A stretch of DNA of 64,000 bases from assembly GCF_013409935.1 (NCBI RefSeq), contig NZ_JACCCO010000002.1:1550001-1614000 (forward strand). The letters are read 5' to 3'. The translations under genes and the position numbers were made by a program. The DNA comes from Streptosporangium sandarakinum (lineage in GTDB: Bacteria > Actinomycetota > Actinomycetes > Streptosporangiales > Streptosporangiaceae). Under the pieces are notes generated by a model. That model was not told the origin of the DNA. It did no database searches and saw nothing but the letters and a program-made list of their open reading frames with translations. Each line of letters starts with the position of its first letter. The stretch's first letter is position 1. Below are positions 1-64,000 of this stretch, in pieces.

Positions 1-317
1 CGGTGGACATGACGTGGGACGGCCCGGTGGGCGCGGCGTGGGACGACGCGTGGGTCGACGAGGCGCGTGAGGCCGCGCGGCATCCGGCCGCCGCCCGGGT
101 GCAGCTCGTCACCTTCACCGAGGGCCTGTGCGTGCAGGCGCTGCACCGCGGGCCGTACGCCGAGGAGCCGAAGACCCTCGCCCGGATGGAGGCTCACATC
201 CGCGACGCCGGCTTCGTCCCGAACGGCCTGCACCACGAGATCTACCTGTCCGACGTGCGGGAGACCGATCCGGAGAAGATGCGGACCATCCTCCGCCAGC
301 CGGTCCGCTCCGCCTGA
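1..317 (+). CDS. GyrI-like small-molecule-binding domain protein (3' end only)
   Basis: Only the C-terminal ~104 residues lie in the window; the frame is open through the left edge, so the true start is outside. The sequence has the hallmarks of the GyrI/SbmC-like ligand-binding fold: a central strand ending in a conserved acidic/His region (H-R-G-P-Y), a 'GLHHEIYLSD' segment near residue 75 and the terminal 'MRTILRQPV' motif typical of actinobacterial GyrI-like domain proteins of about 200 residues. Such proteins bind small molecules or act as standalone cognates of BmrR/Rob effector domains; the ligand cannot be told from sequence. It converges with the FUSC gene across a strong hairpin. 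Family assignment is fairly sure, function is not. Confidence 0.75.
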   Translation, partial: VDMTWDGPVGAAWDDAWVDEAREAARHPAAARVQLVTFTEGLCVQALHRGPYAEEPKTLARMEAHIRDAGFVPNGLHHEIYLSDVRETDPEKMRTILRQPVRSA

Positions 318-347
318 CGACCGGCGTCGCGGCCGGCGACCGGTCCC

Positions 348-412
348 GGTTCTGTTCCGCGGATCTCCCCGCCCGCCGCGGCCGGCCGAGTGGAGATTCG
401 CGGAACGGAACC
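348..412. terminator. Bidirectional terminator hairpin between convergent genes
   Basis: Two 21-base arms (348-368 and 392-412) are inverted repeats of each other with two mismatches (left arm begins GGTTCTGTTCCGCGG, right arm ends CGCGGAACGGAACC), separated by a 23-base GC-rich loop. The right arm ends on the stop codon of the leftward FUSC gene and the left arm lies 30 bases after the stop of the rightward gene, so one hairpin could terminate both transcripts. No U-tract is visible, as is usual in actinomycetes. Confidence 0.7.
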
Positions 413-1617
413 TAGCGGCGCCGTCCGCCCGTGCTCTCGTCACTCGACTCGCTCAGCCCGCCGCCGCTCTCGTCACTCGGCTCATCCACCCCGCCGGCGC
501 TCCCGTCGCTCGGCTCATCCAGCCCGCCGCCGCTCTCATCACTCGGCTCGTTCAGCGGGCGCAGGGTGGCCGAGGCCTCGTCGTGGTCCATCCCGGTCGC
601 CTCCAGCAGGTCGACGGCGATGGAACGTAGCTGCGCGAGGGTGACGTTCGCCGAGAAGCCCAGGTTCGTGGGCCGCTCCCGCTCGGCGACGGCGAGCAGC
701 GCCTGCCGGGCCAGCATCGGCTCGCGCCCGGCCCCCAGTTCGAGCTGAAGCAGCAGCGCCGCCTCCGAGACCTCTCGCAACGAGTCGGCCAGCACGACCG
801 GCGGCGGGCTGGTCTCCCCCAGCGCCGCGAGCGTACGGCGGGCCAGCACGCGGGCGTTGCGCAGCGCCAGGTCCACCGGCATGGCGGCGGTCTCGTACCT
901 GGTCAGCTGGGCCCGGTGGTGCCAGCGCAGCGGCGAGATCATGATGATCTCCTTGCTGTTCTCCAGCGCCGCCTCGAACTCCTCGACCGCCTCCTGGGTC
1001 CTGCGCCCGCACTCCAGGGCCTCGGCGGCCATGTCCATGTCGTTCTTCTCGATCGCCTCCGCGGCCTGCTCCAGCACGGTGGAGAGGGCGTCGAGCACGC
1101 CGGACAGGTGCCGGCCCGCGATGGCGAGCGGGCTGGCGGGCAGCAACGCGACCGCGACGATGCCGACGATGCCGCCGGTGAGCGCGTCGGCCATCCGGTC
1201 CAGCCCGCCGACGTCCTCGCCCGGCACCAGCATGGCGACCAGCACCGCGGACGACCCGACCTGCGACACGAACAGCTCACCGCTGCTCAGGAGCCCCGCG
1301 ACGGTCATGGCCAGCGCGATCACGAGGGCCATCTGCCAGGGGCCCGAACCGATCCAGGATCCCAGCAGGTCCCCGATGCCCACGCCCAGGCTGACGCCGA
1401 CCACCAGCTCGGCCACCCTGCGCAGCCGCCGCCCGAGCCCCACGCCCACGCAGATCATCACGGAGATGGGCGCGAAGAGGGGATGGGCGTGGCCGAGCAG
1501 ATGAACGGCGACGATCCAGGCCAGCGCGGAGCCGACGGCACACTGCGCGATGGAGGGCACGATCGGGCTGAACGTGCTCAGCCGCTTCCTGACCTGATCA
1601 CCGAGCCACGTTCGCAC
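412..1617 (-). CDS. FUSC-family (aromatic acid exporter-like) membrane protein
   Basis: About 401 residues. The N-terminal half has some six hydrophobic helices in the FUSC/ArAE pattern (e.g. 'LFAPISVMICVGVGLGRRL', 'IALAMTVAGLL', 'GGIVGIVAVALLP') and the C-terminal half is a cytoplasmic helical domain. The family is linked to efflux of aromatic acids, but the substrate here is unknown. I chose GTG at 1617 because the further-upstream codons to an ATG at 1707 include AGA, ATA and AAA codons atypical of this genome; a purine-rich stretch precedes 1617. Odd feature: the last ~45 residues are a hydrophilic tail of 11-residue repeats of the type (L/V)DEPSDxSxGG, encoded by 33-bp tandem repeats, with an Arg-rich terminus. 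Confidence 0.85.
   Translation of the reverse strand: MRTWLGDQVRKRLSTFSPIVPSIAQCAVGSALAWIVAVHLLGHAHPLFAPISVMICVGVGLGRRLRRVAELVVGVSLGVGIGDLLGSWIGSGPWQMALVIALAMTVAGLLSSGELFVSQVGSSAVLVAMLVPGEDVGGLDRMADALTGGIVGIVAVALLPASPLAIAGRHLSGVLDALSTVLEQAAEAIEKNDMDMAAEALECGRRTQEAVEEFEAALENSKEIIMISPLRWHHRAQLTRYETAAMPVDLALRNARVLARRTLAALGETSPPPVVLADSLREVSEAALLLQLELGAGREPMLARQALLAVAERERPTNLGFSANVTLAQLRSIAVDLLEATGMDHDEASATLRPLNEPSDESGGGLDEPSDGSAGGVDEPSDESGGGLSESSDESTGGRRR
417..560. repeat. 33-bp in-frame tandem repeat (FUSC C-terminal tail)
   Basis: About four imperfect copies of a 33-base unit (core CTCATCCAGCCCGCCGCCG) lie inside the 3' end of the FUSC gene. The unit length is a multiple of three, so copy-number change alters the acidic/Gly tail without frameshift. 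Confidence 0.75.
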
Positions 1618-1913
1618 CCTTCCACCATGGCGGATCTTTATGACACTGGGGTCACATTTGCCCCTGGTTCTTCTGTTACGGGTGATTCGACGGGAAGCAG
1701 GCGCCATGGTTGAGAGTCACCAGGCTTGGTCATGCATGGTCGCTCTAACTGTTTCTGTTGCCGTTACCTCGGTTGCCGAGGTCCTTGATCCCCACTGGGA
1801 CAGGACACAAACGGTGGCCGGATAGCTCGCCACGGCACCGGTCACGGCGCGTCGACGATGCACCTGCGAGATCCCGCAGTGACGGCCATGCCCAGACAGG
1901 GCACACCCCGTAA

Positions 1914-2546
1914 TCACCGGTCATAGCAGCGCCGGTCCCGTGTTTTGACGAAGTCTGCACCACTCAGCGCGGTATGCCACAGGGACCGTCCCGACGGTCG
2001 CAACCGCCTTGCTCCCTGCCAGCCCGCAGTCTCGACCTTGACGCGCCCAACCCCAGCCGCCATTTCCAGCGCCGGCTCCAGGTCCGTGTCGTGGGAGGCC
2101 AGGACGACGATGTCGTATCGGCCGAACTGCGCGAGCTGGACCACCTCGAGAGCGACCATGACATCGATGCCCTTCTCCCGCGGCCTCTCAACACAGGATC
2201 GCTGCCCCCAGTCGGCCGGGTAGCGCAGCGGACGGTAGGTCACCTGGACGCGCGCGTCCCGAGTCCACTCAGCCCGATGCCGCTGGGTCACGCTGTAGAG
2301 GATGGGCTCCCGAGCGTTACTTGGAGAACCCCGGAAGACATGGACCTCAGCCAGGGTCACAAGCTTCGGCGCAGGAAGGGTCTGAAGCTCGGCGCGTACC
2401 TCCAGGACTCGCTCGGCGAAGGCGAGGGGATCCACGAGAGTGTCTTTGACGTGTGTCCCATAGGGGGCGAACAGGCCGTTGGCCGTGAGGTGGATGTTCT
2501 GGTAGTCGATCACCATGCATGCCGAGAGGGGGGTTCCGCTCGCCAT
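1914..2546 (-). CDS. NYN-domain (PIN-like) RNase family protein
   Basis: About 210 residues. The N-terminus 'ACMVIDYQNIHLT' carries the first NYN acidic residue followed by N, and the central 'EKGIDVMVALEVVQLAQFG' and 'DIVVLASHDTDLEPALE' segments carry the other conserved aspartates of the NYN/LabA/VapC-type metal-dependent nuclease fold. Members cleave RNA or are regulators of silencing and stress; the substrate is not predictable. ATG 2546 is preferred over GTG 2558 because GAGG sits 6 bases before it. It lies downstream of the HNH gene on the same strand (about 290 bases apart) in a patch with weaker GC3 bias than the flanks. No antitoxin-like partner is adjacent, so a toxin role is only a guess. 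Confidence 0.8.
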   Translation of the reverse strand: MASGTPLSACMVIDYQNIHLTANGLFAPYGTHVKDTLVDPLAFAERVLEVRAELQTLPAPKLVTLAEVHVFRGSPSNAREPILYSVTQRHRAEWTRDARVQVTYRPLRYPADWGQRSCVERPREKGIDVMVALEVVQLAQFGRYDIVVLASHDTDLEPALEMAAGVGRVKVETAGWQGARRLRPSGRSLWHTALSGADFVKTRDRRCYDR

Positions 2547-2834
2547 CGAGCACCTCACATGAAAAGGCCCGCCAGTTCCGGGGAACGGCGGGCAGCAATG
2601 GACTCAGGATAGGCTGCTTTGGCGCGTACTCGCAACACGTCTCCGCCAAGAGTAGGTCAAGCGACCTGAACGCACAGCGTTAATCAGCGGCAATCTCCAC
2701 GTCGTAACCTGGGTCTTTCCGTTATTTTCCAGTCGATGTTCGACAGATTCGTATCGCCTCGAACAGCGACCTGAACTTAGTGATCCCGGCAAATCAGAAC
2801 GAACTCGCTCTTGGCTTGGAGGCGCGGCAAGGCT

Positions 2835-3902
2835 TCATGCCATGTGAGTGCCCATGGACGGTGTCCAGACGACCGGCAGCAGTTCCGTCGCTCTTCGGTA
2901 GGCATCCTTGAGAGCGGCACGCCGGAGGGCCGCAGTCGCGCCGGTCTGGGCCATGAGGACGTCACGCAGCGGATGACGCGATTCGATGAGGTCGTTGTTG
3001 CGCTGTTCCAGCCACGGCATCCAGGACTCGTGTGGTGCTCGATCCCGCTTCGCGACGTTGCAGGGCTCGCAGGACAGCACCAGGTTCCAGACGGCGTCGA
3101 CGTCGGGGCCGTTCCAGTCGCGGGTGAGCAGCTTCCAAGGTAGAACGTGCTCGACGATGGGTCCGCTTCGCTCCTGGGCCATGAGCTGGTTGCAGTAGGC
3201 ACAGCGGCCATCCTGATATCCGCTGAGGGCCGCGACGACTCCGGCGACGCTCTTACGGCGCTGCCCGGTCTGCAGGACCAGGTGCTGGGTGCCGGAGTCG
3301 TAGACCAGCGAGGGCGTCGAGGACGGTGAGGAAGCGAGGAGGGCGCCGGACACGCCGGTCGCCCACGCCGTCTCCACCAGCCGCCACCGGGCTGCGGTCT
3401 CGGCGTCGAGGTCGGGGGCGTGCACCGATCGGGCGAGTTCGAGAAGCTCGTCGCGCAGCACCAGGCCCGGGGCGAGGCTCTTACGCCGGTCCTCGTAGTA
3501 GCGCACCGGTGCCTGTTCACCGCCGAGCTTGGGAAAGGCGTCGATGACATTGACGAAGCCGAGCTGGACGGTTCGCCGGTGCAGTGTGTCGAGGTCGAGG
3601 TCACCGGCATTGAACGCGCGGCAGGCATCCAGGAACTTACTGCGGCCGGAGGTGCCTTGCCGGGGCTGGCGCTGGAGGGCCTGACAGAGCAGTTCCGCGT
3701 ACCGCGGCGCCAACTCGTCCAGCGTGACGTGGTCACGACCGGTGGCGGCGATCTCCAGCAAAGTCGCACCGAAGGCGAACTTGTAGGTGGCCGAATTGGC
3801 ACCGTACAAGACGATGGCACGCCATACGCTCTCACCGGTGATCACGCCACGCTGGTAATCCACATGCGGAGTATCCGCCAGGAGGATGACATTTTCATGC
3901 AA
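2835..3902 (-). CDS. HNH endonuclease
   Basis: About 355 residues. The C-terminal third holds a zinc-bound HNH nuclease: 'CAYC' near residue 231, 'VEHVLPW' (catalytic His) and 'NLVLSCEPCNVAK', giving two CxxC pairs around the His and Asn. The N-terminal ~220 residues ('GESVWRAIVLYGANSATYKFA' onward) are helical and shared with a family of HNH proteins that often sit in defence or mobile regions. The start is uncertain: TTG 3902 keeps a protein-like N-terminus ('VILLADTPHVDYQRG') but would overlap the divergent gene; GTG 3863 has a weak GGCGGA upstream. Its direct divergence from the pyrophosphohydrolase suggests a shared control region and joint function, possibly against phage or plasmid DNA (inference). 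Confidence 0.85.
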   Translation of the reverse strand: MHENVILLADTPHVDYQRGVITGESVWRAIVLYGANSATYKFAFGATLLEIAATGRDHVTLDELAPRYAELLCQALQRQPRQGTSGRSKFLDACRAFNAGDLDLDTLHRRTVQLGFVNVIDAFPKLGGEQAPVRYYEDRRKSLAPGLVLRDELLELARSVHAPDLDAETAARWRLVETAWATGVSGALLASSPSSTPSLVYDSGTQHLVLQTGQRRKSVAGVVAALSGYQDGRCAYCNQLMAQERSGPIVEHVLPWKLLTRDWNGPDVDAVWNLVLSCEPCNVAKRDRAPHESWMPWLEQRNNDLIESRHPLRDVLMAQTGATAALRRAALKDAYRRATELLPVVWTPSMGTHMA

Positions 3903-4235
3903 AAACGGACAATCAAGTACGGCAAGCTGGTCCGCGATCGGATCCCGGAGATCATCGAGGCCAGCGGCGAGACGGCCAGGGTGCGTGTCCTTGACGAGTG
4001 GGAAGTGATCCCCGCGCTGACAGCCAAGCTCGCCGAAGAGGCCGAGGAGCTGCGACAGGCCGGACCCGATGATCTACTGGGGGAACTGGCCGACATCCAC
4101 GAGGTGCTGGCGGCCCTCACCGAAACGCTCGGATTCTCCGAGGAGGAGGTCCAAGAGGCGGCACATCACAAGCGGGCCGAGCGGGGCGGCTTCAGCCGCC
4201 GGTTGTGGCTTGACGAGGTGACGTCGAATGAGTGA
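3897..4235 (+). CDS. MazG/phosphoribosyl-ATP pyrophosphohydrolase-like protein
   Basis: 112 residues. 'YGKLVRDRIPEIIEASG' is the signature opening of the PRA-PH-like all-alpha NTP pyrophosphohydrolases, followed by 'KLAEEAEEL' and 'LLGELADIHEVLAAL', the ExxE...ExxD metal-binding pattern that hydrolyses nucleoside triphosphates to monophosphate and pyrophosphate. Single-domain size is normal for this subgroup. ATG 3897 follows AGGAGG at 3880-3885 (11-base spacing); an in-frame ATG at 3864 is the alternative. It diverges from the HNH gene with essentially no intergenic DNA. Not histidine biosynthesis (no his genes); such stand-alone copies near nucleases are often house-cleaning or defence associated. 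Codon third positions are less GC-biased than in neighbours. Confidence 0.85.
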   Translation: MQKRTIKYGKLVRDRIPEIIEASGETARVRVLDEWEVIPALTAKLAEEAEELRQAGPDDLLGELADIHEVLAALTETLGFSEEEVQEAAHHKRAERGGFSRRLWLDEVTSNE

Positions 4236-4616
4236 ATCGCACCGGTCTTCGGCAGCGATGCGCTTCCACGCGCAACGAGGAGATCTCTCCTCCCCCATCC
4301 CTGCCGAACCACCGGAAGGCCGGCGTTTTCGCTCCGAAAGCCAGCCCTGTCCATGGGGATGTATTGAGCGGTGACCGCCGAGGGCTGCGGTAACCGCTCC
4401 TGAAGCCGGCTCTGGGGCGGAGCCGCCAGTAGGGGCGGTCACCGGGGGATGGGGGAAGCACGACGTCGGAAGCCATGTGGGATCGCCTGCCGGCAGGCAG
4501 GGTGGTGAAAAGCGCCGGGGCCGCGGAGGGACCGACCGATTCCAGGGCAACGAGGTAGGCAGCGGACTCCTCGGTGTGACGAGTCGTCCCCTTGGCCGAA
4601 CCACGGTGAGACTCAC
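4236..4616. other. 381-bp convergent intergenic region, no gene seen
   Basis: Lies between two convergent stops. It contains a 16-base palindrome (GAGGAGA-TC-TCTCCTC, 4277-4292) and a stretch near 4420-4445 (GGCGGAGCCGCCAGTA) that recurs in similar form at about 5607-5632, on the other side of the GreA-like gene. No frame has convincing codon bias or a ribosome binding site. Confidence 0.4.
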
Positions 4617-5270
4617 TTAATCCATGATCGCGAGAATCCTTACCGTGCCGCGGCCGTTCTCCAGCTGCCACCCTTGGCCGACGCGGGAAACCGCTGCCGC
4701 CCTCCCCGCCGATTTGAAGGGAGAAAAGCGGTCGTAGTCCGGGAGATCCACGGCGGAAATGATTACGGTCTGTTCCTCGCCGTCAGCGAAGCCCACTCGG
4801 ATGAGACACCCGGGCGAGACGAGGTCACACTCGGCGGGGCGAACCCCAAAAGCCGGCCAGGAGAGCATGGCACGCAGCTGACCAGCGCGCTGAGCGAGTC
4901 TCCCTGCCATATCCGTACCGCCGTCAGCGTGGAAGTTCGGCAGCGATATGCCGCCTCGGAGCTTTTCTTCGATGGCGGACAGCTCAGCACGAAGGCGTGA
5001 CAGGGAGTTACGCGTGACGAAGGCGCCAAGGCGCCGTGCCGCAGCTCTTCCGAACCCCAGGTTGTGGCGGATGGCGAACTCGCGGAGATTGTGGCACACC
5101 TCGGGGGACCGCGCCGCCGCGGCACTGAGCCGGTAGGCTCTGGCATCCCAGTCGAACCTGATGTCCGTTGCCTGGGTCAGCCTGCGCAGCTCGCGATTGA
5201 ACTCGTTGTTCTTCTCGAAGAAGACCAGCAGGTCGTCATGGTTCAACTCGATCGACTTTCGGGGAGGCAT
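4617..5270 (-). CDS. Protein with GreA/GreB-like C-terminal domain
   Basis: 217 residues from ATG 5270, which has GGAAGGA 6 bases upstream (ATG 5276 is too close to it). The N-terminal half is helical; residues ~105-150 contain a short coiled-coil-like stretch ('RLRAELSAIEEKLR'). The last ~70 residues ('SPGCLIRVGFADGEEQTVII', then 'SPFKSAGRAA' and 'GTVRILAI') follow the layout of the GreA/GreB C-terminal FKBP-like domain (PGS-x-V, a tyrosine/threonine strand, SPLGRALLG, terminal I-x-x-I). Gre factors bind the RNA polymerase secondary channel. The match is remote and made by eye, so this could be an unrelated beta domain. Context: next to NYN, HNH and pyrophosphohydrolase genes. Confidence 0.55.
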   Translation of the reverse strand: MPPRKSIELNHDDLLVFFEKNNEFNRELRRLTQATDIRFDWDARAYRLSAAAARSPEVCHNLREFAIRHNLGFGRAAARRLGAFVTRNSLSRLRAELSAIEEKLRGGISLPNFHADGGTDMAGRLAQRAGQLRAMLSWPAFGVRPAECDLVSPGCLIRVGFADGEEQTVIISAVDLPDYDRFSPFKSAGRAAAVSRVGQGWQLENGRGTVRILAIMD

Positions 5271-5626
5271 GACCATTCCTTCCCTGAAGGGGGATCGACA
5301 ACGCCACCGGTATGTACCGCGTCGCCGACAAGACCGGAAACCTAAACCATGCGGGTCGAAACCGCCAGCGATTTCCAAAGGCTCGGATTACATGCTCTGA
5401 CTTCGCCTGGAGGCGATCAGGCGAAGCACTCTCCGTCGTTGCCGGACCCCGGCTCGGGGCCTGGGTAATGGATCACCCGTTTGCCCGCGTCGGGAATTGT
5501 CAGGGCTCAGTCGTAGGACAATGATTCCAAGACACGTGGCGAACGCCCCAAATGCGCTGATTCGACCTCAATGGAATCGGTGTTCCACAGGTACCGCCGG
5601 TCCGCGCGGAGCCGCCACTGCGGCGG
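5271..5626. other. Intergenic region with a 9-bp-stem hairpin
   Basis: 356 bases without a credible gene, upstream of the GreA-like gene and downstream of the next leftward gene. A perfect inverted repeat CTTCGCCTG / CAGGCGAAG (5401-5409 and 5418-5426, loop GAGGCGAT) could be a terminator for the gene ending at 5627 or an operator. The rest is moderately AT-richer than flanking genes. Confidence 0.5.
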
Positions 5627-6190
5627 TCACGGCCGGGCGGCGAGCAGGCGGGCGGCTCGTTTCTCCGGGGATGGCTGCAGCTTCAGTGCGAGCCGGTACA
5701 GGCCCCGCGTCCGGGGCGGGTGCTCCTGCACGTACCGTAGGGCGCGGTGGATCGGCTCCTCCCCGCAGACCTCGGCCACCCGGCGGTCCATCGCGTATAT
5801 CTGCCGCCGCATCATGACCGGCAGCACGACGAGGACGAGAAGCGCCAGGGCCGTCACCGCGACCGGGACGAGCGAGTCGAACAGGAAGACCAGCGGAGCG
5901 CACACGAGGCCGACCAGGGTGCCGAGGCCGACCGAGACGCGGGTCGGCACGCCTTCCTTCCGGAGGTACGCGCGGTCGGACGCCGTGATGGCCCATGCCA
6001 GGTCGGTGTCCCGGGCGTACTCCGGCAGGGCGTCGAAGGTGGGACCGACGACGATCACCTGGTTCCTCCCCTGCCTGCGCAGTATGCAGTCCACGCCCTG
6101 GGGCGGCTCGCCGCAGACCACGTCCGGCGCGTGGACCCCGAACCCCCGGGACAGTTCCTCGACGCGGAGACGGATCTCGTCGATGTTCAC
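5627..6190 (-). CDS. Membrane protein, possible degenerate M48-like domain
   Basis: About 187 residues from GTG 6190 (an earlier GTG at 6217 is possible; neither has a strong SD). N-terminal ~75 residues are soluble ('CILRRQGRNQVIVVGPTF', 'YARDTDLAWAITASD'), then two adjacent hydrophobic helices (about 100-140, 'VSVGLGTLVGLVCAPLVF' and 'VAVTALALLVLVVLPV') and a basic cytoplasmic tail. The soluble part loosely resembles the strand-helix around the HExxH of M48 membrane peptidases, but no HExxH is present, so if related it is catalytically dead; this is speculative. It diverges from the AAA ATPase gene with a ~60-bp shared promoter region. Confidence 0.6.
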   Translation of the reverse strand: MNIDEIRLRVEELSRGFGVHAPDVVCGEPPQGVDCILRRQGRNQVIVVGPTFDALPEYARDTDLAWAITASDRAYLRKEGVPTRVSVGLGTLVGLVCAPLVFLFDSLVPVAVTALALLVLVVLPVMMRRQIYAMDRRVAEVCGEEPIHRALRYVQEHPPRTRGLYRLALKLQPSPEKRAARLLAARP

Positions 6191-6251
6191 CGGATCATCT
6201 TCGGGGACGAAGATCACACAGTGATCGCGACGGACGACGGAAGGAGTGCAC

Positions 6252-6884
6252 ATGGACGGGGACCGATCCGAGGTCCAGCCGTACGTCGTGGTGACCGGGG
6301 GTCCCGGGGCCGGGAAGAGCACCCTGATCGACCGGTTGCAGGAGGCCGGGTTCGCGCGGTCGTACGAGGCGGGGCGCGGCGTCATCCAGGACCAGGTGGC
6401 GATCGGCGGGCGCGCGCTGCCCTGGGCCGACCGGGAGCTGTTCGCCGAGCTGATGCTCGGCTGGGAGCTGCGCTCCTACCGGATGGCCTCGGCGGCGGCG
6501 CCGGACACGGTGAGTGCGGAGAAGGCGACGGACGCGGTGAATGCGGAGGAGATGACGCGTACGGCGGAGGCGGCGCCGGTCTTCTTCGATCGCGGGATCC
6601 CCGACATCGTGGGCTACCTGCGCCTGGAGGGGCTTCCCGTCCCGGAGCACGTCCACGCGGCAGCGCTCGGGTTCCGTTACCACCGGAGTGTGTTCGTCGC
6701 GCCTCCCTGGCCGGAGATCTACCGGCGGGACGCCGAGCGCAGGCAGTCCTACGAGGAGGCCGAGCGGACCTACGAGTCCATGGTCGCGACCTACACCGAG
6801 TACGGCTACGAGCCGGTGCCGCTCCCCCGCGCGCCGGTCGAGGAGCGCGTCCGGTTCGTCATCGAGCGGCTGCGGCGGGCCTGA
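6252..6884 (+). CDS. AAA-family P-loop ATPase / kinase-like protein (AAA_28 type)
   Basis: 210 residues. 'VVVTGGPGAGKST' near residue 15 is a canonical Walker A; 'PVFFDRGIPDIVGYL' near residue 115 provides the Walker B-like acidic Asp and a DRG lid motif, as in the AAA_28/NadR-kinase-like group of small P-loop proteins. C-terminal 'ETYESMVATYTEYGYEPVPLP'-like region matches this group (here 'RTYESMVATYTEYGYE'). The substrate is unknown; the group includes nucleotide and nicotinamide-riboside kinases. A short Ala/Glu/Thr insertion (residues ~80-105) sits between the motifs. ATG 6252 is chosen: AGGAG lies 5 bases upstream. Confidence 0.8.
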   Translation: MDGDRSEVQPYVVVTGGPGAGKSTLIDRLQEAGFARSYEAGRGVIQDQVAIGGRALPWADRELFAELMLGWELRSYRMASAAAPDTVSAEKATDAVNAEEMTRTAEAAPVFFDRGIPDIVGYLRLEGLPVPEHVHAAALGFRYHRSVFVAPPWPEIYRRDAERRQSYEEAERTYESMVATYTEYGYEPVPLPRAPVEERVRFVIERLRRA

Positions 6885-7116
6885 GGCCACGTCAGGTGTC
6901 ATGGCGATCCGGCGGGCCGGCGGTCTCGGCCCTACGGTCCGGCGGTTCGCCGAGCCGTCGCCCGGCCGGCCGGCCCTGAAAGTGGTCTGTGAGACGGCCC
7001 GCGAGGCGGTCCGTGCGCGCCGGTGCACGCCGGTGTGCGCCGATGTGTTCCAGTGGGCGCCGGGACGCGTGCGGGCCGCCTCGCCGGAGGACTCCGGGAA
7101 CCGGGGCGGTGCCTCC

Positions 7117-7995
7117 CTACCGCGAGACGACCTGTCGCATCGCGTCCGGCCGGTTGGTGATGATGCCGTCCACGCCGTAGGAGACGAGGCGGCGCGCGAC
7201 CGCGGTGTCGTTCACCGTCCAGGTGAGGACGCCCATGCCGTGGGAGTGGACGCGGCGGACGTAGTCGCGGGTGAGCCCGCCGTACGGCGGGTTGATCAGG
7301 TCGGCGTACTCCGCCAGCTTCGGAAGGTCCGCGATCGGCGGGGTGCCGAGCAGGCCGATCGGGACCTCCGGCATGAGACGGTGGAACGTCCGCATCGAGT
7401 TCCAGTCGAATGACTGCACCACGAGGCGACCGGGGCTCAGCCACGACGGGTGGTCGCGCAGCTCGTCGGCGACGCGGGCCTCGACGCCCGGGTAGAGCCG
7501 GGGTTCCTTGACCTCCAGGAGCAGACCGGGGGCCTTGTCCGCCATCGCGTCCAGCACCTCGCCGAGGGTGGGCACCGGCTCGTCCCGGTAGTCGACGGAG
7601 AACCACGAGCCCGCGTCCAGTCTGCGGATCTCGGCGAGGGTGAAGTCACCGACCCTCCAGGGCGTCCGGTCCGGGAAGACCTTCTCGACGTCGGTGGTGC
7701 GGGCCAGCGTGGTGTCGTGCATCAGGACGAGCTTGTGGTCGGCGGTCTCCTGGACGTCGAGCTCGAACATGTCGGCGCGCTGCCTGGCGGCCAGTTCGAA
7801 GGCCGCGACGGTGTTCTCGGGCGCGTAGGCGGACGCCCCGCGGTGGGCGACGTCGGCGACCGCCGGAGCCGCCGAGGCCGTCAGGGCCGCCGAGATCGTC
7901 GGCGCTGCCGGGGACGGTACGGCGGCCGCCACCGCGGCGGTCACCGTCAAGGCGGCCAGCGCGATCCTGGTCACAAGGCCGGGTCGTCGGAACAT
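7117..7995 (-). CDS. Secreted glycerophosphodiester phosphodiesterase
   Basis: 292 residues. A Sec-type signal peptide covers roughly residues 1-45 (basic start, hydrophobic 'IALAALTVTAAVAAAV', Ala-rich region). Then the GDPD TIM-barrel motifs: 'VAHRGASAYAPENTVAAF' (catalytic His/Arg), 'FELDVQETADHKLVLMHD' (metal-binding Glu/Asp and second His), 'LLLEVKE' and the C-terminal 'LTWTVND ... GVDGIITNRPD'. It hydrolyses glycerophosphodiesters to glycerol-3-phosphate and an alcohol outside the cell. All key residues are seen and length is normal. A GGAG-like site precedes ATG 7995. It is monocistronic, convergent with the AAA gene. Confidence 0.93.
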   Translation of the reverse strand: MFRRPGLVTRIALAALTVTAAVAAAVPSPAAPTISAALTASAAPAVADVAHRGASAYAPENTVAAFELAARQRADMFELDVQETADHKLVLMHDTTLARTTDVEKVFPDRTPWRVGDFTLAEIRRLDAGSWFSVDYRDEPVPTLGEVLDAMADKAPGLLLEVKEPRLYPGVEARVADELRDHPSWLSPGRLVVQSFDWNSMRTFHRLMPEVPIGLLGTPPIADLPKLAEYADLINPPYGGLTRDYVRRVHSHGMGVLTWTVNDTAVARRLVSYGVDGIITNRPDAMRQVVSR

Positions 7996-8205
7996 GGGTC
8001 TCCTCGGGGTGGTGAGGTGGCCTGGGAACCGACCTTCACAAGATCAGATGACGGGGAGTTGAGGACCGTACGGCACGCGGATGCAGGGGAGATGAGCATC
8101 GGGGAGGAGGGCGGGTGCGGTGGCCGGCGCCGTGCGGGCCGTACCGCCGGGAGCCGCAGACCGTACGGCTCGGGTTCGCGAGTCGTACGAACGGGGAGCC
8201 GCGGA

Positions 8206-8356
8206 CCGTACGGCTCAACCGCGTTGGTCGTATGAGCGGATGGCGCGGGCCGTACGACTGGACGGCGGATCCGTACGGCTCAACCGCGTTGGTCGTATGA
8301 GCGGATGGCGCGGGCCGTACGACTGGATGGCGGATCCGTACGGCTCAGCCGCGTGG
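8206..8356. repeat. 65-bp tandem direct repeats in the GDPD-CBM2 intergenic region
   Basis: Unit 8206-8270 is repeated at 8271-8335 with one mismatch, and a third partial copy continues to about 8356. Each unit starts CCGTACGGCTCAACCGCG and contains a second CCGTACG. A diverged 45-base version precedes it (8161-8205). The whole 547-base gap between the divergent genes (7996-8542) otherwise shows no gene; frames through it are artefacts of the repeat. Confidence 0.85.
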
Positions 8357-8542
8357 ACCGTGCGGGTGAAAGATTCACCGGGCAGGCGGTCGGTGGGACT
8401 CTCCGCCCGGGAGAAACCCCTGGTCCCGGCGGCGATCGGGGTCCGGTGACGCGCCGAGAGCGGGGCGGGCGTTGACGGGTGGGCGGTGCGGTACGAAACA
8501 TCGTCGTCGTCCCGGTTCGCCGAGTCCGAAGGGTGCGATGTC

Positions 8543-9775
8543 ATGGCGCTTCCCGCTTCGTTCGCCGTCCGGCTCCGGGCGGTCGTCGTCTCGGCGGCAC
8601 TGGTACTGGGAGGTCTCGCCGCGGCGGCGGCCGGCCCGGCGGCGGCCCTGCCGGACACCGGCTGCCGGGTGGACTACACCGTGAACCAGTGGCAGGGCGG
8701 GTTCACCGCCCAGGTGAAGGTGACCAACCTGGGGGCGGCGGTCGACGGCTGGCGACTCCGGTTGACCTTCGGCGGTGACCAGCGGGTGACGAACGCCTGG
8801 AACGCGCAGGTCGGGCAGAGCGGCACGACGGTGACCGCGACGAACGTCTCGTGGAACGCCTCCCTGCCCACCGGCGGGACCGCCGAGTTCGGCCTGCAGG
8901 GCACCTGGACGGCGGCCGGCCCGGTGCCCGCCGACTTCACCCTCAACGACGTGCCCTGCAACGGCACCGGTTCCCCGAGCCCGAGCGTCACCCCGACGGC
9001 CACGCCCACCGCGACACCCACGGTGACACCGACGGCCACGCCCACCGTGACACCGACCGCGACGCCGACGGTGACGCCGACCGGCGGGCCGGGGTGCGCG
9101 GGGGCGGCGGTCTGCTCGGGGTTCGAGGACCAGGCGGGCGTCCCGGCCGGTGACTGGCAGGTCGTGACGCCCAACTGCTCCGGCTCCGGCACCGCCGTGA
9201 TCGACACCTCGGTCGCGCACGGCGGGAGCAGGTCCCTGCGGATCAACGGCGGCGGCGGGTACTGCAACCACGTCTTCGCCGGTACCACCCGGGACGTCTC
9301 CGCCATCGGCCCCGTGGTCCACGCGCGGATGTGGGTCCGGCACGCGACGGCCCTGCCTGCCGGGCACGTCAGCATGATCACCATGGCGGACTCCCGGGAC
9401 GGCGGCCGGGACCTGCGCGTCGGCGGCCAGAACGGGGCGCTGCAGTGGAACCGCGAGTCCGACGACGCCACGCTTCCCGAGCAGAGCCCGGCGGGGGTCG
9501 CGCTCAGCACCCCGCTGCCGGTCGGCCGCTGGGTCTGCCTGCGGTACGAGATCGACACCACCCGGCAGTCGATCCGCACCCTGGTGGACGACCGGGAGGT
9601 CGCCGGGCTGCGCGTGGACGGGGTTCCCACGCAGGACGTCGACTCCCAGTGGCTTCGCCGTACGACCGCGCCGCGTCCGACCACGCTGCGGCTGGGCTGG
9701 GAGAGCTACGGGGGCGACCAGGACACGATCTGGTACGACGACGTGGCCCTGAGCTCCTCCCCGCTCTCCTGCTGA
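8543..9775 (+). CDS. Secreted protein with CBM2 cellulose-binding module and jelly-roll-like C-domain
   Basis: 410 residues. Signal peptide 1-36 ends at 'AAALPDT'. Residues 41-135 are a family 2 carbohydrate-binding module: Cys at both ends, 'YTVNQWQGGFTAQVKVTN', 'VDGWRLRLTF' and 'VSWNASLPTGGTAEFGLQGTW' supply the binding tryptophans. A Thr-Pro linker of TPTATPTV repeats (~140-172) leads to a ~235-residue C-terminal domain ('CSGFEDQAG' to 'WESYGGDQDTIWYDDVALS') like the polysaccharide-lyase/LamG-type beta sandwiches seen in actinomycete secreted proteins; I see no defined catalytic residues. Likely cell-wall or cellulose binding outside the cell. GAAGGG lies 9 bases before ATG 8543. Monocistronic. 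Confidence 0.87.
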   Translation: MALPASFAVRLRAVVVSAALVLGGLAAAAAGPAAALPDTGCRVDYTVNQWQGGFTAQVKVTNLGAAVDGWRLRLTFGGDQRVTNAWNAQVGQSGTTVTATNVSWNASLPTGGTAEFGLQGTWTAAGPVPADFTLNDVPCNGTGSPSPSVTPTATPTATPTVTPTATPTVTPTATPTVTPTGGPGCAGAAVCSGFEDQAGVPAGDWQVVTPNCSGSGTAVIDTSVAHGGSRSLRINGGGGYCNHVFAGTTRDVSAIGPVVHARMWVRHATALPAGHVSMITMADSRDGGRDLRVGGQNGALQWNRESDDATLPEQSPAGVALSTPLPVGRWVCLRYEIDTTRQSIRTLVDDREVAGLRVDGVPTQDVDSQWLRRTTAPRPTTLRLGWESYGGDQDTIWYDDVALSSSPLSC

Positions 9776-9898
9776 ACCGCTCCCCCGCCGGGCCGGTCCC
9801 CTCCCGGGCCGCTCTCCTGCCGAACCGGCCCCGCCGAACCGCTCCGTCTCCGAACGCTCTCCCGCCGGACCGCTTCCCCGCCGGGGAGGCGGTCCGGT

Positions 9899-10759
9899 TC
9901 AGGGGCGGCCGGGGGCGGTGTCCGGGGTGGGGAGGGCGGCGCGTACGGCTTCCAGGCAGCGCTCCACCACCGGGAGCGGGTCGAACGCGTAGGTGCCGTC
10001 GCCGAAGAGCTCGAAGGTCATACGGCCCCGGTACCCCCGGCGGTCCAGGGCGGCGAGGTAGTCGGCCAGCGGCAGTTCGCCGTCGCCCCACGCCAGGTGG
10101 CCCGCGGGCCGGCCGTCGATCAGGTGGACGTGGCGGACGCGGTCGCCGAGCGCGTCGAAGTAGTCGTCCACGCTCTCGCCGGCGACGGCCATGCCCACCG
10201 TGTCGAGCACCGCGCCGAGGTTGGCCGCGCCCACCTCGTCGATCATCCTGGCGAGCGCCCGGGAGTCGTTGAGGAGGTTCGACTCCACGCGCTGCAGGGG
10301 TTCGAGCACGCAGGTCACGCCGAGGGTGGCGGCGTAGGCGGCGATCTCGCCGATCGCGTCGGCGGAGCTGCGCCAGGCCGCCTCCACCGGCTCGTTCTCG
10401 AAGCCGCGGCCCGGGGTCAGCAGGAGCAGCTCGGCTCCGAGCTCGGCGCACAGCTCGGCCGCGCGGCGGAACATGCCGATGCTGGCGGCGCGCAGCCAGG
10501 TGACGGGCGAGGCCACGTTGACCGGGTACATCACCTGCTCGGGGGTCAGGCAGCGGACCGTGAGGCCGCGCGACTCCAGGCGGCGGCGGACGGCTCGCGC
10601 CTCGGCGTCGCTCACCTGCGGCACGTGGAACTGCGGCGCGATGCCCCACAGTTCCACGTGTTCCCGGCCGAGGGCCGCGGCGTCGTCGAGGAACCGCTCG
10701 AACGGCTGGTGCTGGTAGGAGAAGTTCGAGGCGGTGATCTGGCCGAGGGAGAGGGTCAT
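9899..10759 (-). CDS. FrlC-like sugar-amine epimerase (xylose isomerase-like TIM barrel)
   Basis: 286 residues. The protein follows E. coli FrlC (fructoselysine 3-epimerase) along its length from memory: 'ALGREHVELWGIAPQFH', 'CLTPEQVMYPVNVASP', 'CVLEPLQRVESN' (metal-ligand Glu), 'LGAVLDTVGMAV' (Asp), 'GDRVRHVHLIDG' (His) and 'MTFELFGDGTY' (Glu), the Glu-Asp-His-Glu metal set of this family. Inferred role: interconverting epimeric fructosamines so that the downstream kinase and deglycase can use them; a generic sugar isomerase cannot be excluded. AGGAG is 6 bases before ATG 10759. It lies 3' of the two permease genes, after a 260-bp repeat-bearing gap, probably in the same regulon. Confidence 0.78.
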   Translation of the reverse strand: MTLSLGQITASNFSYQHQPFERFLDDAAALGREHVELWGIAPQFHVPQVSDAEARAVRRRLESRGLTVRCLTPEQVMYPVNVASPVTWLRAASIGMFRRAAELCAELGAELLLLTPGRGFENEPVEAAWRSSADAIGEIAAYAATLGVTCVLEPLQRVESNLLNDSRALARMIDEVGAANLGAVLDTVGMAVAGESVDDYFDALGDRVRHVHLIDGRPAGHLAWGDGELPLADYLAALDRRGYRGRMTFELFGDGTYAFDPLPVVERCLEAVRAALPTPDTAPGRP

Positions 10760-10879
10760 CGGTGCTCCTGTCGTGTGGGGTGCGACGCGGACCGGGTTCG
10801 GAGACCTGGTTCGGGGCCGGGTTCCGGGGCGGGCCGGGTGCCGCCCCGCCATCGTCCTCCGGCCGCGCGACGCCGTCCT

Positions 10880-10970
10880 GGGTCCGCGGTCCCGGGTCCG
10901 TCGTCCTGGGTCCGTCATCCCGGGTCCGTCGTCCTGGGTCCGTCGTCCCGGGTCCGCGGTGCCGGGTCCA
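10880..10970. repeat. 14-bp tandem repeat array
   Basis: Seven copies of GGGTCCG(N7) at exact 14-base spacing (10880, 10894, 10908, 10922, 10936, 10950 and a variant at 10964); the N7 alternates mainly between TCGTCCT, TCGTCCC and CGGTCCC. It lies in the gap between the MalG-like permease and the FrlC-like gene, outside either coding frame. Confidence 0.85.
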
Positions 10971-11020
10971 GGGCCCCGGCGCCGCGGTACGGCGGTGCGG
11001 ACGCCGTACGGCGGGACCGG

Positions 11021-11857
11021 TCACTTGCCGATGCCGTCGGCCATGCCCTTGACGATGTAGCGCTGGCCGAAGAAGAACAGCAGCATGACCGGGATCGCCG
11101 CGATGGTCATGCCGGCGAAGACGACGGGGAACTCGGTGCCGTGCTTGCTCATCAGGCTCATCAGGCCGACCGGGAGGGTCTGCACGCCGCTGCCGCTGGT
11201 GAAGATCATCGCGAAGAGGTACTCGTTCCAGGCGAAGAGGATGTGCAGCAGGACCGTCGAGGTGATGATCGGCTTGCACATCGGCAGGATGATGTGCCAG
11301 AACGCCGTCCACCGGCCGCAGCCGTCCATCTCGGCCGCCTCGTCGACCTCGCGGGGGAGGTCGAGCATGTAGGCGCGGATGAGGAAGGTGGTGAAGGGCA
11401 CCCGGAAGGCGGTGTAGAGGATGAGCAGCGCCCAGAAGCTGTTGTACAGGCCCATCGCCTGGAACATCTTCACCAGCGGGACGAGCGCCACGCTGGGGGC
11501 GAGCATGAGGCCGCCGAGGATCGTCCCGGTGACGAACCCGCTGAACGGGATCTTCACCCGGGTGAGACCGTAGGCGGCCCAGGCACTGACGAAGACGGTG
11601 GCGACCGTCGAGGTCACCGTGACGAGCACGCTGGTGGTGAGGTAGTCGCTCACCCCCCGGTTCCACGCCTTGCGGTAGTTCTCGAAGCTCCAGTCGACGG
11701 GGAGGGCGAAGGGGTTCCCGAAGAGCTGCGAGTTGGTCTTGAACCCGTTGAGCACCATCCACAGCAGCGGGTAGACCACGACCACGGCGAGGCCGAGCAG
11801 GAACACCCACAGGAAGACGCGTGCGATCACGCCGAGGAAGCCGATGCGGCTCACCAT
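11021..11857 (-). CDS. Carbohydrate ABC transporter permease (MalG type)
   Basis: 278 residues with six membrane helices and the EAA loop 'REVDEAAEMDGCGRWTAFWHIILP' (written here in part), which contacts the ATPase. Start ATG 11857 overlaps the preceding permease stop by 7 bases, implying translational coupling. It pairs with the MalF-type subunit to carry the substrate delivered by the lipoprotein encoded upstream. No ATPase gene is in the locus, so a shared MsiK-like ATPase elsewhere is expected, as is common in actinomycetes. Substrate inferred from context: fructosamines or other sugar-amine conjugates. Confidence 0.92.
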   Translation of the reverse strand: MVSRIGFLGVIARVFLWVFLLGLAVVVVYPLLWMVLNGFKTNSQLFGNPFALPVDWSFENYRKAWNRGVSDYLTTSVLVTVTSTVATVFVSAWAAYGLTRVKIPFSGFVTGTILGGLMLAPSVALVPLVKMFQAMGLYNSFWALLILYTAFRVPFTTFLIRAYMLDLPREVDEAAEMDGCGRWTAFWHIILPMCKPIITSTVLLHILFAWNEYLFAMIFTSGSGVQTLPVGLMSLMSKHGTEFPVVFAGMTIAAIPVMLLFFFGQRYIVKGMADGIGK

Positions 11858-12744
11858 TCCACCCTTCTCCTGTTGGCGACCCACAGCTGCGCCACGGCGA
11901 TGGCGAGCGTGATCACGAAGATCACCGTCGCGATGGCGGCGGCGTAGCCGAAGTCGTTGCGGACGAAGCCGCTCCGGTAGAGCCAGGTTCCGAGCACCTG
12001 GCTGGAGTTGTCGGGGCCGCCGCCGGTCATCACCATGACCTCGTTGAAGACCTGGAACGCGCCGGAGATGGTGACCATCATCATCAGGCCGGTCATCTCG
12101 CGCACCAGGGGGACCGTCACGTGGAAGAAGCGGCGGACGGGGCCGGTGCCGTCGAGGGCGGCGGCGTGGTAGATCTCCGCGGGGATGCGCTGGATGGCGA
12201 CGGCGAACAGCAGGGTGGAGTAGCCGAAGCCCTGCCACTGGCTCATCGCGATGATCGCGGGCATCGCGGTGCTCTCCTCGCCGAGCCAGGAGCGGCCGAG
12301 GTCGCCGAGCCCCACCGCCTCCAGCAGGTGGTTGAGCGGGCCGAGGTTGGGTTCGTAGATGAAGTAGAACAGCAGGCCCGCCACGGTCAGCGAGATGGCG
12401 CAGGGGATGAAGTAGATCGACCGGAGGATCCGCTGCCACCGCCGGCTGCGGATGCTCTCGATGAGCGCGGCGAGCACGAGCGCGCCGCACACCTGGAAGG
12501 CGATCGAGACCACCGCGTACATCACGTTGTTGCCGAGTGACCTCCAGAAGACGGGGTCGTCGACGAGCTTGCGGTAGTTCTCCAGGCCGACGAACTCCTG
12601 GCTTCCGCTGTAGATGTCCCATTTGAGGGTGCTGAACCCGAGGTTCTCCGCCAGCGGGAAGTAGACGAACACCCCGACCAGCGCGAGCGCGGGGAGGACC
12701 CACGCGAGCCCGAGCGCTCGTTTGACGATGGTGGGCACCGGCAT
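11851..12744 (-). CDS. Carbohydrate ABC transporter permease (MalF type)
   Basis: 297 residues, six predicted helices, N-terminal helix 'LAWVLPALALVGVFVYFPL' and an EAA-type loop 'EIYHAAALDGTGPVRRFF' near residue 210. It is the first permease of a binding protein / MalF / MalG set and overlaps the next gene by 7 bases; the binding-protein stop is 36 bases upstream. Forms the membrane channel with the MalG partner. Assignment to carbohydrate uptake (CUT1) is secure; the actual substrate comes from the flanking frl-like enzymes. Confidence 0.92.
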   Translation of the reverse strand: MPVPTIVKRALGLAWVLPALALVGVFVYFPLAENLGFSTLKWDIYSGSQEFVGLENYRKLVDDPVFWRSLGNNVMYAVVSIAFQVCGALVLAALIESIRSRRWQRILRSIYFIPCAISLTVAGLLFYFIYEPNLGPLNHLLEAVGLGDLGRSWLGEESTAMPAIIAMSQWQGFGYSTLLFAVAIQRIPAEIYHAAALDGTGPVRRFFHVTVPLVREMTGLMMMVTISGAFQVFNEVMVMTGGGPDNSSQVLGTWLYRSGFVRNDFGYAAAIATVIFVITLAIAVAQLWVANRRRVEW

Positions 12745-12780
12745 GCTCTCCTTACGCCGAGCGGCTCGTGTGCGGGCGGG

Positions 12781-14106
12781 TCACTTGGCCGACGCCGATG
12801 CCTGGCGCACGCTTTCGAGCACCTGCTCGGGGGTCTTGCCGCCGGTGATGAGCGCCTCTCCGCCGGACAGCCACGCGTCGGCGACCTCGGGCACGGTCAC
12901 GGTGTCGAGCCAGGCGGCGAGCCTCGGGGCGTTGTTGACCGCCTCGATGCCCTCGAACACGGCCTTGCTGGAGGTGTCGGTGGTGACGGCGCCGATGACC
13001 GTGCTGGGCTGGCCGTACGGCGGGGCGGAGAGCGTCTTGGCGTTCTCCTGGTTCGTGACGAACTTCATGAAGTCGACGGCGAGCGGCACGCGCGGTGAGG
13101 CGGCGTTGATCAGGTATCCCTCGGGCGCGCCCTCCAGCGTCGCCGCGTCACCCGCGGCGCCCTGGGGGACGGGCAGCGGGAAGATGCCGAACTCGGCGGG
13201 GTCGAGTTTGCCCTTGGCGGTGGCGTTGTCGAACTCCAGGATCTCCTGGTAGTACATCGCGGCCTTGCCGCCGGCGAACGCCTCCTGCGCGGAGCTGTAG
13301 AGGACGCCGTTGGTGCCGGTCCCGGTGTCGGTGCACTGGGTGACGAGGGTCTTGAACTGCTTGAGCGCGGTGACGTAGCCGGGGTCGTCGAGCTTGGCCG
13401 TCCCGGGCTTGAGGTCGGCCTGGAGGGTGGCGGGCGGCACGTTGTAGGCGAAGAGCTGCTGCAGGTAGTGCAGGGCGGGCCAGCCGTCCTTGTTGCCGAA
13501 GGCGATCGGCTCGTAGCCGGCCTTGCGCAGCGGGGCGCAGCTGCTGATGAGCTCCTCGAAGGTGGTGGGCACCTTGACCCCGGCCTTGTCGAAGGCGGCC
13601 TTGTCGTACCCCATGAACTTGCCGTTGTTGTAGAGCGGGATGCCGTAGTACTTGCCGTCGTAGGCGAAGGCCGACAGCGACCCCTTGCCGAAGGTCTTGC
13701 CCCAGGGGGTGTCGGGGCCGATCACGTCGGTGAGGTCGGCGGCGCGTCCGCCGCGGATGAAGTTCTCCGCCCAGTTGCCGGTCCAGGTGAAGTAGATGTC
13801 CGGCAGGGCGTTGGAGGCCGTCAGGGTCTTGGTCTTGTCCTTGATGCTCTGGTCGGTCTCCTGGATGAGCTCGACCTTCACCCCGGGGTGCGCCTTCTCG
13901 TAGTCGGCGGCGACCTTCCCGAAGTACGGCTCCAGCGGCTCGCCGGCGAACTTGGTGAGGATGCTCAGCGTGCCGGAGTAGTCCGGTTTCGCGGCGGCGT
14001 CGGCGGCGGGGGCCTTCGCCGGGGTGCCGCCGCCGGTGCAGCCGGTCAGTGTGAGCACCGAGGTCCCGGCGATTGCCGCGAACGTCGTCAGTACGCGAGA
14101 GCGCAT
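12781..14106 (-). CDS. Sugar-binding lipoprotein of ABC transporter
   Basis: 441 residues. A lipoprotein signal with lipobox 'LTGC' (Cys at ~23) is followed by an Ala-rich tether and an extracellular solute-binding protein family 1 fold ('YSGTLSILTKFAGEPLEPYF', 'ALPDIYFTWTGNWAENFI', 'YGIPLYNNGKFMGYDKAAF', 'GKAAMYYQEILEF'). It captures the substrate at the outer membrane face and hands it to the two permeases. First gene of the leftward operon; two LacI-type palindromes lie upstream (14223 and 14379), so it is probably repressed by the LacI protein encoded at 16620. GAGAG/AAAGGAAG-like purines precede ATG 14106. Confidence 0.92.
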   Translation of the reverse strand: MRSRVLTTFAAIAGTSVLTLTGCTGGGTPAKAPAADAAAKPDYSGTLSILTKFAGEPLEPYFGKVAADYEKAHPGVKVELIQETDQSIKDKTKTLTASNALPDIYFTWTGNWAENFIRGGRAADLTDVIGPDTPWGKTFGKGSLSAFAYDGKYYGIPLYNNGKFMGYDKAAFDKAGVKVPTTFEELISSCAPLRKAGYEPIAFGNKDGWPALHYLQQLFAYNVPPATLQADLKPGTAKLDDPGYVTALKQFKTLVTQCTDTGTGTNGVLYSSAQEAFAGGKAAMYYQEILEFDNATAKGKLDPAEFGIFPLPVPQGAAGDAATLEGAPEGYLINAASPRVPLAVDFMKFVTNQENAKTLSAPPYGQPSTVIGAVTTDTSSKAVFEGIEAVNNAPRLAAWLDTVTVPEVADAWLSGGEALITGGKTPEQVLESVRQASASAK

Positions 14107-14222
14107 GGGCTTCCTTTCTCTCGTGAGAGGAGAGGGACCACCGGTGCCGTGGCACCTCGGATCCGCGCCGTGGGGGTGTCTGCGACCTGGCCCGCCCGGT
14201 TGTCGGCTGACTGTACAGAGAA

Positions 14223-14240
14223 TCTGATACCGGTACCAGA
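14223..14240. promoter_or_regulatory. LacI-family operator 1 (near binding-protein gene)
   Basis: TCTGATACCGGTACCAGA is an 18-base palindrome with a single mismatched pair, centred on the CCGG dyad expected for LacI-family hinge-helix binding. It lies ~117 bases before the binding-protein start, next to an AT-rich tract (14244-14265) that may hold the promoter. Confidence 0.8.
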
Positions 14241-14378
14241 CCTAAAACAAGATCTTATTTTTCGAGAGCGCCAGCCGAGACCCCATCGTGACCTGAGAGC
14301 GATTTGACCAGGTAAATCAACGGATCAAGGGCTCGGTATTGACGGCCCGCCGCTCGCTGTGCCAGCGTGACCCCTGCG

Positions 14379-14392
14379 TGATACCGGTATCA
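14379..14392. promoter_or_regulatory. LacI-family operator 2 (near frlB-like gene)
   Basis: TGATACCGGTATCA is a perfect 14-base palindrome sharing the core of operator 1, centred 154 bases from it and 46 bases before the rightward deglycase gene. Two sites in one divergent region allow coordinated repression of both arms of the locus. Confidence 0.85.
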
Positions 14393-14438
14393 GGTCGCAA
14401 GGCGACACCGGTCGTGGCATTCCCGAAAGGACGCGTAG

Positions 14439-15440
14439 ATGCTCCGCTTCAACGAGCCCGAGTTCCTCTCCCGGACGGCGAGCGCGGCGGCGCTGCGCCC
14501 GCAGATCGAGGAGCTCGTCGACCGTCTGGTGGACGAGGGGTTCGACAACCTCCTCCTCGTCGGCGCCGGCGGCACGTACGCCCAGATGTGGCCGTACGAG
14601 CACCTGGCCCGGCGCTCCTCCACCTTCGACGTGCGCGCCGCGATCGCGGCCGAGCTGGTCGTCTCCGGTGACGCGCGGCTCGGCGAGCGCTCGGTCGTGG
14701 TCTTCACCTCGGTCTCGGGCACCACCGAGGACAGCATCCGTGCCATCGAGTACTGCAAGGCCCGGGGCGCCTACACGATCGGCTTCACCGGCTACCCCGA
14801 CTCGCCCATCGCGAAGCTGGTGGACGCCGCCCTCGTCACGGAGCCGGAGACCTGGCCCTTCGACGTCCAGATGCTGTTCTTCATGGGCCGGCTGCTCTCG
14901 CGCCGCGGGGAGTTCGACGGCTACGACAAGCTCGCCGACGAGCTGGCGGACATCCCGCGGATCCTCGTGGACGTCGCCAAGCAGGCCGAGCCGGTGGCCG
15001 CCGCCTTCGCCGAGGCCCACCGGGACAACGACTACCACTTCCTCATCGGCGGCGGGAACCTGTGGGGCTTCACCTACCTGTACTCCATGTGCATCCTGGA
15101 GGAGATGCAGTGGCTGCGCACCACCCGGGTGCACAGCGCCGAGTTCTTCCACGGCTCGCTCGAACTGCTGGAGGAGGACACCAGCGTCGTCATCTTCCAG
15201 GGCGAGGACGAGACCCGCGCCCTCACCGACCGGGCCGAGGCGTTCGCCAAGCGCGTCTCCAAGGACGTCACCGTCTTCGACACGCGTGACTACCCGCTCG
15301 ACGGGATCAGCCCGGAGTTCCGCGGCCTGCTCTCACCGCTCGTGCTCGACACCGTGCTGAGCCGGGTCAGCAAGCACCTGGAGCGGGTCCGCGACCACTC
15401 GCTCGACCTGCGCCGCTACTACCGCGTCATGGACTACTGA
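14439..15440 (+). CDS. frlB: SIS-domain fructosamine-6-phosphate deglycase (FrlB-like)
   Basis: 333 residues, two SIS sugar-isomerase folds. 'NLLLVGAGGTYAQMW' and 'SVVVFTSVSGTTEDSIRAIEYCKARGAYTIGFT' (shown in parts) are sugar-phosphate loops. 'RVHSAEFFHGSLELL' matches the FrlB active site 'IESGEFRHGPLEIV' with the Glu and His conserved, and the C-terminus 'DHSLDLRRYYRVMDY' parallels FrlB 'DHNPDERRYYGGLVEY'. Expected reaction: fructosyl-amine 6-phosphate + water to glucose 6-phosphate + amine/amino acid. The ATG has GGA-rich sequence upstream and operator 2 lies 46 bases before it. Together with the kinase 141 bases downstream this makes an Amadori pathway much likelier than a glucosamine one. 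Confidence 0.85.
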   Translation: MLRFNEPEFLSRTASAAALRPQIEELVDRLVDEGFDNLLLVGAGGTYAQMWPYEHLARRSSTFDVRAAIAAELVVSGDARLGERSVVVFTSVSGTTEDSIRAIEYCKARGAYTIGFTGYPDSPIAKLVDAALVTEPETWPFDVQMLFFMGRLLSRRGEFDGYDKLADELADIPRILVDVAKQAEPVAAAFAEAHRDNDYHFLIGGGNLWGFTYLYSMCILEEMQWLRTTRVHSAEFFHGSLELLEEDTSVVIFQGEDETRALTDRAEAFAKRVSKDVTVFDTRDYPLDGISPEFRGLLSPLVLDTVLSRVSKHLERVRDHSLDLRRYYRVMDY

Positions 15441-15581
15441 GCCCTCCTCCTCGTCCCCGGGTATCCGCTCCCCCGGATACCCGCCCCGGCCGTACGCGCG
15501 GGCCGGCGTCATGCCGGCCCGTACGCGTGCCCTCCCCCTGTCCCGCGCCGCGGTGCGCGGAACCCGCGCACAGGAGAACCC

Positions 15582-16457
15582 ATGAGAGTCCTCGGTTTCG
15601 GCGACAACATCGTCGACCGGTTCGTCGACCGCGGCGTCGACTATCCGGGCGGCAACAGCGTGAACGTCGCCGTCTACGCCCGCCGACTCGGCCTCGACGC
15701 CGCCTACCTCGGGGTCTTCGGCGACGACGACCTCGGCCGGTTCCTGCGGGAGGCGATCGCCGCCCAGGGGGTGGCCGTCGACCGGTGCGTGGTGCGGGTC
15801 GGCGAGAGCGGCGTCTCCACCCTGCGCGTCGACGACGGCGACCGCGTCTTCCTCGGATGGAACGGCGGCGGGGTGACGGTGCGGGAGCCGCTCGTGCTCG
15901 ACGACGAGCTGCTCGGCTACGTGTCGGGTTTCCACCTGGTGCACTCCAGCGTCTACTCCGGCAGCGAGAGCGAACTGCCGAAGCTCGCCGGGCTCGGCCC
16001 GCTGGTGAGCTTCGACCTGTCCAGCGAGGAGGAGTTCCGCTCCCCCGCCTACCTCGACCGCGTCTGCCCGCACGCCGATCTCGTCCTGCTGTCGTGCTCC
16101 CACCTCGACGAGGCCGCCACGCGCGACCTCCTCGCCGACGCCGTACGGCGGGGCGCGCGGCTGGCGCTCGGCACCCGCGGCGTGGACGGGGCGATCGCGT
16201 ACGACGGCGACGTCACCGTCGCCGCTCCGGCTCTTCCGGTGGCGGACCCCCGGGAGATCGTCGACACGATGGGCTGCGGTGACGCCTTCCTCGCCGGGTT
16301 CGCCGTATCGTTGCTGCGCGGCGGCTGGTCGGCCGGGACCCGGCCACGGCGTGACATGATCGAGCGGGCGCTGCGCGACGGCGCGGAGGCGGCCCACGAG
16401 CAGTGCCTCGTCGAGGGCGCGTTCGCCCGCGGCCGTCCCGCCGTACCGCAGGGTTAG
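15582..16457 (+). CDS. frlD: PfkB-family fructosamine kinase (FrlD-like)
   Basis: 291 residues. 'GDNIVDRFVDRGVDYPGGNSVNVAVYARRLG' (in part) is the ribokinase-family substrate motif as in FrlD ('GDNCVDIYP..SGGNAVNVAVY'), and 'REIVDTMGCGDAFLAGF' is the PfkB signature with the GxGD catalytic Asp; Cys replaces the usual Ala in GAGD. Expected role: ATP-dependent 6-phosphorylation of fructosamines (e.g. fructoselysine) before FrlB cleavage. A CAGGAGAACCC ribosome site precedes ATG 15582. It follows the deglycase and precedes the LacI gene on the same strand, so they may share a transcript. Confidence 0.85.
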   Translation: MRVLGFGDNIVDRFVDRGVDYPGGNSVNVAVYARRLGLDAAYLGVFGDDDLGRFLREAIAAQGVAVDRCVVRVGESGVSTLRVDDGDRVFLGWNGGGVTVREPLVLDDELLGYVSGFHLVHSSVYSGSESELPKLAGLGPLVSFDLSSEEEFRSPAYLDRVCPHADLVLLSCSHLDEAATRDLLADAVRRGARLALGTRGVDGAIAYDGDVTVAAPALPVADPREIVDTMGCGDAFLAGFAVSLLRGGWSAGTRPRRDMIERALRDGAEAAHEQCLVEGAFARGRPAVPQG

Positions 16458-16576
16458 CCGGGAGCGGCGAGGCATGCCCCGGGTCCCCTCGGCGGTCCTC
16501 GCCGTAGCGCGGGACCGGACGGGTGACCGGGGGAAACGCGCCCGGTCCATGAAAGGGATCTAGCATGTGGCGAGCC

Positions 16577-16602
16577 TCCGAACGCGAGATCCGAACGCGA
16601 GA
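16577..16602. repeat. Perfect 13-bp direct repeat before lacI-type gene
   Basis: TCCGAACGCGAGA occurs twice head-to-tail (16577-16589, 16590-16602), 18 bases before the LacI-family start codon, in the untranslated leader. May be chance slippage or a regulatory site. Confidence 0.7.
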
Positions 16603-16619
16603 AACGAGGGACGCGATCC

Positions 16620-17720
16620 ATGCCAGGTGAGCGGAGCCAGGCGGGACGGCCGACGATCTCCGAGGTGGCCGCCGAGGCCGGTGTCGGCAGGGCGACCGCG
16701 GCCCGCACACTCGGCGGGTACGGATACGTCAGCCCCGAACTGCGCGAGCGGGTGCTCGCGGCGGCCGAGAAGCTCGGCTACCGCGCGAACGCGCTGGCGC
16801 GCAGCATGTCGACGGGCGTGAGCCACACGCTGGGCGTGATCGTCGCCGACATCGGCAACCCCTTCTTCGCGGGGGTGATGCGCGGCATCTCCGACGCCTC
16901 CCGCGCCCGCGGCTTCGACACGCTCGTGCTGAGCACGTACGAGGACCTGGAGGAGGAGGTCGCGGCGACGAACGTGCTCATCGACAAGCGCGTCGACGGC
17001 GTCATCCTCGCCTCGGCCGCGGTCGGCCGCGGCGACGTCGCGCACATCAGGGCCGCGCTGGACCGGGGCATCCCCGTCGTGCTCGTCGACCGGGCGGTCG
17101 CGTCGGTCGACCTCGACGCGGTCGTCATCGACAACCGCGACGCGGCGCGCCGGGCGGTCGAGACGCTCATCGCCTCCGGGCACCGCCGTATCGGGTTCGT
17201 GTGGGGCCCGCCGATGGCGGAGCCGCCCGCGACCCGGCGGGCGCTGCTGGCGGCGGCGTCCCGCAACCTGTGGACCGACGGGGAACGGCTGCGCGGTTAC
17301 CTCGACGCGCTCGACGACGCGCGCATCCCCTTCGACCCCGACCTGGTGATGATGGGGCGCAAGATCGAGGAGCGGGCGACCCAGGAGGTCGCCCGCATGC
17401 TCGCCCTCCCCGACCGCGTCACCGCGCTGTTCTGCACCGAGACCGAGGCGGTGACGGGGGCGCTGCGCGCCCTGCGGACGTCGGGGCTGTCCTGCCCGCG
17501 CGACATCTCGCTGATCGGCTTCGACGACAGCGCCTGGGCGGCGGTCATGGAACCGCCCCTGACGATGATCGAGCAGCCGGTTCACCAGCTCGGCGCGAAG
17601 GCCGCCGAGGTGCTGCTCGACATCGTCGGAGGGGCCGAGCCCCGCCGCGAGATGCACACCCTCCGCTCGCGCCTCATCACCCGGTCCTCGGTCGCCCCGC
17701 CCCCGTCCCCGGACGCGTGA
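16620..17720 (+). CDS. LacI-family repressor of the fructosamine locus
   Basis: 366 residues. Residues ~11-65 are the LacI helix-turn-helix and hinge ('TISEVAAEAGVGRATAARTL', 'YVSPELRERVLAAAEKLGYR', 'NALARSM'); the rest is a periplasmic-binding-protein fold ('LGVIVADIGNPFFAGVMRGI', 'DGVILASAAV', 'LIGFDDS'). A ~15-residue Ala/Arg-rich insertion follows the 'GFVWGPP' motif. Expected to bind the two TGATACCGGTAtCA-type sites at 14223 and 14379 and to release them on binding a pathway sugar. Target and ligand are inferred from position; the palindromes are directly visible. Confidence 0.92.
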   Translation: MPGERSQAGRPTISEVAAEAGVGRATAARTLGGYGYVSPELRERVLAAAEKLGYRANALARSMSTGVSHTLGVIVADIGNPFFAGVMRGISDASRARGFDTLVLSTYEDLEEEVAATNVLIDKRVDGVILASAAVGRGDVAHIRAALDRGIPVVLVDRAVASVDLDAVVIDNRDAARRAVETLIASGHRRIGFVWGPPMAEPPATRRALLAAASRNLWTDGERLRGYLDALDDARIPFDPDLVMMGRKIEERATQEVARMLALPDRVTALFCTETEAVTGALRALRTSGLSCPRDISLIGFDDSAWAAVMEPPLTMIEQPVHQLGAKAAEVLLDIVGGAEPRREMHTLRSRLITRSSVAPPPSPDA

Positions 17721-17776
17721 CGGGCACCGTGTCCGCCCTACCCTTCGGGCGGCGCTGGGACGGGGCCGTGTCGGCT

Positions 17777-18457
17777 CTACCCCCGGGTGGCGCCGGGGCC
17801 GGGCCGCGCCGCGGCGATCCGGTCCGCGCCGGCGATGACCCGCCTGGCCAGGGCGGCGACGTTCCTCGCGTCGGTGACCACGGCGTCGGCCACGGGGCCG
17901 AACCGCTCCGCGAAGGAGGCGGCCCGGTCCGCCCGTACGGCGATCCGCCTGGCCTCCGCGGCGACCCTTTCGGCGTCCCGGCCGTTCTGCAGCGGCATGC
18001 GGCTGAGCCCGGTGGCCTGGGATTCCAGCCTCTCGGCGTCCGAGGAGATCCGGTCGGCGGCGGGGCTGGACCGGGCGCCCCTGCCGAAGATGAGCCTCAG
18101 CAGGTCGCGGGCGTCCCGTACCAGCTTGCCCGTGTCGTCGAGAAGTTTGATCGTGTCCCTGCCGACCTGGACGATGTCACCGAACACGCGCTCGACGGGC
18201 GCCGGGCTGGGCGGGTAGGGCTGGCGTCCCGGCGCCGTCACCACCGGGTGTCCCGGCATCGTCACGACCGGGCGGTCCTCCGCCACCGCCATCGGGTGGC
18301 CCGCCGCGACCACCGGCCCGGCGGCCACCGGCCCGGTGACCACCTGCCCGAGGGCCGGCCCCGTACCGGTGATCGGCCCCGCGCCGGCGGCCGGCCCCCC
18401 GCCGGCGAGCACGGCGCAGGCGAGGGAAACAGCGTGCCTTCCGGCTACTCGGATCAC
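17777..18457 (-). CDS. Secreted Ala/Arg-rich helical protein, unknown function
   Basis: 226 residues from GTG 18457, which has GGAGG 5-6 bases upstream (a TTG at 18478 is less likely). Signal peptide ~1-30 ('VSLACAVLAGGGPAAGAG'), a Pro/Gly/Val-rich low-complexity stretch (~30-75), then a long helical region rich in Ala, Arg and Asp ('VERVFGDIVQVGRDTIKLLD', 'DAERLESQATGLSRM', 'AEARRIAVRADRAASFAERF') that could form an extended coiled coil. No enzyme motif seen. It converges with the LacI gene over a short CCGCCC/GGGCGG hairpin (17733-17752). Confidence 0.7.
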   Translation of the reverse strand: MIRVAGRHAVSLACAVLAGGGPAAGAGPITGTGPALGQVVTGPVAAGPVVAAGHPMAVAEDRPVVTMPGHPVVTAPGRQPYPPSPAPVERVFGDIVQVGRDTIKLLDDTGKLVRDARDLLRLIFGRGARSSPAADRISSDAERLESQATGLSRMPLQNGRDAERVAAEARRIAVRADRAASFAERFGPVADAVVTDARNVAALARRVIAGADRIAAARPGPGATRG

Positions 18458-18753
18458 TCCGGCCTCCGTACTGTCCAACGGCGCGAACCACGTGATGACG
18501 TCCCTGAGGCACGACGGGCGCGCCTCCCGGACATCATGGAACCCCGCCGCGAACCGTGGTCTCCCGGCTCGCGCGACTTACCCAAAGATCATTTCTTGCT
18601 TCCCATCGGATGACGGAGAATCCGGCGGCCACGTCACCGGGTCCCTGGGCCGTGTGGATGCCTGGGCGGCCGTTCGCGCGTAAGTTGTGTGATCCGGGCC
18701 GCTCACCCGGTACGGGGAGCCCTTACCGAAGAACCTGAGGAAGAGAGCCGGGG

Positions 18754-19173
18754 ATGAGCAGCACACACGAGGACGGACGGCGCTTCGGCGACATGCTCTC
18801 GGAGAGTGTCCGCGCCCTCGGCGAGACGGACGGCGCGCAGGACTCGGAGCGGGAGGCGCTCCGGGGCTGCGGCCAGGCCGCGGACGGCCAGGTGCGCGTT
18901 CTGGTCGGCCCGGACGGGCGGCTTCGTGAGGTGAACCTCAACCCGCGGGTGATGCGGATGGCGTCCGAGGACCTCGCGCGGGAGATCCTCACCGCGGTGA
19001 ACGCGGCCGTGGACGATCTCCGTACGGACGTCCACGGTCTGGATCCGGCGACGGTTCCGGTCCCCACGGCGCTGGCGAGGAGCCTGGAGGGTGTTCACGA
19101 CGACGTGATGCGCCGCATGGACGAGTTCGCGGCGGGGATCGAGTCGACCGTGCGGAGGCTGGAGGAGCGATGA
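18754..19173 (+). CDS. YbaB/EbfC-family nucleoid-associated-like protein
   Basis: 139 residues. 'DGQVRVLVGPDGRLREVNLNPRVMRMASEDLAREILTAVNAA' (in part) is the YbaB/EbfC core: a short sheet ending in V-x-G-x-G followed by a long helix. Flanking coiled-coil helices complete the usual 100-140-residue form. In actinomycetes many paralogues of this fold sit beside WXG100-like genes rather than dnaX, as here: the next gene starts inside this one's stop (ATGA overlap). AGGAAGAG precedes ATG 18754. Likely works with the neighbour in a type VII secretion-linked toxin locus rather than as a general nucleoid protein (inference). Confidence 0.85.
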   Translation: MSSTHEDGRRFGDMLSESVRALGETDGAQDSEREALRGCGQAADGQVRVLVGPDGRLREVNLNPRVMRMASEDLAREILTAVNAAVDDLRTDVHGLDPATVPVPTALARSLEGVHDDVMRRMDEFAAGIESTVRRLEER

Positions 19174-19508
19174 CCGGCGATTCCTGGATGGACGTCTCAC
19201 ACGCCGACCTGCGTGACATGAGCAGGGGGCTCACCGAGAACGGTGCGGACCACCTGACGGAGGTGCGGGCCATGCGCGCCTATCTGGAGGGGGAGGGCGA
19301 CCCGTGGGGTGACGACGAACTGGGAAGCATGGTGGGGGCGGCATATCACGCGATGACCCGGCACGCGCTGGACGTCTACGAGTCGCTGGCGGAACGGCAT
19401 GTGACGACGGGTGAGGGCACCGGCCTCATGGCCGGGAACCACCGCTCCGCAGAACAGCGGAGCGAGGAGGAGGCCGACCGGATCCTGCGGGACGTACGGC
19501 AGGCCTGA
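19170..19508 (+). CDS. WXG100-like (ESX-type) small helical protein
   Basis: 112 residues, acidic and helical. The segment 'EGDPWGDDELGSMVGAAYHAM' gives a W-G turn between two helices, the pattern of WXG100-superfamily proteins that pair with or accompany type VII secretion substrates; there is no YxxxD/E tail of a classical EsxA at the expected place, so the call is tentative. Overlaps the YbaB-like gene by 4 bases. It converges with a toxin/associated-protein operon, completing a typical actinobacterial polymorphic-toxin neighbourhood. Confidence 0.65.
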   Translation: MTGDSWMDVSHADLRDMSRGLTENGADHLTEVRAMRAYLEGEGDPWGDDELGSMVGAAYHAMTRHALDVYESLAERHVTTGEGTGLMAGNHRSAEQRSEEEADRILRDVRQA

Positions 19509-19622
19509 GACCGGCCCGGCGGCCGGCGGCGAGGATCACCGGTCACGGCCCGCGGTGAAGGCCGGGGGCCGCGGTCGACGGCCGGGAGTCGAGGACCGGC
19601 GGTCAGGGGTCGAGGACCGGCG

Positions 19623-20189
19623 TCAGGGCCGGCGGTGCAGGTCGGCGGGCGGGAGTATCACACTCGCCGGCCCGGACGGGTTGACCGCGACGCCGACGTC
19701 AGCGGGCAGCAGCGCGACCAGGTCGCCGCCGCGGATCGGCTGCCAGCCCGCAGTGCCTTCCGGGAACTCGTCCGGCAGGTGGGCGTGAGCCGTGTAGGCG
19801 AACGCCGCGCGGCCCCCGCCCGTCTCGAACACGGGGATGCCGCCTCCCGGGCCCACGGCCACGATCACCTCGGCCGCCAGGAGCAGGCGGACGATGTCCT
19901 GCCCGCCGGTGTAACCGGTCGCGCCGAGCTGGACGGCCCTGTCGACGGGGTCGGTCGGCTCGGGATAGCCGAGCGCGACCGGTGAGGGCCGGTAGTTCGG
20001 GTTGCGGCGGAACTCGCCGGTGATCTCCCCGCGGTCGTCGGCCCGCCACGCGCCGACGACGCCGTACGGCGGGACCTCGTCACCGGGGCCGAAGAAGGGG
20101 TCGATCGCGTAGAGCCAGGTCCCGGGGCTGCGTCGCGCCTGTTCCCGCAGTTCGTCGGTGAGCGGGGGCGGCGCCGGGGCGTCGTTCAC
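19623..20189 (-). CDS. Type VII secretion-associated / SseB-like protein, candidate immunity protein
   Basis: 188 residues from GTG 20189. 'LREQARRSPGTWLYAIDPFF' and 'FRRNPNYRPSPVALGYPEPT' plus 'AVQLGATGY' are the opening of the actinobacterial type VII secretion-associated protein family; the C-terminal half ('PVFETGGGRAAFAYTAHAHL', 'LLPADVGVAVNPSGPASVIL') is SseB-like. It sits 92 bases downstream of, and co-directional with, the ADP-ribosyltransferase toxin gene, the position usual for an immunity gene. Whether it neutralises the toxin or assists its export cannot be decided from sequence. Confidence 0.75.
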   Translation of the reverse strand: MNDAPAPPPLTDELREQARRSPGTWLYAIDPFFGPGDEVPPYGVVGAWRADDRGEITGEFRRNPNYRPSPVALGYPEPTDPVDRAVQLGATGYTGGQDIVRLLLAAEVIVAVGPGGGIPVFETGGGRAAFAYTAHAHLPDEFPEGTAGWQPIRGGDLVALLPADVGVAVNPSGPASVILPPADLHRRP

Positions 20190-20280
20190 TGTCGTACCCG
20201 TTCCTGGGAGCGTCTTCGGCCGGCGCACCCGCCCCTGCGGCTCGTGGACGCGCTGCGGAGGCGGCCGGACATGGTTCCGA

Positions 20281-21339
20281 TCATTGTCGAGGGTAGCCGG
20301 GGTAGGGGTCGTAGTGCGGATTGGGGATGAAGTTCTCCGGTGTTCTGGGCACTCCCCCGGGCCAGGCGCCGGAGATGTACCGCCGGTGGACGCCGCCGGG
20401 GAAGGCGATCTCCTGTTCGTGGCCCAGCCGTCCGCTCGCCGGGAGGGTTTCCCGGACGTCGATCCCGCCGGGGGCGTCCACCTCGTAGAGGTGGCGGCGC
20501 AGGAGGACGTTGTCGATGTCCCTGCGGTAACTGGTCCCCACGAAGGCGGAGGGGGCGGACTTGTTCACGTAGTCGCCCAGGTCGGTGGCCGAGGGGTCCC
20601 ATGGGCGGAACCCCTCCTCGAACACCTCTTCCGGCGGCCTGTTGTCGACGCGGTAGAGCGGCTCACGGTCCCTGCGCCATATCGGATAGGGGGTGATGTC
20701 CCGCACGACGACGCTGTCGTCGGCGGCGGCCTCCAGATAGTTGTCCGGTCCGCGAACGGGTGTGGGCGGGCGCTCCGAGGCCGGGAGCCGCGTGCCGCCC
20801 TCCCGGACGGGAGGTTTCCGCAGGAGTGCGGTGGCCCGGTCGAAGAGGCGGAGCACGCTCCGTTCCATCAGTCCGGACGTCTTGTGGGCGAGCTGCCGGG
20901 TGGCGAGGCGGGAGCCTCCCACGACGGCGGGCACCGCGGCGAGGGAGGCCCCGGCCGTGGGGCCCGAGGCCGCGGTGAGCCGGAGCAGGTTCAGCGCGAG
21001 CCGCAGGAGGATGACGATCAACGCCACCTTGGCCGCGAGCACGATCATGGCAGCGAGCTGCAGGGCGCAGCCGATGAGCAGGGCGGCGGCGATCGCGTCG
21101 TCAGAGTGTTCGGAGGTCTCCCGCCAGTCCTCGTCGAGCGCCCGGACGCCTTCGCTGACGTTGCGGGTCGTGGTCCGGACGACGTGCGCGCCGGCCGCGA
21201 CCGTGTGGCGGCTCATCGCCTCCGCGAAGGCGATCCACCGCTGCCCGGACGCGTAGAGCTTGTCCTCGTCGGCCGGCGGCCATGGCAGTCCGACGAGGTT
21301 GAGAAGCGCGACCAGTTCGGCCGGCGGTTGCAGGGCCAT
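20281..21339 (-). CDS. Polymorphic toxin: WXG-like N-domain plus cholera-toxin-type ADP-ribosyltransferase
   Basis: 352 residues. N-terminal ~100 residues are helical with a 'GLPWPPADEDKL' entry and W-containing turns as in type VII secretion substrates; ~105-140 is strongly hydrophobic ('AALLIGCALQLAAMIVLAAK', 'VALIVILLRLAL'). The C-terminal ~120 residues carry the ART-CTX motif set: 'LYRVDNRPPEEVFEEGF' (catalytic Arg), 'SAFVGTSYRRD' (STS strand, first Ser changed to Gly), and 'HEQEIAFPGGV..ISGA' with the ExE glutamates, close to cholera toxin 'EQEVSALGGI'. Predicted mono-ADP-ribosyl transfer from NAD to a target (ExE favours arginine). Ends with Pro/Tyr-rich tail. Co-directional candidate immunity gene follows. 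Confidence 0.82.
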   Translation of the reverse strand: MALQPPAELVALLNLVGLPWPPADEDKLYASGQRWIAFAEAMSRHTVAAGAHVVRTTTRNVSEGVRALDEDWRETSEHSDDAIAAALLIGCALQLAAMIVLAAKVALIVILLRLALNLLRLTAASGPTAGASLAAVPAVVGGSRLATRQLAHKTSGLMERSVLRLFDRATALLRKPPVREGGTRLPASERPPTPVRGPDNYLEAAADDSVVVRDITPYPIWRRDREPLYRVDNRPPEEVFEEGFRPWDPSATDLGDYVNKSAPSAFVGTSYRRDIDNVLLRRHLYEVDAPGGIDVRETLPASGRLGHEQEIAFPGGVHRRYISGAWPGGVPRTPENFIPNPHYDPYPGYPRQ

Positions 21340-21387
21340 GGCGTCATGATCCCGTACCGTTCCGGGCCGCGGGGCGGACCGGCTCGG

Positions 21388-22353
21388 CTACCAGGGGACG
21401 ACCGGGTACCAGCCGTAGCCGAACATCGACGGCAGCCGCAGGTCCCAGTACAGCAGCGTGAACGAGCCCGCGACGAGGAAGGCGACCGCGGTCACGGTCA
21501 CCAGGCGGGCCGGCTTCGCCGCCAGCCACCGCGCGAACCGGCCCCGGGCCGCGAGCATGAGCGCGGCGAACAGCACCGCCATCACCGCGATGTTGCCCAC
21601 CGACTGCAGGATGAACACGGCCGCGCCGTACAGGGGGTTGTGGGTCTCGGCGGCGTAGGTGAACAGCTTGTGGAAGAGCGGGAACGGCCGGCCGATGAGG
21701 AAGCCGCCGACGAACGCGCCCAGGACGACGAGACGGACGTTCGGGAAGCGGCGCTCCAGCCGCGCCAGCGGGTCGGGCACGAGGCGCAGCGCGGCCAGGC
21801 CGAGCCAGATGAACGCCAGCCCGATGATCCCGAACACCACCGACGCCTGGAGCAGCCGTACCGGCATCCCGTCGCCCACGGTCGCGGTCGAGAGCTGCGG
21901 CAGCCGGTCACCGAGGAGCGCGCCGACCGCGCCGTACACGCCGCTGACCGCGACCATGCCGATGGCGAGCCGGCCGAGCGGGCGCAGCGTCTCCCGGAGC
22001 CTGACGCGCCAGGAGTCGCCATGCCGGACGAGCGGGACGACCGCGCCGAACGCGGCCACGTTGCAGGCGGTGAACGTGCCGGCCAGCCCGGACACGAACG
22101 CGAACACCGCCCCGGCCACGGCACCGGTGATCGCGGTGCCCTTGGCGTCGTGGCCGAGCAGCGTGTTGGCGACGTTGTCGCCGATCACGCTGTCCACGAA
22201 GTGGTAGGACCACAGGGAGGCGAGCGCCGCGCCGGCCAGCACGCTGAGAAGGACCAGGCGCCCTCGGCGGCGCGGTGCGGGGGAAACGGGGCCGGGGGCG
22301 GAAGCCGGGTCCGTGGCCCGGTGGCGGCCTTCGGCGGAGCCGGTGAACGTCAT
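21388..22353 (-). CDS. Polytopic membrane protein, unknown transport or redox role
   Basis: 321 residues from ATG 22353 (GAGG 8 bases upstream). About seven to eight hydrophobic helices, e.g. 'LVLLSVLAGAALASLWSY', 'GLAGTFTACNVAAFGAVVPL', 'LLQASVVFGIIGLAFIWLGL', 'NIAVMAVLFAALMLAARG', 'LVTVTAVAFLVAGSFTLLY'. The 'TFTACN' turn within helix 2-3 faintly recalls CcdA/DsbD-type transmembrane reductases, but the second Cys is absent, so this is not assigned. A Pro-rich cytoplasmic N-terminus (~25 residues) precedes the first helix. Stands alone; 280 bases of gene-free DNA separate it from the divergent next gene. Confidence 0.75.
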   Translation of the reverse strand: MTFTGSAEGRHRATDPASAPGPVSPAPRRRGRLVLLSVLAGAALASLWSYHFVDSVIGDNVANTLLGHDAKGTAITGAVAGAVFAFVSGLAGTFTACNVAAFGAVVPLVRHGDSWRVRLRETLRPLGRLAIGMVAVSGVYGAVGALLGDRLPQLSTATVGDGMPVRLLQASVVFGIIGLAFIWLGLAALRLVPDPLARLERRFPNVRLVVLGAFVGGFLIGRPFPLFHKLFTYAAETHNPLYGAAVFILQSVGNIAVMAVLFAALMLAARGRFARWLAAKPARLVTVTAVAFLVAGSFTLLYWDLRLPSMFGYGWYPVVPW

Positions 22354-22635
22354 GTCGGATCCTCGATCCTCGCGGGGGACGGATACCGCGTCTGCGCCGG
22401 TCGGCGCCTCGGCACGCCTCTTCGAGAGACCCCGGGCCCCCTTCCGCCGCGCCCCGGCGGCGGCCGGGGGCGAGGATCGGACCGGCGTGGCAGGGCGCGT
22501 CCCGGCACCGGGTATCGGGAGCACCTTCATGGTCACCGGCCCCAGGCTTCCCTGTCGTCTCCGAACGTGCGGGGATCACGCCGTGGCCGCCGTGGGCTGC
22601 CGGTCGCGGAGCACGCGGACGGGTACGGTCGGAAC

Positions 22636-23070
22636 ATGACCGAACGCAGCATGCCGCATGACTTCGCCTCCTGGGCGTGCCCTCACGGGCAGGACGCGCG
22701 CCAGGGCTGCGCGGCCTGTTACGCGGAGTCGGCCGCCCCCGGCGCCGGGCCGCCGGGGTGGGAGGTCACCGCCTGGTTCACCACCGAGCAGCCCCTGCCC
22801 ATCAGGACCCTGCAGGACGTCCACCACCACGGCCGCCGGTTCTCCATCGACCAGCCGTCCACGCCGCTGGTCTACCTGCTGACCGGCCGCACCTCGGCCC
22901 GCGACAGCGTCCAGGCGGTCGCGAGCGTCCTCGGCTTCCTGCTGCACGAGCGGTACACGGTGGGCGGGTTCACCGCGACCGAGACCAGGGCGACGCCGTT
23001 ACCGGCCGCCGATCCGGGCACGGACCGGCGGACCGACGCGTGGATCAGCGACCGCGACCGTTCCCGGTGA
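22636..23070 (+). CDS. Small protein with N-terminal zinc-like Cys/His cluster
   Basis: 144 residues, not recognised. 'WACPHGQDARQGCAACYAE' (residues 14-32) gives a C-x-H-x7-C-x2-C cluster that could bind zinc; the following ~90 residues alternate strands and helices ('WEVTAWFTTEQPLPIRTLQD', 'LVYLLTGRTSARDSVQAVAS', 'YTVGGFTATETRATPL') and look like a small alpha/beta domain. Codon bias is normal for the genome, supporting a real gene. The start is ATG 22636 with GGTCGGAAC upstream, a weak site. It precedes the chimeric gene by 114 bases on the same strand. Confidence 0.65.
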   Translation: MTERSMPHDFASWACPHGQDARQGCAACYAESAAPGAGPPGWEVTAWFTTEQPLPIRTLQDVHHHGRRFSIDQPSTPLVYLLTGRTSARDSVQAVASVLGFLLHERYTVGGFTATETRATPLPAADPGTDRRTDAWISDRDRSR

Positions 23071-23184
23071 CCTCCGGGCCGCGCGACCGGCCCGTGCGCG
23101 GCGATCGGCTCGTTTCCTTACGAGGTGCGAACGTCATCGCCGAGCCCCTCCTCCGGCCTGCCGGGGCGCGATTACCGTCCCCGC

Positions 23185-23745
23185 ATGAGAACACTGGTCA
23201 CCGGCTCCGCCGGGTTCATCGGAAGCCACGTCGTCGAGACGCTGCGGGCGGCCGGGCACGAGGTCCGGTGTCACGGCCCGACCCTGGACGTCGGTTCCGG
23301 GCCTGGGCGGCTCACCGTCGCGCTCGCCCGGCGCGGGATCGCGGCCCTGGGAGTCGATGTCACCCCCTACGCCGTCCGCCTCACCCGGCGCGCGGGCGGC
23401 CGGGCGATCTGCCGGAACGTCTTCGAGCCGCTGCCCGGGGCGGGCCGCTGGGCGACCGCGTTGCTGGCCGACGGCAACATCGGCATCGGCGGCGACCCGG
23501 ACGCCCTGCTCCGCAGGGTCCGCGAGCTGGTCCGGCCGGGCGGCGAGGTGATCGCCGAGGTGCGGCCGCCCGGTACGGCGGGCCGGGTCGAGCGGGTACG
23601 TCTGCGCGGTCGCGGGCTCACCGGCGCGTGGTTCACGTGGGCCACCGTCTCCGTGTCCGACCTGGGCTCCCTGGCCGGGCGTACCGGTTTCACCCGCGTG
23701 GAGGCGTGGAAGGAGGCGGGACGGTGGTTCGCGAGCCTTCGTTGA
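23185..23745 (+). CDS. Chimeric ORF: epimerase N-terminus fused to class I methyltransferase
   Basis: 186 residues. Residues 1-28 'MRTLVTGSAGFIGSHVVETL' onward are the start of an NAD-dependent epimerase/dehydratase (GxxGxxG at 7-13). From ~33 the sequence switches to a SAM methyltransferase: 'LDVGSGPGRLTVALARRG' (motif I), 'GVDVTPYAVRLTRRAGG', 'LLADGNIGIGGDPDALLRRV' and a normal C-terminus 'EEAGRWFASL'-like. The usual methyltransferase N-terminal lead (about 30-40 residues) and the rest of the epimerase are missing. Best read as a deletion that fused two adjacent genes in frame near base 23270. The frame is intact, so it may still be made; activity is doubtful. Confidence 0.75.
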   Translation: MRTLVTGSAGFIGSHVVETLRAAGHEVRCHGPTLDVGSGPGRLTVALARRGIAALGVDVTPYAVRLTRRAGGRAICRNVFEPLPGAGRWATALLADGNIGIGGDPDALLRRVRELVRPGGEVIAEVRPPGTAGRVERVRLRGRGLTGAWFTWATVSVSDLGSLAGRTGFTRVEAWKEAGRWFASLR

Positions 23746-23798
23746 CGCGACGCCCGTCGTACTCCTCGGGCACGCGCCCGTCATGATCCTGGGCGCGT

Positions 23799-23828
23799 GA
23801 CCCCGCTCGCGTGATGGCGTGCGGGGTC
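23799..23828. terminator. Hairpin between convergent genes
   Basis: GACCCCGC (23799-23806) and GCGGGGTC (23821-23828) form a perfect 8-bp stem with a 14-base loop, between the stops of the chimeric gene and the phosphatase gene. Confidence 0.6.
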
Positions 23829-23845
23829 AGGTGGTCGTACCGGGG

Positions 23846-24973
23846 CTACGCCGGGGCGCCGGTCACCTGGGCGATCAGGACGCACGTGTCGTCGGCCTCG
23901 TTGCTGGGCGCCATGGCGTCCATGACGGCCGTGAGCCGGTCGCGGGGAGCCGGTGGCGTGGACGGCGGCGCGGTCGGTGCCACGCCGAGGGCCGGGACCA
24001 TGGGCGGGAGGAGTGCGGCGACCGCGGACGGGAGCGCCGGCGGGAGCGGGGACGAGGCCACGGGAGCCGGGCCGATCGCCCCGGCCACCGCGCGGCTCAG
24101 CATGTCCAGGCCCTCGTAAAGGTCGCCGCCGCGCTTCTCGATGAGCCCGTCGGTGAACATCACCAGCAGGTCGTCGGGGTGCAGCCGTACGGAGCCGCAG
24201 GTGTAGGTGGCGTCCTCCGAGACGCCCAGCAGGACGCCCGGGTGCAGCAGGCGCTCCACCCGGTTGCCCCGGGCGAGGAGCATCGGGGGGTGGCCGGCGT
24301 GGGTCCAGCGCAGGGTCCGGTCGGCCGGGCGGTAGCGGGCCACGAGCGCCGTCGCGAGCACGTCGGGGCGCAGCCTGCACAGCATGCGGTTCAGCACGCC
24401 GAGGATCTCCGCCGGGTCGTGGCCGGCGAAGGCCAGGCCGGTGATCGCGTGGCGCAGCTTCGCCATGGCCGAGGCGGCGGGCAGCCCGTGACCGGCCACG
24501 TCTCCCACCGCGAGCAGCACCTCACCGTCGTCCAGGGGGATCGCCTGGTACCAGTCGCCGCCCAGGTACGCCTCGGTGACGGCGGGCTGGTAGCGGGCGG
24601 CGACCCGCATGCCGGGCAGGACCCGGGGCTCGTCGGAGGCGGGCATGATGAGCTCGTGGAGGCTGGCGGTGAGCCGGTTCTCCTCCGCCCGCCGGGCCGC
24701 GCCCTCCCGGCTCCCGGACGGCTCGGCGGCGGCCGCTCCGGCATCGGGGACCGATCCGGCCGCGGTGACCCGCTCGGCCTTGGGAGCCGGTCCGGCCACG
24801 GCGGCCCGCTCGGCCTCGGGGGCCGGTCCGGCCACGGCGGCCCGCTCGGCCTCGGGGGCCGTTTCGATGACGTCCGGCCCGCCGGGGAGCAGCAGGCGAC
24901 GTTCGTTGACGGATTTCAGGATGGCGTCCTTCCATACGGCCAGGCGTCGGCCCGGAGCGATCCGGCCGGCCAC
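23846..24973 (-). CDS. SpoIIE/RsbU-type PP2C serine phosphatase
   Basis: 375 residues. The C-terminal ~230 residues are the SpoIIE phosphatase domain: 'GMRVAARYQPAVTEAYLGGDWYQAI' (in part; D of 'GGDWY' binds metal), 'LLAVGDVAGHGLPAASAMAKLR' (metal-binding Asp, GHG), 'LRWTHAGHPPMLL', 'DDLLVMFTDGLIEKR' and final 'DDTCVLIAQV'. The N-terminal ~95 residues are an Ala/Glu/Pro linker with 12-residue repeats 'EAERAAVAGPAP' instead of a PAS/GAF sensor. A Pro/Ala insertion precedes the last motif. Expected to dephosphorylate the STAS protein encoded two genes upstream; 18 bases separate it from the MEDS-kinase gene, so it closes a three-gene partner-switching operon. Confidence 0.9.
   Translation of the reverse strand: MAGRIAPGRRLAVWKDAILKSVNERRLLLPGGPDVIETAPEAERAAVAGPAPEAERAAVAGPAPKAERVTAAGSVPDAGAAAAEPSGSREGAARRAEENRLTASLHELIMPASDEPRVLPGMRVAARYQPAVTEAYLGGDWYQAIPLDDGEVLLAVGDVAGHGLPAASAMAKLRHAITGLAFAGHDPAEILGVLNRMLCRLRPDVLATALVARYRPADRTLRWTHAGHPPMLLARGNRVERLLHPGVLLGVSEDATYTCGSVRLHPDDLLVMFTDGLIEKRGGDLYEGLDMLSRAVAGAIGPAPVASSPLPPALPSAVAALLPPMVPALGVAPTAPPSTPPAPRDRLTAVMDAMAPSNEADDTCVLIAQVTGAPA
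24775..24865. repeat. 36-bp in-frame tandem repeat in phosphatase linker
   Basis: About 2.5 copies of a 36-base unit containing GGCCGGTCCGGCCACGGCGG encode the EAERAAVAGPAP repeats of the SpoIIE-type phosphatase N-terminal linker. Confidence 0.75.
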
Positions 24974-24991
24974 GAGGCCCGCACAGGGATG

Positions 24992-25930
24992 TCAGACGGT
25001 GAAGTACGCGCGGACGGTGGTGCCGTCCCCGCCGGTGTGGATGCGAACGAGGTCGCTGAGCAGGTTGGTCATGAGCAGGCCGCGGGAGCCCTGCTGTCTG
25101 GCGGCGGCGGGTCTGCGACCGGCGAGGAGGTCGACGATGTGACCGGCGTCGCTGACCTCGATGACCGCCCGGCCGTCCTCGAACCAGAGGCGCAGCGTTC
25201 CCGATCCGCCGCCGTGGTCGAGGCTGTTGGAGGCGAGTTCGCTGGCGATCAGCCTGAGGTCCTGGAGGCGCTCGCCGGAGAGCCCCATGCGTGAGGCGTG
25301 CTCGACGGCGAAGGCCCGCACCTTGAACAGGTCGGTCTCACCGAAGGCGAACTCGACGGCGTTACCGGGGGCGGGCAGCGGCCGGTTGTACTCCTGGACG
25401 GCGTGCTCGGGCGCGTACTCCTCGCTGATGCGCAGCCCGGAGGCGTCCATGATGGTGGGGTGGGTCATCCTGGCGTCACGGACGACCTCGGGGTCGAGCC
25501 CGTCGAGGTCGTACGGGCACAGGATGGTCACGCCGCGGCCCGCGAAGGCGAGGTTGATCAGCGCTTCGTGCTGGACGCACGCGGGGTACTCCGTGGCGGA
25601 CCGCTCGGGCCAGATCGGCTCGCCGATGATGCGCACGCGGCGGCCGGGGTGAAGGTCGGCGAAGGCGGTCAGGACGGCGGGGATGATGCGCCCGGGGTTG
25701 CGGCCGGCCTCGCTCATGTCGATGAGACGCACCTGGGAGGCCAGCTCGCCCAGCTCGTCACGGATCAGCCGGAGGTTCCGCTCCGGCACGGCCACCGCGA
25801 CCGGCTCGCCCGCGTCCAAGCCGCCGAGCACGAACGGCGTCGTCCCCTGGAGGTACTGCCTGCTCCCCCGATAGAACAACGCCGGATGGACGAAAGGGTC
25901 CGCCTCGGTCGTCGCGGTGGTGGTGGTCAT
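24992..25930 (-). CDS. MEDS sensor plus anti-sigma kinase (RsbA-like)
   Basis: 312 residues. N-terminal ~170 residues form a MEDS/DcmR-type sensory domain ('FVHPALFYRGSRQYLQG', 'VRIIGEPIWPERSATEYPAC', 'HEALINLAFAGRGVTILCPY'). The C-terminal ~110 residues are a HATPase_c_2 (GHKL) kinase as in RsbW/SpoIIAB: 'RLIASELASNSLDHG' (N box), 'VIEVSDAGHIVD' (G1), 'GSRGLLMTNLLSDLV' (G2). Predicted to phosphorylate the co-encoded STAS protein and bind a sigma factor. ATG 25930 overlaps the STAS stop (ATGA). The sensor fusion suggests a direct small-ligand or redox/light input. Confidence 0.9.
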   Translation of the reverse strand: MTTTTATTEADPFVHPALFYRGSRQYLQGTTPFVLGGLDAGEPVAVAVPERNLRLIRDELGELASQVRLIDMSEAGRNPGRIIPAVLTAFADLHPGRRVRIIGEPIWPERSATEYPACVQHEALINLAFAGRGVTILCPYDLDGLDPEVVRDARMTHPTIMDASGLRISEEYAPEHAVQEYNRPLPAPGNAVEFAFGETDLFKVRAFAVEHASRMGLSGERLQDLRLIASELASNSLDHGGGSGTLRLWFEDGRAVIEVSDAGHIVDLLAGRRPAAARQQGSRGLLMTNLLSDLVRIHTGGDGTTVRAYFTV

Positions 25931-26319
25931 GAGATCTCCACTTGGATGGGAGAGGGATCCGATCCGATCAGGGTGAGTACGGATCGCAGGCAGTAAGGGG
26001 AGTGGTGCAGGTACACCTTCTTCCCCGAGGGAAGGTTGCGGGCGGCCTCCGTCAGCAGCCAGACCCCCCTGACGTCGATGAACGTCAGCTCGGAGAGGTC
26101 GAGGTGCATGTCGTCGCCGCCGAGGGTCAGGCCGTCCAGGGCCTGCGCCCAGGGCACCCTGGTCGTCCGGTCGATCTCGCCGCTCACCTTCAGGCGGACC
26201 GGCGCGGCGAGCACGCTGATCCGCAGCCCGTGGAGGAGCTGCTCGCCCGCGTCGTGCGGAAGATCGCCACTGCTGGGCGGGGGGTGTCCACGCGGTCTCG
26301 CGCCCGGCCAGATCGGCAT
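25927..26319 (-). CDS. STAS-domain anti-sigma factor antagonist
   Basis: 130 residues from ATG 26319, preceded by AGGGTGG at 5-6 bases; ATG 26349 has no usable spacing. After a short basic/Pro N-terminus the STAS fold follows: 'LRISVLAAPVRLKVSGEIDRTT' (in part), 'ALDGLTLGGDDMHLDLSELTFIDVRGVWLL' (in part). The canonical phosphorylated Ser of D-x-S-G is in a divergent 'TFIDVRGVWLL': position of Ser is occupied by Val-Arg, so regulation by phosphorylation is questionable. First gene of the STAS / MEDS-kinase / SpoIIE operon. Confidence 0.82.
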   Translation of the reverse strand: MPIWPGARPRGHPPPSSGDLPHDAGEQLLHGLRISVLAAPVRLKVSGEIDRTTRVPWAQALDGLTLGGDDMHLDLSELTFIDVRGVWLLTEAARNLPSGKKVYLHHSPYCLRSVLTLIGSDPSPIQVEIS

Positions 26320-26550
26320 GATGACCACCCTGAGGTTGACGATGGGCATCTCCAACGTACCCGCTATCCCGTATGAGGTCGAAGGGATGGACTGCGGAGT
26401 GTCATCGGAATGGACCGCTCCCGGCTCGTCCCCCTTCGCCACCTGCGGCCCCTCCGGCACGGGCGAACAAGTGATCCTTTTCAGCGGCATCGGGTGAGAG
26501 CGGAAGGCCATACCGATGACTACCCGGCTCTCTGCCCGCTATGCGAAAGA

Positions 26551-26567
26551 TTTTCCCTATAGGAAAA
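26551..26567. promoter_or_regulatory. AT-rich inverted repeat before epimerase gene
   Basis: TTTTCC-CTATA-GGAAAA (26551-26556 and 26562-26567) is a perfect 6-base inverted repeat in otherwise GC-rich DNA, 11 bases before the start codon at 26578. It may be an operator, overlap a -10 region, or contribute AGGAAAAG as a ribosome site. Confidence 0.55.
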
Positions 26568-26577
26568 GATGGGAGAC

Positions 26578-27615
26578 ATGCGCATTCTGATCATCGGCGG
26601 CACCCGGTTCGTCGGCCGGCACATCACCGAGGCCGCGATCGCGGCCGGGCACGAGGTCTCCCTTCTGCACCGCGGCAGGACCGGCGCGGACCTGTTCCCC
26701 GAGGCCGAGCACCTCGTCGCCGACCGCGACGGTGACCTGTCGCTCCTGCGGGGCCGCGGGTGGGACGCCACGATCGACGTCACCGCCTACGCGCCATCGC
26801 AGGTCGAGTCCCTCGCGTCGGTGCTGACCACCGGCCAGTACGTCTTCATCTCGACCTGCGCGGTCTACGCCGTGCCCAAGACGCCCGGCGGCTACGCCGA
26901 GGACGCGCCGCTGGCCGAGACCGCCGGCCTGACCTCCGAGGAGGTGACCCCCGCGTCGTACGGCCCGCTGAAGGTGCTGTGCGAGCGGGCCGCGATCGAG
27001 CTGTTCGGCCCGGGCACGCTGATCGTCCGCCCGACGTACGTCATCGGCCCCCACGACCACACCGGCCGGTTCACCTACTGGGTGAACCGGATCGCCCGCG
27101 GCGGCGAGGTCCTGGCCCCGGGCTACCCCTCCGACCCGATCCAGGTGATCGACGGGCGCGACATGGCCACCTGGATCATCTCGATGACCGAGCGGGCCGC
27201 CGCCGCCCGGACCACCGCCGGAGAGAAGGGTCAGACCGCCGGGACGGACCCGCTGGACGGCACGGGCGTCTTCCACGCGGTCAGCCCGGCTCCGCCGTTC
27301 ACCTTCGGCGACATGCTCCAGGCGATCGCGGACGAGGTCGGCCCGCCCGGGACCACGCTGACCTGGGTCGGGGAGGACTTCCTGCTGGCCGAGGGCGAGA
27401 ACGGCCGGTCACTGCCGCTGTGGTCGGGCGGCGGCCACCGGGGCGCGCTCAACACCGCCGACCCGGCCGCCGCCAACGCGGCGGGGCTGGCGCCGCGTCC
27501 GCTGGCCCGTTCGGTGCGCGAGATCCGCGAGTCGGAGGCGGGGTACGCCACGGGCGCCGAGATCACTCCCGAGCGGGAGGCGGAGCTGCTGACCAGGTGG
27601 CGTTCGCGCTCCTGA
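26578..27615 (+). CDS. NAD-dependent epimerase/dehydratase family oxidoreductase
   Basis: 345 residues. 'MRILIIGGTRFVGRHI' is the nucleotide-binding GxxxxGR start of an extended SDR, with 'DATIDVTAYAPSQVESL' and 'YVFISTCAVYAVP' (catalytic S/T region), 'SYGPLKVLCE' (YxxxK, catalytic Tyr-Lys) and 'TLIVRPTYVIGPHD'. This subgroup (also annotated as reductase or SDR-a29-like) reduces or epimerises sugar- or isoprenoid-type substrates; the substrate is unknown. A 'TTAGEKGQTAGTDPLDGTG' insertion lies near residue 215. ATG 26578 has GGGAG close by and a longer purine tract upstream; ATG 26569 is an alternative. Divergent from the STAS operon. Confidence 0.87.
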   Translation: MRILIIGGTRFVGRHITEAAIAAGHEVSLLHRGRTGADLFPEAEHLVADRDGDLSLLRGRGWDATIDVTAYAPSQVESLASVLTTGQYVFISTCAVYAVPKTPGGYAEDAPLAETAGLTSEEVTPASYGPLKVLCERAAIELFGPGTLIVRPTYVIGPHDHTGRFTYWVNRIARGGEVLAPGYPSDPIQVIDGRDMATWIISMTERAAAARTTAGEKGQTAGTDPLDGTGVFHAVSPAPPFTFGDMLQAIADEVGPPGTTLTWVGEDFLLAEGENGRSLPLWSGGGHRGALNTADPAAANAAGLAPRPLARSVREIRESEAGYATGAEITPEREAELLTRWRSRS

Positions 27616-27699
27616 TCCTCTGTACCCGCCGTCCGCCCGGGGCCGCCGCGGTCCTCGTACACCCGGCCGGGTCGGGGACGGCGGTGCGGGGTGATCCGC

Positions 27700-27948
27700 T
27701 CACTCGCCCAGGTCGCGGGCGGTGTTGTCCAGGCAGTTCGCCAGGGCGTCGAGTTGCTCTCCGGTGACGGTGTCGCCGGAGAGCGACTCCGGCAGGTCCC
27801 GGCGGCGCGCGACGACCAGCGGCCGGTGGTCGTCGTCGATCTGCCCGCTCGTGAGGACCAGACACTCACCGCGGACGAACACCAGGGCCGTGTCGGGGTC
27901 CTCGGCCTCCAGCAGCTGTCGGACGCACTCGCGGTCGATGAGCGCCAT
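27700..27948 (-). CDS. Small hypothetical protein
   Basis: 82 residues, unrecognised: 'MALIDRECVRQLLEAEDPD' then 'LVFVRGECLVLTSGQIDDDH' and 'GEQLDALANCLDNTARDLGE'. Very good ribosome site (GGGAGG 5 bases before ATG 27948) and acidic, well-folded-looking composition support a real gene. Alpha/beta with three Cys; no known motif. Convergent with the epimerase gene. Confidence 0.65.
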   Translation of the reverse strand: MALIDRECVRQLLEAEDPDTALVFVRGECLVLTSGQIDDDHRPLVVARRRDLPESLSGDTVTGEQLDALANCLDNTARDLGE

Positions 27949-28181
27949 GAGCCACCTCCCCTCACCGGTGACCTGGCCATACCCGAGCTTTTCCCCGGCT
28001 TAACAACCGTCCGGGTCAAACCACCGCGTACGGCTCACGACCCTCGAAACCCGGCCGCCCGCCACCGCGCACCGTCCCCGCATCGTTCACCGCGCGCCGC
28101 CGCGCCGTTCACCGTACGCCGTCGCCGTTCACCGCTCCCACGCCGTTCGCCGTCAGAGATCGCCGGGGAGAGTTCTGTAAA

Positions 28182-28208
28182 CGAGTGAGTGAGCGGCTCA
28201 CTCACTCG
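28182..28208. promoter_or_regulatory. TetR-type operator, 27-bp near-perfect palindrome
   Basis: Arms CGAGTGAGTGAGC (28182-28194) and GCTCACTCACTCG (28196-28208) are exact inverted repeats around one central base, 13 bases before the TetR gene start. Length and position fit an autoregulatory TetR operator controlling the exporter operon. Preceding 28080-28160 consists of short imperfect CGCCGTTCACCG repeats. Confidence 0.85.
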
Positions 28209-28221
28209 CTAGGGTGGTCGC

Positions 28222-28866
28222 GTGATCTCCACCTCCCAGCGCGCCGCGCCCCTCCCCCCGGAGGAACGGCGGGCCTCCCTCATCGAGTCCACCCTCTCAC
28301 TGATCCTCGACCACGGCCCCGCGGTGAACACCCGGCAGATCGCCCAGGCGGCCGGCGTGGCCGAGGGCACGATCTTCCGGGTCTTCGCCACCAAGGACGA
28401 ACTCGTCGACGCCGCCGTGGCCAGCGCCTTCGACCCCGCCCCGCTGGTGCGCGAGCTCGACGCCATCGACCGCTCCTCCCCGCTGGAGACCCGGCTCGCC
28501 ACGGCGGTGCGGGTCCTGCAGCGCCGTGCGGCACGCGTCTTCCGGCTGGCCGACGCGCTGGGGGCGACGGGTCCGGCCGTCGCCCACCACCACCGCCAGG
28601 CATGCTCCGACGAGAGCGTCACCGTCCAGCGGGCGCTCGCCGACCTGATCTCCCCCGACCGCGTCCTGCTGCGCTGCGAGCCGTACGAGACGGCGCGGCG
28701 GCTCCAGCTGCTGACCGTCGCGTGCAGCCACCCCCGGCTCACCGAGGGCGACCCGCTGCCGCCCGAGGAGATCGCCCGCATGCTCCTGCACGGCGTCCTC
28801 GTTCCCGAGCACGCCGCCTGCCGTCCGGCCTCGAGTGGCGCCTCCGGAGAGGAGGTCCCGTGCTGA
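28222..28866 (+). CDS. TetR-family regulator of ABC exporter
   Basis: 214 residues. N-terminal TetR helix-turn-helix: 'LIESTLSLILDHGPAVNTRQ', 'IAQAAGVAEGTIFRVFATKDELV'-type motif (given in part) with the hallmark 'GTIFRVF-KDEL'. The C-terminal ligand domain ('ALGATGPAVAHHHRQAC') is divergent. Start GTG 28222 lies just after a 27-bp palindrome. The stop overlaps the start of the following ABC gene by 7 bases, so regulator and exporter are co-translated; the usual reading is drug- or metabolite-induced export. Confidence 0.92.
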   Translation: MISTSQRAAPLPPEERRASLIESTLSLILDHGPAVNTRQIAQAAGVAEGTIFRVFATKDELVDAAVASAFDPAPLVRELDAIDRSSPLETRLATAVRVLQRRAARVFRLADALGATGPAVAHHHRQACSDESVTVQRALADLISPDRVLLRCEPYETARRLQLLTVACSHPRLTEGDPLPPEEIARMLLHGVLVPEHAACRPASSGASGEEVPC

Positions 28867-30593
28867 TCCGGCTGCTCCGCACCCATCTCCGCCCCTACAC
28901 CGGTTCCCTGGTCGCCGTCGTGGTGCTGCAACTCCTCGGCACCATCGCCTCGCTGTACCTGCCGAGCCTGAACGCCGACATCATCGACCGGGGCGTCGCC
29001 ACCGGCGACACCGGCTACATCCTCACCACCGGCGGCTGGATGCTCGCCGTCTCCTTCGCGCAGATCGCCTGCTCCATCGCGGCGGTCTACTACGGCTCCC
29101 GCTCGGCGATGGGCTTCGGCCGCGACGTCCGCGCGGCCGTCTTCCACCGGGTGGGCACGTTCTCCGCCCGGGAGGTCTCCCAGTTCGGCGCACCGTCGTT
29201 GATCACCCGCAGCACCAACGACGTGCAGCAGGTCCAGATGCTCGTGGTGATGTCCTGCACGATGCTGGTCGCCGCACCGATCATGGGCGTGGGCGGCATC
29301 GTCATGGCGCTGCGCCAGGACGTCGGCCTGTCGTGGCTCATGCTGGTGTGCGTCCCGGCCCTGCTGGTGTCGATCGGCCTGATCATCTCCCGGATGGTCC
29401 CCCAGTTCCGCGCCATGCAGGACCGCATCGACACGGTCAACCAGGTGCTGCGCGAGCAGCTCACCGGCATCCGCGTCGTGCGCGCCTTCGTGCGCGAGCG
29501 GGAGGAGACCCGGCGGTTCGCCGAGGCCAACGAGGCGCTGACCGCCACCGCGCTGCGCGTCGGGCGGCTGACCGCGCTCATCTTCCCGACCGTGATGCTG
29601 ATCCTCAACGCCTCCAGCGTCGCCGTGCTGTGGTTCGGCGCCGCGCGGGTGAACACCGGCGAGATGCAGGTCGGTGAGCTGACCGCGTTCCTGATGTACC
29701 TGATGCAGATCCTGACCTCGATGATGATGGCCACCTTCATCTCGATGATGATCCCGCGCGCCTCGGTCTGCGCCGAGCGCATCTCCGAGGTGCTGGACAC
29801 CGAGTCCTCGGTCCTCCCGCCCGCCGACCCGGTGCGCCAGGTGCGCGGCCGGGGCGAGCTGGAGATGCGCGACGTCGGGTTCCGCTACCCGGGCGCGGCG
29901 TCCCCGGTGCTGTCCGGCATCTCGTTCCGTGTCGAGGCGGGCCGGACCCTCGCCGTCATCGGCAGCACCGGCTCGGGCAAGACGACCCTGCTGTCGCTGG
30001 TCCCCCGGCTCTTCGACGCCACCTCCGGCACGGTGTCGGTCGACGGCGTCGACGTGCGCGACCTCGACCCCCAGGTCCTCTGGCGGCGCATCGGCCTGGT
30101 GCCTCAGAAGCCGTACCTGTTCACCGGCACCGTCGCGAGCAACCTCCGGTACGGCAATCCCGACGCCACCGACGAGGAGCTGTGGGAGGCCCTGGAGATC
30201 GCCCAGGCCCGCGACTTCGTCGAGGCGATGCCCGAGGGTCTCGACGCCCCCATCGCCCAGGGCGGCACGAACGTCTCCGGTGGGCAGCGACAGCGCCTCG
30301 CCATCGCCAGGGCGCTGGTCAGAAAGCCGGAGATCTACCTGTTCGACGACTCGTTCTCGGCTCTCGACCTGACCACCGACGCCCGGTTGCGCGCGGCCCT
30401 GCGTCCGCGCACCTCCGACGCCGCCGTCGTCATCGTCGCCCAGCGCATCTCCACCGTCGCCGACGCCGACCAGATCGTCGTCCTCGACGACGGCGTGATC
30501 GCCGGCATCGGCACCCACGAGGAGCTGCTGGCCTCCTGCCCGACGTACGTCGAGATCGTCGAGTCCCAGCGAGCCGTGGAGAGTGCGGCATGA
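28860..30593 (+). CDS. ABC exporter half-transporter, subunit 1 (degenerate ATP site)
   Basis: 577 residues: six-helix type I exporter membrane domain (1-~310), then an ATPase domain with Walker A 'GSTGSGKT' (~369), Q-loop 'LVPQKPYLF', signature '[16 protein letters not shown]' (~470), Walker B '[12 protein letters not shown]' and 'VAQRISTV' (H-loop His replaced by Gln). The catalytic Glu after Walker B is Asp, so its own site is degenerate, as in heterodimeric exporters (BmrC/TM287 type). GTG 28860 has GAGGAGG 4 bases upstream and overlaps tetR; its stop overlaps the next gene (ATGA). Confidence 0.92.
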
Positions 30594-32680
30594 GCGACCG
30601 GTCCGTATCCCCCGCCTCCCCGGCCGCGCCGGGGGCCGCCCCCGCCGCGGCACCGGCGACCCCGGCGGCCTCGGCCGCCTCCCCGGCCGCCCCCGCAGCC
30701 GCCTCTCCCGCGGCCGCGCGTCCCCGTCCCCCGATGGGCGGCGGGCCCTTCGGGCGCGGCCCCTTCGGCGGGATGCCCGCCGAGAAGTCGATGGACTTCG
30801 GGCCGTCCGCGCGGCGGCTGATCCGGCGCCTGGCCCCCGAGCGGCCCCGGATCATCGCGGTGATCCTGCTCGCCGTGGCCAGCGTGGTGTTCTCCGTCAT
30901 CGGCCCGAAGGTCCTCGGCCGCGCCACCGACCTCATCTTCAGCGGTGTCATCGGCGGTCGGCTGCCCGCCGGGACGACCATCCAGCAGGCGGCCGAGGCG
31001 GCCCGCGCGTCCGGCCACGGCGACTTCGCCGCGCTGCTGGAGAAGATGGACGTCGTCCCCGGCCGCGGCATCGACTTCGCCGCACTCGGCACGGTCCTGG
31101 CCTGGGCGCTGGCCCTCTACCTCGCGGCGACGGCGTTCGCCTGGCTGCAGGGTCACCTCCTCAACGACGTGGTGCAGCGCACCGTGTTCCGGCTGCGGTC
31201 CGACGTCGAGGACAAGCTGAACCGGCTCCCCCTGCGGTTCTTCGACGGCCAGCCGCGCGGTGAGCTGCTCAGCCGGGTCACCAACGACATCGACAACGTC
31301 TCGCAGACCCTTCAGCAGACGCTGAGCCAGCTGCTGACGTCCCTGCTGACCGTGGTCGGCGTGCTGGCGATGATGTTCGTGATCTCGCCGCTGCTCGCGC
31401 TGATCGCGTTGGTGACCATCCCGCTGTCGACGATCGTCACCGGGCAGGTCGCCAAGCGCTCGCAGAAGCTGTTCGTCGCCCAGTGGGCCCACACCGGCTC
31501 GCTGAACGCCCACATCGAGGAGGCGTTCACCGGCCACGAGCTGGTGAAGGTCTTCGGGCGGCAGCCGGAGGTCGAGGAGGTCTTCCGGGAGCGCAACGAG
31601 GAGCTGTTCAAGGCGAGCTTCGGCGCCCAGTTCGTCTCCGGGATCATCATGCCGGCGATGATGTTCATCGGGAACCTCAACTACGTCGCGATCGCCGTCG
31701 TCGGCGGCGTGCGGGTGGCCACCGGGTCGATGAGCCTGGGCGACGTGCAGGCGTTCATCCAGTACTCCCGGCAGTTCACCCAGCCGCTCACCCAGGTCGC
31801 CTCGATGGCCAACCTCCTGCAGTCGGGGGTGGCGTCGGCCGAGCGGGTCTTCGAGCTGCTCGACGCCGACGAGCAGACCCCCGACCCGGCCGAGCCCGCC
31901 CTGCCCGAGACCCGGCGCGGCCGGGTCGAGTTCGAGCAGGTGTCCTTCCGCTACGACCCCGACCGGCCCCTCATCGAGGACCTGTCGCTGGTGGCCGAAC
32001 CCGGGCAGACGGTCGCGATCGTCGGCCCGACCGGCGCGGGCAAGACCACCCTGGTCAACCTCATCATGCGCTTCTACGAGCTGGACGGCGGGCGCATCAC
32101 CCTGGACGGCGTCGACGTCACCGCGATGCGCCGCGAGGACCTGCGCTCGCGGATCGGCATGGTCCTGCAGGACACCTGGTTGTTCGGCGGCACCATCCGG
32201 GACAACATCGCCTACGGCGACCCCTCGGCCAGCGAGGAGCGGATCCTCGCCGCCGCGCGGGCCGCGTTCGTCGACCGGTTCGTGCGCACCCTGCCGGACG
32301 GCTACGACACCGTCATCGACGAGGAGGGCGGCAACATCAGCGCCGGCGAGAAGCAGCTGATCACCATCGCCCGCGCCTTCCTCTCCGAGCCGTCCCTGCT
32401 GATCCTCGACGAGGCGACCAGCTCGGTCGACACCCGCACCGAGCTGCTGGTGCAGCAGGCGATGGCCGCGCTGCGCGCCGACCGCACCAGCTTCGTCATC
32501 GCCCACCGGCTGTCCACCATCCGCGACGCGGACCTCATCCTGGTGATGGAGGAGGGCCGCATCGTCGAGCACGGCAACCACACCGAACTGCTCGCCGCGC
32601 GGGGCGCCTACCACCGGCTGTACTCGGCGCAGTTCACCGGCGCGGCGACCCCGGACGAGGAGGAGGCCGCCGTCGGCTGA
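30590..32680 (+). CDS. ABC exporter half-transporter, subunit 2 (catalytic ATP site)
   Basis: 696 residues. An unusual ~60-residue Ala/Pro-rich then Gly/Phe-rich N-terminal extension ('[18 protein letters not shown]') precedes the type I membrane domain, which has an extra ~45-residue periplasmic insertion ('[21 protein letters not shown]'). ATPase: Walker A 'GPTGAGKTT' (~479), Q-loop 'VLQDTWLF', signature '[16 protein letters not shown]' (SAGEK instead of SGGQ), Walker B '[12 protein letters not shown]' with the catalytic Glu, H-loop 'IAHRLSTI'. Complementary to subunit 1: one canonical and one degenerate site per heterodimer. Substrate unknown; multidrug export is the family norm. Confidence 0.92.
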
Positions 32681-32805
32681 ACCGTCCGAACAAGCCGCCC
32701 GGGCGGGCCGTTCCCGACAAGCCGCCTCCGGTGAACCCGCCCGGGTCGGCCCGCGGCCCGGACCGTACTGCCGTCACGAAGCGGCCACCACGCGACCGGC
32801 CCGCT

Positions 32806-32827
32806 CACCGTACGGCGCCGTACGGTG
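32806..32827. terminator. 22-bp perfect palindrome between convergent genes
   Basis: CACCGTACGGC followed directly by GCCGTACGGTG (32806-32827), 4 bases from the stop of the leftward gene. It contains two CCGTACGG words. Likely a bidirectional terminator. Confidence 0.65.
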
Positions 32828-32830
32828 GGG

Positions 32831-34150
32831 TCATTCGCCGGAGGGCGGCTGCTCGTCGGTCCAGCCGCTCTCCTGGTAGGCGGTGACGGCGCCGACCCGG
32901 ACGGTCCGCCCGTCCGCGAGCCTGCCGTCGTACCGCTCCTCCCCTCCGAGGGGCCGCCCGCTTCCCGGCTCGATCACGAAGAGCAGGTCACGCCTGCCGT
33001 CCTCGCTGCGGTAGCCGACCGCCTGCCCGGTACGGCCCAGCGGATCGGTGACCTCCCCCTCCGAGCGCATGCCGGGCAGCGCGGCGAGGATCTCGTAGGC
33101 GGCGGCCCGCACCTCCGGCGTGACCGGCAGCTGCACGATGAGGTCCACGCAGCTCTTCTGCAGGACCGGCTCCATCCGCAGGTCCGGGTCCCCGCCGTTG
33201 CCACGCACCAGTTCCTCGGTGATGCGCTCCTCCAGATAGGCCCGCAGCCTCCCCGCGTCGTCCGGGACCTCCCGCAGTTCGTCCCAGGTGAGCATCTTCG
33301 TGAGCAGGGTCCCGCCCGTCCCCTTCGACGCACTGGACAGCGGGGTCGTCACCGGCGCGCCAGGCGAGGAGCGCAGCCTCTCCTTCGGGAAGACGTATCC
33401 CATGTCCCGGGTGTCGGCCGGATACCGCCAGGTGCGGGGGGAGCCCGCCGTGCGCCAGGCCGCCTCGTCCTCCGGGGTGGCGGGCCGGGTGCCCAGGTCC
33501 CGGTGGACCCGTACGCTCCGCCCGCCGGGCCGCCGCGCCAGCCACGTCTCATCGGAGACGCGGTGCCGGAGGAGGTAGCGGCCGGTCGGATCGACGACCG
33601 GCAGGTCGGTGACCGTCCGGACGCGCCAGTAGGCGCCATCGGAGGACGCCTTCGCCGCTCCGGTCACCGCGGCCGACGCCGCGGCGAGCAGGATCCGCCG
33701 GGCGTCCGGCTGTCCGGCCTGCGCCGTGGCGGACGTGCCCGCCCCGGGCGACAGGCGCACCGGGTCGCCTCCCGGGGCGGCCACGGTGACCACCAGGGCG
33801 GCCGCGGCCGCCGCGACCAGCCCGCCCCCCACGACCGTCCACGACCGCGGTCGCGTCCCCGGCCGGTGCCACCGGCCGGTTCTCCTCCCGGCGTCGGTCC
33901 GCCGGCCCTCATGTCCGGCGGTCCGGCCGGCCCCGGCCCCGGCCCCGATCCCGGCTCCGGTTCCGGTTCCGGCTTCGACGGGATCCGCGCCCGCCGTGGC
34001 CGGACCGGTACCGGCCGCCGCGCCGGCCGGGCCGGAGCCCGCGACGATCGACGCCAGCAGTGTCCGCGCCCCCGCGGTGGACGCCTGCCCGGTCAGCTCG
34101 CCGTCCCGGACCCGGGCCAGCCGGCCCACCATCTCTTCGGTGTCGTTCAC
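32831..34150 (-). CDS. CU044_5270-type membrane protein, ECF sigma partner
   Basis: 439 residues. Begins with a short cytoplasmic helical segment ('EEMVGRLARVRDGELTG'), a Gly/Ala/Thr low-complexity stretch with GTGTGAGIGAGAGAG (~50-75), basic residues, a transmembrane helix ('VVGGGLVAAAAAALVVTVAA', ~105-125), then a ~310-residue outside domain ('YWRVRTVTDLP', 'TWRYPADTRDMGYVFP', 'RTGQAVGYRSEDGRRDLLFV'). This layout matches the family found downstream of ECF sigma genes in Streptosporangiaceae-like genomes. GTG start overlaps the sigma stop (GTGA), so it is co-translated; it may restrain the sigma factor or sense the envelope, but no ZAS anti-sigma motif is present. Confidence 0.82.
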   Translation of the reverse strand: MNDTEEMVGRLARVRDGELTGQASTAGARTLLASIVAGSGPAGAAAGTGPATAGADPVEAGTGTGAGIGAGAGAGRTAGHEGRRTDAGRRTGRWHRPGTRPRSWTVVGGGLVAAAAAALVVTVAAPGGDPVRLSPGAGTSATAQAGQPDARRILLAAASAAVTGAAKASSDGAYWRVRTVTDLPVVDPTGRYLLRHRVSDETWLARRPGGRSVRVHRDLGTRPATPEDEAAWRTAGSPRTWRYPADTRDMGYVFPKERLRSSPGAPVTTPLSSASKGTGGTLLTKMLTWDELREVPDDAGRLRAYLEERITEELVRGNGGDPDLRMEPVLQKSCVDLIVQLPVTPEVRAAAYEILAALPGMRSEGEVTDPLGRTGQAVGYRSEDGRRDLLFVIEPGSGRPLGGEERYDGRLADGRTVRVGAVTAYQESGWTDEQPPSGE

Positions 34151-34707
34151 AGCGACCCTCCTGTCGGGATCCGCGTCGGCCTGCTCATCAGGGGTGTCTC
34201 GACGTCCGCCGCGGCCAGCGCACGGGAGAGACGCCTGCGTGCCCGGTGGATCCGGATGCGCGCGGCGTTGCGGGAGCAGCCCAGGACGCGGGCGATCTCC
34301 CCTGCGTCCAGGCCCTCCCAGGCCACCAGGGACAGCAGTTCCCGGTCGTCGTCGGACAGCGCGCGGAATACCCGGCCCACCGCCTCCAGGCCGGCACGTT
34401 CGGCGGGCGGCGCGGTACGGGCGTAGAGGTCCGCGATGTCCTCGCGCAGCTCCGCCTGTCCGGCGTGGCGGCGCAGGTTCCCCCGGCGCTGGTTCGCCAG
34501 GACGTTGCGGGCCACGCCGTACAGCCAGAGCCTCGCCTGGTCGCCCGGGGGCAGGTCGTCGATCCGGCGCCAGGCGACCTCGAACGTCTCGGCCACGACG
34601 TCCAGCGCGTCCTCGGGGGAGTCGCAGCGGCGCGTCGCGTAACCGAGGATGCGTTCGTAGGCGTCGAGATACGCCTCCTCGAAGCGACGTCTCCGGTCGT
34701 CACTCAC
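34147..34707 (-). CDS. ECF-type RNA polymerase sigma factor
   Basis: 186 residues. Sigma region 2 'EEAYLDAYERILGYATRRCD', 'EDALDVVAETFEVAWRRIDD' and 'WLYGVARNVLANQRRG' (core binding and -10 recognition) and region 4 'LSLVAWEGLDAGEIARVLGC'-'RIRIHRARRRL' (-35 recognition). Followed, with a 4-base overlap, by a membrane protein gene, the usual two-gene unit. Regulated genes unknown. Confidence 0.92.
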   Translation of the reverse strand: MSDDRRRRFEEAYLDAYERILGYATRRCDSPEDALDVVAETFEVAWRRIDDLPPGDQARLWLYGVARNVLANQRRGNLRRHAGQAELREDIADLYARTAPPAERAGLEAVGRVFRALSDDDRELLSLVAWEGLDAGEIARVLGCSRNAARIRIHRARRRLSRALAAADVETPLMSRPTRIPTGGSL

Positions 34708-34835
34708 GGGCGGTCCACATGGTCGGCCTCCTCGGAGTCGGGATGTTCGGACAGCCCTTCATGTCGGAGAGCCCGGGATCATTTCATCCGGGAGGGTCGT
34801 GGCCGGAGCGGGCCACGCCGCCGGGCCGGACCGCC

Positions 34836-34960
34836 GTTGACCTCTGTACGGCGGGCGGGCGGCCGGAAGGCGCGCCGTACCGTACGGCGGGCGGGCGGGA
34901 GGCGGGCCGTACGGTGGGCGGCCGAGGAGACGCGCCGTGCCGTACGGCGGGTCGGGGCGG
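34836..34960. repeat. Cluster of GTACGGCGGGCGG-type intergenic repeats
   Basis: Four to five occurrences of GTACGG(C/T)GGG(C/T)GGGCGG-like words within 125 bases between the sigma gene and the epoxide hydrolase stop, each with the self-complementary CCGTACGG or CGTACGG core. No gene in this gap (34708-34961). The same word recurs in many gaps of the window. Confidence 0.75.
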
Positions 34961-34961
34961 C

Positions 34962-36095
34962 TCAGCGGACCAGGCGGAAGAACTCCCGGATGTCACCCGT
35001 CAGCAGGTCCGGCGCCTGCAGCGCGGCGAAGTGGCCGCCGCGGTCGAACTCCGACCAGTGCACGACCCGGTGCTCCCGTTCGGCGAACGGCCGGACGGTC
35101 GAGTCGCCCGGGAACACCGCCAGGCCGGTCGGCACCGGGCAGAACTCCACCTCCCGGCCCCACGACGCGGCGGCCTCCCGGTAGAGGCGGGCCGCGGACC
35201 CGGCGGTGCCGGTCAGCCAGTTCAGCGTCACGTTGGTGAGGATGGCGTCCGGGTCCATCGCGCCGACGCCGTGCCCGTAGTCGTCGAACCACTCGGTGTT
35301 CCAGGCGAGCTGGCCGACCGGCGAGTCGACGAGGGCGTAGGCGAGCGTCTGCGGCCGGGTGGACTGGATCTGCGCGTACCCGGACCGCTCATCGCTCCAC
35401 CGGGTGATCTTCTCCAGCCGCTTCCGCTCGGCCTCGCTCAGGTCCCCGGCCTCGGCCGGGTCGCTCGGGAAGGCCACGAAGGAGTTCATGTGCAGCCCGG
35501 CGACGTGGCCGGAGTCGATGCGGGTCAGCTCGGGGGAGATCCGCGCGCCCCAGTCGCCGCCGTGGGCGCCGTAGCGCTCGTAGCCGAGGCGGCTCATCAG
35601 CTCCGCCCAGGCCCGCGCGACGCGCGACACGTCCCATCCGGTCTCCGTCGTCGGCCCGGAGAATCCGTAGCCGGGAATCGACGGGATGACGAGGTGGAAG
35701 GCGTCGGCCGGGTCGCCGCCGTGCGCGCGGGGGTCGGCGAGCGGCCCGGCCACCTCCAGGAACTCGGCGACCGAGCCCGGCCAGCCGTGCGTGAGAATCA
35801 GCGGGAACGCGTCCGGCTCCGGCGAGCGGACGTGCAGGAAGTGCACGTTCTGCCCGTCGATGGTCGTGGTGTACTGCGGGAACGCGTTCAGCCTCGCCTC
35901 GTGCCGGCGCCAGTCGTAGCCCGTCCTCCAGTACTCGGCCAGCTCCCGCAGCCGGCCGAGCGGCACGCCGTACGACCAGCCCACGTCGGGCAGTTCGTCG
36001 GGCCAGCGGGTACGGCCGAGCCGGTCGCGCAGGTCGTCCAGGTCGGCCTGGGGGATGTCGATGCGGAAGGGACGGATCTCGCGGTCGTCGTTCAT
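34962..36095 (-). CDS. Epoxide hydrolase (EHN domain, alpha/beta fold)
   Basis: 377 residues from ATG 36095. N-terminal EHN domain ('[20 protein letters not shown]', '[16 protein letters not shown]'), then alpha/beta hydrolase: '[15 protein letters not shown]' (HGWP oxyanion-hole motif), '[13 protein letters not shown]' (nucleophile Asp), catalytic tyrosines in the lid and '[15 protein letters not shown]' (catalytic His). Opens epoxides to diols, as in microsomal-type bacterial enzymes; full length and all motifs are present. Monocistronic. Confidence 0.93.
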
Positions 36096-36252
36096 ACCGG
36101 AACGGTAGGGCCGATCACGGAAGATCCGCTTCCGCGATCGGCCGGTCCCCGTTGACCGGTCCGGCCGCGCTTGGAAGCATGAGATGCGAACCGCCGGGCT
36201 CCCGGTCCTCCTCCTGCCGGGTTCCCGGCCTCCTCCGCGACGAGAGGCGGCG

Positions 36253-36999
36253 ATGCGCCGGGCAGCGTACCTCGTCATCGGAGCCGTCCTGCTCCTCCTC
36301 GGGCTCGTGCCGGGGATCGCCGCCTACGGCGACACCGCGGCCTACCGGGGAGCCGCCCGCTGCGCCGACCTCCCGCCCGGCGGGCGGGGCGACTGCGTCG
36401 CGACCGTGGACGCGTCCGTCGTGTCGCGCTCGGAGTCCACCACACACGACCAGGACTTCCCCGACACCCCCGTCGACCCGTTCCCGCAGCCTCCCGCCCC
36501 GCCCCCGTACGTCCCGCCGCTGCGCCTGCTCGGACCGGCGGGCCCGCTCGTCTCCGCCGGTGTCACCGCGCTGGACCGCACCTCCTACGAGGTCGTCGTC
36601 GAGGTCTCCGGCCGCCGGTACACCGTCTCAGCGGGTGAGACCCTCTATGGCCTGGCCAGGCCGGGGACGAGGTGCCGGGCCGACATGTGGCGCGGCCGGC
36701 TGCTCAGCGTCACCGTGGGAGAGGCCACCGGGTACGCGTATCCGCCCTCGATTCCGTTCATCGCGGGCTGGATGCTCGCCTGGGTGGGCGCCGTGTTCGT
36801 GATCGGGGCGACCGTCCTCGACCTGGGGAACGCCTGGTACGGCCGCGACACCTCGTTCATGTGGGCGCTCGCGGTCGCCGGGCCGGTGTTGTTCGTCGTC
36901 GTCTTCGGCTTCCTGGGCTGGTGGCCGGCCTGGTGGGTGCTGCCCCTCGCCGTCCCGCCCGCCGTCGCCGTACGGCGGGCGGCCACCCGGAGACCCTGA
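36253..36999 (+). CDS. Membrane protein, unknown
   Basis: 248 residues from ATG 36253 (GAGAGG 5 bases upstream; an ATG at 36181/36184 region is less likely). N-terminal helix '[18 protein letters not shown]', an extracytoplasmic part with paired Cys ('[13 protein letters not shown]') and a Pro-rich segment, a small beta region ('[20 protein letters not shown]'), then three helices ('[20 protein letters not shown]', '[20 protein letters not shown]', '[14 protein letters not shown]'). Resembles generic actinomycete DUF3592-like membrane proteins; no function assigned. Confidence 0.75.
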
Positions 37000-37041
37000 C
37001 CGGCCGCCCGAAGACCGGCCGGCACGGCCGGCCGTACGGTG

Positions 37042-37497
37042 TCAGGACGTCGCGCGGAGGTCGTCGACGGCCTGCCGGTACGCCTCGGCCGCCCGGGTGA
37101 AGTAGTCGAAGAGCACGTCGAGCTGCTCCGGCGAGTAGCCGCGCAGGATCTTCCCGATCTCCTCCCTGGCCGGGGTCATCACCTCGTCGAGCCGGACGGG
37201 CTTGCCGATCGGCTCGACGATCACCTTGCGGCGGTCGTCGGGCGATGGGACGCGGCGCACGTAGCCCGCCTCCTCCAGCCGGTCGATCATGCGGGTGGTC
37301 GGACCGGTCGTCAGGCCGGCGCGGGCGCCGAGCACGCCGGGGGTCATCGGCCCCTCCAGTTCCAGCAGGTTGAGCGCGTAAAGGTCGGTCGCCCCGAGGT
37401 CGCATGCCTTGGCGCTGGCGTGGCCGTGCAGCATCACCGCGCTCAGGTAACGGCGGTAGACCGCGCCGGCGTCGGTCCGGCTCTCCGGTGTTGACAT
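37042..37497 (-). CDS. MarR-family regulator
   Basis: 151 residues. Winged helix: 'ATDLYALNLLELEGPMTPGV', 'LGARAGLTTGPTTRMIDRLE', 'GYVRRVPSPDDRRKVIVEP' (the DxR wing typical of MarR). Divergent from the SnoaL-like gene with three inverted repeats between the starts, so it most likely represses itself and that gene. Confidence 0.92.
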   Translation of the reverse strand: MSTPESRTDAGAVYRRYLSAVMLHGHASAKACDLGATDLYALNLLELEGPMTPGVLGARAGLTTGPTTRMIDRLEEAGYVRRVPSPDDRRKVIVEPIGKPVRLDEVMTPAREEIGKILRGYSPEQLDVLFDYFTRAAEAYRQAVDDLRATS

Positions 37498-37517
37498 GAT
37501 CCACCCGACTCTCTAAT

Positions 37518-37565
37518 CTCTTCTTTAAGGAAGAGAAATCTTCAAGGAAGAATCTTCTATGAAGA
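37518..37565. promoter_or_regulatory. Three TCTTC-n-GAAGA inverted repeats (MarR operators)
   Basis: CTCTTCTTTAAGGAAGAG (37518-37535, one mismatched pair), TCTTC-AAG-GAAGA (37539-37551) and TCTTC-TAT-GAAGA (37553-37565) line up in the 92-bp divergent gap, a strikingly AT-rich and repetitive region for this genome. Confidence 0.82.
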
Positions 37566-37589
37566 AGATATCACGGGAAGGAAGAGATC

Positions 37590-38027
37590 ATGGGTGACAC
37601 CGCCGCCGTCCGCGCCCTGCTGGAGGAGACCAGGGAAGCCTGGGACCGGGGAGACGGCATCGCCTACGGCGCCGCCTTCACCGACGACGCCACCGACGTC
37701 ACCTTCGTCGGCACCGTCTACCGCGGCGCCAAGGAGATCGGCGCGGCGCACCAGGCCCTGTTCGACAGTTTCCTCAAGGGGACCCGGCTCACCATGGAGA
37801 TCCTCGACATCCGCTTCTACGGCCCGGACACCGCCGTCGTCGTCAGCCGTGGCGACGTCCACAAGGGCAGGCCGAAGAAGCTCGGCAAGCTGCAGACCTA
37901 CACCGTCGTCCGCGGCGCCGACGGCCGGTGGCGCATCGCCGCCATCCAGAAGACCAAGCACAACAGGCTGATGGAGGCGTTCTCCTTCGCCCTGCAGCCC
38001 GCCACCCGCCCGCGTACCCGGAACTGA
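37590..38027 (+). CDS. SgcJ/EcaC-type SnoaL-like (NTF2-fold) protein
   Basis: 145 residues. 'AVRALLEETREAWDRGDGIA' and 'YGAAFTDDATDVTFVGTVYR', 'LKGTRLTMEILDIRFYGPDT', 'GRWRIAAIQKTKHNRL' follow the SgcJ/EcaC NTF2-like family pattern; many members are small-molecule-binding or isomerase-like proteins of unknown substrate. Divergent from the MarR gene and followed 96 bases later by an NAD(P)H-binding protein gene on the same strand, probably one regulon. Confidence 0.85.
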   Translation: MGDTAAVRALLEETREAWDRGDGIAYGAAFTDDATDVTFVGTVYRGAKEIGAAHQALFDSFLKGTRLTMEILDIRFYGPDTAVVVSRGDVHKGRPKKLGKLQTYTVVRGADGRWRIAAIQKTKHNRLMEAFSFALQPATRPRTRN

Positions 38028-38123
38028 CCGGATGCCGCCCCGCGACGCGCCCGGCCGGGCACCCGACGGTCCGGCCCACCCCCGCGACAGAACCCCGTTC
38101 CCAGAAGTAGAGGAGCCCCCGCC

Positions 38124-38750
38124 ATGTCATCCATCGCCGTCGTCGCCGCGACCGGCAGAACCGGCCGGATCATCGTGGAGCGGGCGCTGGCCGCCGGGCA
38201 CGCCGTCACCGCGGTCGCCCGGAACCCAGGAGCCCTCGGCCTGCGCCACCCCCGCCTGACGGTGAAGGAGGGTGACGTCCTCCACCCCTCATCCCTGCGC
38301 GACGCGCTCACCGGCCATGACGCGGTCATCTCCGCGCTCGGTTCCTCCGGGCTCGGTCCCACCACCGTGTACTCCGAGGGCACCGCGGCGATCATCCCGG
38401 CGATGGCTCCCACCCACCGGCTGGTCGTGCTGTCCTCGGCGGGCCTCGCCGTACCGGCCGGCGCGGGCCTCGGCACGCGGATCCTCAGCGGTGTCCTGAA
38501 GCGCGTCATGCGCCATCCGTACGCCGACATGACCCGCATGGAGCGACTGCTCGCCGACAGCGACCTCGACTGGACGGCGGTGCGCCCGACCCGCCTGACC
38601 GACGACCCCGGAACCGGGCGCCCGCGCGCCTCCGTCGGCGCCACCGGCGTCGTCGGGTCCAGCACCGCACGCGCCGACCTCGCCGCGTACGTCCTCGCCG
38701 CGCTCGACGACCCTGCCACTCACCGCGTCCCCGTGGCGATCTCCTCATGA
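38124..38750 (+). CDS. NAD(P)H-binding atypical SDR
   Basis: 208 residues. 'IAVVAATGRTGRIIVERALAAGH' (in part) gives the GxTGxxG-like cofactor loop of the NmrA/atypical-SDR group; 'DAVISALGSSGLGPTTVYSE', 'RLVVLSSAGLAV', 'DLDWTAVRPTRLTDDPGTG' follow. The catalytic Tyr of classical SDRs is absent, as is common here, so it may be a reductase or redox sensor. GTAGAGGAG lies 7 bases before ATG 38124. Its 3' end is duplicated downstream (see repeat). Confidence 0.87.
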   Translation: MSSIAVVAATGRTGRIIVERALAAGHAVTAVARNPGALGLRHPRLTVKEGDVLHPSSLRDALTGHDAVISALGSSGLGPTTVYSEGTAAIIPAMAPTHRLVVLSSAGLAVPAGAGLGTRILSGVLKRVMRHPYADMTRMERLLADSDLDWTAVRPTRLTDDPGTGRPRASVGATGVVGSSTARADLAAYVLAALDDPATHRVPVAISS

Positions 38751-38779
38751 CGGGTCCCCGTGGCGGTCTCCTCTGACGG
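38727..38779. repeat. 27-bp tandem duplication spanning a stop codon
   Basis: GTCCCCGTGGCG(A/G)TCTCCTC... occurs at 38727-38753 and again, one base shorter, at 38754-38779. The first copy includes the SDR stop, so the second is untranslated: a slippage duplication of the gene's last codons. Confidence 0.8.
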
Positions 38780-39184
38780 CCTCACCGCACGCGACCGCCG
38801 GCCCTTTCGGACGGCCGACCTCCTGAGGGGACGGTCGCGGGCGCACCGCGCCGGCCGGAATCCGGGCGGAAACCGGCAAGGCGTGTGCGCGAATCGCCAA
38901 CACGCGGACCCTCGCCAATGACATGATCACCCGAGCGGTTCCGCGCCGGTCCGAGCCGGGAGGCCCCAAAAGGCCCCGGGAGGCCGGGGGAACCGGAAGG
39001 AGTGACCGCACGAGCACGTGTCGGAGGCGGGTGCCACATGGACGCCGGAGGATACGAGCGGGCCGGACAGGCCGCGCGAACCGATCGCGCCCGGCGAACC
39101 GCGCCAGGCGGACCGCGCCAGGCCGATCGCGCCGATCAGACCGCGCGGACCGATCGCGTCATCCGCGCCGGGATGTGATCGGCC
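38780..39184. other. 405-bp intergenic with short ACCGATCGCG repeats
   Basis: No gene seen. Between 39060 and 39178 the words ACCGATCGCG(CC/TC) (three times) and ACCGCGCCAGGC (twice) form an irregular repeat array immediately upstream of the CpnT-like gene. Confidence 0.45.
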
Positions 39185-41014
39185 GTGAGACTCGACGGAA
39201 AGCCGATCCCGGGCTGGGCCGAACCCTACGTCGACTGGATGGTCGGGCAGGACTGGCCCGAAGGTGACGAGGAACGGTGCTTCCGGCTCGCCGACGCCTG
39301 CGTCGCCGCCGCCCACCGGATCGTCGCGGGACCGGGAGCCGACCGCCGGCTCACCCCGGGCACCGGGGCCCACCGTCAGATCGCCGCGGAAGCCGGAGAC
39401 GGCCGCCCGATCACCGCGGAGACCGGAGACGGCCGCGGAATCGTCGCGAAGACCGGGGCCGGGCCCGTCATGAACGACGGGAAGACGGGACGGACGTGGG
39501 ACGGCGCGGCCCACGCCGCCTTCGCCGAGCACGTCGCCGGGGCGGTGGGCGGGCGGGAGGCCGAGCTGGTCGTCCGGCTGGTCGGCACCGCCATAGCGAT
39601 CAACGACGCCGGGGTGCGGGTCCGGAACGCCAGGCACACCATCGAGGCCACCGTACGGCTGGCGGTCGCACAACTGGGTCACCTGCTGGCCGCCGCCATG
39701 ACCGGCGACGCCTCCACCCTGGCGCTCGTCTCCGCCCGGCTGCGGCTGGCCCGCCTGACCGTCGTGCACATCGGCGAGCGGACCCTGAACGACATCGCGC
39801 TGTCCACGGCCGTCACCGGCGACGCCGTCCCCGCCGGTGGACTCGCCCTGGCCGGACAGGACCACCGCGGCGTCCTCGACGCGCGGCGCCCGGCGGCCAG
39901 CACTCTCGCCGAGCTGGCCGACCACGTCACCGCCGCCGACGACGTGATCACCGAGGAGCGGTCCGGCACGGAGTGGCACGCCGGCGGCGAGGCCCCCGGC
40001 GTGCCGGACACCGACGGCCGGTACCTCGCCCCGTTCCTCTACCCCGGCCTCATGTACACCGGCCTCATGGGCGGCGGCCCGTACGGCGGAGCCACGTCCC
40101 CGTCCCGTTCCCCCGCCGGCCGCCGGGCCGCGGCCGTTCCTTCATCGCCCGACCATCCCACGGGGCACTCGGCCCCGGCCGTTCCTCCGTGGCCCGGCTC
40201 CGCCTCCTCCGCCGCTCTCGCCACCGATCGCCGTTCCTCCGCCGGCCGTTCCTCCACGGCCGCCGCTTCCTCCGCCGCCCCCGCCCGTTCCTCCGCCGCT
40301 TCCGCCCGTGACACCACGCCGGGCCATGCCTCCGCCCCGGGTACGGCGCGCCCTTTCTTCGGCCTCGACCTCGACCTCATCCGCCGCAGCGTCTCCGCCC
40401 CGGCCGTGACGCCGGGGGCCTCCCGGACCGGCCGTCCCCGCAGGACGCCCCGGCCAGTTCCCCGCGCCGATCCCGAGGCACGGCAACCGGCCGAGACCGA
40501 ACCCCGGCCCGGAGCCGCGACCGGCGCCGAACCCGCGACCGAAGCCGGGTCCGGGTCCGGGTCCGGAGCATCGACCAGGCCCTTGAGCGGGTCCAGGGCC
40601 GAAACCGCAGCCCAGACCGACACCGAAACCGGAGCCGGGGCCAGGAGCGGGACCGGAAGCGGGACTGGGACTGGGACCGAAGCTCAAGGCATGGCCGCCC
40701 AGGGCACGGCCGGGGCGACGGCCTCCGACCCCTCCTACAACAAGGTCCAAGAGGCCCTCACCCCGACGGCGGACGAACCCACCGCCTCCGTTCCACCGGG
40801 TGGGTCCGCACCCGCGAAACCGTCTGCCTCCACGTCCGTATCCCCCGCTTCGGAATCTTCCTCCGCGTCCGGGGTTCCCTCTCCGGGACCTTCCTCCGCG
40901 TCCGGGTCTCCCTCCCCGGAACCTTCCGCGGCGGGGCCTTCCACCCGGGAATCTCCCGCGTCCGGCTCACCGGCCCCGAAACGGCCGCGCGTGCGGTGGA
41001 AGCGCCGCAGGTGA
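39185..41014 (+). CDS. CpnT/WXG100-like N-terminal domain protein with disordered C-terminus
   Basis: 609 residues from GTG 39185 (weak SD). 'PIPGWAEPYVDWMVGQDWPE' then 'GDEERCFRLADACVAAAHRI' is the N-terminal domain of CpnT-like type VII secretion substrates and actinobacterial polymorphic toxins. Residues ~50-100 are a Gly/Asp/Arg tandem-repeat insertion ('GDGRPITAETGDGRGIVAKT'), followed by helices to ~290. The remaining ~310 residues are Ser/Ala/Pro/Thr low complexity ('SGSGSGASTRPLSGSRAETA') ending in a basic 'KRPRVRWKRRR'. No toxin domain is present; it may be a scaffold, or the toxin end has been lost and replaced by repeats. Confidence 0.75.
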   Translation: MRLDGKPIPGWAEPYVDWMVGQDWPEGDEERCFRLADACVAAAHRIVAGPGADRRLTPGTGAHRQIAAEAGDGRPITAETGDGRGIVAKTGAGPVMNDGKTGRTWDGAAHAAFAEHVAGAVGGREAELVVRLVGTAIAINDAGVRVRNARHTIEATVRLAVAQLGHLLAAAMTGDASTLALVSARLRLARLTVVHIGERTLNDIALSTAVTGDAVPAGGLALAGQDHRGVLDARRPAASTLAELADHVTAADDVITEERSGTEWHAGGEAPGVPDTDGRYLAPFLYPGLMYTGLMGGGPYGGATSPSRSPAGRRAAAVPSSPDHPTGHSAPAVPPWPGSASSAALATDRRSSAGRSSTAAASSAAPARSSAASARDTTPGHASAPGTARPFFGLDLDLIRRSVSAPAVTPGASRTGRPRRTPRPVPRADPEARQPAETEPRPGAATGAEPATEAGSGSGSGASTRPLSGSRAETAAQTDTETGAGARSGTGSGTGTGTEAQGMAAQGTAGATASDPSYNKVQEALTPTADEPTASVPPGGSAPAKPSASTSVSPASESSSASGVPSPGPSSASGSPSPEPSAAGPSTRESPASGSPAPKRPRVRWKRRR

Positions 41015-41176
41015 ACCCGGAGGCGGCGGGGCACGCCGCGACCTGCTCGCCGGGCGGGACGTGAAGGCGGTCGGCGTTGACCCGCCCGGTCGGCGTTGAC
41101 CCGTCCGCCGCGATGGGAGCACCGCCGGCCTGATCGTCGCGGTCGAGCACGCGGGAAACACGGGCGGGAAACGCGG

Positions 41177-41203
41177 GCGGTGGCTGATCCCGTCAGCCAC
41201 CGC
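41177..41203. terminator. 11-bp-stem terminator hairpin
   Basis: GCGGTGGCTGA - TCCCG - TCAGCCACCGC, perfect stem, between the convergent CpnT-like and hemerythrin genes. Upstream (about 41068-41103) the 16-base word GGTCGGCGTTGACCCG occurs twice. Confidence 0.85.
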
Positions 41204-41245
41204 GTCCAGGCGCCCCGTCCGGGCGCCTCGGCCAGGCTGCCCCGG

Positions 41246-41845
41246 TCAGTCGTCCCCGGTCAGCAGGAACGCGGGCGGCGAGCCTTTCCACTCGGGGACG
41301 TCCAGGGAGTTGAGGGCCTCGACGATCTTCTTCTCCTCGTAGCGGAAGTGCGTCTCCAGGATGGCGCTCAGGCCGTCCAGTTCGTCCCGTACGGCCCGCG
41401 CGTCGACCGCGCCGGCCGCGCCGGTCCCATCGGCCGCACCGGTCCCGCCGATCGCGCCGGTTCCGTCAGCCGCGCCGGTCCCGTCGGCTGCTTCGGACAG
41501 GCCGGCACGCGGCGCGAGGCCGCTGAGCAGTTCCTCCACCCGTGACAGGATCCCGGTGACCATCCGGTGGTCGTGCTCCAACTGCTCGATCACGGGACGC
41601 AGTTCGGGGAACCGCTCGGCGAGGGCGGGGAACGCGCCGCCGTCCTCACCGGTGTGATGCCTGGTCAACGCGGAGCAGAAGGTCATGCAGTGCGCCCACA
41701 GCATGCGCGGGCGTTCGCCGCCGTCGAGGTAGGAGTCGAGATCCTCGCGGATCCGGTCGAGATCCTCGCGGAGCTGGAGGTGAACTTCGACGAGCTGGTT
41801 GCCGAACGCCGCGAGGCGGTCGCCCGGCCGGTCAGATGTGGTCAT
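41246..41845 (-). CDS. Hemerythrin-domain protein
   Basis: 199 residues from ATG 41845 (an ATG at 41872 is an alternative). A four-helix hemerythrin with iron ligands visible: 'NQLVEVHLQLREDL' (His), 'MTFCSALTRHHTGEDGGAFP' (His, His, Glu), 'LEHDHRMV' (His) and 'ILETHFRYEEKKIVE' (His, Glu). Binds oxygen, NO or iron via a di-iron site. An Ala/Asp/Gly/Thr repeat (ADGTGA units, ~115-140) is inserted in the loop before the last helix, encoded by 15/18-bp repeats at ~41410-41490. Confidence 0.9.
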   Translation of the reverse strand: MTTSDRPGDRLAAFGNQLVEVHLQLREDLDRIREDLDSYLDGGERPRMLWAHCMTFCSALTRHHTGEDGGAFPALAERFPELRPVIEQLEHDHRMVTGILSRVEELLSGLAPRAGLSEAADGTGAADGTGAIGGTGAADGTGAAGAVDARAVRDELDGLSAILETHFRYEEKKIVEALNSLDVPEWKGSPPAFLLTGDD

Positions 41846-42035
41846 GGCTGTCCCATGATTCGGCGCCTCCATGCCCACGGCGGTCTCTTTGCCGGGTGCA
41901 CCGCGACGCTGAGCCGAGATTCCACCATCCGGACGGCGGATCGTCAACCGCCGCCCATCCGGGGACGGCGCCGCGCGATCCCGGAACCGTCGTACCCGTC
42001 CGTTATGGTCCTGCCCCCTGGACGAAGGAGACCGG

Positions 42036-42452
42036 ATGGCACGCGGGATCGACCTGACGATGGACTGCTCGGACGCCGGCAGGCTGGGCGAGTTCTGGAA
42101 GCTGGCGCTGGGCTACGAGGACAAGCCGCCGCCCGCGCCGTTCGCGACCAGGAACGAGTGGGTGAAGCACTTCGACCCCTCCGACAGCGCGGAGGGCGGG
42201 GCCTGGCTGCGCGATCCGGCCGGGGTCGGCCCCCGCCTGGTGTTCCTGGAGGTCCCCGAGCCGAAGACGGCCAAGAACCGGCTGCACATCGACGTCCGGG
42301 TGGCCGGGACGGGCGGCCCCGAGGAGCGGTGGGCCAGGGTCGTCGAGGAGGTCGAGCGGCTGACGGCGGCCGGTGGCGCGGCGCTGCACGAGTTCCCCGG
42401 CCACCACGTGGTCATGGCCGATCCCGAGGGCAACGAGTTCTGCGTCTGCTGA
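42036..42452 (+). CDS. VOC-family (glyoxalase-like) protein
   Basis: 138 residues. 'IDLTMDCSDAGRLGEFWKLA', 'RLVFLEVPEPKTAKNRLHID' (His ligand) and 'HHVVMADPEGNEFCVC' (terminal Glu ligand) are typical of the short glyoxalase-like VOC domain seen singly in actinomycetes. Substrate unknown. GAAGGAG lies 6-7 bases before ATG 42036. Convergent with the DUF4267 gene. Confidence 0.92.
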   Translation: MARGIDLTMDCSDAGRLGEFWKLALGYEDKPPPAPFATRNEWVKHFDPSDSAEGGAWLRDPAGVGPRLVFLEVPEPKTAKNRLHIDVRVAGTGGPEERWARVVEEVERLTAAGGAALHEFPGHHVVMADPEGNEFCVC

Positions 42453-42591
42453 GCGCTCGGCGCCGTCCCGCCGTGTGAGCCCCCGGTTCCCGCTGACGGA
42501 ACGCGCCCTCCACGGCCGCGGGACGGACATCCGCCGCACCTGCCCGGCGGCCCGGCGGGACGGGGCCCGAAGATCGGGTAGGCCCCGGGGA

Positions 42592-42963
42592 TCACACGGC
42601 GAACAGCAGGGCGGCGCTGAGCAGGACGACCACGGCGGTGGCGAAGTGGATGCCGAAGGCCACCGCCTTCGTGCCGCCGTGGCGCAGGACGATGAGGGTG
42701 TCCCCGAGGGGCAGCAGGGCGACGACGAGCATGAACCAGGCTTCGGCGCGGGCGCCCGCGAAGATCAGCAATGCGAGGCCGAGGATGCCGTAGGTGAGGT
42801 CGCGCAGGCCCTTGACGGTCAGGTAGGCGGCGTCCCCGTTCTCCTTGGCGGGGACGCCGTAACCGGCGGCGGCGGGCCGTGGGGACAGCAGGAACCGCGC
42901 GCCGATGAAGAGGACGAACAGGTTGAGCACGACGGCGAGCCCGTAGGCGATGGGGGTGAGCAT
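42592..42963 (-). CDS. DUF4267-type four-helix membrane protein
   Basis: 123 residues with four hydrophobic helices ('MLTPIAYGLAVVLNLFVLFI', 'DLTYGILGLALLIFAG', 'WFMLVVALLPLGDTLIV', 'GIHFATAVVVLLSAALLFA'), the pattern of the DUF4267 family that commonly diverges from a TetR gene. AGGAGGGG precedes ATG 42963. A CTAGCA-A-TGCTAG operator lies 15 bases upstream of the start, so it is almost certainly controlled by the adjacent TetR. Confidence 0.87.
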   Translation of the reverse strand: MLTPIAYGLAVVLNLFVLFIGARFLLSPRPAAAGYGVPAKENGDAAYLTVKGLRDLTYGILGLALLIFAGARAEAWFMLVVALLPLGDTLIVLRHGGTKAVAFGIHFATAVVVLLSAALLFAV

Positions 42964-42977
42964 TGCCCCTCCTTTTT

Positions 42978-42990
42978 CTAGCAATGCTAG
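42978..42990. promoter_or_regulatory. TetR operator 1 (CTAGCA-N-TGCTAG)
   Basis: Perfect 13-base palindrome CTAGCA-A-TGCTAG just before the DUF4267 gene. CTAG is rare in this GC-rich DNA, which makes its repetition notable. Confidence 0.87.
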
Positions 42991-43027
42991 GAACGAGAGT
43001 GAAGCTAGCATAGCCTCGACAGTTCCG

Positions 43028-43040
43028 CTAGCGGCGCTAG
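43028..43040. promoter_or_regulatory. TetR operator 2 (CTAGCG-N-CGCTAG)
   Basis: Perfect 13-base palindrome CTAGCG-G-CGCTAG, centre exactly 50 bases from operator 1 and 10 bases before the TetR start, with a further GCTAGCATAGC half-like element between them (43013-43023). Confidence 0.87.
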
Positions 43041-43050
43041 AATCAGGAGC

Positions 43051-43635
43051 ATGTCGATCCAGACGCGCCGGGAGCGCGAACGAGCGGAGCGGGAGCGGCT
43101 GATCATCCGGGCCGCGCGGGAGCTGGCCGAGTCGGAGGGCTGGGACGCGGTGACCACGCGCCGCCTCGCCCAGGAGATCGAGTACAGCCAGCCGGTCCTC
43201 TACAGCCACTTCAAGGGCAAGGACGCCATCATGGCGGCGGTCGCGATCGAGGGCTGCGCCGACCTCGCCGTCGAGCTGCACGCGGCCCGTACGGCGGCGG
43301 CCGACCCCCGGCGGACCCTCGCCAACGTCGCCGCCGCGTACGTCGGATTCGCCGAACGGCGGCCCGCCCTGTACGACGCGATGTTCACGCACATCGTCGA
43401 TCTGCCGTTCGCCACCGCCGAGGCCCCGCCCGCCCTGCAGGAGGCCTTCGGCGAACTGCGTGAGACCGTACGACCGCTGGTGCGGGACGACGAGACGGAG
43501 GCCGACCTGGGGGCGCTCACCGAGGTCTTCTGGAGCGGAATGCACGGTCTCGTCACGCTCACGCGCAACGGCAGGTTCCGGCCCGAGCACCACGACCGCC
43601 GGATGGCGCTCCTGCTCGACCGCCTCTCCCGCTGA
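43051..43635 (+). CDS. TetR-family regulator
   Basis: 194 residues. 'RLIIRAARELAESEGWDAVT', 'TRRLAQEIEYSQPVLYSHFK' and 'GKDAIMAAVAIEG' are the TetR DNA-binding motif; the C-terminal part ('PALYDAMFTHIVDLPF', 'EVFWSGMHGLVTLTRNGRF') resembles the WHG-type ligand domain. Autoregulated through the two CTAGC palindromes and shared with the divergent DUF4267 gene. Confidence 0.92.
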   Translation: MSIQTRRERERAERERLIIRAARELAESEGWDAVTTRRLAQEIEYSQPVLYSHFKGKDAIMAAVAIEGCADLAVELHAARTAAADPRRTLANVAAAYVGFAERRPALYDAMFTHIVDLPFATAEAPPALQEAFGELRETVRPLVRDDETEADLGALTEVFWSGMHGLVTLTRNGRFRPEHHDRRMALLLDRLSR

Positions 43636-43776
43636 CCCGCCCACGCTCGCCGTACCGGCCACCCACCGGCCGCCCCCGCCCACTCGCCGTGCCGGCCTCC
43701 CGCCGACCAGCCCACGCTCGCCCGCCGCACCGGCCTTCCGCCGACTCGCCCGCGCCCGCCGTACCGGCCGGGCGGG

Positions 43777-44295
43777 TCAGGGGTTCTGGAAGGTCACCTC
43801 GGGGTTGGCGGGGGACGGCCCGTCGAGCAGCGGCTGGGCCTTCAGCAGCAGCCGGGCCTCCTCGACCGTCATGTACGGCGCCGGAGTGCCGTCCCCGGCG
43901 GTGCGGGCCGGGTAGTACACCGACACCATGAGCCGCCGCGCGCCCGCCGACGGCACCCACGGGTCGGTGCGCGCGGTGTCGGTGAGGTGCAGGACGTCCC
44001 GGCCGACCGCGTACGGGCCGCTGGGCGCGGGAAGCCGCAGCTCCACACCGGCGGCCTTCACACCGCTCGGCGCCGCGGTGGCGTTCGACGGCACGGCGGT
44101 GTTAGACGGCGCGGCGGTGTTCGACGGCGCGGCCGTTCCCGCGAGGCGGGAAGGCGACGCGACGGCTCCAGCGGCATCGGGCGGCGTGGCGGCGGACGCC
44201 GCGGCGTTCGACGGTGACGCGGCGACGGCGGTGAGAGCGGCGACAGCCGACAGGGAGAGCGTCAGGGCGGCGGCGCGGCGCACGGGCATGACCAC
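43777..44295 (-). pseudogene. N-terminal fragment of secreted alpha/beta hydrolase (esterase/PAF-AH-like)
   Basis: 172 residues from GTG 44295 (GGAG 5 bases upstream). Signal peptide ~1-30 ('AAALTLSLSAVAALTAVAAS'), an Ala/Ser/Pro region with 'APSNTA' repeats, then 'ELRLPAPSGPYAVGRDVLHL', 'ARRLMVSVYYPARTAGDGTP' and 'YMTVEEARLLL', the opening of actinomycete secreted hydrolases of ~400 residues. The stop comes before the GxSxG nucleophile elbow, Asp and His, so it cannot be an active hydrolase. Truncated gene, or a secreted peptide re-used; translation start and signal remain intact. GC-rich imperfect repeats follow it (43640-43770). Confidence 0.7.
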
Positions 44296-44465
44296 GGGAA
44301 CTCCGTTCAGCGGGGCTAAAGGGGGTCGGAATCGAGCCCCTCCGAAGGGGCCGAGATCGAAGGTAGAAGCCCGGTGGGTCCCGGCACATCGGCCGATCGG
44401 CACGCCCGCCCCCCTACCTTCGTCAGGGGCGCGCCCGGCATCCCCGGCGGTGACGACCGCACACG

Positions 44466-44518
44466 GGCCGGGCAGACGTCCCAGGCCGGGCAGACGTCCC
44501 AGGCCGGTAGGCGTTCCA
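44466..44518. repeat. 18-bp tandem repeat upstream of thrS leader
   Basis: GGCCGGGCAGACGTCCCA occurs at 44466-44483 and 44484-44501 exactly, with a degraded third copy to 44518. The 44296-44663 gap otherwise shows a TACCG-TTTT-CGGTA inverted repeat (44636-44649) just before the leader and no gene. Confidence 0.8.
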
Positions 44519-44663
44519 GGCCGCGGGCGCGAGAGACCGGCCGCCCGGCCGATGCCTTTCTCGCGGCGGACGTGACGCGTTCACGATGTCGAGCGGCCGG
44601 CATCTCGGGGCTGGGAAGCGGGGACGTCGCTCTGCTACCGTTTTCGGTATGCAGCGTGCCGCC

Positions 44664-44699
44664 ATGACGACGACGCCGGAGAGTGTCCCGGCGCGCTGA
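44664..44699 (+). CDS. Threonine-rich leader peptide (attenuator)
   Basis: 11 codons: ATG ACG ACG ACG CCG GAG AGT GTC CCG GCG CGC TGA, i.e. Met-Thr-Thr-Thr-Pro-Glu-Ser-Val-Pro-Ala-Arg. Three consecutive threonine codons, 15 bases before a strong terminator hairpin and 94 bases before a threonyl-tRNA synthetase gene, are the classic architecture of ribosome-mediated attenuation: ribosome stalling at low Thr-tRNA should favour read-through. No good SD is visible (upstream GCAGCGTGCCGCC), and a slightly earlier in-frame ATG at 44649 (ATG CAG CGT GCC GCC) could be used instead. Confidence 0.7.
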   Translation: MTTTPESVPAR

Positions 44700-44714
44700 C
44701 AGACGTCTTGATCC

Positions 44715-44744
44715 GAAGCCCCGGGGCGAGTGCCCCGGGGCTTC
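44715..44744 (+). terminator. Attenuator terminator before thrS
   Basis: GAAGCCCCGGGGC - GAGT - GCCCCGGGGCTTC: a perfect 13-bp stem with a 4-base loop, followed by GTCTTGTGG. It lies between the leader stop (44699) and the synthetase start (44793), so it would block expression unless prevented from forming. The intervening AGACGTCT (44701) and the leader's GTCCCGGCGCG are candidates for the competing antiterminator pairing. Confidence 0.85.
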
Positions 44745-44792
44745 GTCTTGTGGTCGCTCGCCTCCTGGACCCGCATCCGCGAGGAGACCGCC

Positions 44793-46073
44793 ATGCACGA
44801 CCACCGCAGACTCGGCCGCGAACTCGGCCTGTTCGACACCGACCCGCTGATCGGCTCGGGCCTGCCGTACTGGCTGCCCGACGGCGCGGCCGTACGGCAC
44901 GCGCTGGAGGAGTACATCCGCGAGGCCGAGCGGAGAGCCGGCTACCGGCACGTGTACTCGCCGGTGCTGGGCAAGCGGGAGCTGTACGAGATCTCCGGGC
45001 ACTGGTCGCACTACAGCGACGACATGTTCCCGCCCATGGACCTGGGCGGCGAGCAGGTCGTCCTGCGGCCGAGCCTGTGCCCGCACCACGCCCTGATCTT
45101 CCGTTCCCGCTCGCGCAGCTACCGTGAGCTGCCGCTGCGCATGGCCGAACTGGGTGGCATGTACCGCTCGGAGCTGTCGGGCGTGCTCGGCGGGCTGACC
45201 CGCGTCCGGGCCATCCAGCTCAACGACGCGCACATCTTCTGCACCCTGGAGCAGGTCGCCGACGAGGCGGGGGCCGCGCTGGAGATGATCCGCCGGGCGT
45301 ACCGGGCGCTCGGCATCAGCCCGGCCCGCTACCGGCTGTCCCTGCCCGGTCCCGGCGGGAAGTACGTCGCCGCCCCCGAGCTGTGGCGGCGCTCCACCGA
45401 GCTGCTGACCGAGGTCCTCGACCGCTCCGGCCTGCCGTACGAGGCGGCCGAGGGCGAGGCGGCGTTCTACGGTCCCAAGATCGACATCCAGGTGGCCGAC
45501 GGCGCCGGCCGCGAGTCCACCCTGTCCACCGTCCAGGTCGACTTCCACCAGCCCGAACGGTTCGGCCTGCACTACATCGGCGCGGACGGCGCCAAGCACC
45601 GGCCGGTGATGGTCCACCGCAGCATCATCGGCAGCGTGGAGCGCGCCGTGGCCCACCTCATCGAGCACCACGGCGGCGCCTTCCCCGCCTGGCTCGCCCC
45701 CGTTCAGGTGGTGGTCCTCCCGGTGTCCGACGCCGAACTGCCGGACGCCGCCGCGCTCGCCCGGCGCTGCGCCGATCTCGGGCTGCGGGCCGAGGTCGCC
45801 GGGCCGGAACACGGCAGCCTGGGCGCCCGGGTACGGCAGGCCCGCCTCGTGCCCTACCAGGCGGTCATCGGCGCCCGGGAGGCCGCCGCCGGCCACGTCG
45901 CCCTGCGGCTGCGCGACGGCCGCCGGCCGGAGGGGCTGACCGCCGCCGAGGCGCCGGCCCGCATCCGTGCCCTCGTCGGGTCCCACGGCACCGACCTGTG
46001 GGACACCGGTGCCGATGCCGACACCGGCGTTGACGCGGGCAGCGGCGGGCGGGGCGGTCTGACCGCGGGCTGA
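44793..46073 (+). CDS. thrS: Threonyl-tRNA synthetase paralogue lacking TGS and editing domains
   Basis: 426 residues versus ~640-660 for a standard ThrRS: it begins at the catalytic core ('GSGLPYWLPDGAAVRHALEE', motif 1 region) and lacks the N-terminal TGS and editing domains. Zinc ligands are retained: Cys in 'LRPSLCPHHALIF', His in 'QLNDAHIFC', His in 'VMVHRSIIGSVERAVAHLIE'. Motif 2 is 'MYRSELSGVLGGLTRVRAIQ' (TQDD changed to QLND). A C-terminal anticodon-binding domain follows ('VQVVVLPVSDAELPDAA') plus an acidic/Gly tail. GAGGAG lies 6 bases before ATG 44793. Expressed behind a Thr-codon attenuator, so probably an inducible second synthetase, possibly tolerant to a ThrRS inhibitor. Confidence 0.9.
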   Translation: MHDHRRLGRELGLFDTDPLIGSGLPYWLPDGAAVRHALEEYIREAERRAGYRHVYSPVLGKRELYEISGHWSHYSDDMFPPMDLGGEQVVLRPSLCPHHALIFRSRSRSYRELPLRMAELGGMYRSELSGVLGGLTRVRAIQLNDAHIFCTLEQVADEAGAALEMIRRAYRALGISPARYRLSLPGPGGKYVAAPELWRRSTELLTEVLDRSGLPYEAAEGEAAFYGPKIDIQVADGAGRESTLSTVQVDFHQPERFGLHYIGADGAKHRPVMVHRSIIGSVERAVAHLIEHHGGAFPAWLAPVQVVVLPVSDAELPDAAALARRCADLGLRAEVAGPEHGSLGARVRQARLVPYQAVIGAREAAAGHVALRLRDGRRPEGLTAAEAPARIRALVGSHGTDLWDTGADADTGVDAGSGGRGGLTAG

Positions 46074-46120
46074 GCCGAGCCGTCGGAAGCGCCCCCGTGG
46101 TCTCGGACCGGTCCTCGGGG

Positions 46121-46696
46121 TCAGGTGGCGGCGAGGCTGCGCTCGACCGCCTTGACCACCAGCTCGTCCACTTCTTCGGGGGCGAACAGCTCCGGGAGCG
46201 TCAGCGTCTCCACGATCAGCCAGTTGAGCGCCAGCATGAGGAGCTTGACCGAGATCGCATCGCCCGGCAGGCCCCGCTCCACGTGATAGGCGACGTTCGC
46301 GTCCACATCCGCGCGCACCCTCTCGGTGAGCACGGCGCGCAGCTCGGGCCGCCGGGTCGACTCCAGTCGCAGCTCCAGCATGGCGAGATAGCCGCTGCGG
46401 AATCCGGCGACCCGCCCGACCGTCTCCCGCATCAGCTCGACCACCTTGGCCCTGTCCTGCGGTCCCGCTTTCGCGGCCGCCCAGGTGGCCTCGTCGGGCA
46501 TCCACCGCTGGTAGACCCGCTCGGCGATCTGCATGAGCAGGTCGTCGCGGTTGGCGAAGTAGTTGGTGGCCGTGCCCACCGGGGTGCCCGCCTCGGCGTC
46601 GACCGCCCTGAAGGTCAGGCCGCGCGCGCCTTCCTTGGCCAGCACCTCGATGGCCGCGTCGAGGAGCGCGTTCCTGCGCTGGTCGTTCTTTCGCAT
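46121..46696 (-). CDS. TetR-family regulator
   Basis: 191 residues: 'RNALLDAAIEVLAKEGARGL' and 'TFRAVDAEAGTPVGTATNYF'-'ANRDDLLMQIAE' give the TetR HTH; the C-terminal ligand domain ('GYLAMLELRLESTRRPELRA') is of the TetR_C_11-like kind. Divergent from a dihydrofolate reductase-family gene with twin GTAGTACTAC sites between, so it probably represses both. Confidence 0.92.
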   Translation of the reverse strand: MRKNDQRRNALLDAAIEVLAKEGARGLTFRAVDAEAGTPVGTATNYFANRDDLLMQIAERVYQRWMPDEATWAAAKAGPQDRAKVVELMRETVGRVAGFRSGYLAMLELRLESTRRPELRAVLTERVRADVDANVAYHVERGLPGDAISVKLLMLALNWLIVETLTLPELFAPEEVDELVVKAVERSLAAT

Positions 46697-46712
46697 GTTG
46701 ACATCCTAAAGG

Positions 46713-46752
46713 CGTAGTACTACGTTTGCACCACTTCAACCGAAGTACTACA
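46713..46752. promoter_or_regulatory. Twin TetR operators around GTAGTACTAC
   Basis: CGTAGTACTACG (46713-46724, perfect 12-base palindrome) and GAAGTACTAC (46743-46752) share the AGTACTAC core, 29 bases apart, in the 72-bp divergent gap between the TetR and DHFR-like genes. An ATTACTAAAG-free AT-rich spacer (46725-46742) may hold promoters. Confidence 0.85.
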
Positions 46753-46768
46753 GAAAGAGTGACCAAGT

Positions 46769-47347
46769 ATGCGAAAGCTCGTCTACTACGTCGGCGTCTC
46801 CATCGACGGCTACATCGCCGGTCCCGGCGAAGAGATCGACTTCTACCCGGTCAGCGACGACATGGCCGCGTGGATGAACGAGCGGTACCCCGAGGTGATC
46901 CCCACGCACATCCGCGCGCACGTCGGCCTGGCCGACGCGCCCAGCAAGAGGTTCGACACGGTGGTGATGGGCCTCGGCACCTACCGGCCCGCCCTGGACG
47001 TCGGCATCACCAGCCCCTATGCCCACCTGCGGCAGTACGTGGTGTCCTCGACGCTGGAGAAGATCGACGACCCGTCGGTCGAACTCGTCTCCGGCGACCC
47101 CGTCGGGCTGGTCCGCGAACTCAAGGCGGAATCCTCCGACAAGGACATCTACCTCGCCGGAGGCGGCAAGCTGGCCGGAGCGCTGCTGCCGGAGATCGAC
47201 GAACTGATCATCAAGTGGTACCCGGTGGTCGCCGGCGCGGGCATCCCGGCCTTCCAGGGCGGGTTCGACCCCACGCTCTTCACCCCCGTCCAGCGGGAGT
47301 CGTTCAGCAACGGGGCGCAGGTGACCTGGTTCCAGCGCGCCGCCTAG
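46769..47347 (+). CDS. Dihydrofolate reductase-family protein (RibD-C-like)
   Basis: 192 residues. 'MRKLVYYVGVSIDGYIAGP' and 'FDTVVMGLGTYRPALDVGIT', 'RQYVVSSTLEKIDDPSVELV', 'KDIYLAGGGKLAGALLPEID' (GGG nucleotide loop) are typical of the YwjB/RibD-C-like reductase group, which use NADPH; the physiological substrate is unknown. Not the essential DHFR of folate metabolism. TACAGAAAGAGTGACC region upstream provides a GAAAGAG site before ATG 46769. Controlled with the divergent TetR. Confidence 0.9.
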   Translation: MRKLVYYVGVSIDGYIAGPGEEIDFYPVSDDMAAWMNERYPEVIPTHIRAHVGLADAPSKRFDTVVMGLGTYRPALDVGITSPYAHLRQYVVSSTLEKIDDPSVELVSGDPVGLVRELKAESSDKDIYLAGGGKLAGALLPEIDELIIKWYPVVAGAGIPAFQGGFDPTLFTPVQRESFSNGAQVTWFQRAA

Positions 47348-47447
47348 CCGCCGGGCGACGACTCCACGGCGACCTGGCCCCAGCACACCGCGTAACCACC
47401 GGGCGACGACCCCACGAGACCGAACAGCCCTCATCCGAAGGACTCAC

Positions 47448-47621
47448 ATGCGAAAGCCGATCCAGATCAAGCTGCCCGCCTCCCTCACCGCCGCCACCGC
47501 CCGTCCTGGCGACCCGCGCTCGCCGCGCCGCTCCGCCGTACCGGCTCGCGCCGTGAACCCCACGGCGCAGCCGCACCTCACGCGCCGCTCCACCGCCGCC
47601 CCGCGCCGCGCCGCGTACTGA
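47448..47621 (+). CDS. Small Arg/Ala/Pro-rich ORF
   Basis: 57 residues, 'MRKPIQIKLPASLTAATARP' then Arg/Ser/Pro-rich to the stop. GAAGGA lies 6 bases before ATG 47448, which supports translation, and it follows the DHFR-like gene by 100 bases. The later part ('RRSTAAPRRAAY') looks like low complexity. Could be a basic small protein, a broken gene or chance. The gap before it repeats CCGGGCGACGAC(T/C)CCACG twice (about 47351 and 47399). Confidence 0.35.
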   Translation: MRKPIQIKLPASLTAATARPGDPRSPRRSAVPARAVNPTAQPHLTRRSTAAPRRAAY

Positions 47622-47644
47622 GCGGCATCGGCGCGCGGGCCGGC

Positions 47645-47666
47645 TTGACCTCAAGTCAGGTTGAGG
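47645..47666 (+). promoter_or_regulatory. SoxR/MerR-type promoter element
   Basis: TTGACCTCAA-GTCAGG-TTGAGG places inverted CCTCAA/TTGAGG half-sites directly after a -35-like TTGACC, the arrangement bound by MerR-family activators (compare the SoxR box). It lies 16 bases before the SnoaL-like ATG at 47683, implying a leaderless or very short-leader transcript. Confidence 0.65.
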
Positions 47667-47682
47667 CGGCACCGTGATCCAC

Positions 47683-48102
47683 ATGAACGCGGAACACATC
47701 GACGAGCGCACCCGTGAAACCGAGATCGAGGCGATCAGGCGGGTGGTCGCCGCCGTCCAGCACTCCCAGCGGAACATGCTCTCCGAGGAGTTCGTCGGCC
47801 TGTTCCGGCACGACGCCGTCTGGACGACGGCCCACGGCAGGCGGCTCTTCGGCCGCGACGAGATCTCGGAGTTCACCCACAAGGTGCTCCCCGGCGCGAT
47901 GACGGACGTCACGGCCACGTACGAGGTGGAGCACGTGCTGTTCATCCGGCCCGACGTCGCCGCGGTCAAGGTGCGCCAGCGCTACCTCACACCCGGCGGC
48001 GAGCCGGTCGGAAACGCGGGCAGCCCGATGTACGTCATGTCCAAGGAGAACGGGCGCTGGCTCCTGACCGCCTGCCAGAACACCGAGGTCCGCGACACGT
48101 GA
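47683..48102 (+). CDS. SgcJ/EcaC-type SnoaL-like (NTF2-fold) protein
   Basis: 139 residues from ATG 47683 (GTG 47674 is possible). 'ETEIEAIRRVVAAVQHSQRN' and 'FVGLFRHDAVWTTAHGRRLF', 'FTHKVLPGAMTDVTATYEVE', 'KENGRWLLTACQNTEV' match the SgcJ/EcaC family, a second member in this window but only moderately similar to that at 37590. Small ligand-binding or catalytic role unknown. Preceded by a MerR-type inverted repeat. Confidence 0.87.
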   Translation: MNAEHIDERTRETEIEAIRRVVAAVQHSQRNMLSEEFVGLFRHDAVWTTAHGRRLFGRDEISEFTHKVLPGAMTDVTATYEVEHVLFIRPDVAAVKVRQRYLTPGGEPVGNAGSPMYVMSKENGRWLLTACQNTEVRDT

Positions 48103-48152
48103 CGGCTCCCAGTCCGGGCCGACCCCGGAGCCCCGGCCCGGACGCCGGGGCG

Positions 48153-49667
48153 CTACGAGTGAGCCGCCTCGTGTTCGGGGAGCACGGCCGGGGTGTCCTG
48201 GGCCGCCGGGCGCATGGTCAGGACCAGTACGGCCAACCCGGCGAAGATGACCGCGGTGACGACGCCGGTGACGTGCAGGCTCGCGGTGAACGCCTCCCGC
48301 GCGGCATCCAGCAGCTCCGCGCCCTGCCCGGCGGGAAGGCGCTCGGCGGCGGCGAGCGCGGCGGCCAGCGAGTCGGACGTGCCGCCCATCCGGTCGCGGT
48401 AGACCACCGCGGCCACCACGCCGAGCAGCGCGAAGCCGAGCGAGCCGCCGAAGTAGTTGCCGGTCTCCGACATCGACGCCGCCGAACCGGCGCGCTCCGG
48501 CGGCACGGACCCGAGGACCAGCCCGGTGCCCAGCGCGAACAGCGGGCCGGTGCCCAGCGCCAGTACGGCGATGCCGGTCATCACCAGCGGCAGGGCGCTC
48601 GCGCCGCCGACGCCACCGTCACCGCTGACGCCGACCAGCAGCAGGCCGCCCAGCGCCGACCCCGCCAGCCCGCCCGCGATCGCGGTCGCCGGCCTCATCC
48701 ACCGGGTCAGCGCCGGCGCGGCCATGGTGCCGGCCGCCACGCCCAGGCCCATCGGCGCGAACAGCACCGCCGACGTGAACGGCGAGAAGCCCAGCACGCC
48801 CTGCAGGTACTGGGTCACCATCAGCCCCGTACCGGCCATGGCGACACCGGCGAAGACCAACCCGATGATCACGGCCGTGAACGGGCGGTTGCGCAGCAGC
48901 CGTAGGTCCAGCAGCGGCGTCTCCAGCCGCAGCTGCCGCCGTACGAACACGACCCCGACGGCCGCGCCGGCGACGAGCGCCACCGCGGGCACGGCCGACA
49001 CGCCCTCGACGGTCAGCTGCTTGACGCCGTAGACCATCGCGAGCACCGCCACGAGCGACAGCCCGACACTGGGCAGGTCCAGCCGGCCGCCGGCCCGGTC
49101 GTCGCGGAACTCCGGCAGCAGGAACGGCCCGGCGAGCAGCAGCACCGCCATCGCCGGTACGGCGATCAGGAACACCGACCCCCACCAGAAGTGCTGGAGC
49201 AGGAACCCGGCGAGCACGGGCCCGAGCGCGCCGCCGGTGAACTGGCAGGTCGCCCAGATCGCGATGGCCTTCCCGCGCTGCCGCTCGTCGCGGAACATGT
49301 TGGTGATCAGGGCGAGCGTGCACGGCGCCAGGGTCGCTCCGGCGACGCCCAGCAGCGCCCGCGCGACGATCAGCATCAGCGGGTCGGCCGCGAAGGCCGC
49401 CGCGACCGACAGCGTCGCGAACGCCGCCGCGCCGATCAGCAGCAGTCGCCGCCGTCCGATCCGGTCGCCGAGCGTGCCCATCGTGATGACCAGCCCGGCC
49501 ACCATGAACCCGTAGCCGTCACTGATCCACAGCTGCTGGACGCCGGTGGCCCCCAGGTCGGCGCTCAGCTGCGGGAGCGCGAGGAGCAGCGCCGTCGCGT
49601 CTATCGCGACGAGCAGTGTCGGCAACGTGAGGAGTGCCAGTCCCAGCCATGCCCGGTCGACTCTCAT
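48153..49667 (-). CDS. MFS drug efflux transporter (DHA2, 14 TM)
   Basis: 504 residues. About 14 hydrophobic segments, motif A 'LGDRIGRRRLLLIG' between helices 2 and 3, motif C 'GALGPVLAGFLL' in helix 5 ('GxxxGPxxGG'-like) and the first helix 'LLTLPTLLVAIDATALLLAL' with the DHA2-characteristic acidic residue; QacA/EmrB-like. Exports drugs or dyes using the proton gradient. AGGGG lies before ATG 49667. Not clearly paired with a regulator; next gene diverges after 300 bases. Confidence 0.92.
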   Translation of the reverse strand: MRVDRAWLGLALLTLPTLLVAIDATALLLALPQLSADLGATGVQQLWISDGYGFMVAGLVITMGTLGDRIGRRRLLLIGAAAFATLSVAAAFAADPLMLIVARALLGVAGATLAPCTLALITNMFRDERQRGKAIAIWATCQFTGGALGPVLAGFLLQHFWWGSVFLIAVPAMAVLLLAGPFLLPEFRDDRAGGRLDLPSVGLSLVAVLAMVYGVKQLTVEGVSAVPAVALVAGAAVGVVFVRRQLRLETPLLDLRLLRNRPFTAVIIGLVFAGVAMAGTGLMVTQYLQGVLGFSPFTSAVLFAPMGLGVAAGTMAAPALTRWMRPATAIAGGLAGSALGGLLLVGVSGDGGVGGASALPLVMTGIAVLALGTGPLFALGTGLVLGSVPPERAGSAASMSETGNYFGGSLGFALLGVVAAVVYRDRMGGTSDSLAAALAAAERLPAGQGAELLDAAREAFTASLHVTGVVTAVIFAGLAVLVLTMRPAAQDTPAVLPEHEAAHS

Positions 49668-49967
49668 ATCGGAAAACCCCTGTTCTCTCGACGTCTCGCC
49701 GCTTGGTCGGAGCGGCCGGGGGCTTCTTGACATCCGTACGGCGGGCGATCGCCGGCGCCCGCCACGTACGGCGGGGGTCACCCGGGACGGCGGTCCCGGA
49801 GGTCCCGGCGGCACGCCAGTACTGCGGCGTTGCGGCGAAAGGCCCCTCGCGACATGGCGGCGAAAATCTTGTGCGAAAGTTCCGGCGGGGATGTCAAGAC
49901 GGCGGCGGCCGCTCCGACCGACCGGCGAAGGGCCCGGACGGGGCCCGCGAACCACGAGGAGTACGGG
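49668..49967. other. 300-bp divergent intergenic with two CGTACGGCGGG words
   Basis: Holds promoters of the MFS and DGPF genes. CCGTACGGCGGG (49734) and ACGTACGGCGGG (49764) flank a GCGATCGC/GGCGCC-rich core; a TTGACA-like hexamer is at 49727-49732. No gene seen. Confidence 0.45.
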
Positions 49968-50339
49968 ATGCAGTTCCTGATCAGCATGCACATCAACCCG
50001 GCCGTGCTGGACGCGCTGACCGACGAGGAGAAGACCGCGATCGGCGACGGCCACGGTAGGTTCATCGAGATGCTGAAGCGGTCCGGTGAGCTGATCACCA
50101 CGCAGGCGCTGGCCGACCCGTCGCAGGCCGCCGTGGTGTCCGTGCGCAACGGCCAGCCGGTGGTGACCGACGGCCCCTTCCTGGAGGCGAAGGAGTACCT
50201 GGGTGGCTTCTACCTCGTCGACTGCGAGAACAAGGAGCGGGCGATCGAGCTGGCGGCGCAGATCCCGGACGCCGCGGTCGAGGGCCTGGGGATCGAGGTG
50301 CGCCAGGTCATGTTCGCCGATGGACAATTGGAGATGTGA
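49968..50339 (+). CDS. YciI/DGPF-domain protein (ECF42-associated)
   Basis: 123 residues. 'LISMHINPAVLDALTDEEKT', 'SGELITTQALADPSQAAVVS' and 'PVVTDGPFLEAKEYLGGFYL' (the DGPF motif) identify the YciI/DGPF family. GAGGAG lies 8 bases before ATG 49968. It overlaps the following sigma gene by 4 bases (GTGA). DGPF proteins are the standard genomic partners of ECF42 sigma factors and are thought to be regulated by, or act with, them. Confidence 0.93.
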   Translation: MQFLISMHINPAVLDALTDEEKTAIGDGHGRFIEMLKRSGELITTQALADPSQAAVVSVRNGQPVVTDGPFLEAKEYLGGFYLVDCENKERAIELAAQIPDAAVEGLGIEVRQVMFADGQLEM

Positions 50340-51550
50340 CCGCACCACCCATCGAGGACCTGCTGCGCGAGCTCGCGCCGCAGGTCCTCGGCACGTTGAT
50401 CCGCCGGCACGGCCGTTTCGAGGAATGCGAGGACGCCGTCCAGGAGGCCCTCCTCGCCGCCACCGTGCAGTGGCCCGCCGAGGGGGTGCCGGACAACCCG
50501 CGCGGCTGGCTGGTGACCGTCGCGTCCCGGCGGCTCATCGACCAGATCCGCAGCGAGCACGCGCGCCGCGAGCGGGAGACGGCGACGGCCACCGCCGAGA
50601 CTGTGCCCGAGGACGTGCCGGACACCGACGACACGCTCGTCCTGCTGTTCCTGTGCTGCCACCCGACGCTGACCCCGGCCTCCCAGACCGCCCTGACGCT
50701 TCGGGCGGTCGGCGGCCTGACCACCGCCGAGATCGCCCGCGCGTTCCTGGTGCCCGAGGCCACGATGGCGGCCAGGATCAGCCGGGCCAAGCAGCGCATC
50801 AAGGCCGCCGGCAGCTCGTTCGGCCTGCCCGAAGGCCCGGAACGTGAGGAGCGGCTCAGGGTCGTCCTGCACGTGCTCTACCTGGTCTTCAACGAGGGCT
50901 ACACCGCCTCCTCGGGCAGTGAGCTGCACCGCGCCGACCTCGCGCACGAGGCGATCCGGCTGACCAGGATGGTGCACGCGCAGCTCCCCGACGACGGCGA
51001 GGTGGCCGGGCTGCTCGCACTGATGCTGCTGACCCACGCCCGCCGTACGGCGCGCACGACCGCGACCGGCGACCTGGTGCCGCTGGACGAGCAGGACCGT
51101 ACGCGCTGGGACCGCGAGATGATCGACGAGGGCCTTGAGCTGGTCAAGGCGTCGCTGGCCGGCCCGGCGCTGGGGCCGTACCAGTTGCAGGCCGCCATCG
51201 CCGCCACGCACGCCGCCGCGGCCACGGCCGCGGAGACCGACTGGCGGCAGGTGCACGCGCTCTATCTGATCCTGGGACGGATCGCACCCAACCCGATGGT
51301 CACCCTCAACCGGGCGATCGCGCTCGCCGAGGTCGAGGGCCCGGCGGCCGGGCTGGACCTGCTGTCCACGCTGGACGGCGACGAGCGGATGGCCGGGCAC
51401 CACCGGCTGCTGTCCGTACGGGCTCACCTGCTGGAGAAGACCGGCGAGGCGGCCAGGGCGTACGAGCACTACCGGCGCGCGGCGAAGGCCACCGCCAGCA
51501 TCGCCGAGCAGCGCTACCTGGAGTCCCGCGCCGGGCGGCTGCGAACGTAG
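50336..51550 (+). CDS. ECF42-type RNA polymerase sigma factor with C-terminal extension
   Basis: 404 residues. Sigma region 2 'EECEDAVQEALLAATVQWPA' and 'WLVTVASRRLIDQIRSEHAR', region 4 'LRAVGGLTTAEIARAFLVPE'-'TMAARISRAKQRIKAA', then a ~230-residue TPR-like C-terminal extension ('YLVFNEGYTASSGSELHRAD', 'LEKTGEAARAYEHYRRA') characteristic of the ECF42 group, in which the extension takes the place of an anti-sigma factor. GTG 50336 is coupled to the DGPF gene. Confidence 0.93.
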   Translation: MTAPPIEDLLRELAPQVLGTLIRRHGRFEECEDAVQEALLAATVQWPAEGVPDNPRGWLVTVASRRLIDQIRSEHARRERETATATAETVPEDVPDTDDTLVLLFLCCHPTLTPASQTALTLRAVGGLTTAEIARAFLVPEATMAARISRAKQRIKAAGSSFGLPEGPEREERLRVVLHVLYLVFNEGYTASSGSELHRADLAHEAIRLTRMVHAQLPDDGEVAGLLALMLLTHARRTARTTATGDLVPLDEQDRTRWDREMIDEGLELVKASLAGPALGPYQLQAAIAATHAAAATAAETDWRQVHALYLILGRIAPNPMVTLNRAIALAEVEGPAAGLDLLSTLDGDERMAGHHRLLSVRAHLLEKTGEAARAYEHYRRAAKATASIAEQRYLESRAGRLRT

Positions 51551-51687
51551 CGCCCTGAACGCCCCTCCCGGAAACGTGGCGCCTTGAACACCCCGTCCCG
51601 GAGCGGACGGGTTCGTCGCGAACTCCACGGGGCACGGGTGGAAAGGCATCCCCGGACAGGGGTCCCGCGTTCTATGATCACGGGCCT

Positions 51688-52251
51688 ATGAGCCAATCGC
51701 CCACGCTGTCCGCCGCGGAGATCCCCTCGGAGCGGCTCCTGCTTCGCAGAGCGTTGCTCGACACCGATCGTGAAGGGCTCATCGAGCTCTCGACCGATCC
51801 CGACGTACGGGCGTACATCGGTGGTCCCCGGCCCCGGAGCGAGGTCGAGCAGCACTTCGATTCGGTCCTGGCCGCCGACGCGACGACCAGGCCCGGCAGT
51901 TACGTCATCGCGAACAACGCGACGAACCGGGTCATCGGGATGGTGATGCTCTCCCGCCGGTCGGCCGGCAGCCCCGGGCCCGTCACCGGGGACGGCGAGG
52001 AACTGGAGCTGGGCTACGAACTGCGGCGCGGCGCGTGGGGCGCGGGATACGCGTTCGAGGCCGCGACGGCCGTGTTGCGCGCCGCGGCCGGCGAGCTCCC
52101 CGACCAGCCGGTCCTGCTCACGACCCAGACCGCGAACACGCGATCCCTGAACCTCGCCACCCGCCTCGGCTTCCGCCCCGTCAGCACGTTCGAGGAGTAC
52201 GGTGCCGAGCAGACCCTCTGCACCGCTCGTCTGTCCATGTTCCGACTCTGA
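51688..52251 (+). CDS. GNAT-family N-acetyltransferase
   Basis: 187 residues. 'ERLLLRRALLDTDREGLIEL', 'GSYVIANNATNRVIGMVMLS', 'ELGYELRRGAWGAGYAFEAA' (R/Q-x-x-G-x-G/A acetyl-CoA loop region) and 'QTANTRSLNLATRLGFRPVS' are the RimJ-like GNAT pattern. Acceptor unknown. Preceded by a 29-bp tandem repeat (51545-51602). Its last ~95 bases are repeated, decayed, at 59504-59597, 7.3 kb downstream in the same orientation. Confidence 0.92.
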   Translation: MSQSPTLSAAEIPSERLLLRRALLDTDREGLIELSTDPDVRAYIGGPRPRSEVEQHFDSVLAADATTRPGSYVIANNATNRVIGMVMLSRRSAGSPGPVTGDGEELELGYELRRGAWGAGYAFEAATAVLRAAAGELPDQPVLLTTQTANTRSLNLATRLGFRPVSTFEEYGAEQTLCTARLSMFRL

Positions 52252-52353
52252 TCCCGGCCCCCGCCCCGACGCCGCCTCGCACCGGGTGGTCGGCACCCGG
52301 TAGCGGAAGGCGGGACGGATCGCGGATCCGGGCGCGGCGAGGCGGGTGGCCGG

Positions 52354-52740
52354 TCAGCCGCGTCGGCGCAGTTCGGCGTTGATCCGCAGGGCTTCGGTGA
52401 GCTGGTCTTCCAAGATGATGATGCGGCAGGCCGCCTCCAGGGCGGTGCCCTGGTCGACCAGTTCCCGGGCTCGGGCGGCCAGACGCAACTGGTAGCGCGA
52501 GTAGCGGCGGTGGCCGCCTTCGGAGCGCTGCGGCTCGATCAGCTTGGCTGCGCCCAGGCTGCGCAGGAAGGCCGGGGTGACGCCGAGGATCTCCGCTGCC
52601 CGGCCCATGCTGTAGGCGGGGTAGTTCTCATCGTCGAGTTTTTGGCCGGGCTTGTCGTCGGCCGCATCGGAAGGCGTCCGGGCCGCCTCCGTCTTCGCTT
52701 TCCCGGCGGTGTTCCGGGGGTGGGTGACTGTTTGATCCAT
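52354..52740 (-). CDS. MerR-like HTH regulator (short)
   Basis: 128 residues from ATG 52740 (GGAAGG upstream). 'YSMGRAAEILGVTPAFLRSL' and 'IEPQRSEGGHRRYSRYQLRL' form the MerR winged HTH; then a helical 'LVDQGTALEAACRIIILEDQ' dimerisation part but no sensor domain with Cys residues. N-terminal ~40 residues are an acidic/charged extension. Similar to short actinomycete MerR/HspR-like regulators; target unknown. It lies immediately downstream of the GNAT gene, at one edge of the 52.3-59.5 kb segment. Confidence 0.87.
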   Translation of the reverse strand: MDQTVTHPRNTAGKAKTEAARTPSDAADDKPGQKLDDENYPAYSMGRAAEILGVTPAFLRSLGAAKLIEPQRSEGGHRRYSRYQLRLAARARELVDQGTALEAACRIIILEDQLTEALRINAELRRRG

Positions 52741-53351
52741 AAAACCTTCCCTAACGCGGACAGGGGCCCCGGCGCCATGATGCGCCGGGGCCCAGTTGAG
52801 GTTCAACACCATCTACCGGTCCTGTGACCGGTTCACTGCTTCCGCACCGGCCTCCCGAGAAGGCGGGGGTGCGGGGATCGCGTATGCGTGACCGTAAACC
52901 ACCATCCAATCCGTGGAGGTGCGGTACCCGTGCGGCGAACTTCAGCCGACGACGGGCGATCCTGATGGCGTTCAACACTCCCTTCGGTATCTCTACTTCG
53001 ACTTCATCTGCCACTACTCCGGCAGCGCGTCCACGGCCAGGACCCTTCAACCTCGCCGGCCCCGGCACGTCCGACCTTCTGCCGTCCATCTACCTCGTCT
53101 TCTGCTGTCCACGTGCGTCCGGGCAGTTCGTCGTGATGCCTGCGTACTGCTCTGCCCTCGTGGATCCGTCCCTTGCGATGCCAGAAACTCTACCCTCCCC
53201 CACCATAAATGTCTACCGTCGTCACTACAGATTTTCGGTAGCAGAGAAGGCAGACCCTCCCCCGGGTCCGTGCGACCAGGGGCGAAGCGGCGAGAAGGAC
53301 CACGGGATGGAGGAACAGCGGGACAGTCGTTCCTGGGGATTCAGGGGCCCG
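52741..53351. other. 611-bp intergenic region upstream of merR-like gene
   Basis: No convincing gene. It contains ACCGGTC-CTGT-GACCGGT (52815-52832), a perfect 7-bp-arm inverted repeat that fits an operator or leader hairpin for the MerR-like gene, and CTACCG...CGGTAG (53213-53241) in an AT-richer part. The region is distinctly less GC-rich than its flanks, suggesting acquired DNA or a promoter-rich leader; a small RNA is possible. Confidence 0.45.
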
Positions 53352-54560
53352 CTATGTCGAGGCGGCGCGCAGCGTCGCGATGACGGCCGCCGCGTGATCG
53401 GGGTCGGCCATGACCTGATCCCCGTAGACCAGGTTGAAGTGGGCGTCGTAGGCGGCCTTCCTGGCGTCGGGTGACAGAGCCTGTCGTGTCGATATCGCCG
53501 CCTGCCAGCGCGGCCGGACCGCCTCCCGCTCCTCCTCGCCCGGACGGTGATGCCACCCGCAGCTCGGGCAGGCCGGCATGCCGGTCGCGGTGTCGAAGGA
53601 GAAGATGTTGCGCCCGCTGTCCGGGGAGCTGTGCGGACCCGCGGACGGGTTCGCCATCCACTCGCCGGTGGTCTCGTCGATCGGATGGCCGGTCAACTCC
53701 GACTCGTAACCGCGGATGAGCCCGGCGAGCGGGGAGCCGTGCCCGACCGGCGTCGTCTCGCCCCGCTCGGCCGAAGCCAGCGCGGCGGCGAGCACCGGGT
53801 GACCGGCCACGCCGGCCACCCGGCACTGGCGGCGGGCTTCGGCGACCGCGGCCCGCCGCTGGAGGTCAGGGGAGGCGTCGTCGATGGCCTCGGCGAGCTT
53901 CCGGTTGACGATCCGCAGGGCGTGCCGGGCGAACGCGTCCCCTTTCCGGGGATCGTCGGGAGCCCGGTCGGTGATGACCCCGCCCAGCAGCGACCCGCCC
54001 AGCAGCTCGGGGGTGAACAGCACTCCGGAGATACGGCCGGCCAGGGCGAGGGCCGCGGGAACGGAGTCGGGCAGGTACTGGAACTCCTCGTCCGGTTCGG
54101 GTTCCAGGCCCAGCTCGCGCATGTCCTCGTTGAGGGCGTCGGGGTGGCTGCCCCAGCGCTCCTGGGGCGTCTGCGGGCGAAAGGCCGTGCGGATCCGGCC
54201 GTCCGCGGCGTGTTGGAAGTCATGCGAGGCCGCGTAGTTATGGCGCATGACGGAGACGGCCTCACCGCCGTCGCGGGTCAGCTCGCGCAGGGTCTCGGGC
54301 CGGGTCCCCTCCCAGCCGTCGTATTCATAGGCGATCGTCCAACCACCGGCCCGGGTCACCATCACCATGTCGCAGCAGCCGTCGGTCTCCAGGACGCGCT
54401 CCATGACCTCCTCGTCGTCCACCGGATGGATGTTGCCGTCGACCACGCCGAACCGCCGGAGCGTCTCGCGCTCGTCCAGGCCACGGACGAAGGTGACGGT
54501 GTAGATCTCCATCGGCCAGCCGGGCTCCCACGCGTAGTCCGCGGGCATGATCTTGCGCAT
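53352..54560 (-). CDS. DUF6461-like hypothetical protein
   Basis: 402 residues from ATG 54560 (GAGGAGA 6 bases upstream). N-terminal ~120 residues 'ADYAWEPGWPMEIYTVTFVR', 'GLDERETLRRFGVVDGNIHP', 'GWTIAYEYDGWEGTRPETLR', 'LTRDGGEAVSVMRHNYAA' resemble the DUF6461 domain of actinomycetes (immunity/contact-dependent contexts are known for such domains). The C-terminal ~250 residues add helical segments and a possible zinc pair 'GMPACPSCGWHHRPGEEE' (CxxC..HH) near residue 345. Function unknown. Transcribed towards merR, on the same strand as the WD40 gene upstream. Confidence 0.7.
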   Translation of the reverse strand: MRKIMPADYAWEPGWPMEIYTVTFVRGLDERETLRRFGVVDGNIHPVDDEEVMERVLETDGCCDMVMVTRAGGWTIAYEYDGWEGTRPETLRELTRDGGEAVSVMRHNYAASHDFQHAADGRIRTAFRPQTPQERWGSHPDALNEDMRELGLEPEPDEEFQYLPDSVPAALALAGRISGVLFTPELLGGSLLGGVITDRAPDDPRKGDAFARHALRIVNRKLAEAIDDASPDLQRRAAVAEARRQCRVAGVAGHPVLAAALASAERGETTPVGHGSPLAGLIRGYESELTGHPIDETTGEWMANPSAGPHSSPDSGRNIFSFDTATGMPACPSCGWHHRPGEEEREAVRPRWQAAISTRQALSPDARKAAYDAHFNLVYGDQVMADPDHAAAVIATLRAAST

Positions 54561-54686
54561 CGGTCTCCTCAGACCTTCCCTTTCATGATCACGGTGAGTG
54601 TGGCAGGCGGATCCGACATTCCCGGCGACAGGAGGGATCGGCTCGTCGCACGTCCGGCCCAGGAGTCCCACCTCGGATCCGGGACG

Positions 54687-54992
54687 ATGAACGAGCCGCG
54701 GATGGCGTCCCTTCGGGGATCCTCCGCCGGACGCTCCCGATCGTGGCCGGCGTATGGGCGCGACCTGCACGAACGCCGTCTCATCTGGGTGGTCCGGCGC
54801 GCTGTCCGGTATCCGGCTCGGGGACGTCACCGCCGGCCCGCCCCCGCCCCGGACCGCGAACCGGTGATGTGCCATCGGTGTCTGAAGCTGATCGGACACG
54901 AGTCGTTCGGTGAGCAACAGGAGCTGTTCGGCACCGACGAGCAGGACGATCTCACGGATGCCGGGGCCGGTGTGGCGGAGAAAAGGACCTAA
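54687..54992 (+). CDS. Small ORF with C-terminal CHRC motif
   Basis: 102 residues from ATG 54687, or 41 from ATG 54867. The C-terminal part 'MCHRCLKLIGHESFGEQQEL' followed by acidic 'GTDEQDDLTDAGAG' has coding-like codon bias (about 80 percent GC at third positions, ~40 percent at second positions) and a CxxC; the first 60 residues are Arg-rich. It overlaps the 3' end of the opposite-strand WD40 gene by 4 bases. Possible zinc-binding small protein; evidence is modest. Confidence 0.4.
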   Translation: MNEPRMASLRGSSAGRSRSWPAYGRDLHERRLIWVVRRAVRYPARGRHRRPAPAPDREPVMCHRCLKLIGHESFGEQQELFGTDEQDDLTDAGAGVAEKRT

Positions 54993-57900
54993 CCATATTG
55001 GGTGATCGGGCAGTTGGGCCGCCGGTACAGCTCGTTGGGAATGTATCGCCGCCACTCCTCGGCGGTGAACGACCGGCCCGCGATGTCGCACACCGCTCGC
55101 AGAAGACCTTGAAGGCCATACGGTAACCCGACGTTCCAGATCCGCACCGTGCCGTCGTTTCCGGCGGTGGCCAGGCGGGTGCCGTCCGGGCTGAAGACCA
55201 CCGAGTTCACTGTGAGGGCGTGTCCGGTGAAGGGGATGCCGATCTGCCGGCCCGTGCCCGCATCCCACAGGCGCACCGTACCGTCGTCTCCGGCGGTGGC
55301 CAGGCGGGTGCCGTCCGGGCTGAAGACCACCGAGTTCACACGACCGGTGTGCCCGGTGAAGGGGATGCCGATCTGCCGGCCCGTGCCCGCATCCCACAGG
55401 CGCACCGTACCGTCGTCTCCGGTGGAGGCCAGGCGGATGCCGTCCGGGCTGAAGACCACCGAGTTCACACGACCGGTGTGCCCGGTGAAGGGGGCACCGA
55501 TCTGCCCGCCCGTGGCCACGTCCCAGATCCGTACTGTCCTGTCGGCTCCGCCGGTGGCCAGACGGGTGCCGTCCGGGCTGAAGGCCACCGACTGCATCGT
55601 TCCGATGTTCCCGGTGGGGGGAGCGCCGATCTGCCTGATCTGCCTGCCCGCGGCCACATCCCACAGCCGCACCGTGCCCTCGACTCCGGCGGAGGCCAGG
55701 CGCTTGCCGTCCGGGCTGAAGACCACCGAGTTCACTGCGAGGGCGTGTCCGGTGAGGGGAGTGCCGACCTGCCGGCCCGTGGCCACGTCCCATAGCCGCA
55801 TCGTGCCGTCGCCTTCGCCGGTGGCCAGGCGCCTGCCGTCCGGACTGAAAACCACCGAATACACCCAACCGTTGCGTATGGTGGGAGCGCCGATCTGCTT
55901 GCCCGTGCTCACATCCCACAGCTGCACCATGTTGCCCATTCCGCCACCGGCCAGGCGTTTGCCGTCGGGGCTGAAGGCCACCGAATCCATCGTTCCGAGG
56001 TGTCCGGTGAGGGGAGCGCCGATCTGCCTGCTGGTGGCCACGTCCCAGATCCGCACCGTCTTGTCGTCTCCACCGCTGGCCAGACGCTTGCTGTCGGGGC
56101 TGAAGGCCACCGACCTCACTGTGAGGGTGTGTCCGGTAAGGGAAGCGCCGATCTGCTTACCCGTGGCCACGTCCCAGATCCGCACCGTGTCATCGTCTCC
56201 GCCGGCGGCCAGGCGCTTGCCGTCGGGGCTGAAGACCACCGACAACACCACACCGAGGCGTCCGGGGAGGGGAGCGCCGATCTTCCTGGTCTGCCTGCCT
56301 GTGGCCACGTTCCAGATCCGCACCGTGTAGTCGGCTCCGCCGGTGGCCAGGCGCCTGCCGTCCGGGCTGAAAACCACCGATAACACCGCACCGAGGTGTC
56401 CGGTGAGGGAGGCGCCGACCTGCCTGCCGGTGGCCGCGTTCCAGATCCGCACCGTCTTGTCGTCTCCGCCGGTGGCCAGGCGCTTGCCATCCGGGCTGAA
56501 GACCACCGACCTCACTATTCCGGTGTGTCCGGTGAAGGGGGCACCGACCTGCCTGCCGGTGGCCGCGTTCCAGATCCGCACCGTCTTGTCGTCTCCACCG
56601 GTGGCCAGGCGCTTGCCATCCGGGCTGAAGACCACCGACCTCACTATTCCGGTGTGTCCGGTGAAGGGGGCACCGATCGGTTTGCCGGTGGCCGCATCCC
56701 AGATCCGCACTGTGCTGTCGCCACCGCCGGTGGCCAGGCGCTTGCCATCCGGGCTGAAAACCACTGAATACACCGCGTCGGTGTGTCCGGTGAGGGGGGC
56801 GCCGACCTCCTTGCCCGTCGCCGCATTCCAGATCCGCACCGTGTCATCGTCTCCGGCGGTGGCCAGGTGGGTGCCGTCCGGGCTGAAGACCACCGATTCC
56901 ACCGAGCCGGTGTGCCCGGCCAGGACGGCACGTGCCGGTCTGCTGAGAAGCGTGGCCAGGTTCACCTGTGCCTCGCCGGTGCCGGCGATGGCCTGCGCCG
57001 CGAGGGCCAGACGCGCCGACGTCTCCGGGTCGTCGGACAGGGCCTGGCTGTAGGCGGCCGCCTCCCGGGATGCGGCCTGGGTGCTGCGGAGCAGCGCCGA
57101 GGCACGTTGCCGGTCGGCCTCGGCGCGCTGCCGTTCGGCGTCCTGACCGAAGCGCACCGCGGCCACCGCGGTGATGATCGCGACCACCAGCAGCCCCGCC
57201 AGCACCGTGAACCGGAGCCGCTGGCGGCGCCGGGCCCGGGTGGCGGCACGGGCGCCGGCGTGCAGGAACGCCGCGGCGGGGCCGGGCAGGTCGAACCCGG
57301 TATAGCGGCCCGGGTCGGCCCGCCAGCGCCTGATGGCCTCCTCAGCGGCCTGCAGGCGGATCCCGCCGTACAAAAACGACGCATCCCGGCCGCGCCGGTC
57401 CCACTCATCGGCGTCCTGCAGGATCTCGGTGTGCAGGACACGGTCGGCGCGCTCGTCGGCCAGCCAGCCGCGCAGCCGCGGCCAGGAGCCCAGCAGCACA
57501 TCATGGGCGATCTGGACGCGGCCGGCGTCGACGACGACGAGCCGCCGTCGGGCGAAGACCTCCAGCACCTCATCGACCGCGGCGCGCCCGGCCTCGGAGC
57601 GGCCGGTGTGCAAGGCGGTCCGCTCGACGGTACGGCGGGCCAGCGCGCCATCGCCGGTGACGGCCGTCAACCGCTCGAACACCCGCCGCGCCGCCTCCCG
57701 CCGATCCGGAGCCAGATCGGCATAGACGGCATCGGCGCTGGAGGCCACCGCCTTGGTCACCCCGCCGGTGCGGGCATACCCCCGGCTCGTGAGCCGCCCG
57801 CCCTCGCGGTGTTCCCAGACGGTCAGCATGGTCTGCGACAGCAGCGGCAACGCCCCCGCCTCATAGCCGCCGCCCGCGGCACGCAGCTCGCTGAGGATCA

Positions 57901-59452
57901 CATCGACCAGGCCGGGCTCGATGGCCAGACCGGCGGCGTCGGCGGGGCCGGTGATCGCCCGCCGCAGATCCGTCCGCGTCATCGGGCCCACGACGAACGC
58001 CCCGTCCCGCAAAGCGGCGGCCAGATGCGGATGGGCGGCGCAACGGTCGACGACGTCGCCGCGCACCGCGACCACCACCAGCGCCGCCGCGGCCCCGTGC
58101 GGCCCGCACGGGGCGGTCGCGGCCGCGTGCAGCGCGGCGATGAACGCCTCCCGCTCCGCCACGGCCCGCTCATCGGCGGCGGAGACGAGGGTGAAGATCT
58201 CCTCCAGCTGGTCGACGACCAGCACGAGCCGGCCCCCGGCCGCGGCCGACGACGGCAGGGTGCGGCGGCGGGCGTCGGCCTCGACGGCCTGGCGCACCAG
58301 CAGCGGCGCCTGCCCGGGATCCTCCCGCAGGCCGCGCACCACCTCAGGGGCCGAAACACCCGCCAGCGCGGCCAGCGCACTCGCCAGAGCGACCAGCGGG
58401 GAGCCGGCCGGCTCGATGACCTGCACCGGCCAGTGGCGGGCCGCCGCCGTCAGCTCGCCCCGGCCGATCGCCGGCAGCAGGCCCGCGCGCAGCAGCGAGG
58501 ACTTGCCCGCCCCCGAGGCGCCGGTCACCACCACCAGGCCCGGGGCGGCCAGCCGCTGGGAGACGGTGGTGAGCAGTTGCGCGGTGGTCACCTCCCGGCC
58601 GTGGAAGACCTCGGCGTCGGCCTCGCCGAAGGGCACCAGCCCCCGATACGGGCACCCGTCGCTCCAGCGTGCCCGGACGGCACCGGGCGCACCGCCGGGG
58701 TGGTGCCGGGGAAGCTCGGCCACCAGCTGCAACAGCAGCCGGATGTCGGTCGCCTGCCGGTACTGCAGATCCACCACCAGGCCGAGCTGCGCCCCTTGCG
58801 CATCCTGGCCGTCGCGCAGCACCCGCAGCTGATCTTCGACGGCGGTCAGCGTGAAGGCGAACTCGGCGAACTCCCGGCCCAGACCGGCCAGGCCACGGGT
58901 CAGACGCTCCTGCAGGTCGCGGTCCCCGGCCTGGATCGTCGCCTCGATCGCGGCGCCGACCGCGCCGACCTCCTCCAGCAGATGCGCGATCTCCGCGCGC
59001 AACGCCTTCGCCTCGGGCCCGCCGCTCTCCAGGACCTGCTGGATGCGCCGCTCCAGCTCCGCCTCCAGCGCCTGCCGCGACGACTCACCACCGCCGGCAC
59101 CGCCGGCACCGCCGCCGCTGCTTGGGCCGAGGCGGGCGATGCCGGTTTTGACGATGTCGGTCAGCAGGTTGCCACCGACCGCGGTGGCCGCTCCGAGCAT
59201 CGCGGCCCCCGCCGTGGCCTCACCCGGCTCCAGGAACGCCCCGAACGCCCCCGCCGACAGCAGCGCCAGCAGCGCCGGAGGCGACCAGCGGCGCGCTCCG
59301 GAGACCGAGGTACGGGCCAGCCGTGCCACCCGGGCCCGCACCCCGGCCCGCATCAGCTCCGACCGAACCTCCCGCCCCTCCCCCTCCTGCTCCTCGTGCT
59401 CCTCAACGCCCACCCCGCCACTATCACCCACCCAAGGCCGGAAAGTCCGCAC
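54989..59452 (-). CDS. nSTAND-type NTPase with 14 WD40 repeats
   Basis: 1487 residues from GTG 59452 (start uncertain). ~55-100 hydrophobic Ala/Gly-rich segments; ~125-245 helical/coiled-coil. nSTAND1-type NTPase: 'YRGLVPFGEADAEVFHGREV' (~275), Walker A 'TGASGAGKSSLLRAGLLPAI' (~310), Walker B 'GRLVLVVDQLEEIFTLV' (~410), arginine-rich and winged-helix parts to ~720. A transmembrane helix follows ('FTVLAGLLVVAIITAVAAV', ~745-764) and a helical linker. Residues ~839-1440 are 14 WD40 repeats ('SVVFSPDGKRLATGGDDKTV'-like), i.e. two seven-bladed propellers. Architecture fits conflict/antiviral STAND sensors in which the propellers detect a ligand and the NTPase oligomerises; no effector domain is recognised at the N-terminus. 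Confidence 0.9.
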   Translation of the reverse strand: MRTFRPWVGDSGGVGVEEHEEQEGEGREVRSELMRAGVRARVARLARTSVSGARRWSPPALLALLSAGAFGAFLEPGEATAGAAMLGAATAVGGNLLTDIVKTGIARLGPSSGGGAGGAGGGESSRQALEAELERRIQQVLESGGPEAKALRAEIAHLLEEVGAVGAAIEATIQAGDRDLQERLTRGLAGLGREFAEFAFTLTAVEDQLRVLRDGQDAQGAQLGLVVDLQYRQATDIRLLLQLVAELPRHHPGGAPGAVRARWSDGCPYRGLVPFGEADAEVFHGREVTTAQLLTTVSQRLAAPGLVVVTGASGAGKSSLLRAGLLPAIGRGELTAAARHWPVQVIEPAGSPLVALASALAALAGVSAPEVVRGLREDPGQAPLLVRQAVEADARRRTLPSSAAAGGRLVLVVDQLEEIFTLVSAADERAVAEREAFIAALHAAATAPCGPHGAAAALVVVAVRGDVVDRCAAHPHLAAALRDGAFVVGPMTRTDLRRAITGPADAAGLAIEPGLVDVILSELRAAGGGYEAGALPLLSQTMLTVWEHREGGRLTSRGYARTGGVTKAVASSADAVYADLAPDRREAARRVFERLTAVTGDGALARRTVERTALHTGRSEAGRAAVDEVLEVFARRRLVVVDAGRVQIAHDVLLGSWPRLRGWLADERADRVLHTEILQDADEWDRRGRDASFLYGGIRLQAAEEAIRRWRADPGRYTGFDLPGPAAAFLHAGARAATRARRRQRLRFTVLAGLLVVAIITAVAAVRFGQDAERQRAEADRQRASALLRSTQAASREAAAYSQALSDDPETSARLALAAQAIAGTGEAQVNLATLLSRPARAVLAGHTGSVESVVFSPDGTHLATAGDDDTVRIWNAATGKEVGAPLTGHTDAVYSVVFSPDGKRLATGGGDSTVRIWDAATGKPIGAPFTGHTGIVRSVVFSPDGKRLATGGDDKTVRIWNAATGRQVGAPFTGHTGIVRSVVFSPDGKRLATGGDDKTVRIWNAATGRQVGASLTGHLGAVLSVVFSPDGRRLATGGADYTVRIWNVATGRQTRKIGAPLPGRLGVVLSVVFSPDGKRLAAGGDDDTVRIWDVATGKQIGASLTGHTLTVRSVAFSPDSKRLASGGDDKTVRIWDVATSRQIGAPLTGHLGTMDSVAFSPDGKRLAGGGMGNMVQLWDVSTGKQIGAPTIRNGWVYSVVFSPDGRRLATGEGDGTMRLWDVATGRQVGTPLTGHALAVNSVVFSPDGKRLASAGVEGTVRLWDVAAGRQIRQIGAPPTGNIGTMQSVAFSPDGTRLATGGADRTVRIWDVATGGQIGAPFTGHTGRVNSVVFSPDGIRLASTGDDGTVRLWDAGTGRQIGIPFTGHTGRVNSVVFSPDGTRLATAGDDGTVRLWDAGTGRQIGIPFTGHALTVNSVVFSPDGTRLATAGNDGTVRIWNVGLPYGLQGLLRAVCDIAGRSFTAEEWRRYIPNELYRRPNCPITQYG
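55140..56940. repeat. ~129-bp tandem WD40-coding repeats
   Basis: Fourteen units, each about 43 codons, within the 3' part of the nSTAND gene. Units near 56514 and 56643, and two near 55200 and 55330, are almost identical at DNA level, showing recent internal duplication or gene conversion. Confidence 0.87.
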
Positions 59453-59503
59453 AATCCCCGATCATCTGCCGCCCCAGAGGGTGCCGGCTGACAGCCCGCC
59501 CGG

Positions 59504-59597
59504 ACCCGCCTCGGTTTCCGCCCCGCCGGCACGTTCGAGGAGTACGGCGCCGAGCAGGCCTCTGCACCACTCCCCCGTCCATGGTCCGAACTAGATC
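59504..59597 (+). pseudogene. Decayed duplicate of the GNAT 3' end
   Basis: Bases 59504-59597 align with 52159-52253 of the GNAT gene (ACGTTCGAGGAGTACGG is shared exactly) through the last codons and stop, with substitutions, several silent, and one-base indels that break the frame after 'TFEEYGAEQ'. Same orientation as the intact gene. It marks the right end of a 7.3-kb direct-repeat-flanked segment containing merR, the DUF6461-like gene and the nSTAND gene. Confidence 0.85.
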
Positions 59598-59738
59598 ACC
59601 TCGACCCCGTCAACTGCGAGCAGCAGCCCGATAAGGTGCCGATCGCCACATAACAGTCGGCGTCACACATCGGGGAAGTCCTCCGGTCCGCCTGCCAGCC
59701 GCAGGGCGCCGGATGGACGTATCAGTTGGGAGTCCGTC

Positions 59739-60299
59739 ATGACCACCGCACTCATCATCGGTGACATCCAGCGGGGCATCACGAGCAACTATCCGTTCGC
59801 CAGGCAGGTCGTGCCACCGCTCACCGAACTGCTCCCGCGCGCCCGTGCGGCCGGCGCTCTCGTCGTGTTCGTGCACTTCGCCGTCCGGGGCAACGGAGCC
59901 GACCTGCCGCCGGGCAACGCGCTGTTCAGGACGTTCTACGAGGCAGGGGACACCTTCCACGAGGGGTCGGCCGGAACCGAGATCGATCTGCCGGTCGCCG
60001 ACGAGGACGTCGTCGTGACCAAACGCCGCGCCAGCGCGTTCGCCGGCACAGACCTCGACCTGGTACTCCGCGCGGGCGGCGTCGACACTCTTGCGATCGC
60101 CGGTGTCGCGACCAGCGCGATGGTGGCCGCGACGTGCTACGACGCGGCGGACCGTGGCTACCGGGTGACGGTGTTGCGTGACGGCTGCGCCGACGGCGAT
60201 CCGGCGATGCACGACTTCTTCATGGATTCCGTCTTCCCGAGCCGGGGGGTTGAGGTCGTATCTTGCGCCGGTTGGCGGCCGACCGGCGAGGACATGTGA
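59739..60299 (+). CDS. Isochorismatase-family (cysteine hydrolase-like) protein, Cys absent
   Basis: 186 residues. 'TALIIGDIQRGIT' supplies the first catalytic Asp (D9), 'DVVVTKRRASAFAGTDLDLV' the Lys, but 'GVATSAMVAATCYDAADRGY' has Met where the family's nucleophilic Cys (G-x-x-T-x-x-C-V) should be; Cys two positions on in 'AATC' is not in the usual place. A sizeable actinomycete subgroup likewise lacks this Cys, so a different reaction or binding role is likely. ATG 59739, with GGGAG upstream; monocistronic. Confidence 0.87.
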   Translation: MTTALIIGDIQRGITSNYPFARQVVPPLTELLPRARAAGALVVFVHFAVRGNGADLPPGNALFRTFYEAGDTFHEGSAGTEIDLPVADEDVVVTKRRASAFAGTDLDLVLRAGGVDTLAIAGVATSAMVAATCYDAADRGYRVTVLRDGCADGDPAMHDFFMDSVFPSRGVEVVSCAGWRPTGEDM

Positions 60300-60471
60300 C
60301 CGCGGTCGGCCTGACCCGCTCCGGGAGCGGGTCCGCTCCCCTGAGTTCCGGTGGCCTGACATCGACCGGTACGGCGCTGCCCCGTACGGCGTCGAAGGGG
60401 CGATCCACGCCAGGCTGAATCCGGACGCCGCGCGAGAAGGACGCCTCATGGCCCGTCCGGCCGCCGATTTG

Positions 60472-60491
60472 ACCTCAACCATGGTTCAGGT
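60472..60491. promoter_or_regulatory. MerR/TetR-type inverted repeat before oxidoreductase gene
   Basis: ACCTCAACC-AT-GGTTCAGGT: 9-base arms with one mismatch, preceded by TTG to give a TTGACC -35-like hexamer, 45 bases before ATG 60536. It shares the TTGACCTCAA...TTGA layout with the element at 47645, suggesting related regulators. Confidence 0.7.
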
Positions 60492-60535
60492 TGAAGAGTG
60501 GGCGGCACGTTCTCTCCCATGAAGGGTGTTTGCTC

Positions 60536-61513
60536 ATGCGTGCGATCCAGGTGTCCGTGTTCGGCGGTCCGGAAGTGCTGACCCCGGTGGAACTGCCCGA
60601 CCCGGTGCCCGGCCGCGGCCAGGTCGTCGTCGGCATGGCCGCGGCGGATGTCATCTTCCTCGACACCCTGCTGCGCGGCGGCTGGGGCAAGGAGATCTTC
60701 CCGCGTGAGCTGCCGTACATCCCGGGCGGCGGCGGAGCCGGCGAGGTGGTGGCGATCGGCGAGGGTGTGGACCCGGCGTGGATCGGCCGGCGGGTGGTCA
60801 CCCGTACCGGCACCGGCTACGCCGAGCGGGTCGTCGCCGACGCCGATGAGATCATGCCGATCCCCGACGGAATGGCCTTCGAGACGGCGGCGGCGCTGGT
60901 GCACGACGGCACGACCGCGATCATGATGGAACGGCTGGGTGTGGCGGAGAAGGGCGAGTGGGTCCTGGTGACGGCGGCGGCCGGCGGAGCGGGATCGCTG
61001 CTGGTGCAGCTGGCGATCGACGCCGGCGCCCGGGTGGTGGCCGCCGCGTCCAGCGACGCCAAGCTGGCGCTGGCCCGTGAGCTGGGCGCGGAGGCCACCG
61101 TCGACTACACGCGTCCGGACTGGATCGAGCGGGTCCGCGAGGTGACCGGCGGCGGCGCCGCGCTGGTCTACGACGGCGCGGGCGGCCCGCTCGGCACGGC
61201 CGCCCTGAACGCGCTGGCCGACGGCGGGCGGTTCGTCACCTACGGCACCGCCGAGGGCTTCGCCGCCCCGGACCGGGAGCTGGCCGCGCGTCGCGGTCTC
61301 CGGGTGTTCACCCCGCTGCTCGACGGCCCGCCGGCCCGGGAGGCCGCGCGTGGATGGCTGGCCCTGGCGCTGGAGCGGGCCACGGAAGGACGGCTGCGAC
61401 CCGCCATCGGCGCCGTCTACCCGCTGGAGCGGGCCGCCGACGCCCACCGCGCACTGGCCGAGCGCGCCACGGTGGGCAAGTCACTGCTGCTGCCCGGCGC
61501 CAACGGGGCCTGA
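60536..61513 (+). CDS. Zinc-binding-dehydrogenase-family quinone oxidoreductase
   Basis: 325 residues. MDR fold: 'MRAIQVSVFGGPEVLTPVEL', 'ELPYIPGGGGAGEVVAIGEG' (GHE-x2-G replaced), 'WVLVTAAAGGAGSLLVQLAI' (AxxGGxG NADP loop), 'PLERAADAHRALAERATVGK'. No zinc ligands, so a QOR/leukotriene-dehydrogenase-like NADPH oxidoreductase. AAGGGTG lies 8 bases before ATG 60536, and a clear inverted repeat lies upstream, so it is regulated, probably by a MerR- or TetR-type protein not in this gap. Confidence 0.9.
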   Translation: MRAIQVSVFGGPEVLTPVELPDPVPGRGQVVVGMAAADVIFLDTLLRGGWGKEIFPRELPYIPGGGGAGEVVAIGEGVDPAWIGRRVVTRTGTGYAERVVADADEIMPIPDGMAFETAAALVHDGTTAIMMERLGVAEKGEWVLVTAAAGGAGSLLVQLAIDAGARVVAAASSDAKLALARELGAEATVDYTRPDWIERVREVTGGGAALVYDGAGGPLGTAALNALADGGRFVTYGTAEGFAAPDRELAARRGLRVFTPLLDGPPAREAARGWLALALERATEGRLRPAIGAVYPLERAADAHRALAERATVGKSLLLPGANGA

Positions 61514-61559
61514 CCGGGCCGCCGAGCCGCCGGATCGGCACGGCTGAGATCGAGCTCGC

Positions 61560-61990
61560 TCAGCGTGCCGGGACCGTCTCGTGCAGGAACCGGATCAGCA
61601 GGTCCGTCACTTCGGCGGGCCGCTCCAGGCTGGGCAGGTGACCCGCCCAGGGCAGCTCACTGTGACGGGCATCGGCGAGTGTTCCGGTAGCCGGGCGGCG
61701 GTCTCCCGGAAGTCCGCCAGGTCGTGGCCGCCGGAGAGAGCCAGACACGGGGCCTTGATCAGCGAGAGATCCACCTCCGCCTCGGTCGGCGCGAACTCCT
61801 CCTCCGCGGCCAGTTGCACGTCGAATGCGTGTCGCTGCATCCGGCGGACCTGCTCCCGAACCGTGTCATCGGCCTCGGGGCCCAGCCAGTTCTCCACAGG
61901 CGGAACCACGCTCGGCGGCACGTCGATATCGCCGCCGCTCCTCGTACGCCCCAGGGCACGGATGTCACGGCGGCCGGGCCGGTGGCACAT
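61560..61990 (-). pseudogene. Frameshifted C-terminal remnant of an alpha/beta hydrolase
   Basis: Read leftward, one frame (from ~61990) gives 'VDLSLIKAPCLALSGGHDLA' with the catalytic-Asp strand 'GGHDLADFRETAARLPE', then another frame (to 61560) gives 'ELPWAGHLPSLERPAEVTDL' with the catalytic-His 'WAGHLPS' and a normal C-terminus 'LIRFLHETVPAR'. Together they make the last ~140 residues of a typical alpha/beta hydrolase; a single frameshift near 61670-61690 and loss of the N-terminal half (including the GxSxG elbow) make it a pseudogene. It is squeezed between the oxidoreductase and SDR genes. Confidence 0.8.
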
Positions 61991-62014
61991 CGGCGCGGTG
62001 GCCTCACCTCTGGG

Positions 62015-62971
62015 TCAGGCGAAGCAGTCCAGTCCGGTGAGCTCGCTGGAGAGGGCCCAGAGCCGGGACGCGGAGTCGGGGTCGACCGCCCACGGCTTGA
62101 CGCCTCCGATGAGCATGTCGTCGGTGGTCGCGGGTTCGGCGATGTCGCAGTCCTGGCAGTAGGCACCGCCGTACTCTTCGAGCAGAGGCGACGTGGCCGC
62201 CCATACGGCCGTCGCCGCCCCCTGCGCCGGGGTTTTGAAGCCGTCGGCCTGGTGGCCCTCCCGGTTCATCCAGCCCTGGGCGATCTGCTCCGCGCGGGGG
62301 ATGTGCCGTTGCAGCGGAGTGAGGATGCTGCCCGGGTGCACCGCGAAGGCGCGCACGCCACCGGCCGCGCCCAGGGTGTCGAGGTGGACGGCGAACAGGG
62401 CGTTGGCCGTCTTGGACTGCCCGTAGGCCCGCCAAGGGTCGTAGTCATGACGGAAGTGCAGGTCGTCCCAGCGGATGTCGGACAGGAAGTGTCCTGACGA
62501 GGCGACGGACACCACTCGCGCACCGGTGGGGGCCAGTGCCGGACGCAACCGGTTGACCAGGGCGAAGTGCCCGAGGTGGTTGATGGCGAGGTGCGCCTCC
62601 CATCCGGACCCGACGAGCCTCTGCGGGTAGGCCATGACGCCCGCGTTGTTGATGACGATGTCGAGGGTCCGGCCGGTCTCCAGGAACCGGTCACTGAACC
62701 TCCGGATACTGTCGGAGTCCGCCAGATCGAGCTCCCGCACCTCCGTCCGCGGAACGTCGCGCAGCGCTTCCATCGCCGCGGCGGGACGGCGGGCGGGCAC
62801 GATGACGTGCGCCCCGGCGCGGGCCAGTGCGCTCGTGGCCTCCAGGCCGAGACCCGAGTAACCACCGGTGATCAGGACGTTCTTGCCGGACAGCTCGATT
62901 CCGGCCAGGACGTCGTCCGCCGTGCTGTGCGCGCCGAACCCCGAGCCGATCTTGTGTTGCGTGATTGCCAT
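62015..62971 (-). CDS. Short-chain dehydrogenase/reductase
   Basis: 318 residues. 'VLITGGYSGLGLEATSALAR' (TGxxxGxG cofactor motif), 'DIVINNAGVMAYPQRL' (NNAG), 'VVSVASSGHFLSDIRWDD' (catalytic Ser), 'AYGQSKTANALFAVHLDTLG' (YxxxK). NADP preference is suggested by 'RRPAAAM' after strand 2. Length is that of the retinol-dehydrogenase-like group. Divergent from a MerR regulator with a MerR-type promoter between them, the classic activator-target arrangement. Confidence 0.93.
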   Translation of the reverse strand: MAITQHKIGSGFGAHSTADDVLAGIELSGKNVLITGGYSGLGLEATSALARAGAHVIVPARRPAAAMEALRDVPRTEVRELDLADSDSIRRFSDRFLETGRTLDIVINNAGVMAYPQRLVGSGWEAHLAINHLGHFALVNRLRPALAPTGARVVSVASSGHFLSDIRWDDLHFRHDYDPWRAYGQSKTANALFAVHLDTLGAAGGVRAFAVHPGSILTPLQRHIPRAEQIAQGWMNREGHQADGFKTPAQGAATAVWAATSPLLEEYGGAYCQDCDIAEPATTDDMLIGGVKPWAVDPDSASRLWALSSELTGLDCFA

Positions 62972-62980
62972 GCGCTCAAC

Positions 62981-63009
62981 GCTAAAATCTAGAGTGCGAG
63001 CTAGGTCAA
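62981..63009 (-). promoter_or_regulatory. MerR-type promoter for the SDR gene
   Basis: On the minus strand a -35 TTGACC (63009-63004) is followed by CTAG (63004-63001) - N8 - CTAG (62992-62989) and a -10-like TTTAGC (62986-62981), a ~17-19-base spacer overlapped by a CTAG half-site pair. MerR proteins activate by untwisting such long spacers. The SDR start is only 10 bases further, so its mRNA is nearly leaderless. Confidence 0.72.
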
Positions 63010-63025
63010 GCTATGGCGGTACGGC

Positions 63026-63451
63026 ATGAGCAGAAACACGGACGGCCTCTCCATCGGAGACGTCGCGAGGGCGACCGGCCTGGGCGTGCACGCGTTGCGG
63101 TTCTTCGAGCGTGAGGAGCTCTTCCTCCGTCCGATTCCGCGCACGGCCGGAGGACAGCGCGTCTACGAACCGGCGGATGTGGAGTGGCTCCTGCTGTGCA
63201 ACCGGCTGCGTGAGTCCGGCATGCCCATCGCCACCGTGAAGAGGTTCGCTCAACTCGTCCGATCCGGTCCGGGCAACGAGGCGGAGCGGCTCGCACTGCT
63301 GGAGGAGCACGAGAGAACCGTCCGGGACAGGCTCGCCGACCTGACGGCCAGCCTGGAGATCATCCACGACAAGGTCCTCACCTACCGCAGGCATGTCGAG
63401 AACGGCACCGCGGCCGGGCTCTGGTCGCCGGCCTCCTCTCCGCAGCCGTAG
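63026..63451 (+). CDS. MerR-family regulator
   Basis: 141 residues. 'LSIGDVARATGLGVHALRFF' and 'GGQRVYEPADVEWLLLCNRL', 'RESGMPIATVKRFAQLVRSG' are the MerR winged HTH, followed by a dimerising coiled coil. The C-terminus is a short uncharacterised tail without cysteines, so the inducer is organic rather than metal. Divergent control of the SDR gene is expected. Confidence 0.93.
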   Translation: MSRNTDGLSIGDVARATGLGVHALRFFEREELFLRPIPRTAGGQRVYEPADVEWLLLCNRLRESGMPIATVKRFAQLVRSGPGNEAERLALLEEHERTVRDRLADLTASLEIIHDKVLTYRRHVENGTAAGLWSPASSPQP

Positions 63452-63620
63452 TCACAGCCGAGCCCTCTGAGGAAGCCGACGCTCAGATGTACGGCGGGCC
63501 GTACGTGGTCTGTGATGTTCGTGTGCTTTTCTGCGGTCAGGCCCGAGTCTCCGCTCGGCGACCGGCCTCCCCTCGGACGCCGGTGACCGACGGCTTCAGG
63601 GGCCGGAGAAAGGAAAGAAC

Positions 63621-64000
63621 GTGTCCGGACAAGAAGTCAGCCGGCGTCGGCTCCTGGCTTCGGCGGCGGCCGTCGGCGGTCTGTCATTAGGGCTTTCACT
63701 CATCCCCACCGGGGCACAGGCCACGTCTTCAGCCGGTGGCCGCCCCCGCCGGGCCGGCGCCTCGTGGGAGGACGTCATCAAGAAGTCCTCCTTCAGCAGT
63801 TCCTCGGCCTTCAACCAGAACTGGAACCATCTCTACCCCTGGGACGGCGACGCCGACACCCACAACGGCGCCGCCAGGATGCACTCCAGCCAGATCTCTC
63901 TCGCTCAGGGCGTGCTGACCCTGAAGGCGACCCGGCTGGCCGAACCCGACGGAGACAGCCCGCACGCGCCGAACGCTCCGCTGTGGTACCGCTCAGGCGC
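63621..64000 (+). CDS. Tat-exported GH16-like hydrolase (5' part)
   Basis: First 126 codons, cut by the window end. GTG 63621 has AAGGAA 6 bases upstream. Residues 6-40 are a twin-arginine signal ('SRRRLLASAAAVGGLSLGLS', AQA-type cleavage site). The mature start 'WEDVIKKSSFSSSSAFNQNW', 'NHLYPWDGDADTHNGAARMH', 'SQISLAQGVLTLKATRL' resembles the N-terminal beta-sheet of GH16 beta-glucanase/lichenase-like enzymes ('WNYLYPW..DHNGAARM'), before the catalytic ExDxxE, which would lie outside the window. Folded before export. Promoter region 63452-63620 contains GTACGGCGGGCCGTAC. Confidence 0.75.
   Translation, partial: MSGQEVSRRRLLASAAAVGGLSLGLSLIPTGAQATSSAGGRPRRAGASWEDVIKKSSFSSSSAFNQNWNHLYPWDGDADTHNGAARMHSSQISLAQGVLTLKATRLAEPDGDSPHAPNAPLWYRSG

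Follow-up and report, generated by a model that had tools for sequence, protein, structure and literature searches.

The locus raises the question of how a short leader rich in threonine codons controls the expression of a second threonyl-tRNA synthetase (ThrRS) gene. The window, the whole stretch of 64,000 nucleotides analyzed here, carries this gene, thrS2, at 44793–46073 (coding to 46070), and all features of the locus given below lie on its forward strand. We consider it reasonably probable that thrS2 is a stress-type second ThrRS of actinomycetes which an RNA relay that senses the ribosome keeps switched off. Statements about published work refer to the accessible sections of the cited papers.

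The short synthetase and its leader reading frame

Based on domain matches and codon counts, thrS2 encodes a ThrRS of 426 aa with catalytic and anticodon-binding domains. The preliminary description of the locus had proposed a ThrRS paralogue lacking the TGS and editing domains, and the domain search agrees: PF00587 and PF03129 were the only Pfam families matched at E 0.001, with no match to TGS or to the editing domain (tRNA_SAD) at that threshold. The thrS2 start codon stands right behind its Shine-Dalgarno sequence. The product scores 443 bits against the thrS model TIGR00418 (cut-off 384). The zinc ligands Cys, His and His that had been claimed are present as Cys96, His147 and His275, and they are kept in all 126 distinct short enzymes. 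A search for a second, full-length thrS in the genome (7.65 Mb in 4 contigs, assembly completeness 95.6%) had also been recommended, and such a gene was found as an 838-aa open frame. Its product contains tRNA_SAD, with no match to TGS at E 0.001, and a region of it is 45% identical to the short ThrRS across 386 residues. Judging from the missing editing domain alone, the short ThrRS may mischarge tRNA with serine.

Among the matches listed, the closest named relative is S. pseudovulgare, whose thrS2 protein is 96% identical. A recent duplication of the main thrS as the origin of thrS2 is doubtful, since the short ThrRS scores higher against the S. aureus ThrRS (370 bits) than against the main ThrRS of its own genome (357 bits), the two values coming from searches with different programs. 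Genes for TetR-family regulators lie on both sides of the locus (43051–43635 and 46121–46696), and a SnoaL-like protein of the SgcJ/EcaC type (TIGR02246) is encoded nearby at 47674–48102.

The leader is an open reading frame of 16 codons, MQRAAMTTTPESVPAR-stop, at 44649–44699, assigned from the alignment, the promoter spacing and an analogue in S. lividans; it is probably leaderless. The preliminary description began the leader at ATG-ACG-ACG-ACG. That sequence is located at 44664–44675 as described, but the in-frame ATG at 44649, 7 nt past the −10-like element TACCGT (44636–44641), is the likelier start. The spacing is general: in all 180 aligned leaders, TA...T stands 5–8 nt ahead of an in-frame start (ATG or GTG), at 7 nt in 152 of them, compared with 69 of 1800 shuffled controls. 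The start sites of WblC-activated promoters in S. coelicolor lie 7–8 bp past the −10 element (PMC7157823), and when this spacing is applied here, transcription would start right at the leader's initiation codon. For S. lividans, thrL has been reported as leaderless on the basis of RNA-seq (PMC8079986). The control codons ACG ACG ACG (44667–44675) are conserved across the 180 leaders, the first being ACG in 176 and the second and third reading ACGACG in 179. Thus a feature of ribosome-mediated attenuators, a threonine-codon leader before a ThrRS gene, is present at this locus.

The control codons open a conserved core, ACGACGACGCCGGA-N4-GTCCCGGCGCGCTGA, at 44667–44699. Outside N4, each core position is identical in 174–180 of the 180 aligned leaders, third codon positions included. 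The full 30/30 match occurs in 169 of them, and the lowest score is 25 (L166). We set the threshold for the core at 24 of 30 scored positions, of which 4 are free, and it was reached by 151 of the 156 loci selected on protein similarity alone (L001, L005–L113 and L144–L189). The remaining five comprise four with a variant leader, read by eye (L078, L154, L189 and the diverged L183), and L082, whose upstream sequence is limited to 102 nt. Scores of 21–23 were obtained at the 13 main thrS loci, none reaching the threshold. The distance from the core to the thrS2 start is 76–250 nt, with a median of 86 (137 loci with the gene in the sequence). The counts over 180 leaders leave out L002–L004, which are not the paralogue, the spurious L134, the diverged L183, and the four loci with a core below 24/30 (L078, L082, L154 and L189). 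They include some genomes twice (e.g., L005 and L034), so that leader, hairpin and downstream sequence taken together give 168 distinct entries, and 29 were found via the leader pattern and are thus preselected for TTP..VPAR.

The near invariance of the third positions in the core indicates that the constraint acts on the RNA. A role of PESVPAR at the peptide level was set aside because these third bases are fixed and because L078, L154 and L189, read by eye, keep the leader RNA while the reading frame or stop is changed. We also considered autoregulation. E. coli thrS is autoregulated by ThrRS binding its own leader, and the same could be imagined for a highly conserved leader whose gene product is a ThrRS, but what is conserved is a leader ORF carrying control codons, and we regard autoregulation as highly improbable.

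A class-wide search with the third positions left free matched 51 of 394 genomes, and the reversed control matched none. One of the matches is unrelated (L134); the other 50 use identical third bases. Among 30 pattern loci examined, 28 encode a ThrRS, the exceptions being L134 and L137. Close to a contig end, L137 has the leader, the hairpin and a Shine-Dalgarno sequence, followed by an ORF whose start is unlike ThrRS. The pattern spans five families of the class sample (f1, f4, f17, f18 and f19). In the family sample, at least 76 of 200 genomes have a short ThrRS among the matches listed (75 close and one at 53% identity). At least 80 loci come from named genomes, mostly Streptomyces and relatives of Streptosporangium, together with Saccharopolyspora, Nocardiopsis, Kitasatospora, Streptoalloteichus and others. 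The 53%-identical short ThrRS (L257, the same locus as L183; G082 contig C60, reverse strand) follows a diverged ACC ACG ACG leader that has Thr-Thr-Thr and a hairpin of its own without the VPAR core, and appears as a distant member of the arrangement.

Hairpin T and candidate pairings up to the Shine-Dalgarno region

Downstream of the leader stop lies hairpin T (44714–44745), with a stem of 14 bp and a 4-nt loop (segments 3 and 4). Its folding energy is −33.7 kcal/mol (z −7.6; none of 200 shuffles as stable), and alternative standard pairs along the stem occur in relatives. The preliminary description reported a perfect 13-bp terminator with a 4-base loop. The hairpin and its loop stand, whereas the stem is 14 bp and the label of terminator is weak, as there is no U-tract. 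A terminator scan of the window, requiring at least 5 T in 8 nt, gave no terminator-like site. Across the 180 leaders, the 8 nt 3′ of the stem contain 2.2 T on average, with at least 5 T in 4 leaders and at least 4 in 22.

Two pairings upstream of hairpin T come from folding and complementarity. Segment 1, CAGCGTGCC (44652–44660), pairs with the core end GGCGCGCTG in the minimum free energy (MFE) fold of the whole leader, and a pairing of this 1:2 type with at least 5 bp appears in the leader-alone MFE of 124 of 180 leaders. Segment 2, GTCCCGG (44685–44691), is a candidate partner of CCGGGGC in the 5′ arm of hairpin T. This putative antiterminator, helix A, is proposed from complementarity and spacing and from the invariance of GTCCCGG. 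In a fold test it formed in 177 of 180 leaders, compared with 169 of 180 when the arm was shuffled, and this test does not discriminate. No covariation was found for helix A in the 180 leaders because its core side is invariant. Hairpin T is stable enough that it could displace helix A. A search of 44400–45000 against Rfam returned 6 matches up to E 1, all far below the gathering scores, and none was a T-box.

Three segments further along were then compared between loci: the apical segment of hairpin T, GGCGAGTG (44725–44732), the candidate 5′ strand of an antisequestor (helix B); segment 5, CGCTCGCC (44755–44762), which has two possible partners, the apical segment (B) and the Shine-Dalgarno region (S); and the Shine-Dalgarno region itself, GCGAGGAGACC (segment 6, 44779–44789), the candidate for sequestration in helix S. 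Helix B was evaluated by comparing matched with class-swapped duplex energies over 166 distinct pairs of kernel and downstream sequence in 28 classes of T apex, with permutations that ignore kinship. At class level the energy was −13.55 kcal/mol for own duplexes and −11.10 for swapped ones (z −6.6), a difference reached in 0 of 20000 permutations, in which kinship is not modelled, and 25 of the 28 apex classes went in the expected direction. No signal came from control regions at the coding start, on the promoter side or in the core; with the downstream sequence reversed, a weak signal was seen (448 of 20000). As examples, the apex GCAAGTG stands with CACTTGC in one group of Streptomyces, and the apex GCGAACG with CGTTCGCC in loci of the L179 and L186 types.

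The segment also covaries with the Shine-Dalgarno sequence. For helix S, own pairs had −10.12 and other pairs −8.56 (0 of 20000 permutations, kinship again not modelled), and 13 of the 14 classes with at least two members behaved as expected, CGCAAAGG barely; CCAAGGGA was contrary. In the loci of the L179 and L186 types, a CCCTTT segment lies opposite an AAAGG Shine-Dalgarno sequence. In the window itself, the S hairpin does not stand out in stability, with 19 of 200 shuffles comparable. Because the downstream segment covaries with both the T apex and the Shine-Dalgarno region, the pairing points at translation initiation. Pairing of the Shine-Dalgarno sequence and pairing of an antisequestor, both features of translational attenuators, are thus found here by covariation, with kinship not modelled. 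When the 3′ arm of T was blocked in equilibrium MFE folds, there was no net freeing of the Shine-Dalgarno sequence (higher in 25 and lower in 20 of 177), so the formation of B before S is a kinetic assumption.

These data bear on the reading of the locus as pure transcription attenuation, in which T would be an intrinsic terminator whose formation is prevented by ribosomes stalled at the threonine codons. The long, perfect, GC-rich stem and the leader stop close to it are as expected for such a device, and thrL-thrS of S. lividans has been classed as an attenuator (PMC8079986). However, few T follow the stem (at least 5 in only 4 of 180 leaders) and the window scan was empty; in L178, L179, L186 and others the stem is short and a T-run is lacking; the S. 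lividans paper likewise reports no uridine-rich sequence (PMC8079986); and helices B and S are left unexplained. We consider this reading unlikely, and the compact intrinsic-terminator attenuator of the preliminary description is not upheld. The lack of a U-tract together with helices B and S suggests, at the level of sequence comparison, control of translation alongside, or in place of, termination.

Threonine codons in the leader and in thrS2

Threonine codons were counted over the first 390 codons of the 126 distinct thrS2 genes. They comprise 1192 ACC, 37 ACT, 6 ACG and no ACA, so that ACG accounts for 6 of 1235, and 120 of the 126 genes are free of ACG altogether. In the window, thrS2 has 12 ACC and no ACG. 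A longer reading of 139 thrS2 genes, duplicates counted, gives 10 ACG among 1536 Thr codons. The 11 thrS2 genes less than 76% identical to that of the window have 0 of 54, and the diverged gene at L257 has 1 of 9. Threonine itself makes up 2.5% of residues in thrS2, 3.2% in the same region of the main ThrRS and 6.3% in neighbours.

We compared this bias with ordinary preferred-codon selection, under which the leader ACG codons would be a mere constraint of RNA structure. This explanation draws on the aligned region of 13 main thrS genes, where ACG (23 of 163, 14%) is also lower than in flanking ORFs (1624 of 4831, 34%; a mechanical set of 204 ORFs with at least 200 aa and GC3 of at least 0.85), and on the leader core, which is constrained as RNA in its entirety. 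It does not account for the other amino acids. The shares of G-ending codons in thrS2 are near those of the main thrS for Ala (0.379 and 0.422), Pro (0.569 and 0.605), Val (0.401 and 0.429) and Ser (0.369 and 0.410), but for Thr they are 0.005 and 0.141. Among 198 neighbour ORFs with at least 8 Thr codons, only one has ACG at or below 2%, against 120 of 126 thrS2 genes with none. We therefore regard codon preference as quite improbable.

The genome has one tRNA-Thr gene each with the anticodons TGT, CGT and GGT, as obtained by reading all 54 tRNA matches of the 95.6% complete assembly. Decoding of ACG needs tRNA-Thr with CGU or UGU, and ACC is read by tRNA-Thr with GGU. Therefore, the leader demands the CGU/UGU tRNAs and the thrS2 gene the GGU tRNA. 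As the leader is nearly all ACG and thrS2 nearly free of it, the leader seems to probe ACG decoding, and thrS2 appears translatable without it. The partition fits the reasoning of the selective-charging theory (PMC1183508).

A further explanation is that thrS2 is mainly a translation-stress gene of WblC/WhiB7, and that ribosome-targeting drugs, rather than threonine, slow the leader ribosome. Here the genome itself has 9 WhiB-family matches, one of which (L208; G000 contig C2, about 1161063–1161203) ends in an RGRPRK motif at its C-terminus, and we take this protein to be a WblC/WhiB7-like candidate. In the WblC/WhiB7 regulon, GAAAWY stands 3 nt upstream of the −35 element. Here 39 of 180 leaders have this sequence, always between −32 and −34 relative to the −10 element and nowhere else in the 45 nt scanned. 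The order and spacing of motifs in PMC7157823 predict about −31 to −34, and the same study lists thrS2 as a representative WblC-activated gene of S. coelicolor. On the other side, the exact box is missing from 141 of 180 leaders, the window included, and WblC activation predicts neither the fixed ACG codons of the leader nor the avoidance of ACG in the gene. As WblC activation and threonine sensing can coexist, we see this as a possible but rather unlikely account of the locus as a whole. Going by a literature listing, S. coelicolor thrS2 is presumably SCO3778. Sigma-E has been reported to bind SCO3778, a threonyl tRNA synthetase, in ethanol-stressed cells only (PMC10771440).

A role in replacing a main enzyme inhibited by borrelidin-like compounds had been suggested for the short ThrRS. 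The position presumed to correspond to E. coli L489, mapped by eye through the S. aureus ThrRS, carries Gln in 125 of the 126 short enzymes and also in 4 of 13 main enzymes. Mutations at L489 of E. coli ThrRS increase the Ki of borrelidin (PMC4389257). Because main enzymes share it, Gln is not diagnostic for borrelidin resistance and was rejected as a marker; the printed evidence favours general translation stress via WblC over borrelidin.

The proposed relay and related systems

The spare ThrRS is probably made when ACG decoding slows. The switching itself, which we infer from the core, hairpin T, helices B and S and the codon bias as compared between loci, would proceed as a relay of overlapping helices, 1:2, 3:4 and 5:6 in the OFF state and 2:3 and 3′:5 in the ON state. 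With usual ribosome footprints, GTCCCGG would be exposed while a threonine codon occupies the A site and covered once the stop codon has reached it. Transcription would start at the leader AUG. When the three ACG codons are read fast, the ribosome at the stop would cover GUCCCGGCGCGC and T would form; the downstream segment would then pair with the Shine-Dalgarno sequence and expression would be off, and where the tail permits, transcription would also terminate at T. A ribosome paused at ACG would leave GUCCCGG free for the 5′ arm of T, so that T fails; the released T apex would capture the downstream segment before the Shine-Dalgarno sequence emerges, and thrS2 would be transcribed and translated.

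Since the thrS2 mRNA is decoded almost solely by tRNA-Thr(GGU), the enzyme could be produced even when charging of tRNA-Thr(CGU/UGU) or decoding of ACG fails. Its product would charge tRNA-Thr, and the editing domain of the main enzyme would presumably clear serine errors in trans. We give about even chances to the full form of this proposal, an isoacceptor-specific switch in which the leader monitors ACG decoding by tRNA-Thr(CGU/UGU), the ACG-purged gene needs tRNA-Thr(GGU) alone, and one stalled ribosome would both allow elongation past the hairpin and open the Shine-Dalgarno sequence. Possible signals would be a shortage of threonine, inhibition of ThrRS, or loss of one tRNA-Thr isoacceptor, for example to a tRNA-cutting toxin.

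The locus is partly known. As an attenuator for thrL-thrS of S. lividans TK24 is in print (PMC8079986), the attenuator as such is not new, and WblC activation of S. coelicolor thrS2 has been published as well (PMC7157823). The S. lividans system also has a leaderless short ORF, MKRVRPFLETTPGFVPAR, before thrS, one hairpin and no uridine-rich sequence; it differs in having two Thr codons and was described in one species, in an account whose accessible text mentions no paralogy, Shine-Dalgarno switch or codon partition. Judging by its leader, SLIV_19410 would be a short ThrRS. The S. lividans-type ending TTCGTCCCGGCGCGCTGA had 0 matches in the 101 genomes of the genus of G397.

Other systems share single elements. 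Actinobacterial leader peptides with alternative structures, and LEU elements and T-boxes acting on the Shine-Dalgarno sequence, were described by Seliverstov et al. in 2005 (PMC1262725), but for threonine operons that paper gives no conserved upstream RNA structures, and thrS and threonyl are absent from its accessible text. Anabaena combines an accurate constitutive ThrRS, T1, with an induced, editing-impaired paralogue, T2, but T2 is under Zur repression and its expression rises at low zinc, with no leader peptide mentioned in the accessible text (PMC4787780). The selective-charging theory likewise has the control codon picked among synonyms for its sensitivity to amino acid limitation; it concerns E. 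coli biosynthetic operons, with eight ACC codons in the thr leader in place of the ACG found here, and its section 10 leaves aside whether the controlled gene avoids the control codon (PMC1183508).

Paired ThrRS genes, one of them induced by threonine shortage, are also known as thrS and thrZ of B. subtilis. These are under T-box control, unlike thrS2, with no T-box match in 44400–45000. Among the papers listed in searches of largely open-access literature, no title or abstract opening described such a conserved relay or a partition of ACG codons. What is new here is the hairpin without a U-tract, the covariation of the apex with the downstream segment and of this segment with the Shine-Dalgarno sequence, and the contrast between an ACG leader and an ACG-poor thrS2.

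With control codons and gene codons split between isoacceptors in several actinomycete families, the arrangement provides a natural test of selective charging, and it suggests that one leader peptide may gate transcription and translation together. For the cell, it would offer a route to a second synthetase when charging of tRNA-Thr fails, and it may be part of the intrinsic tolerance of antibiotic producers to translation inhibitors.
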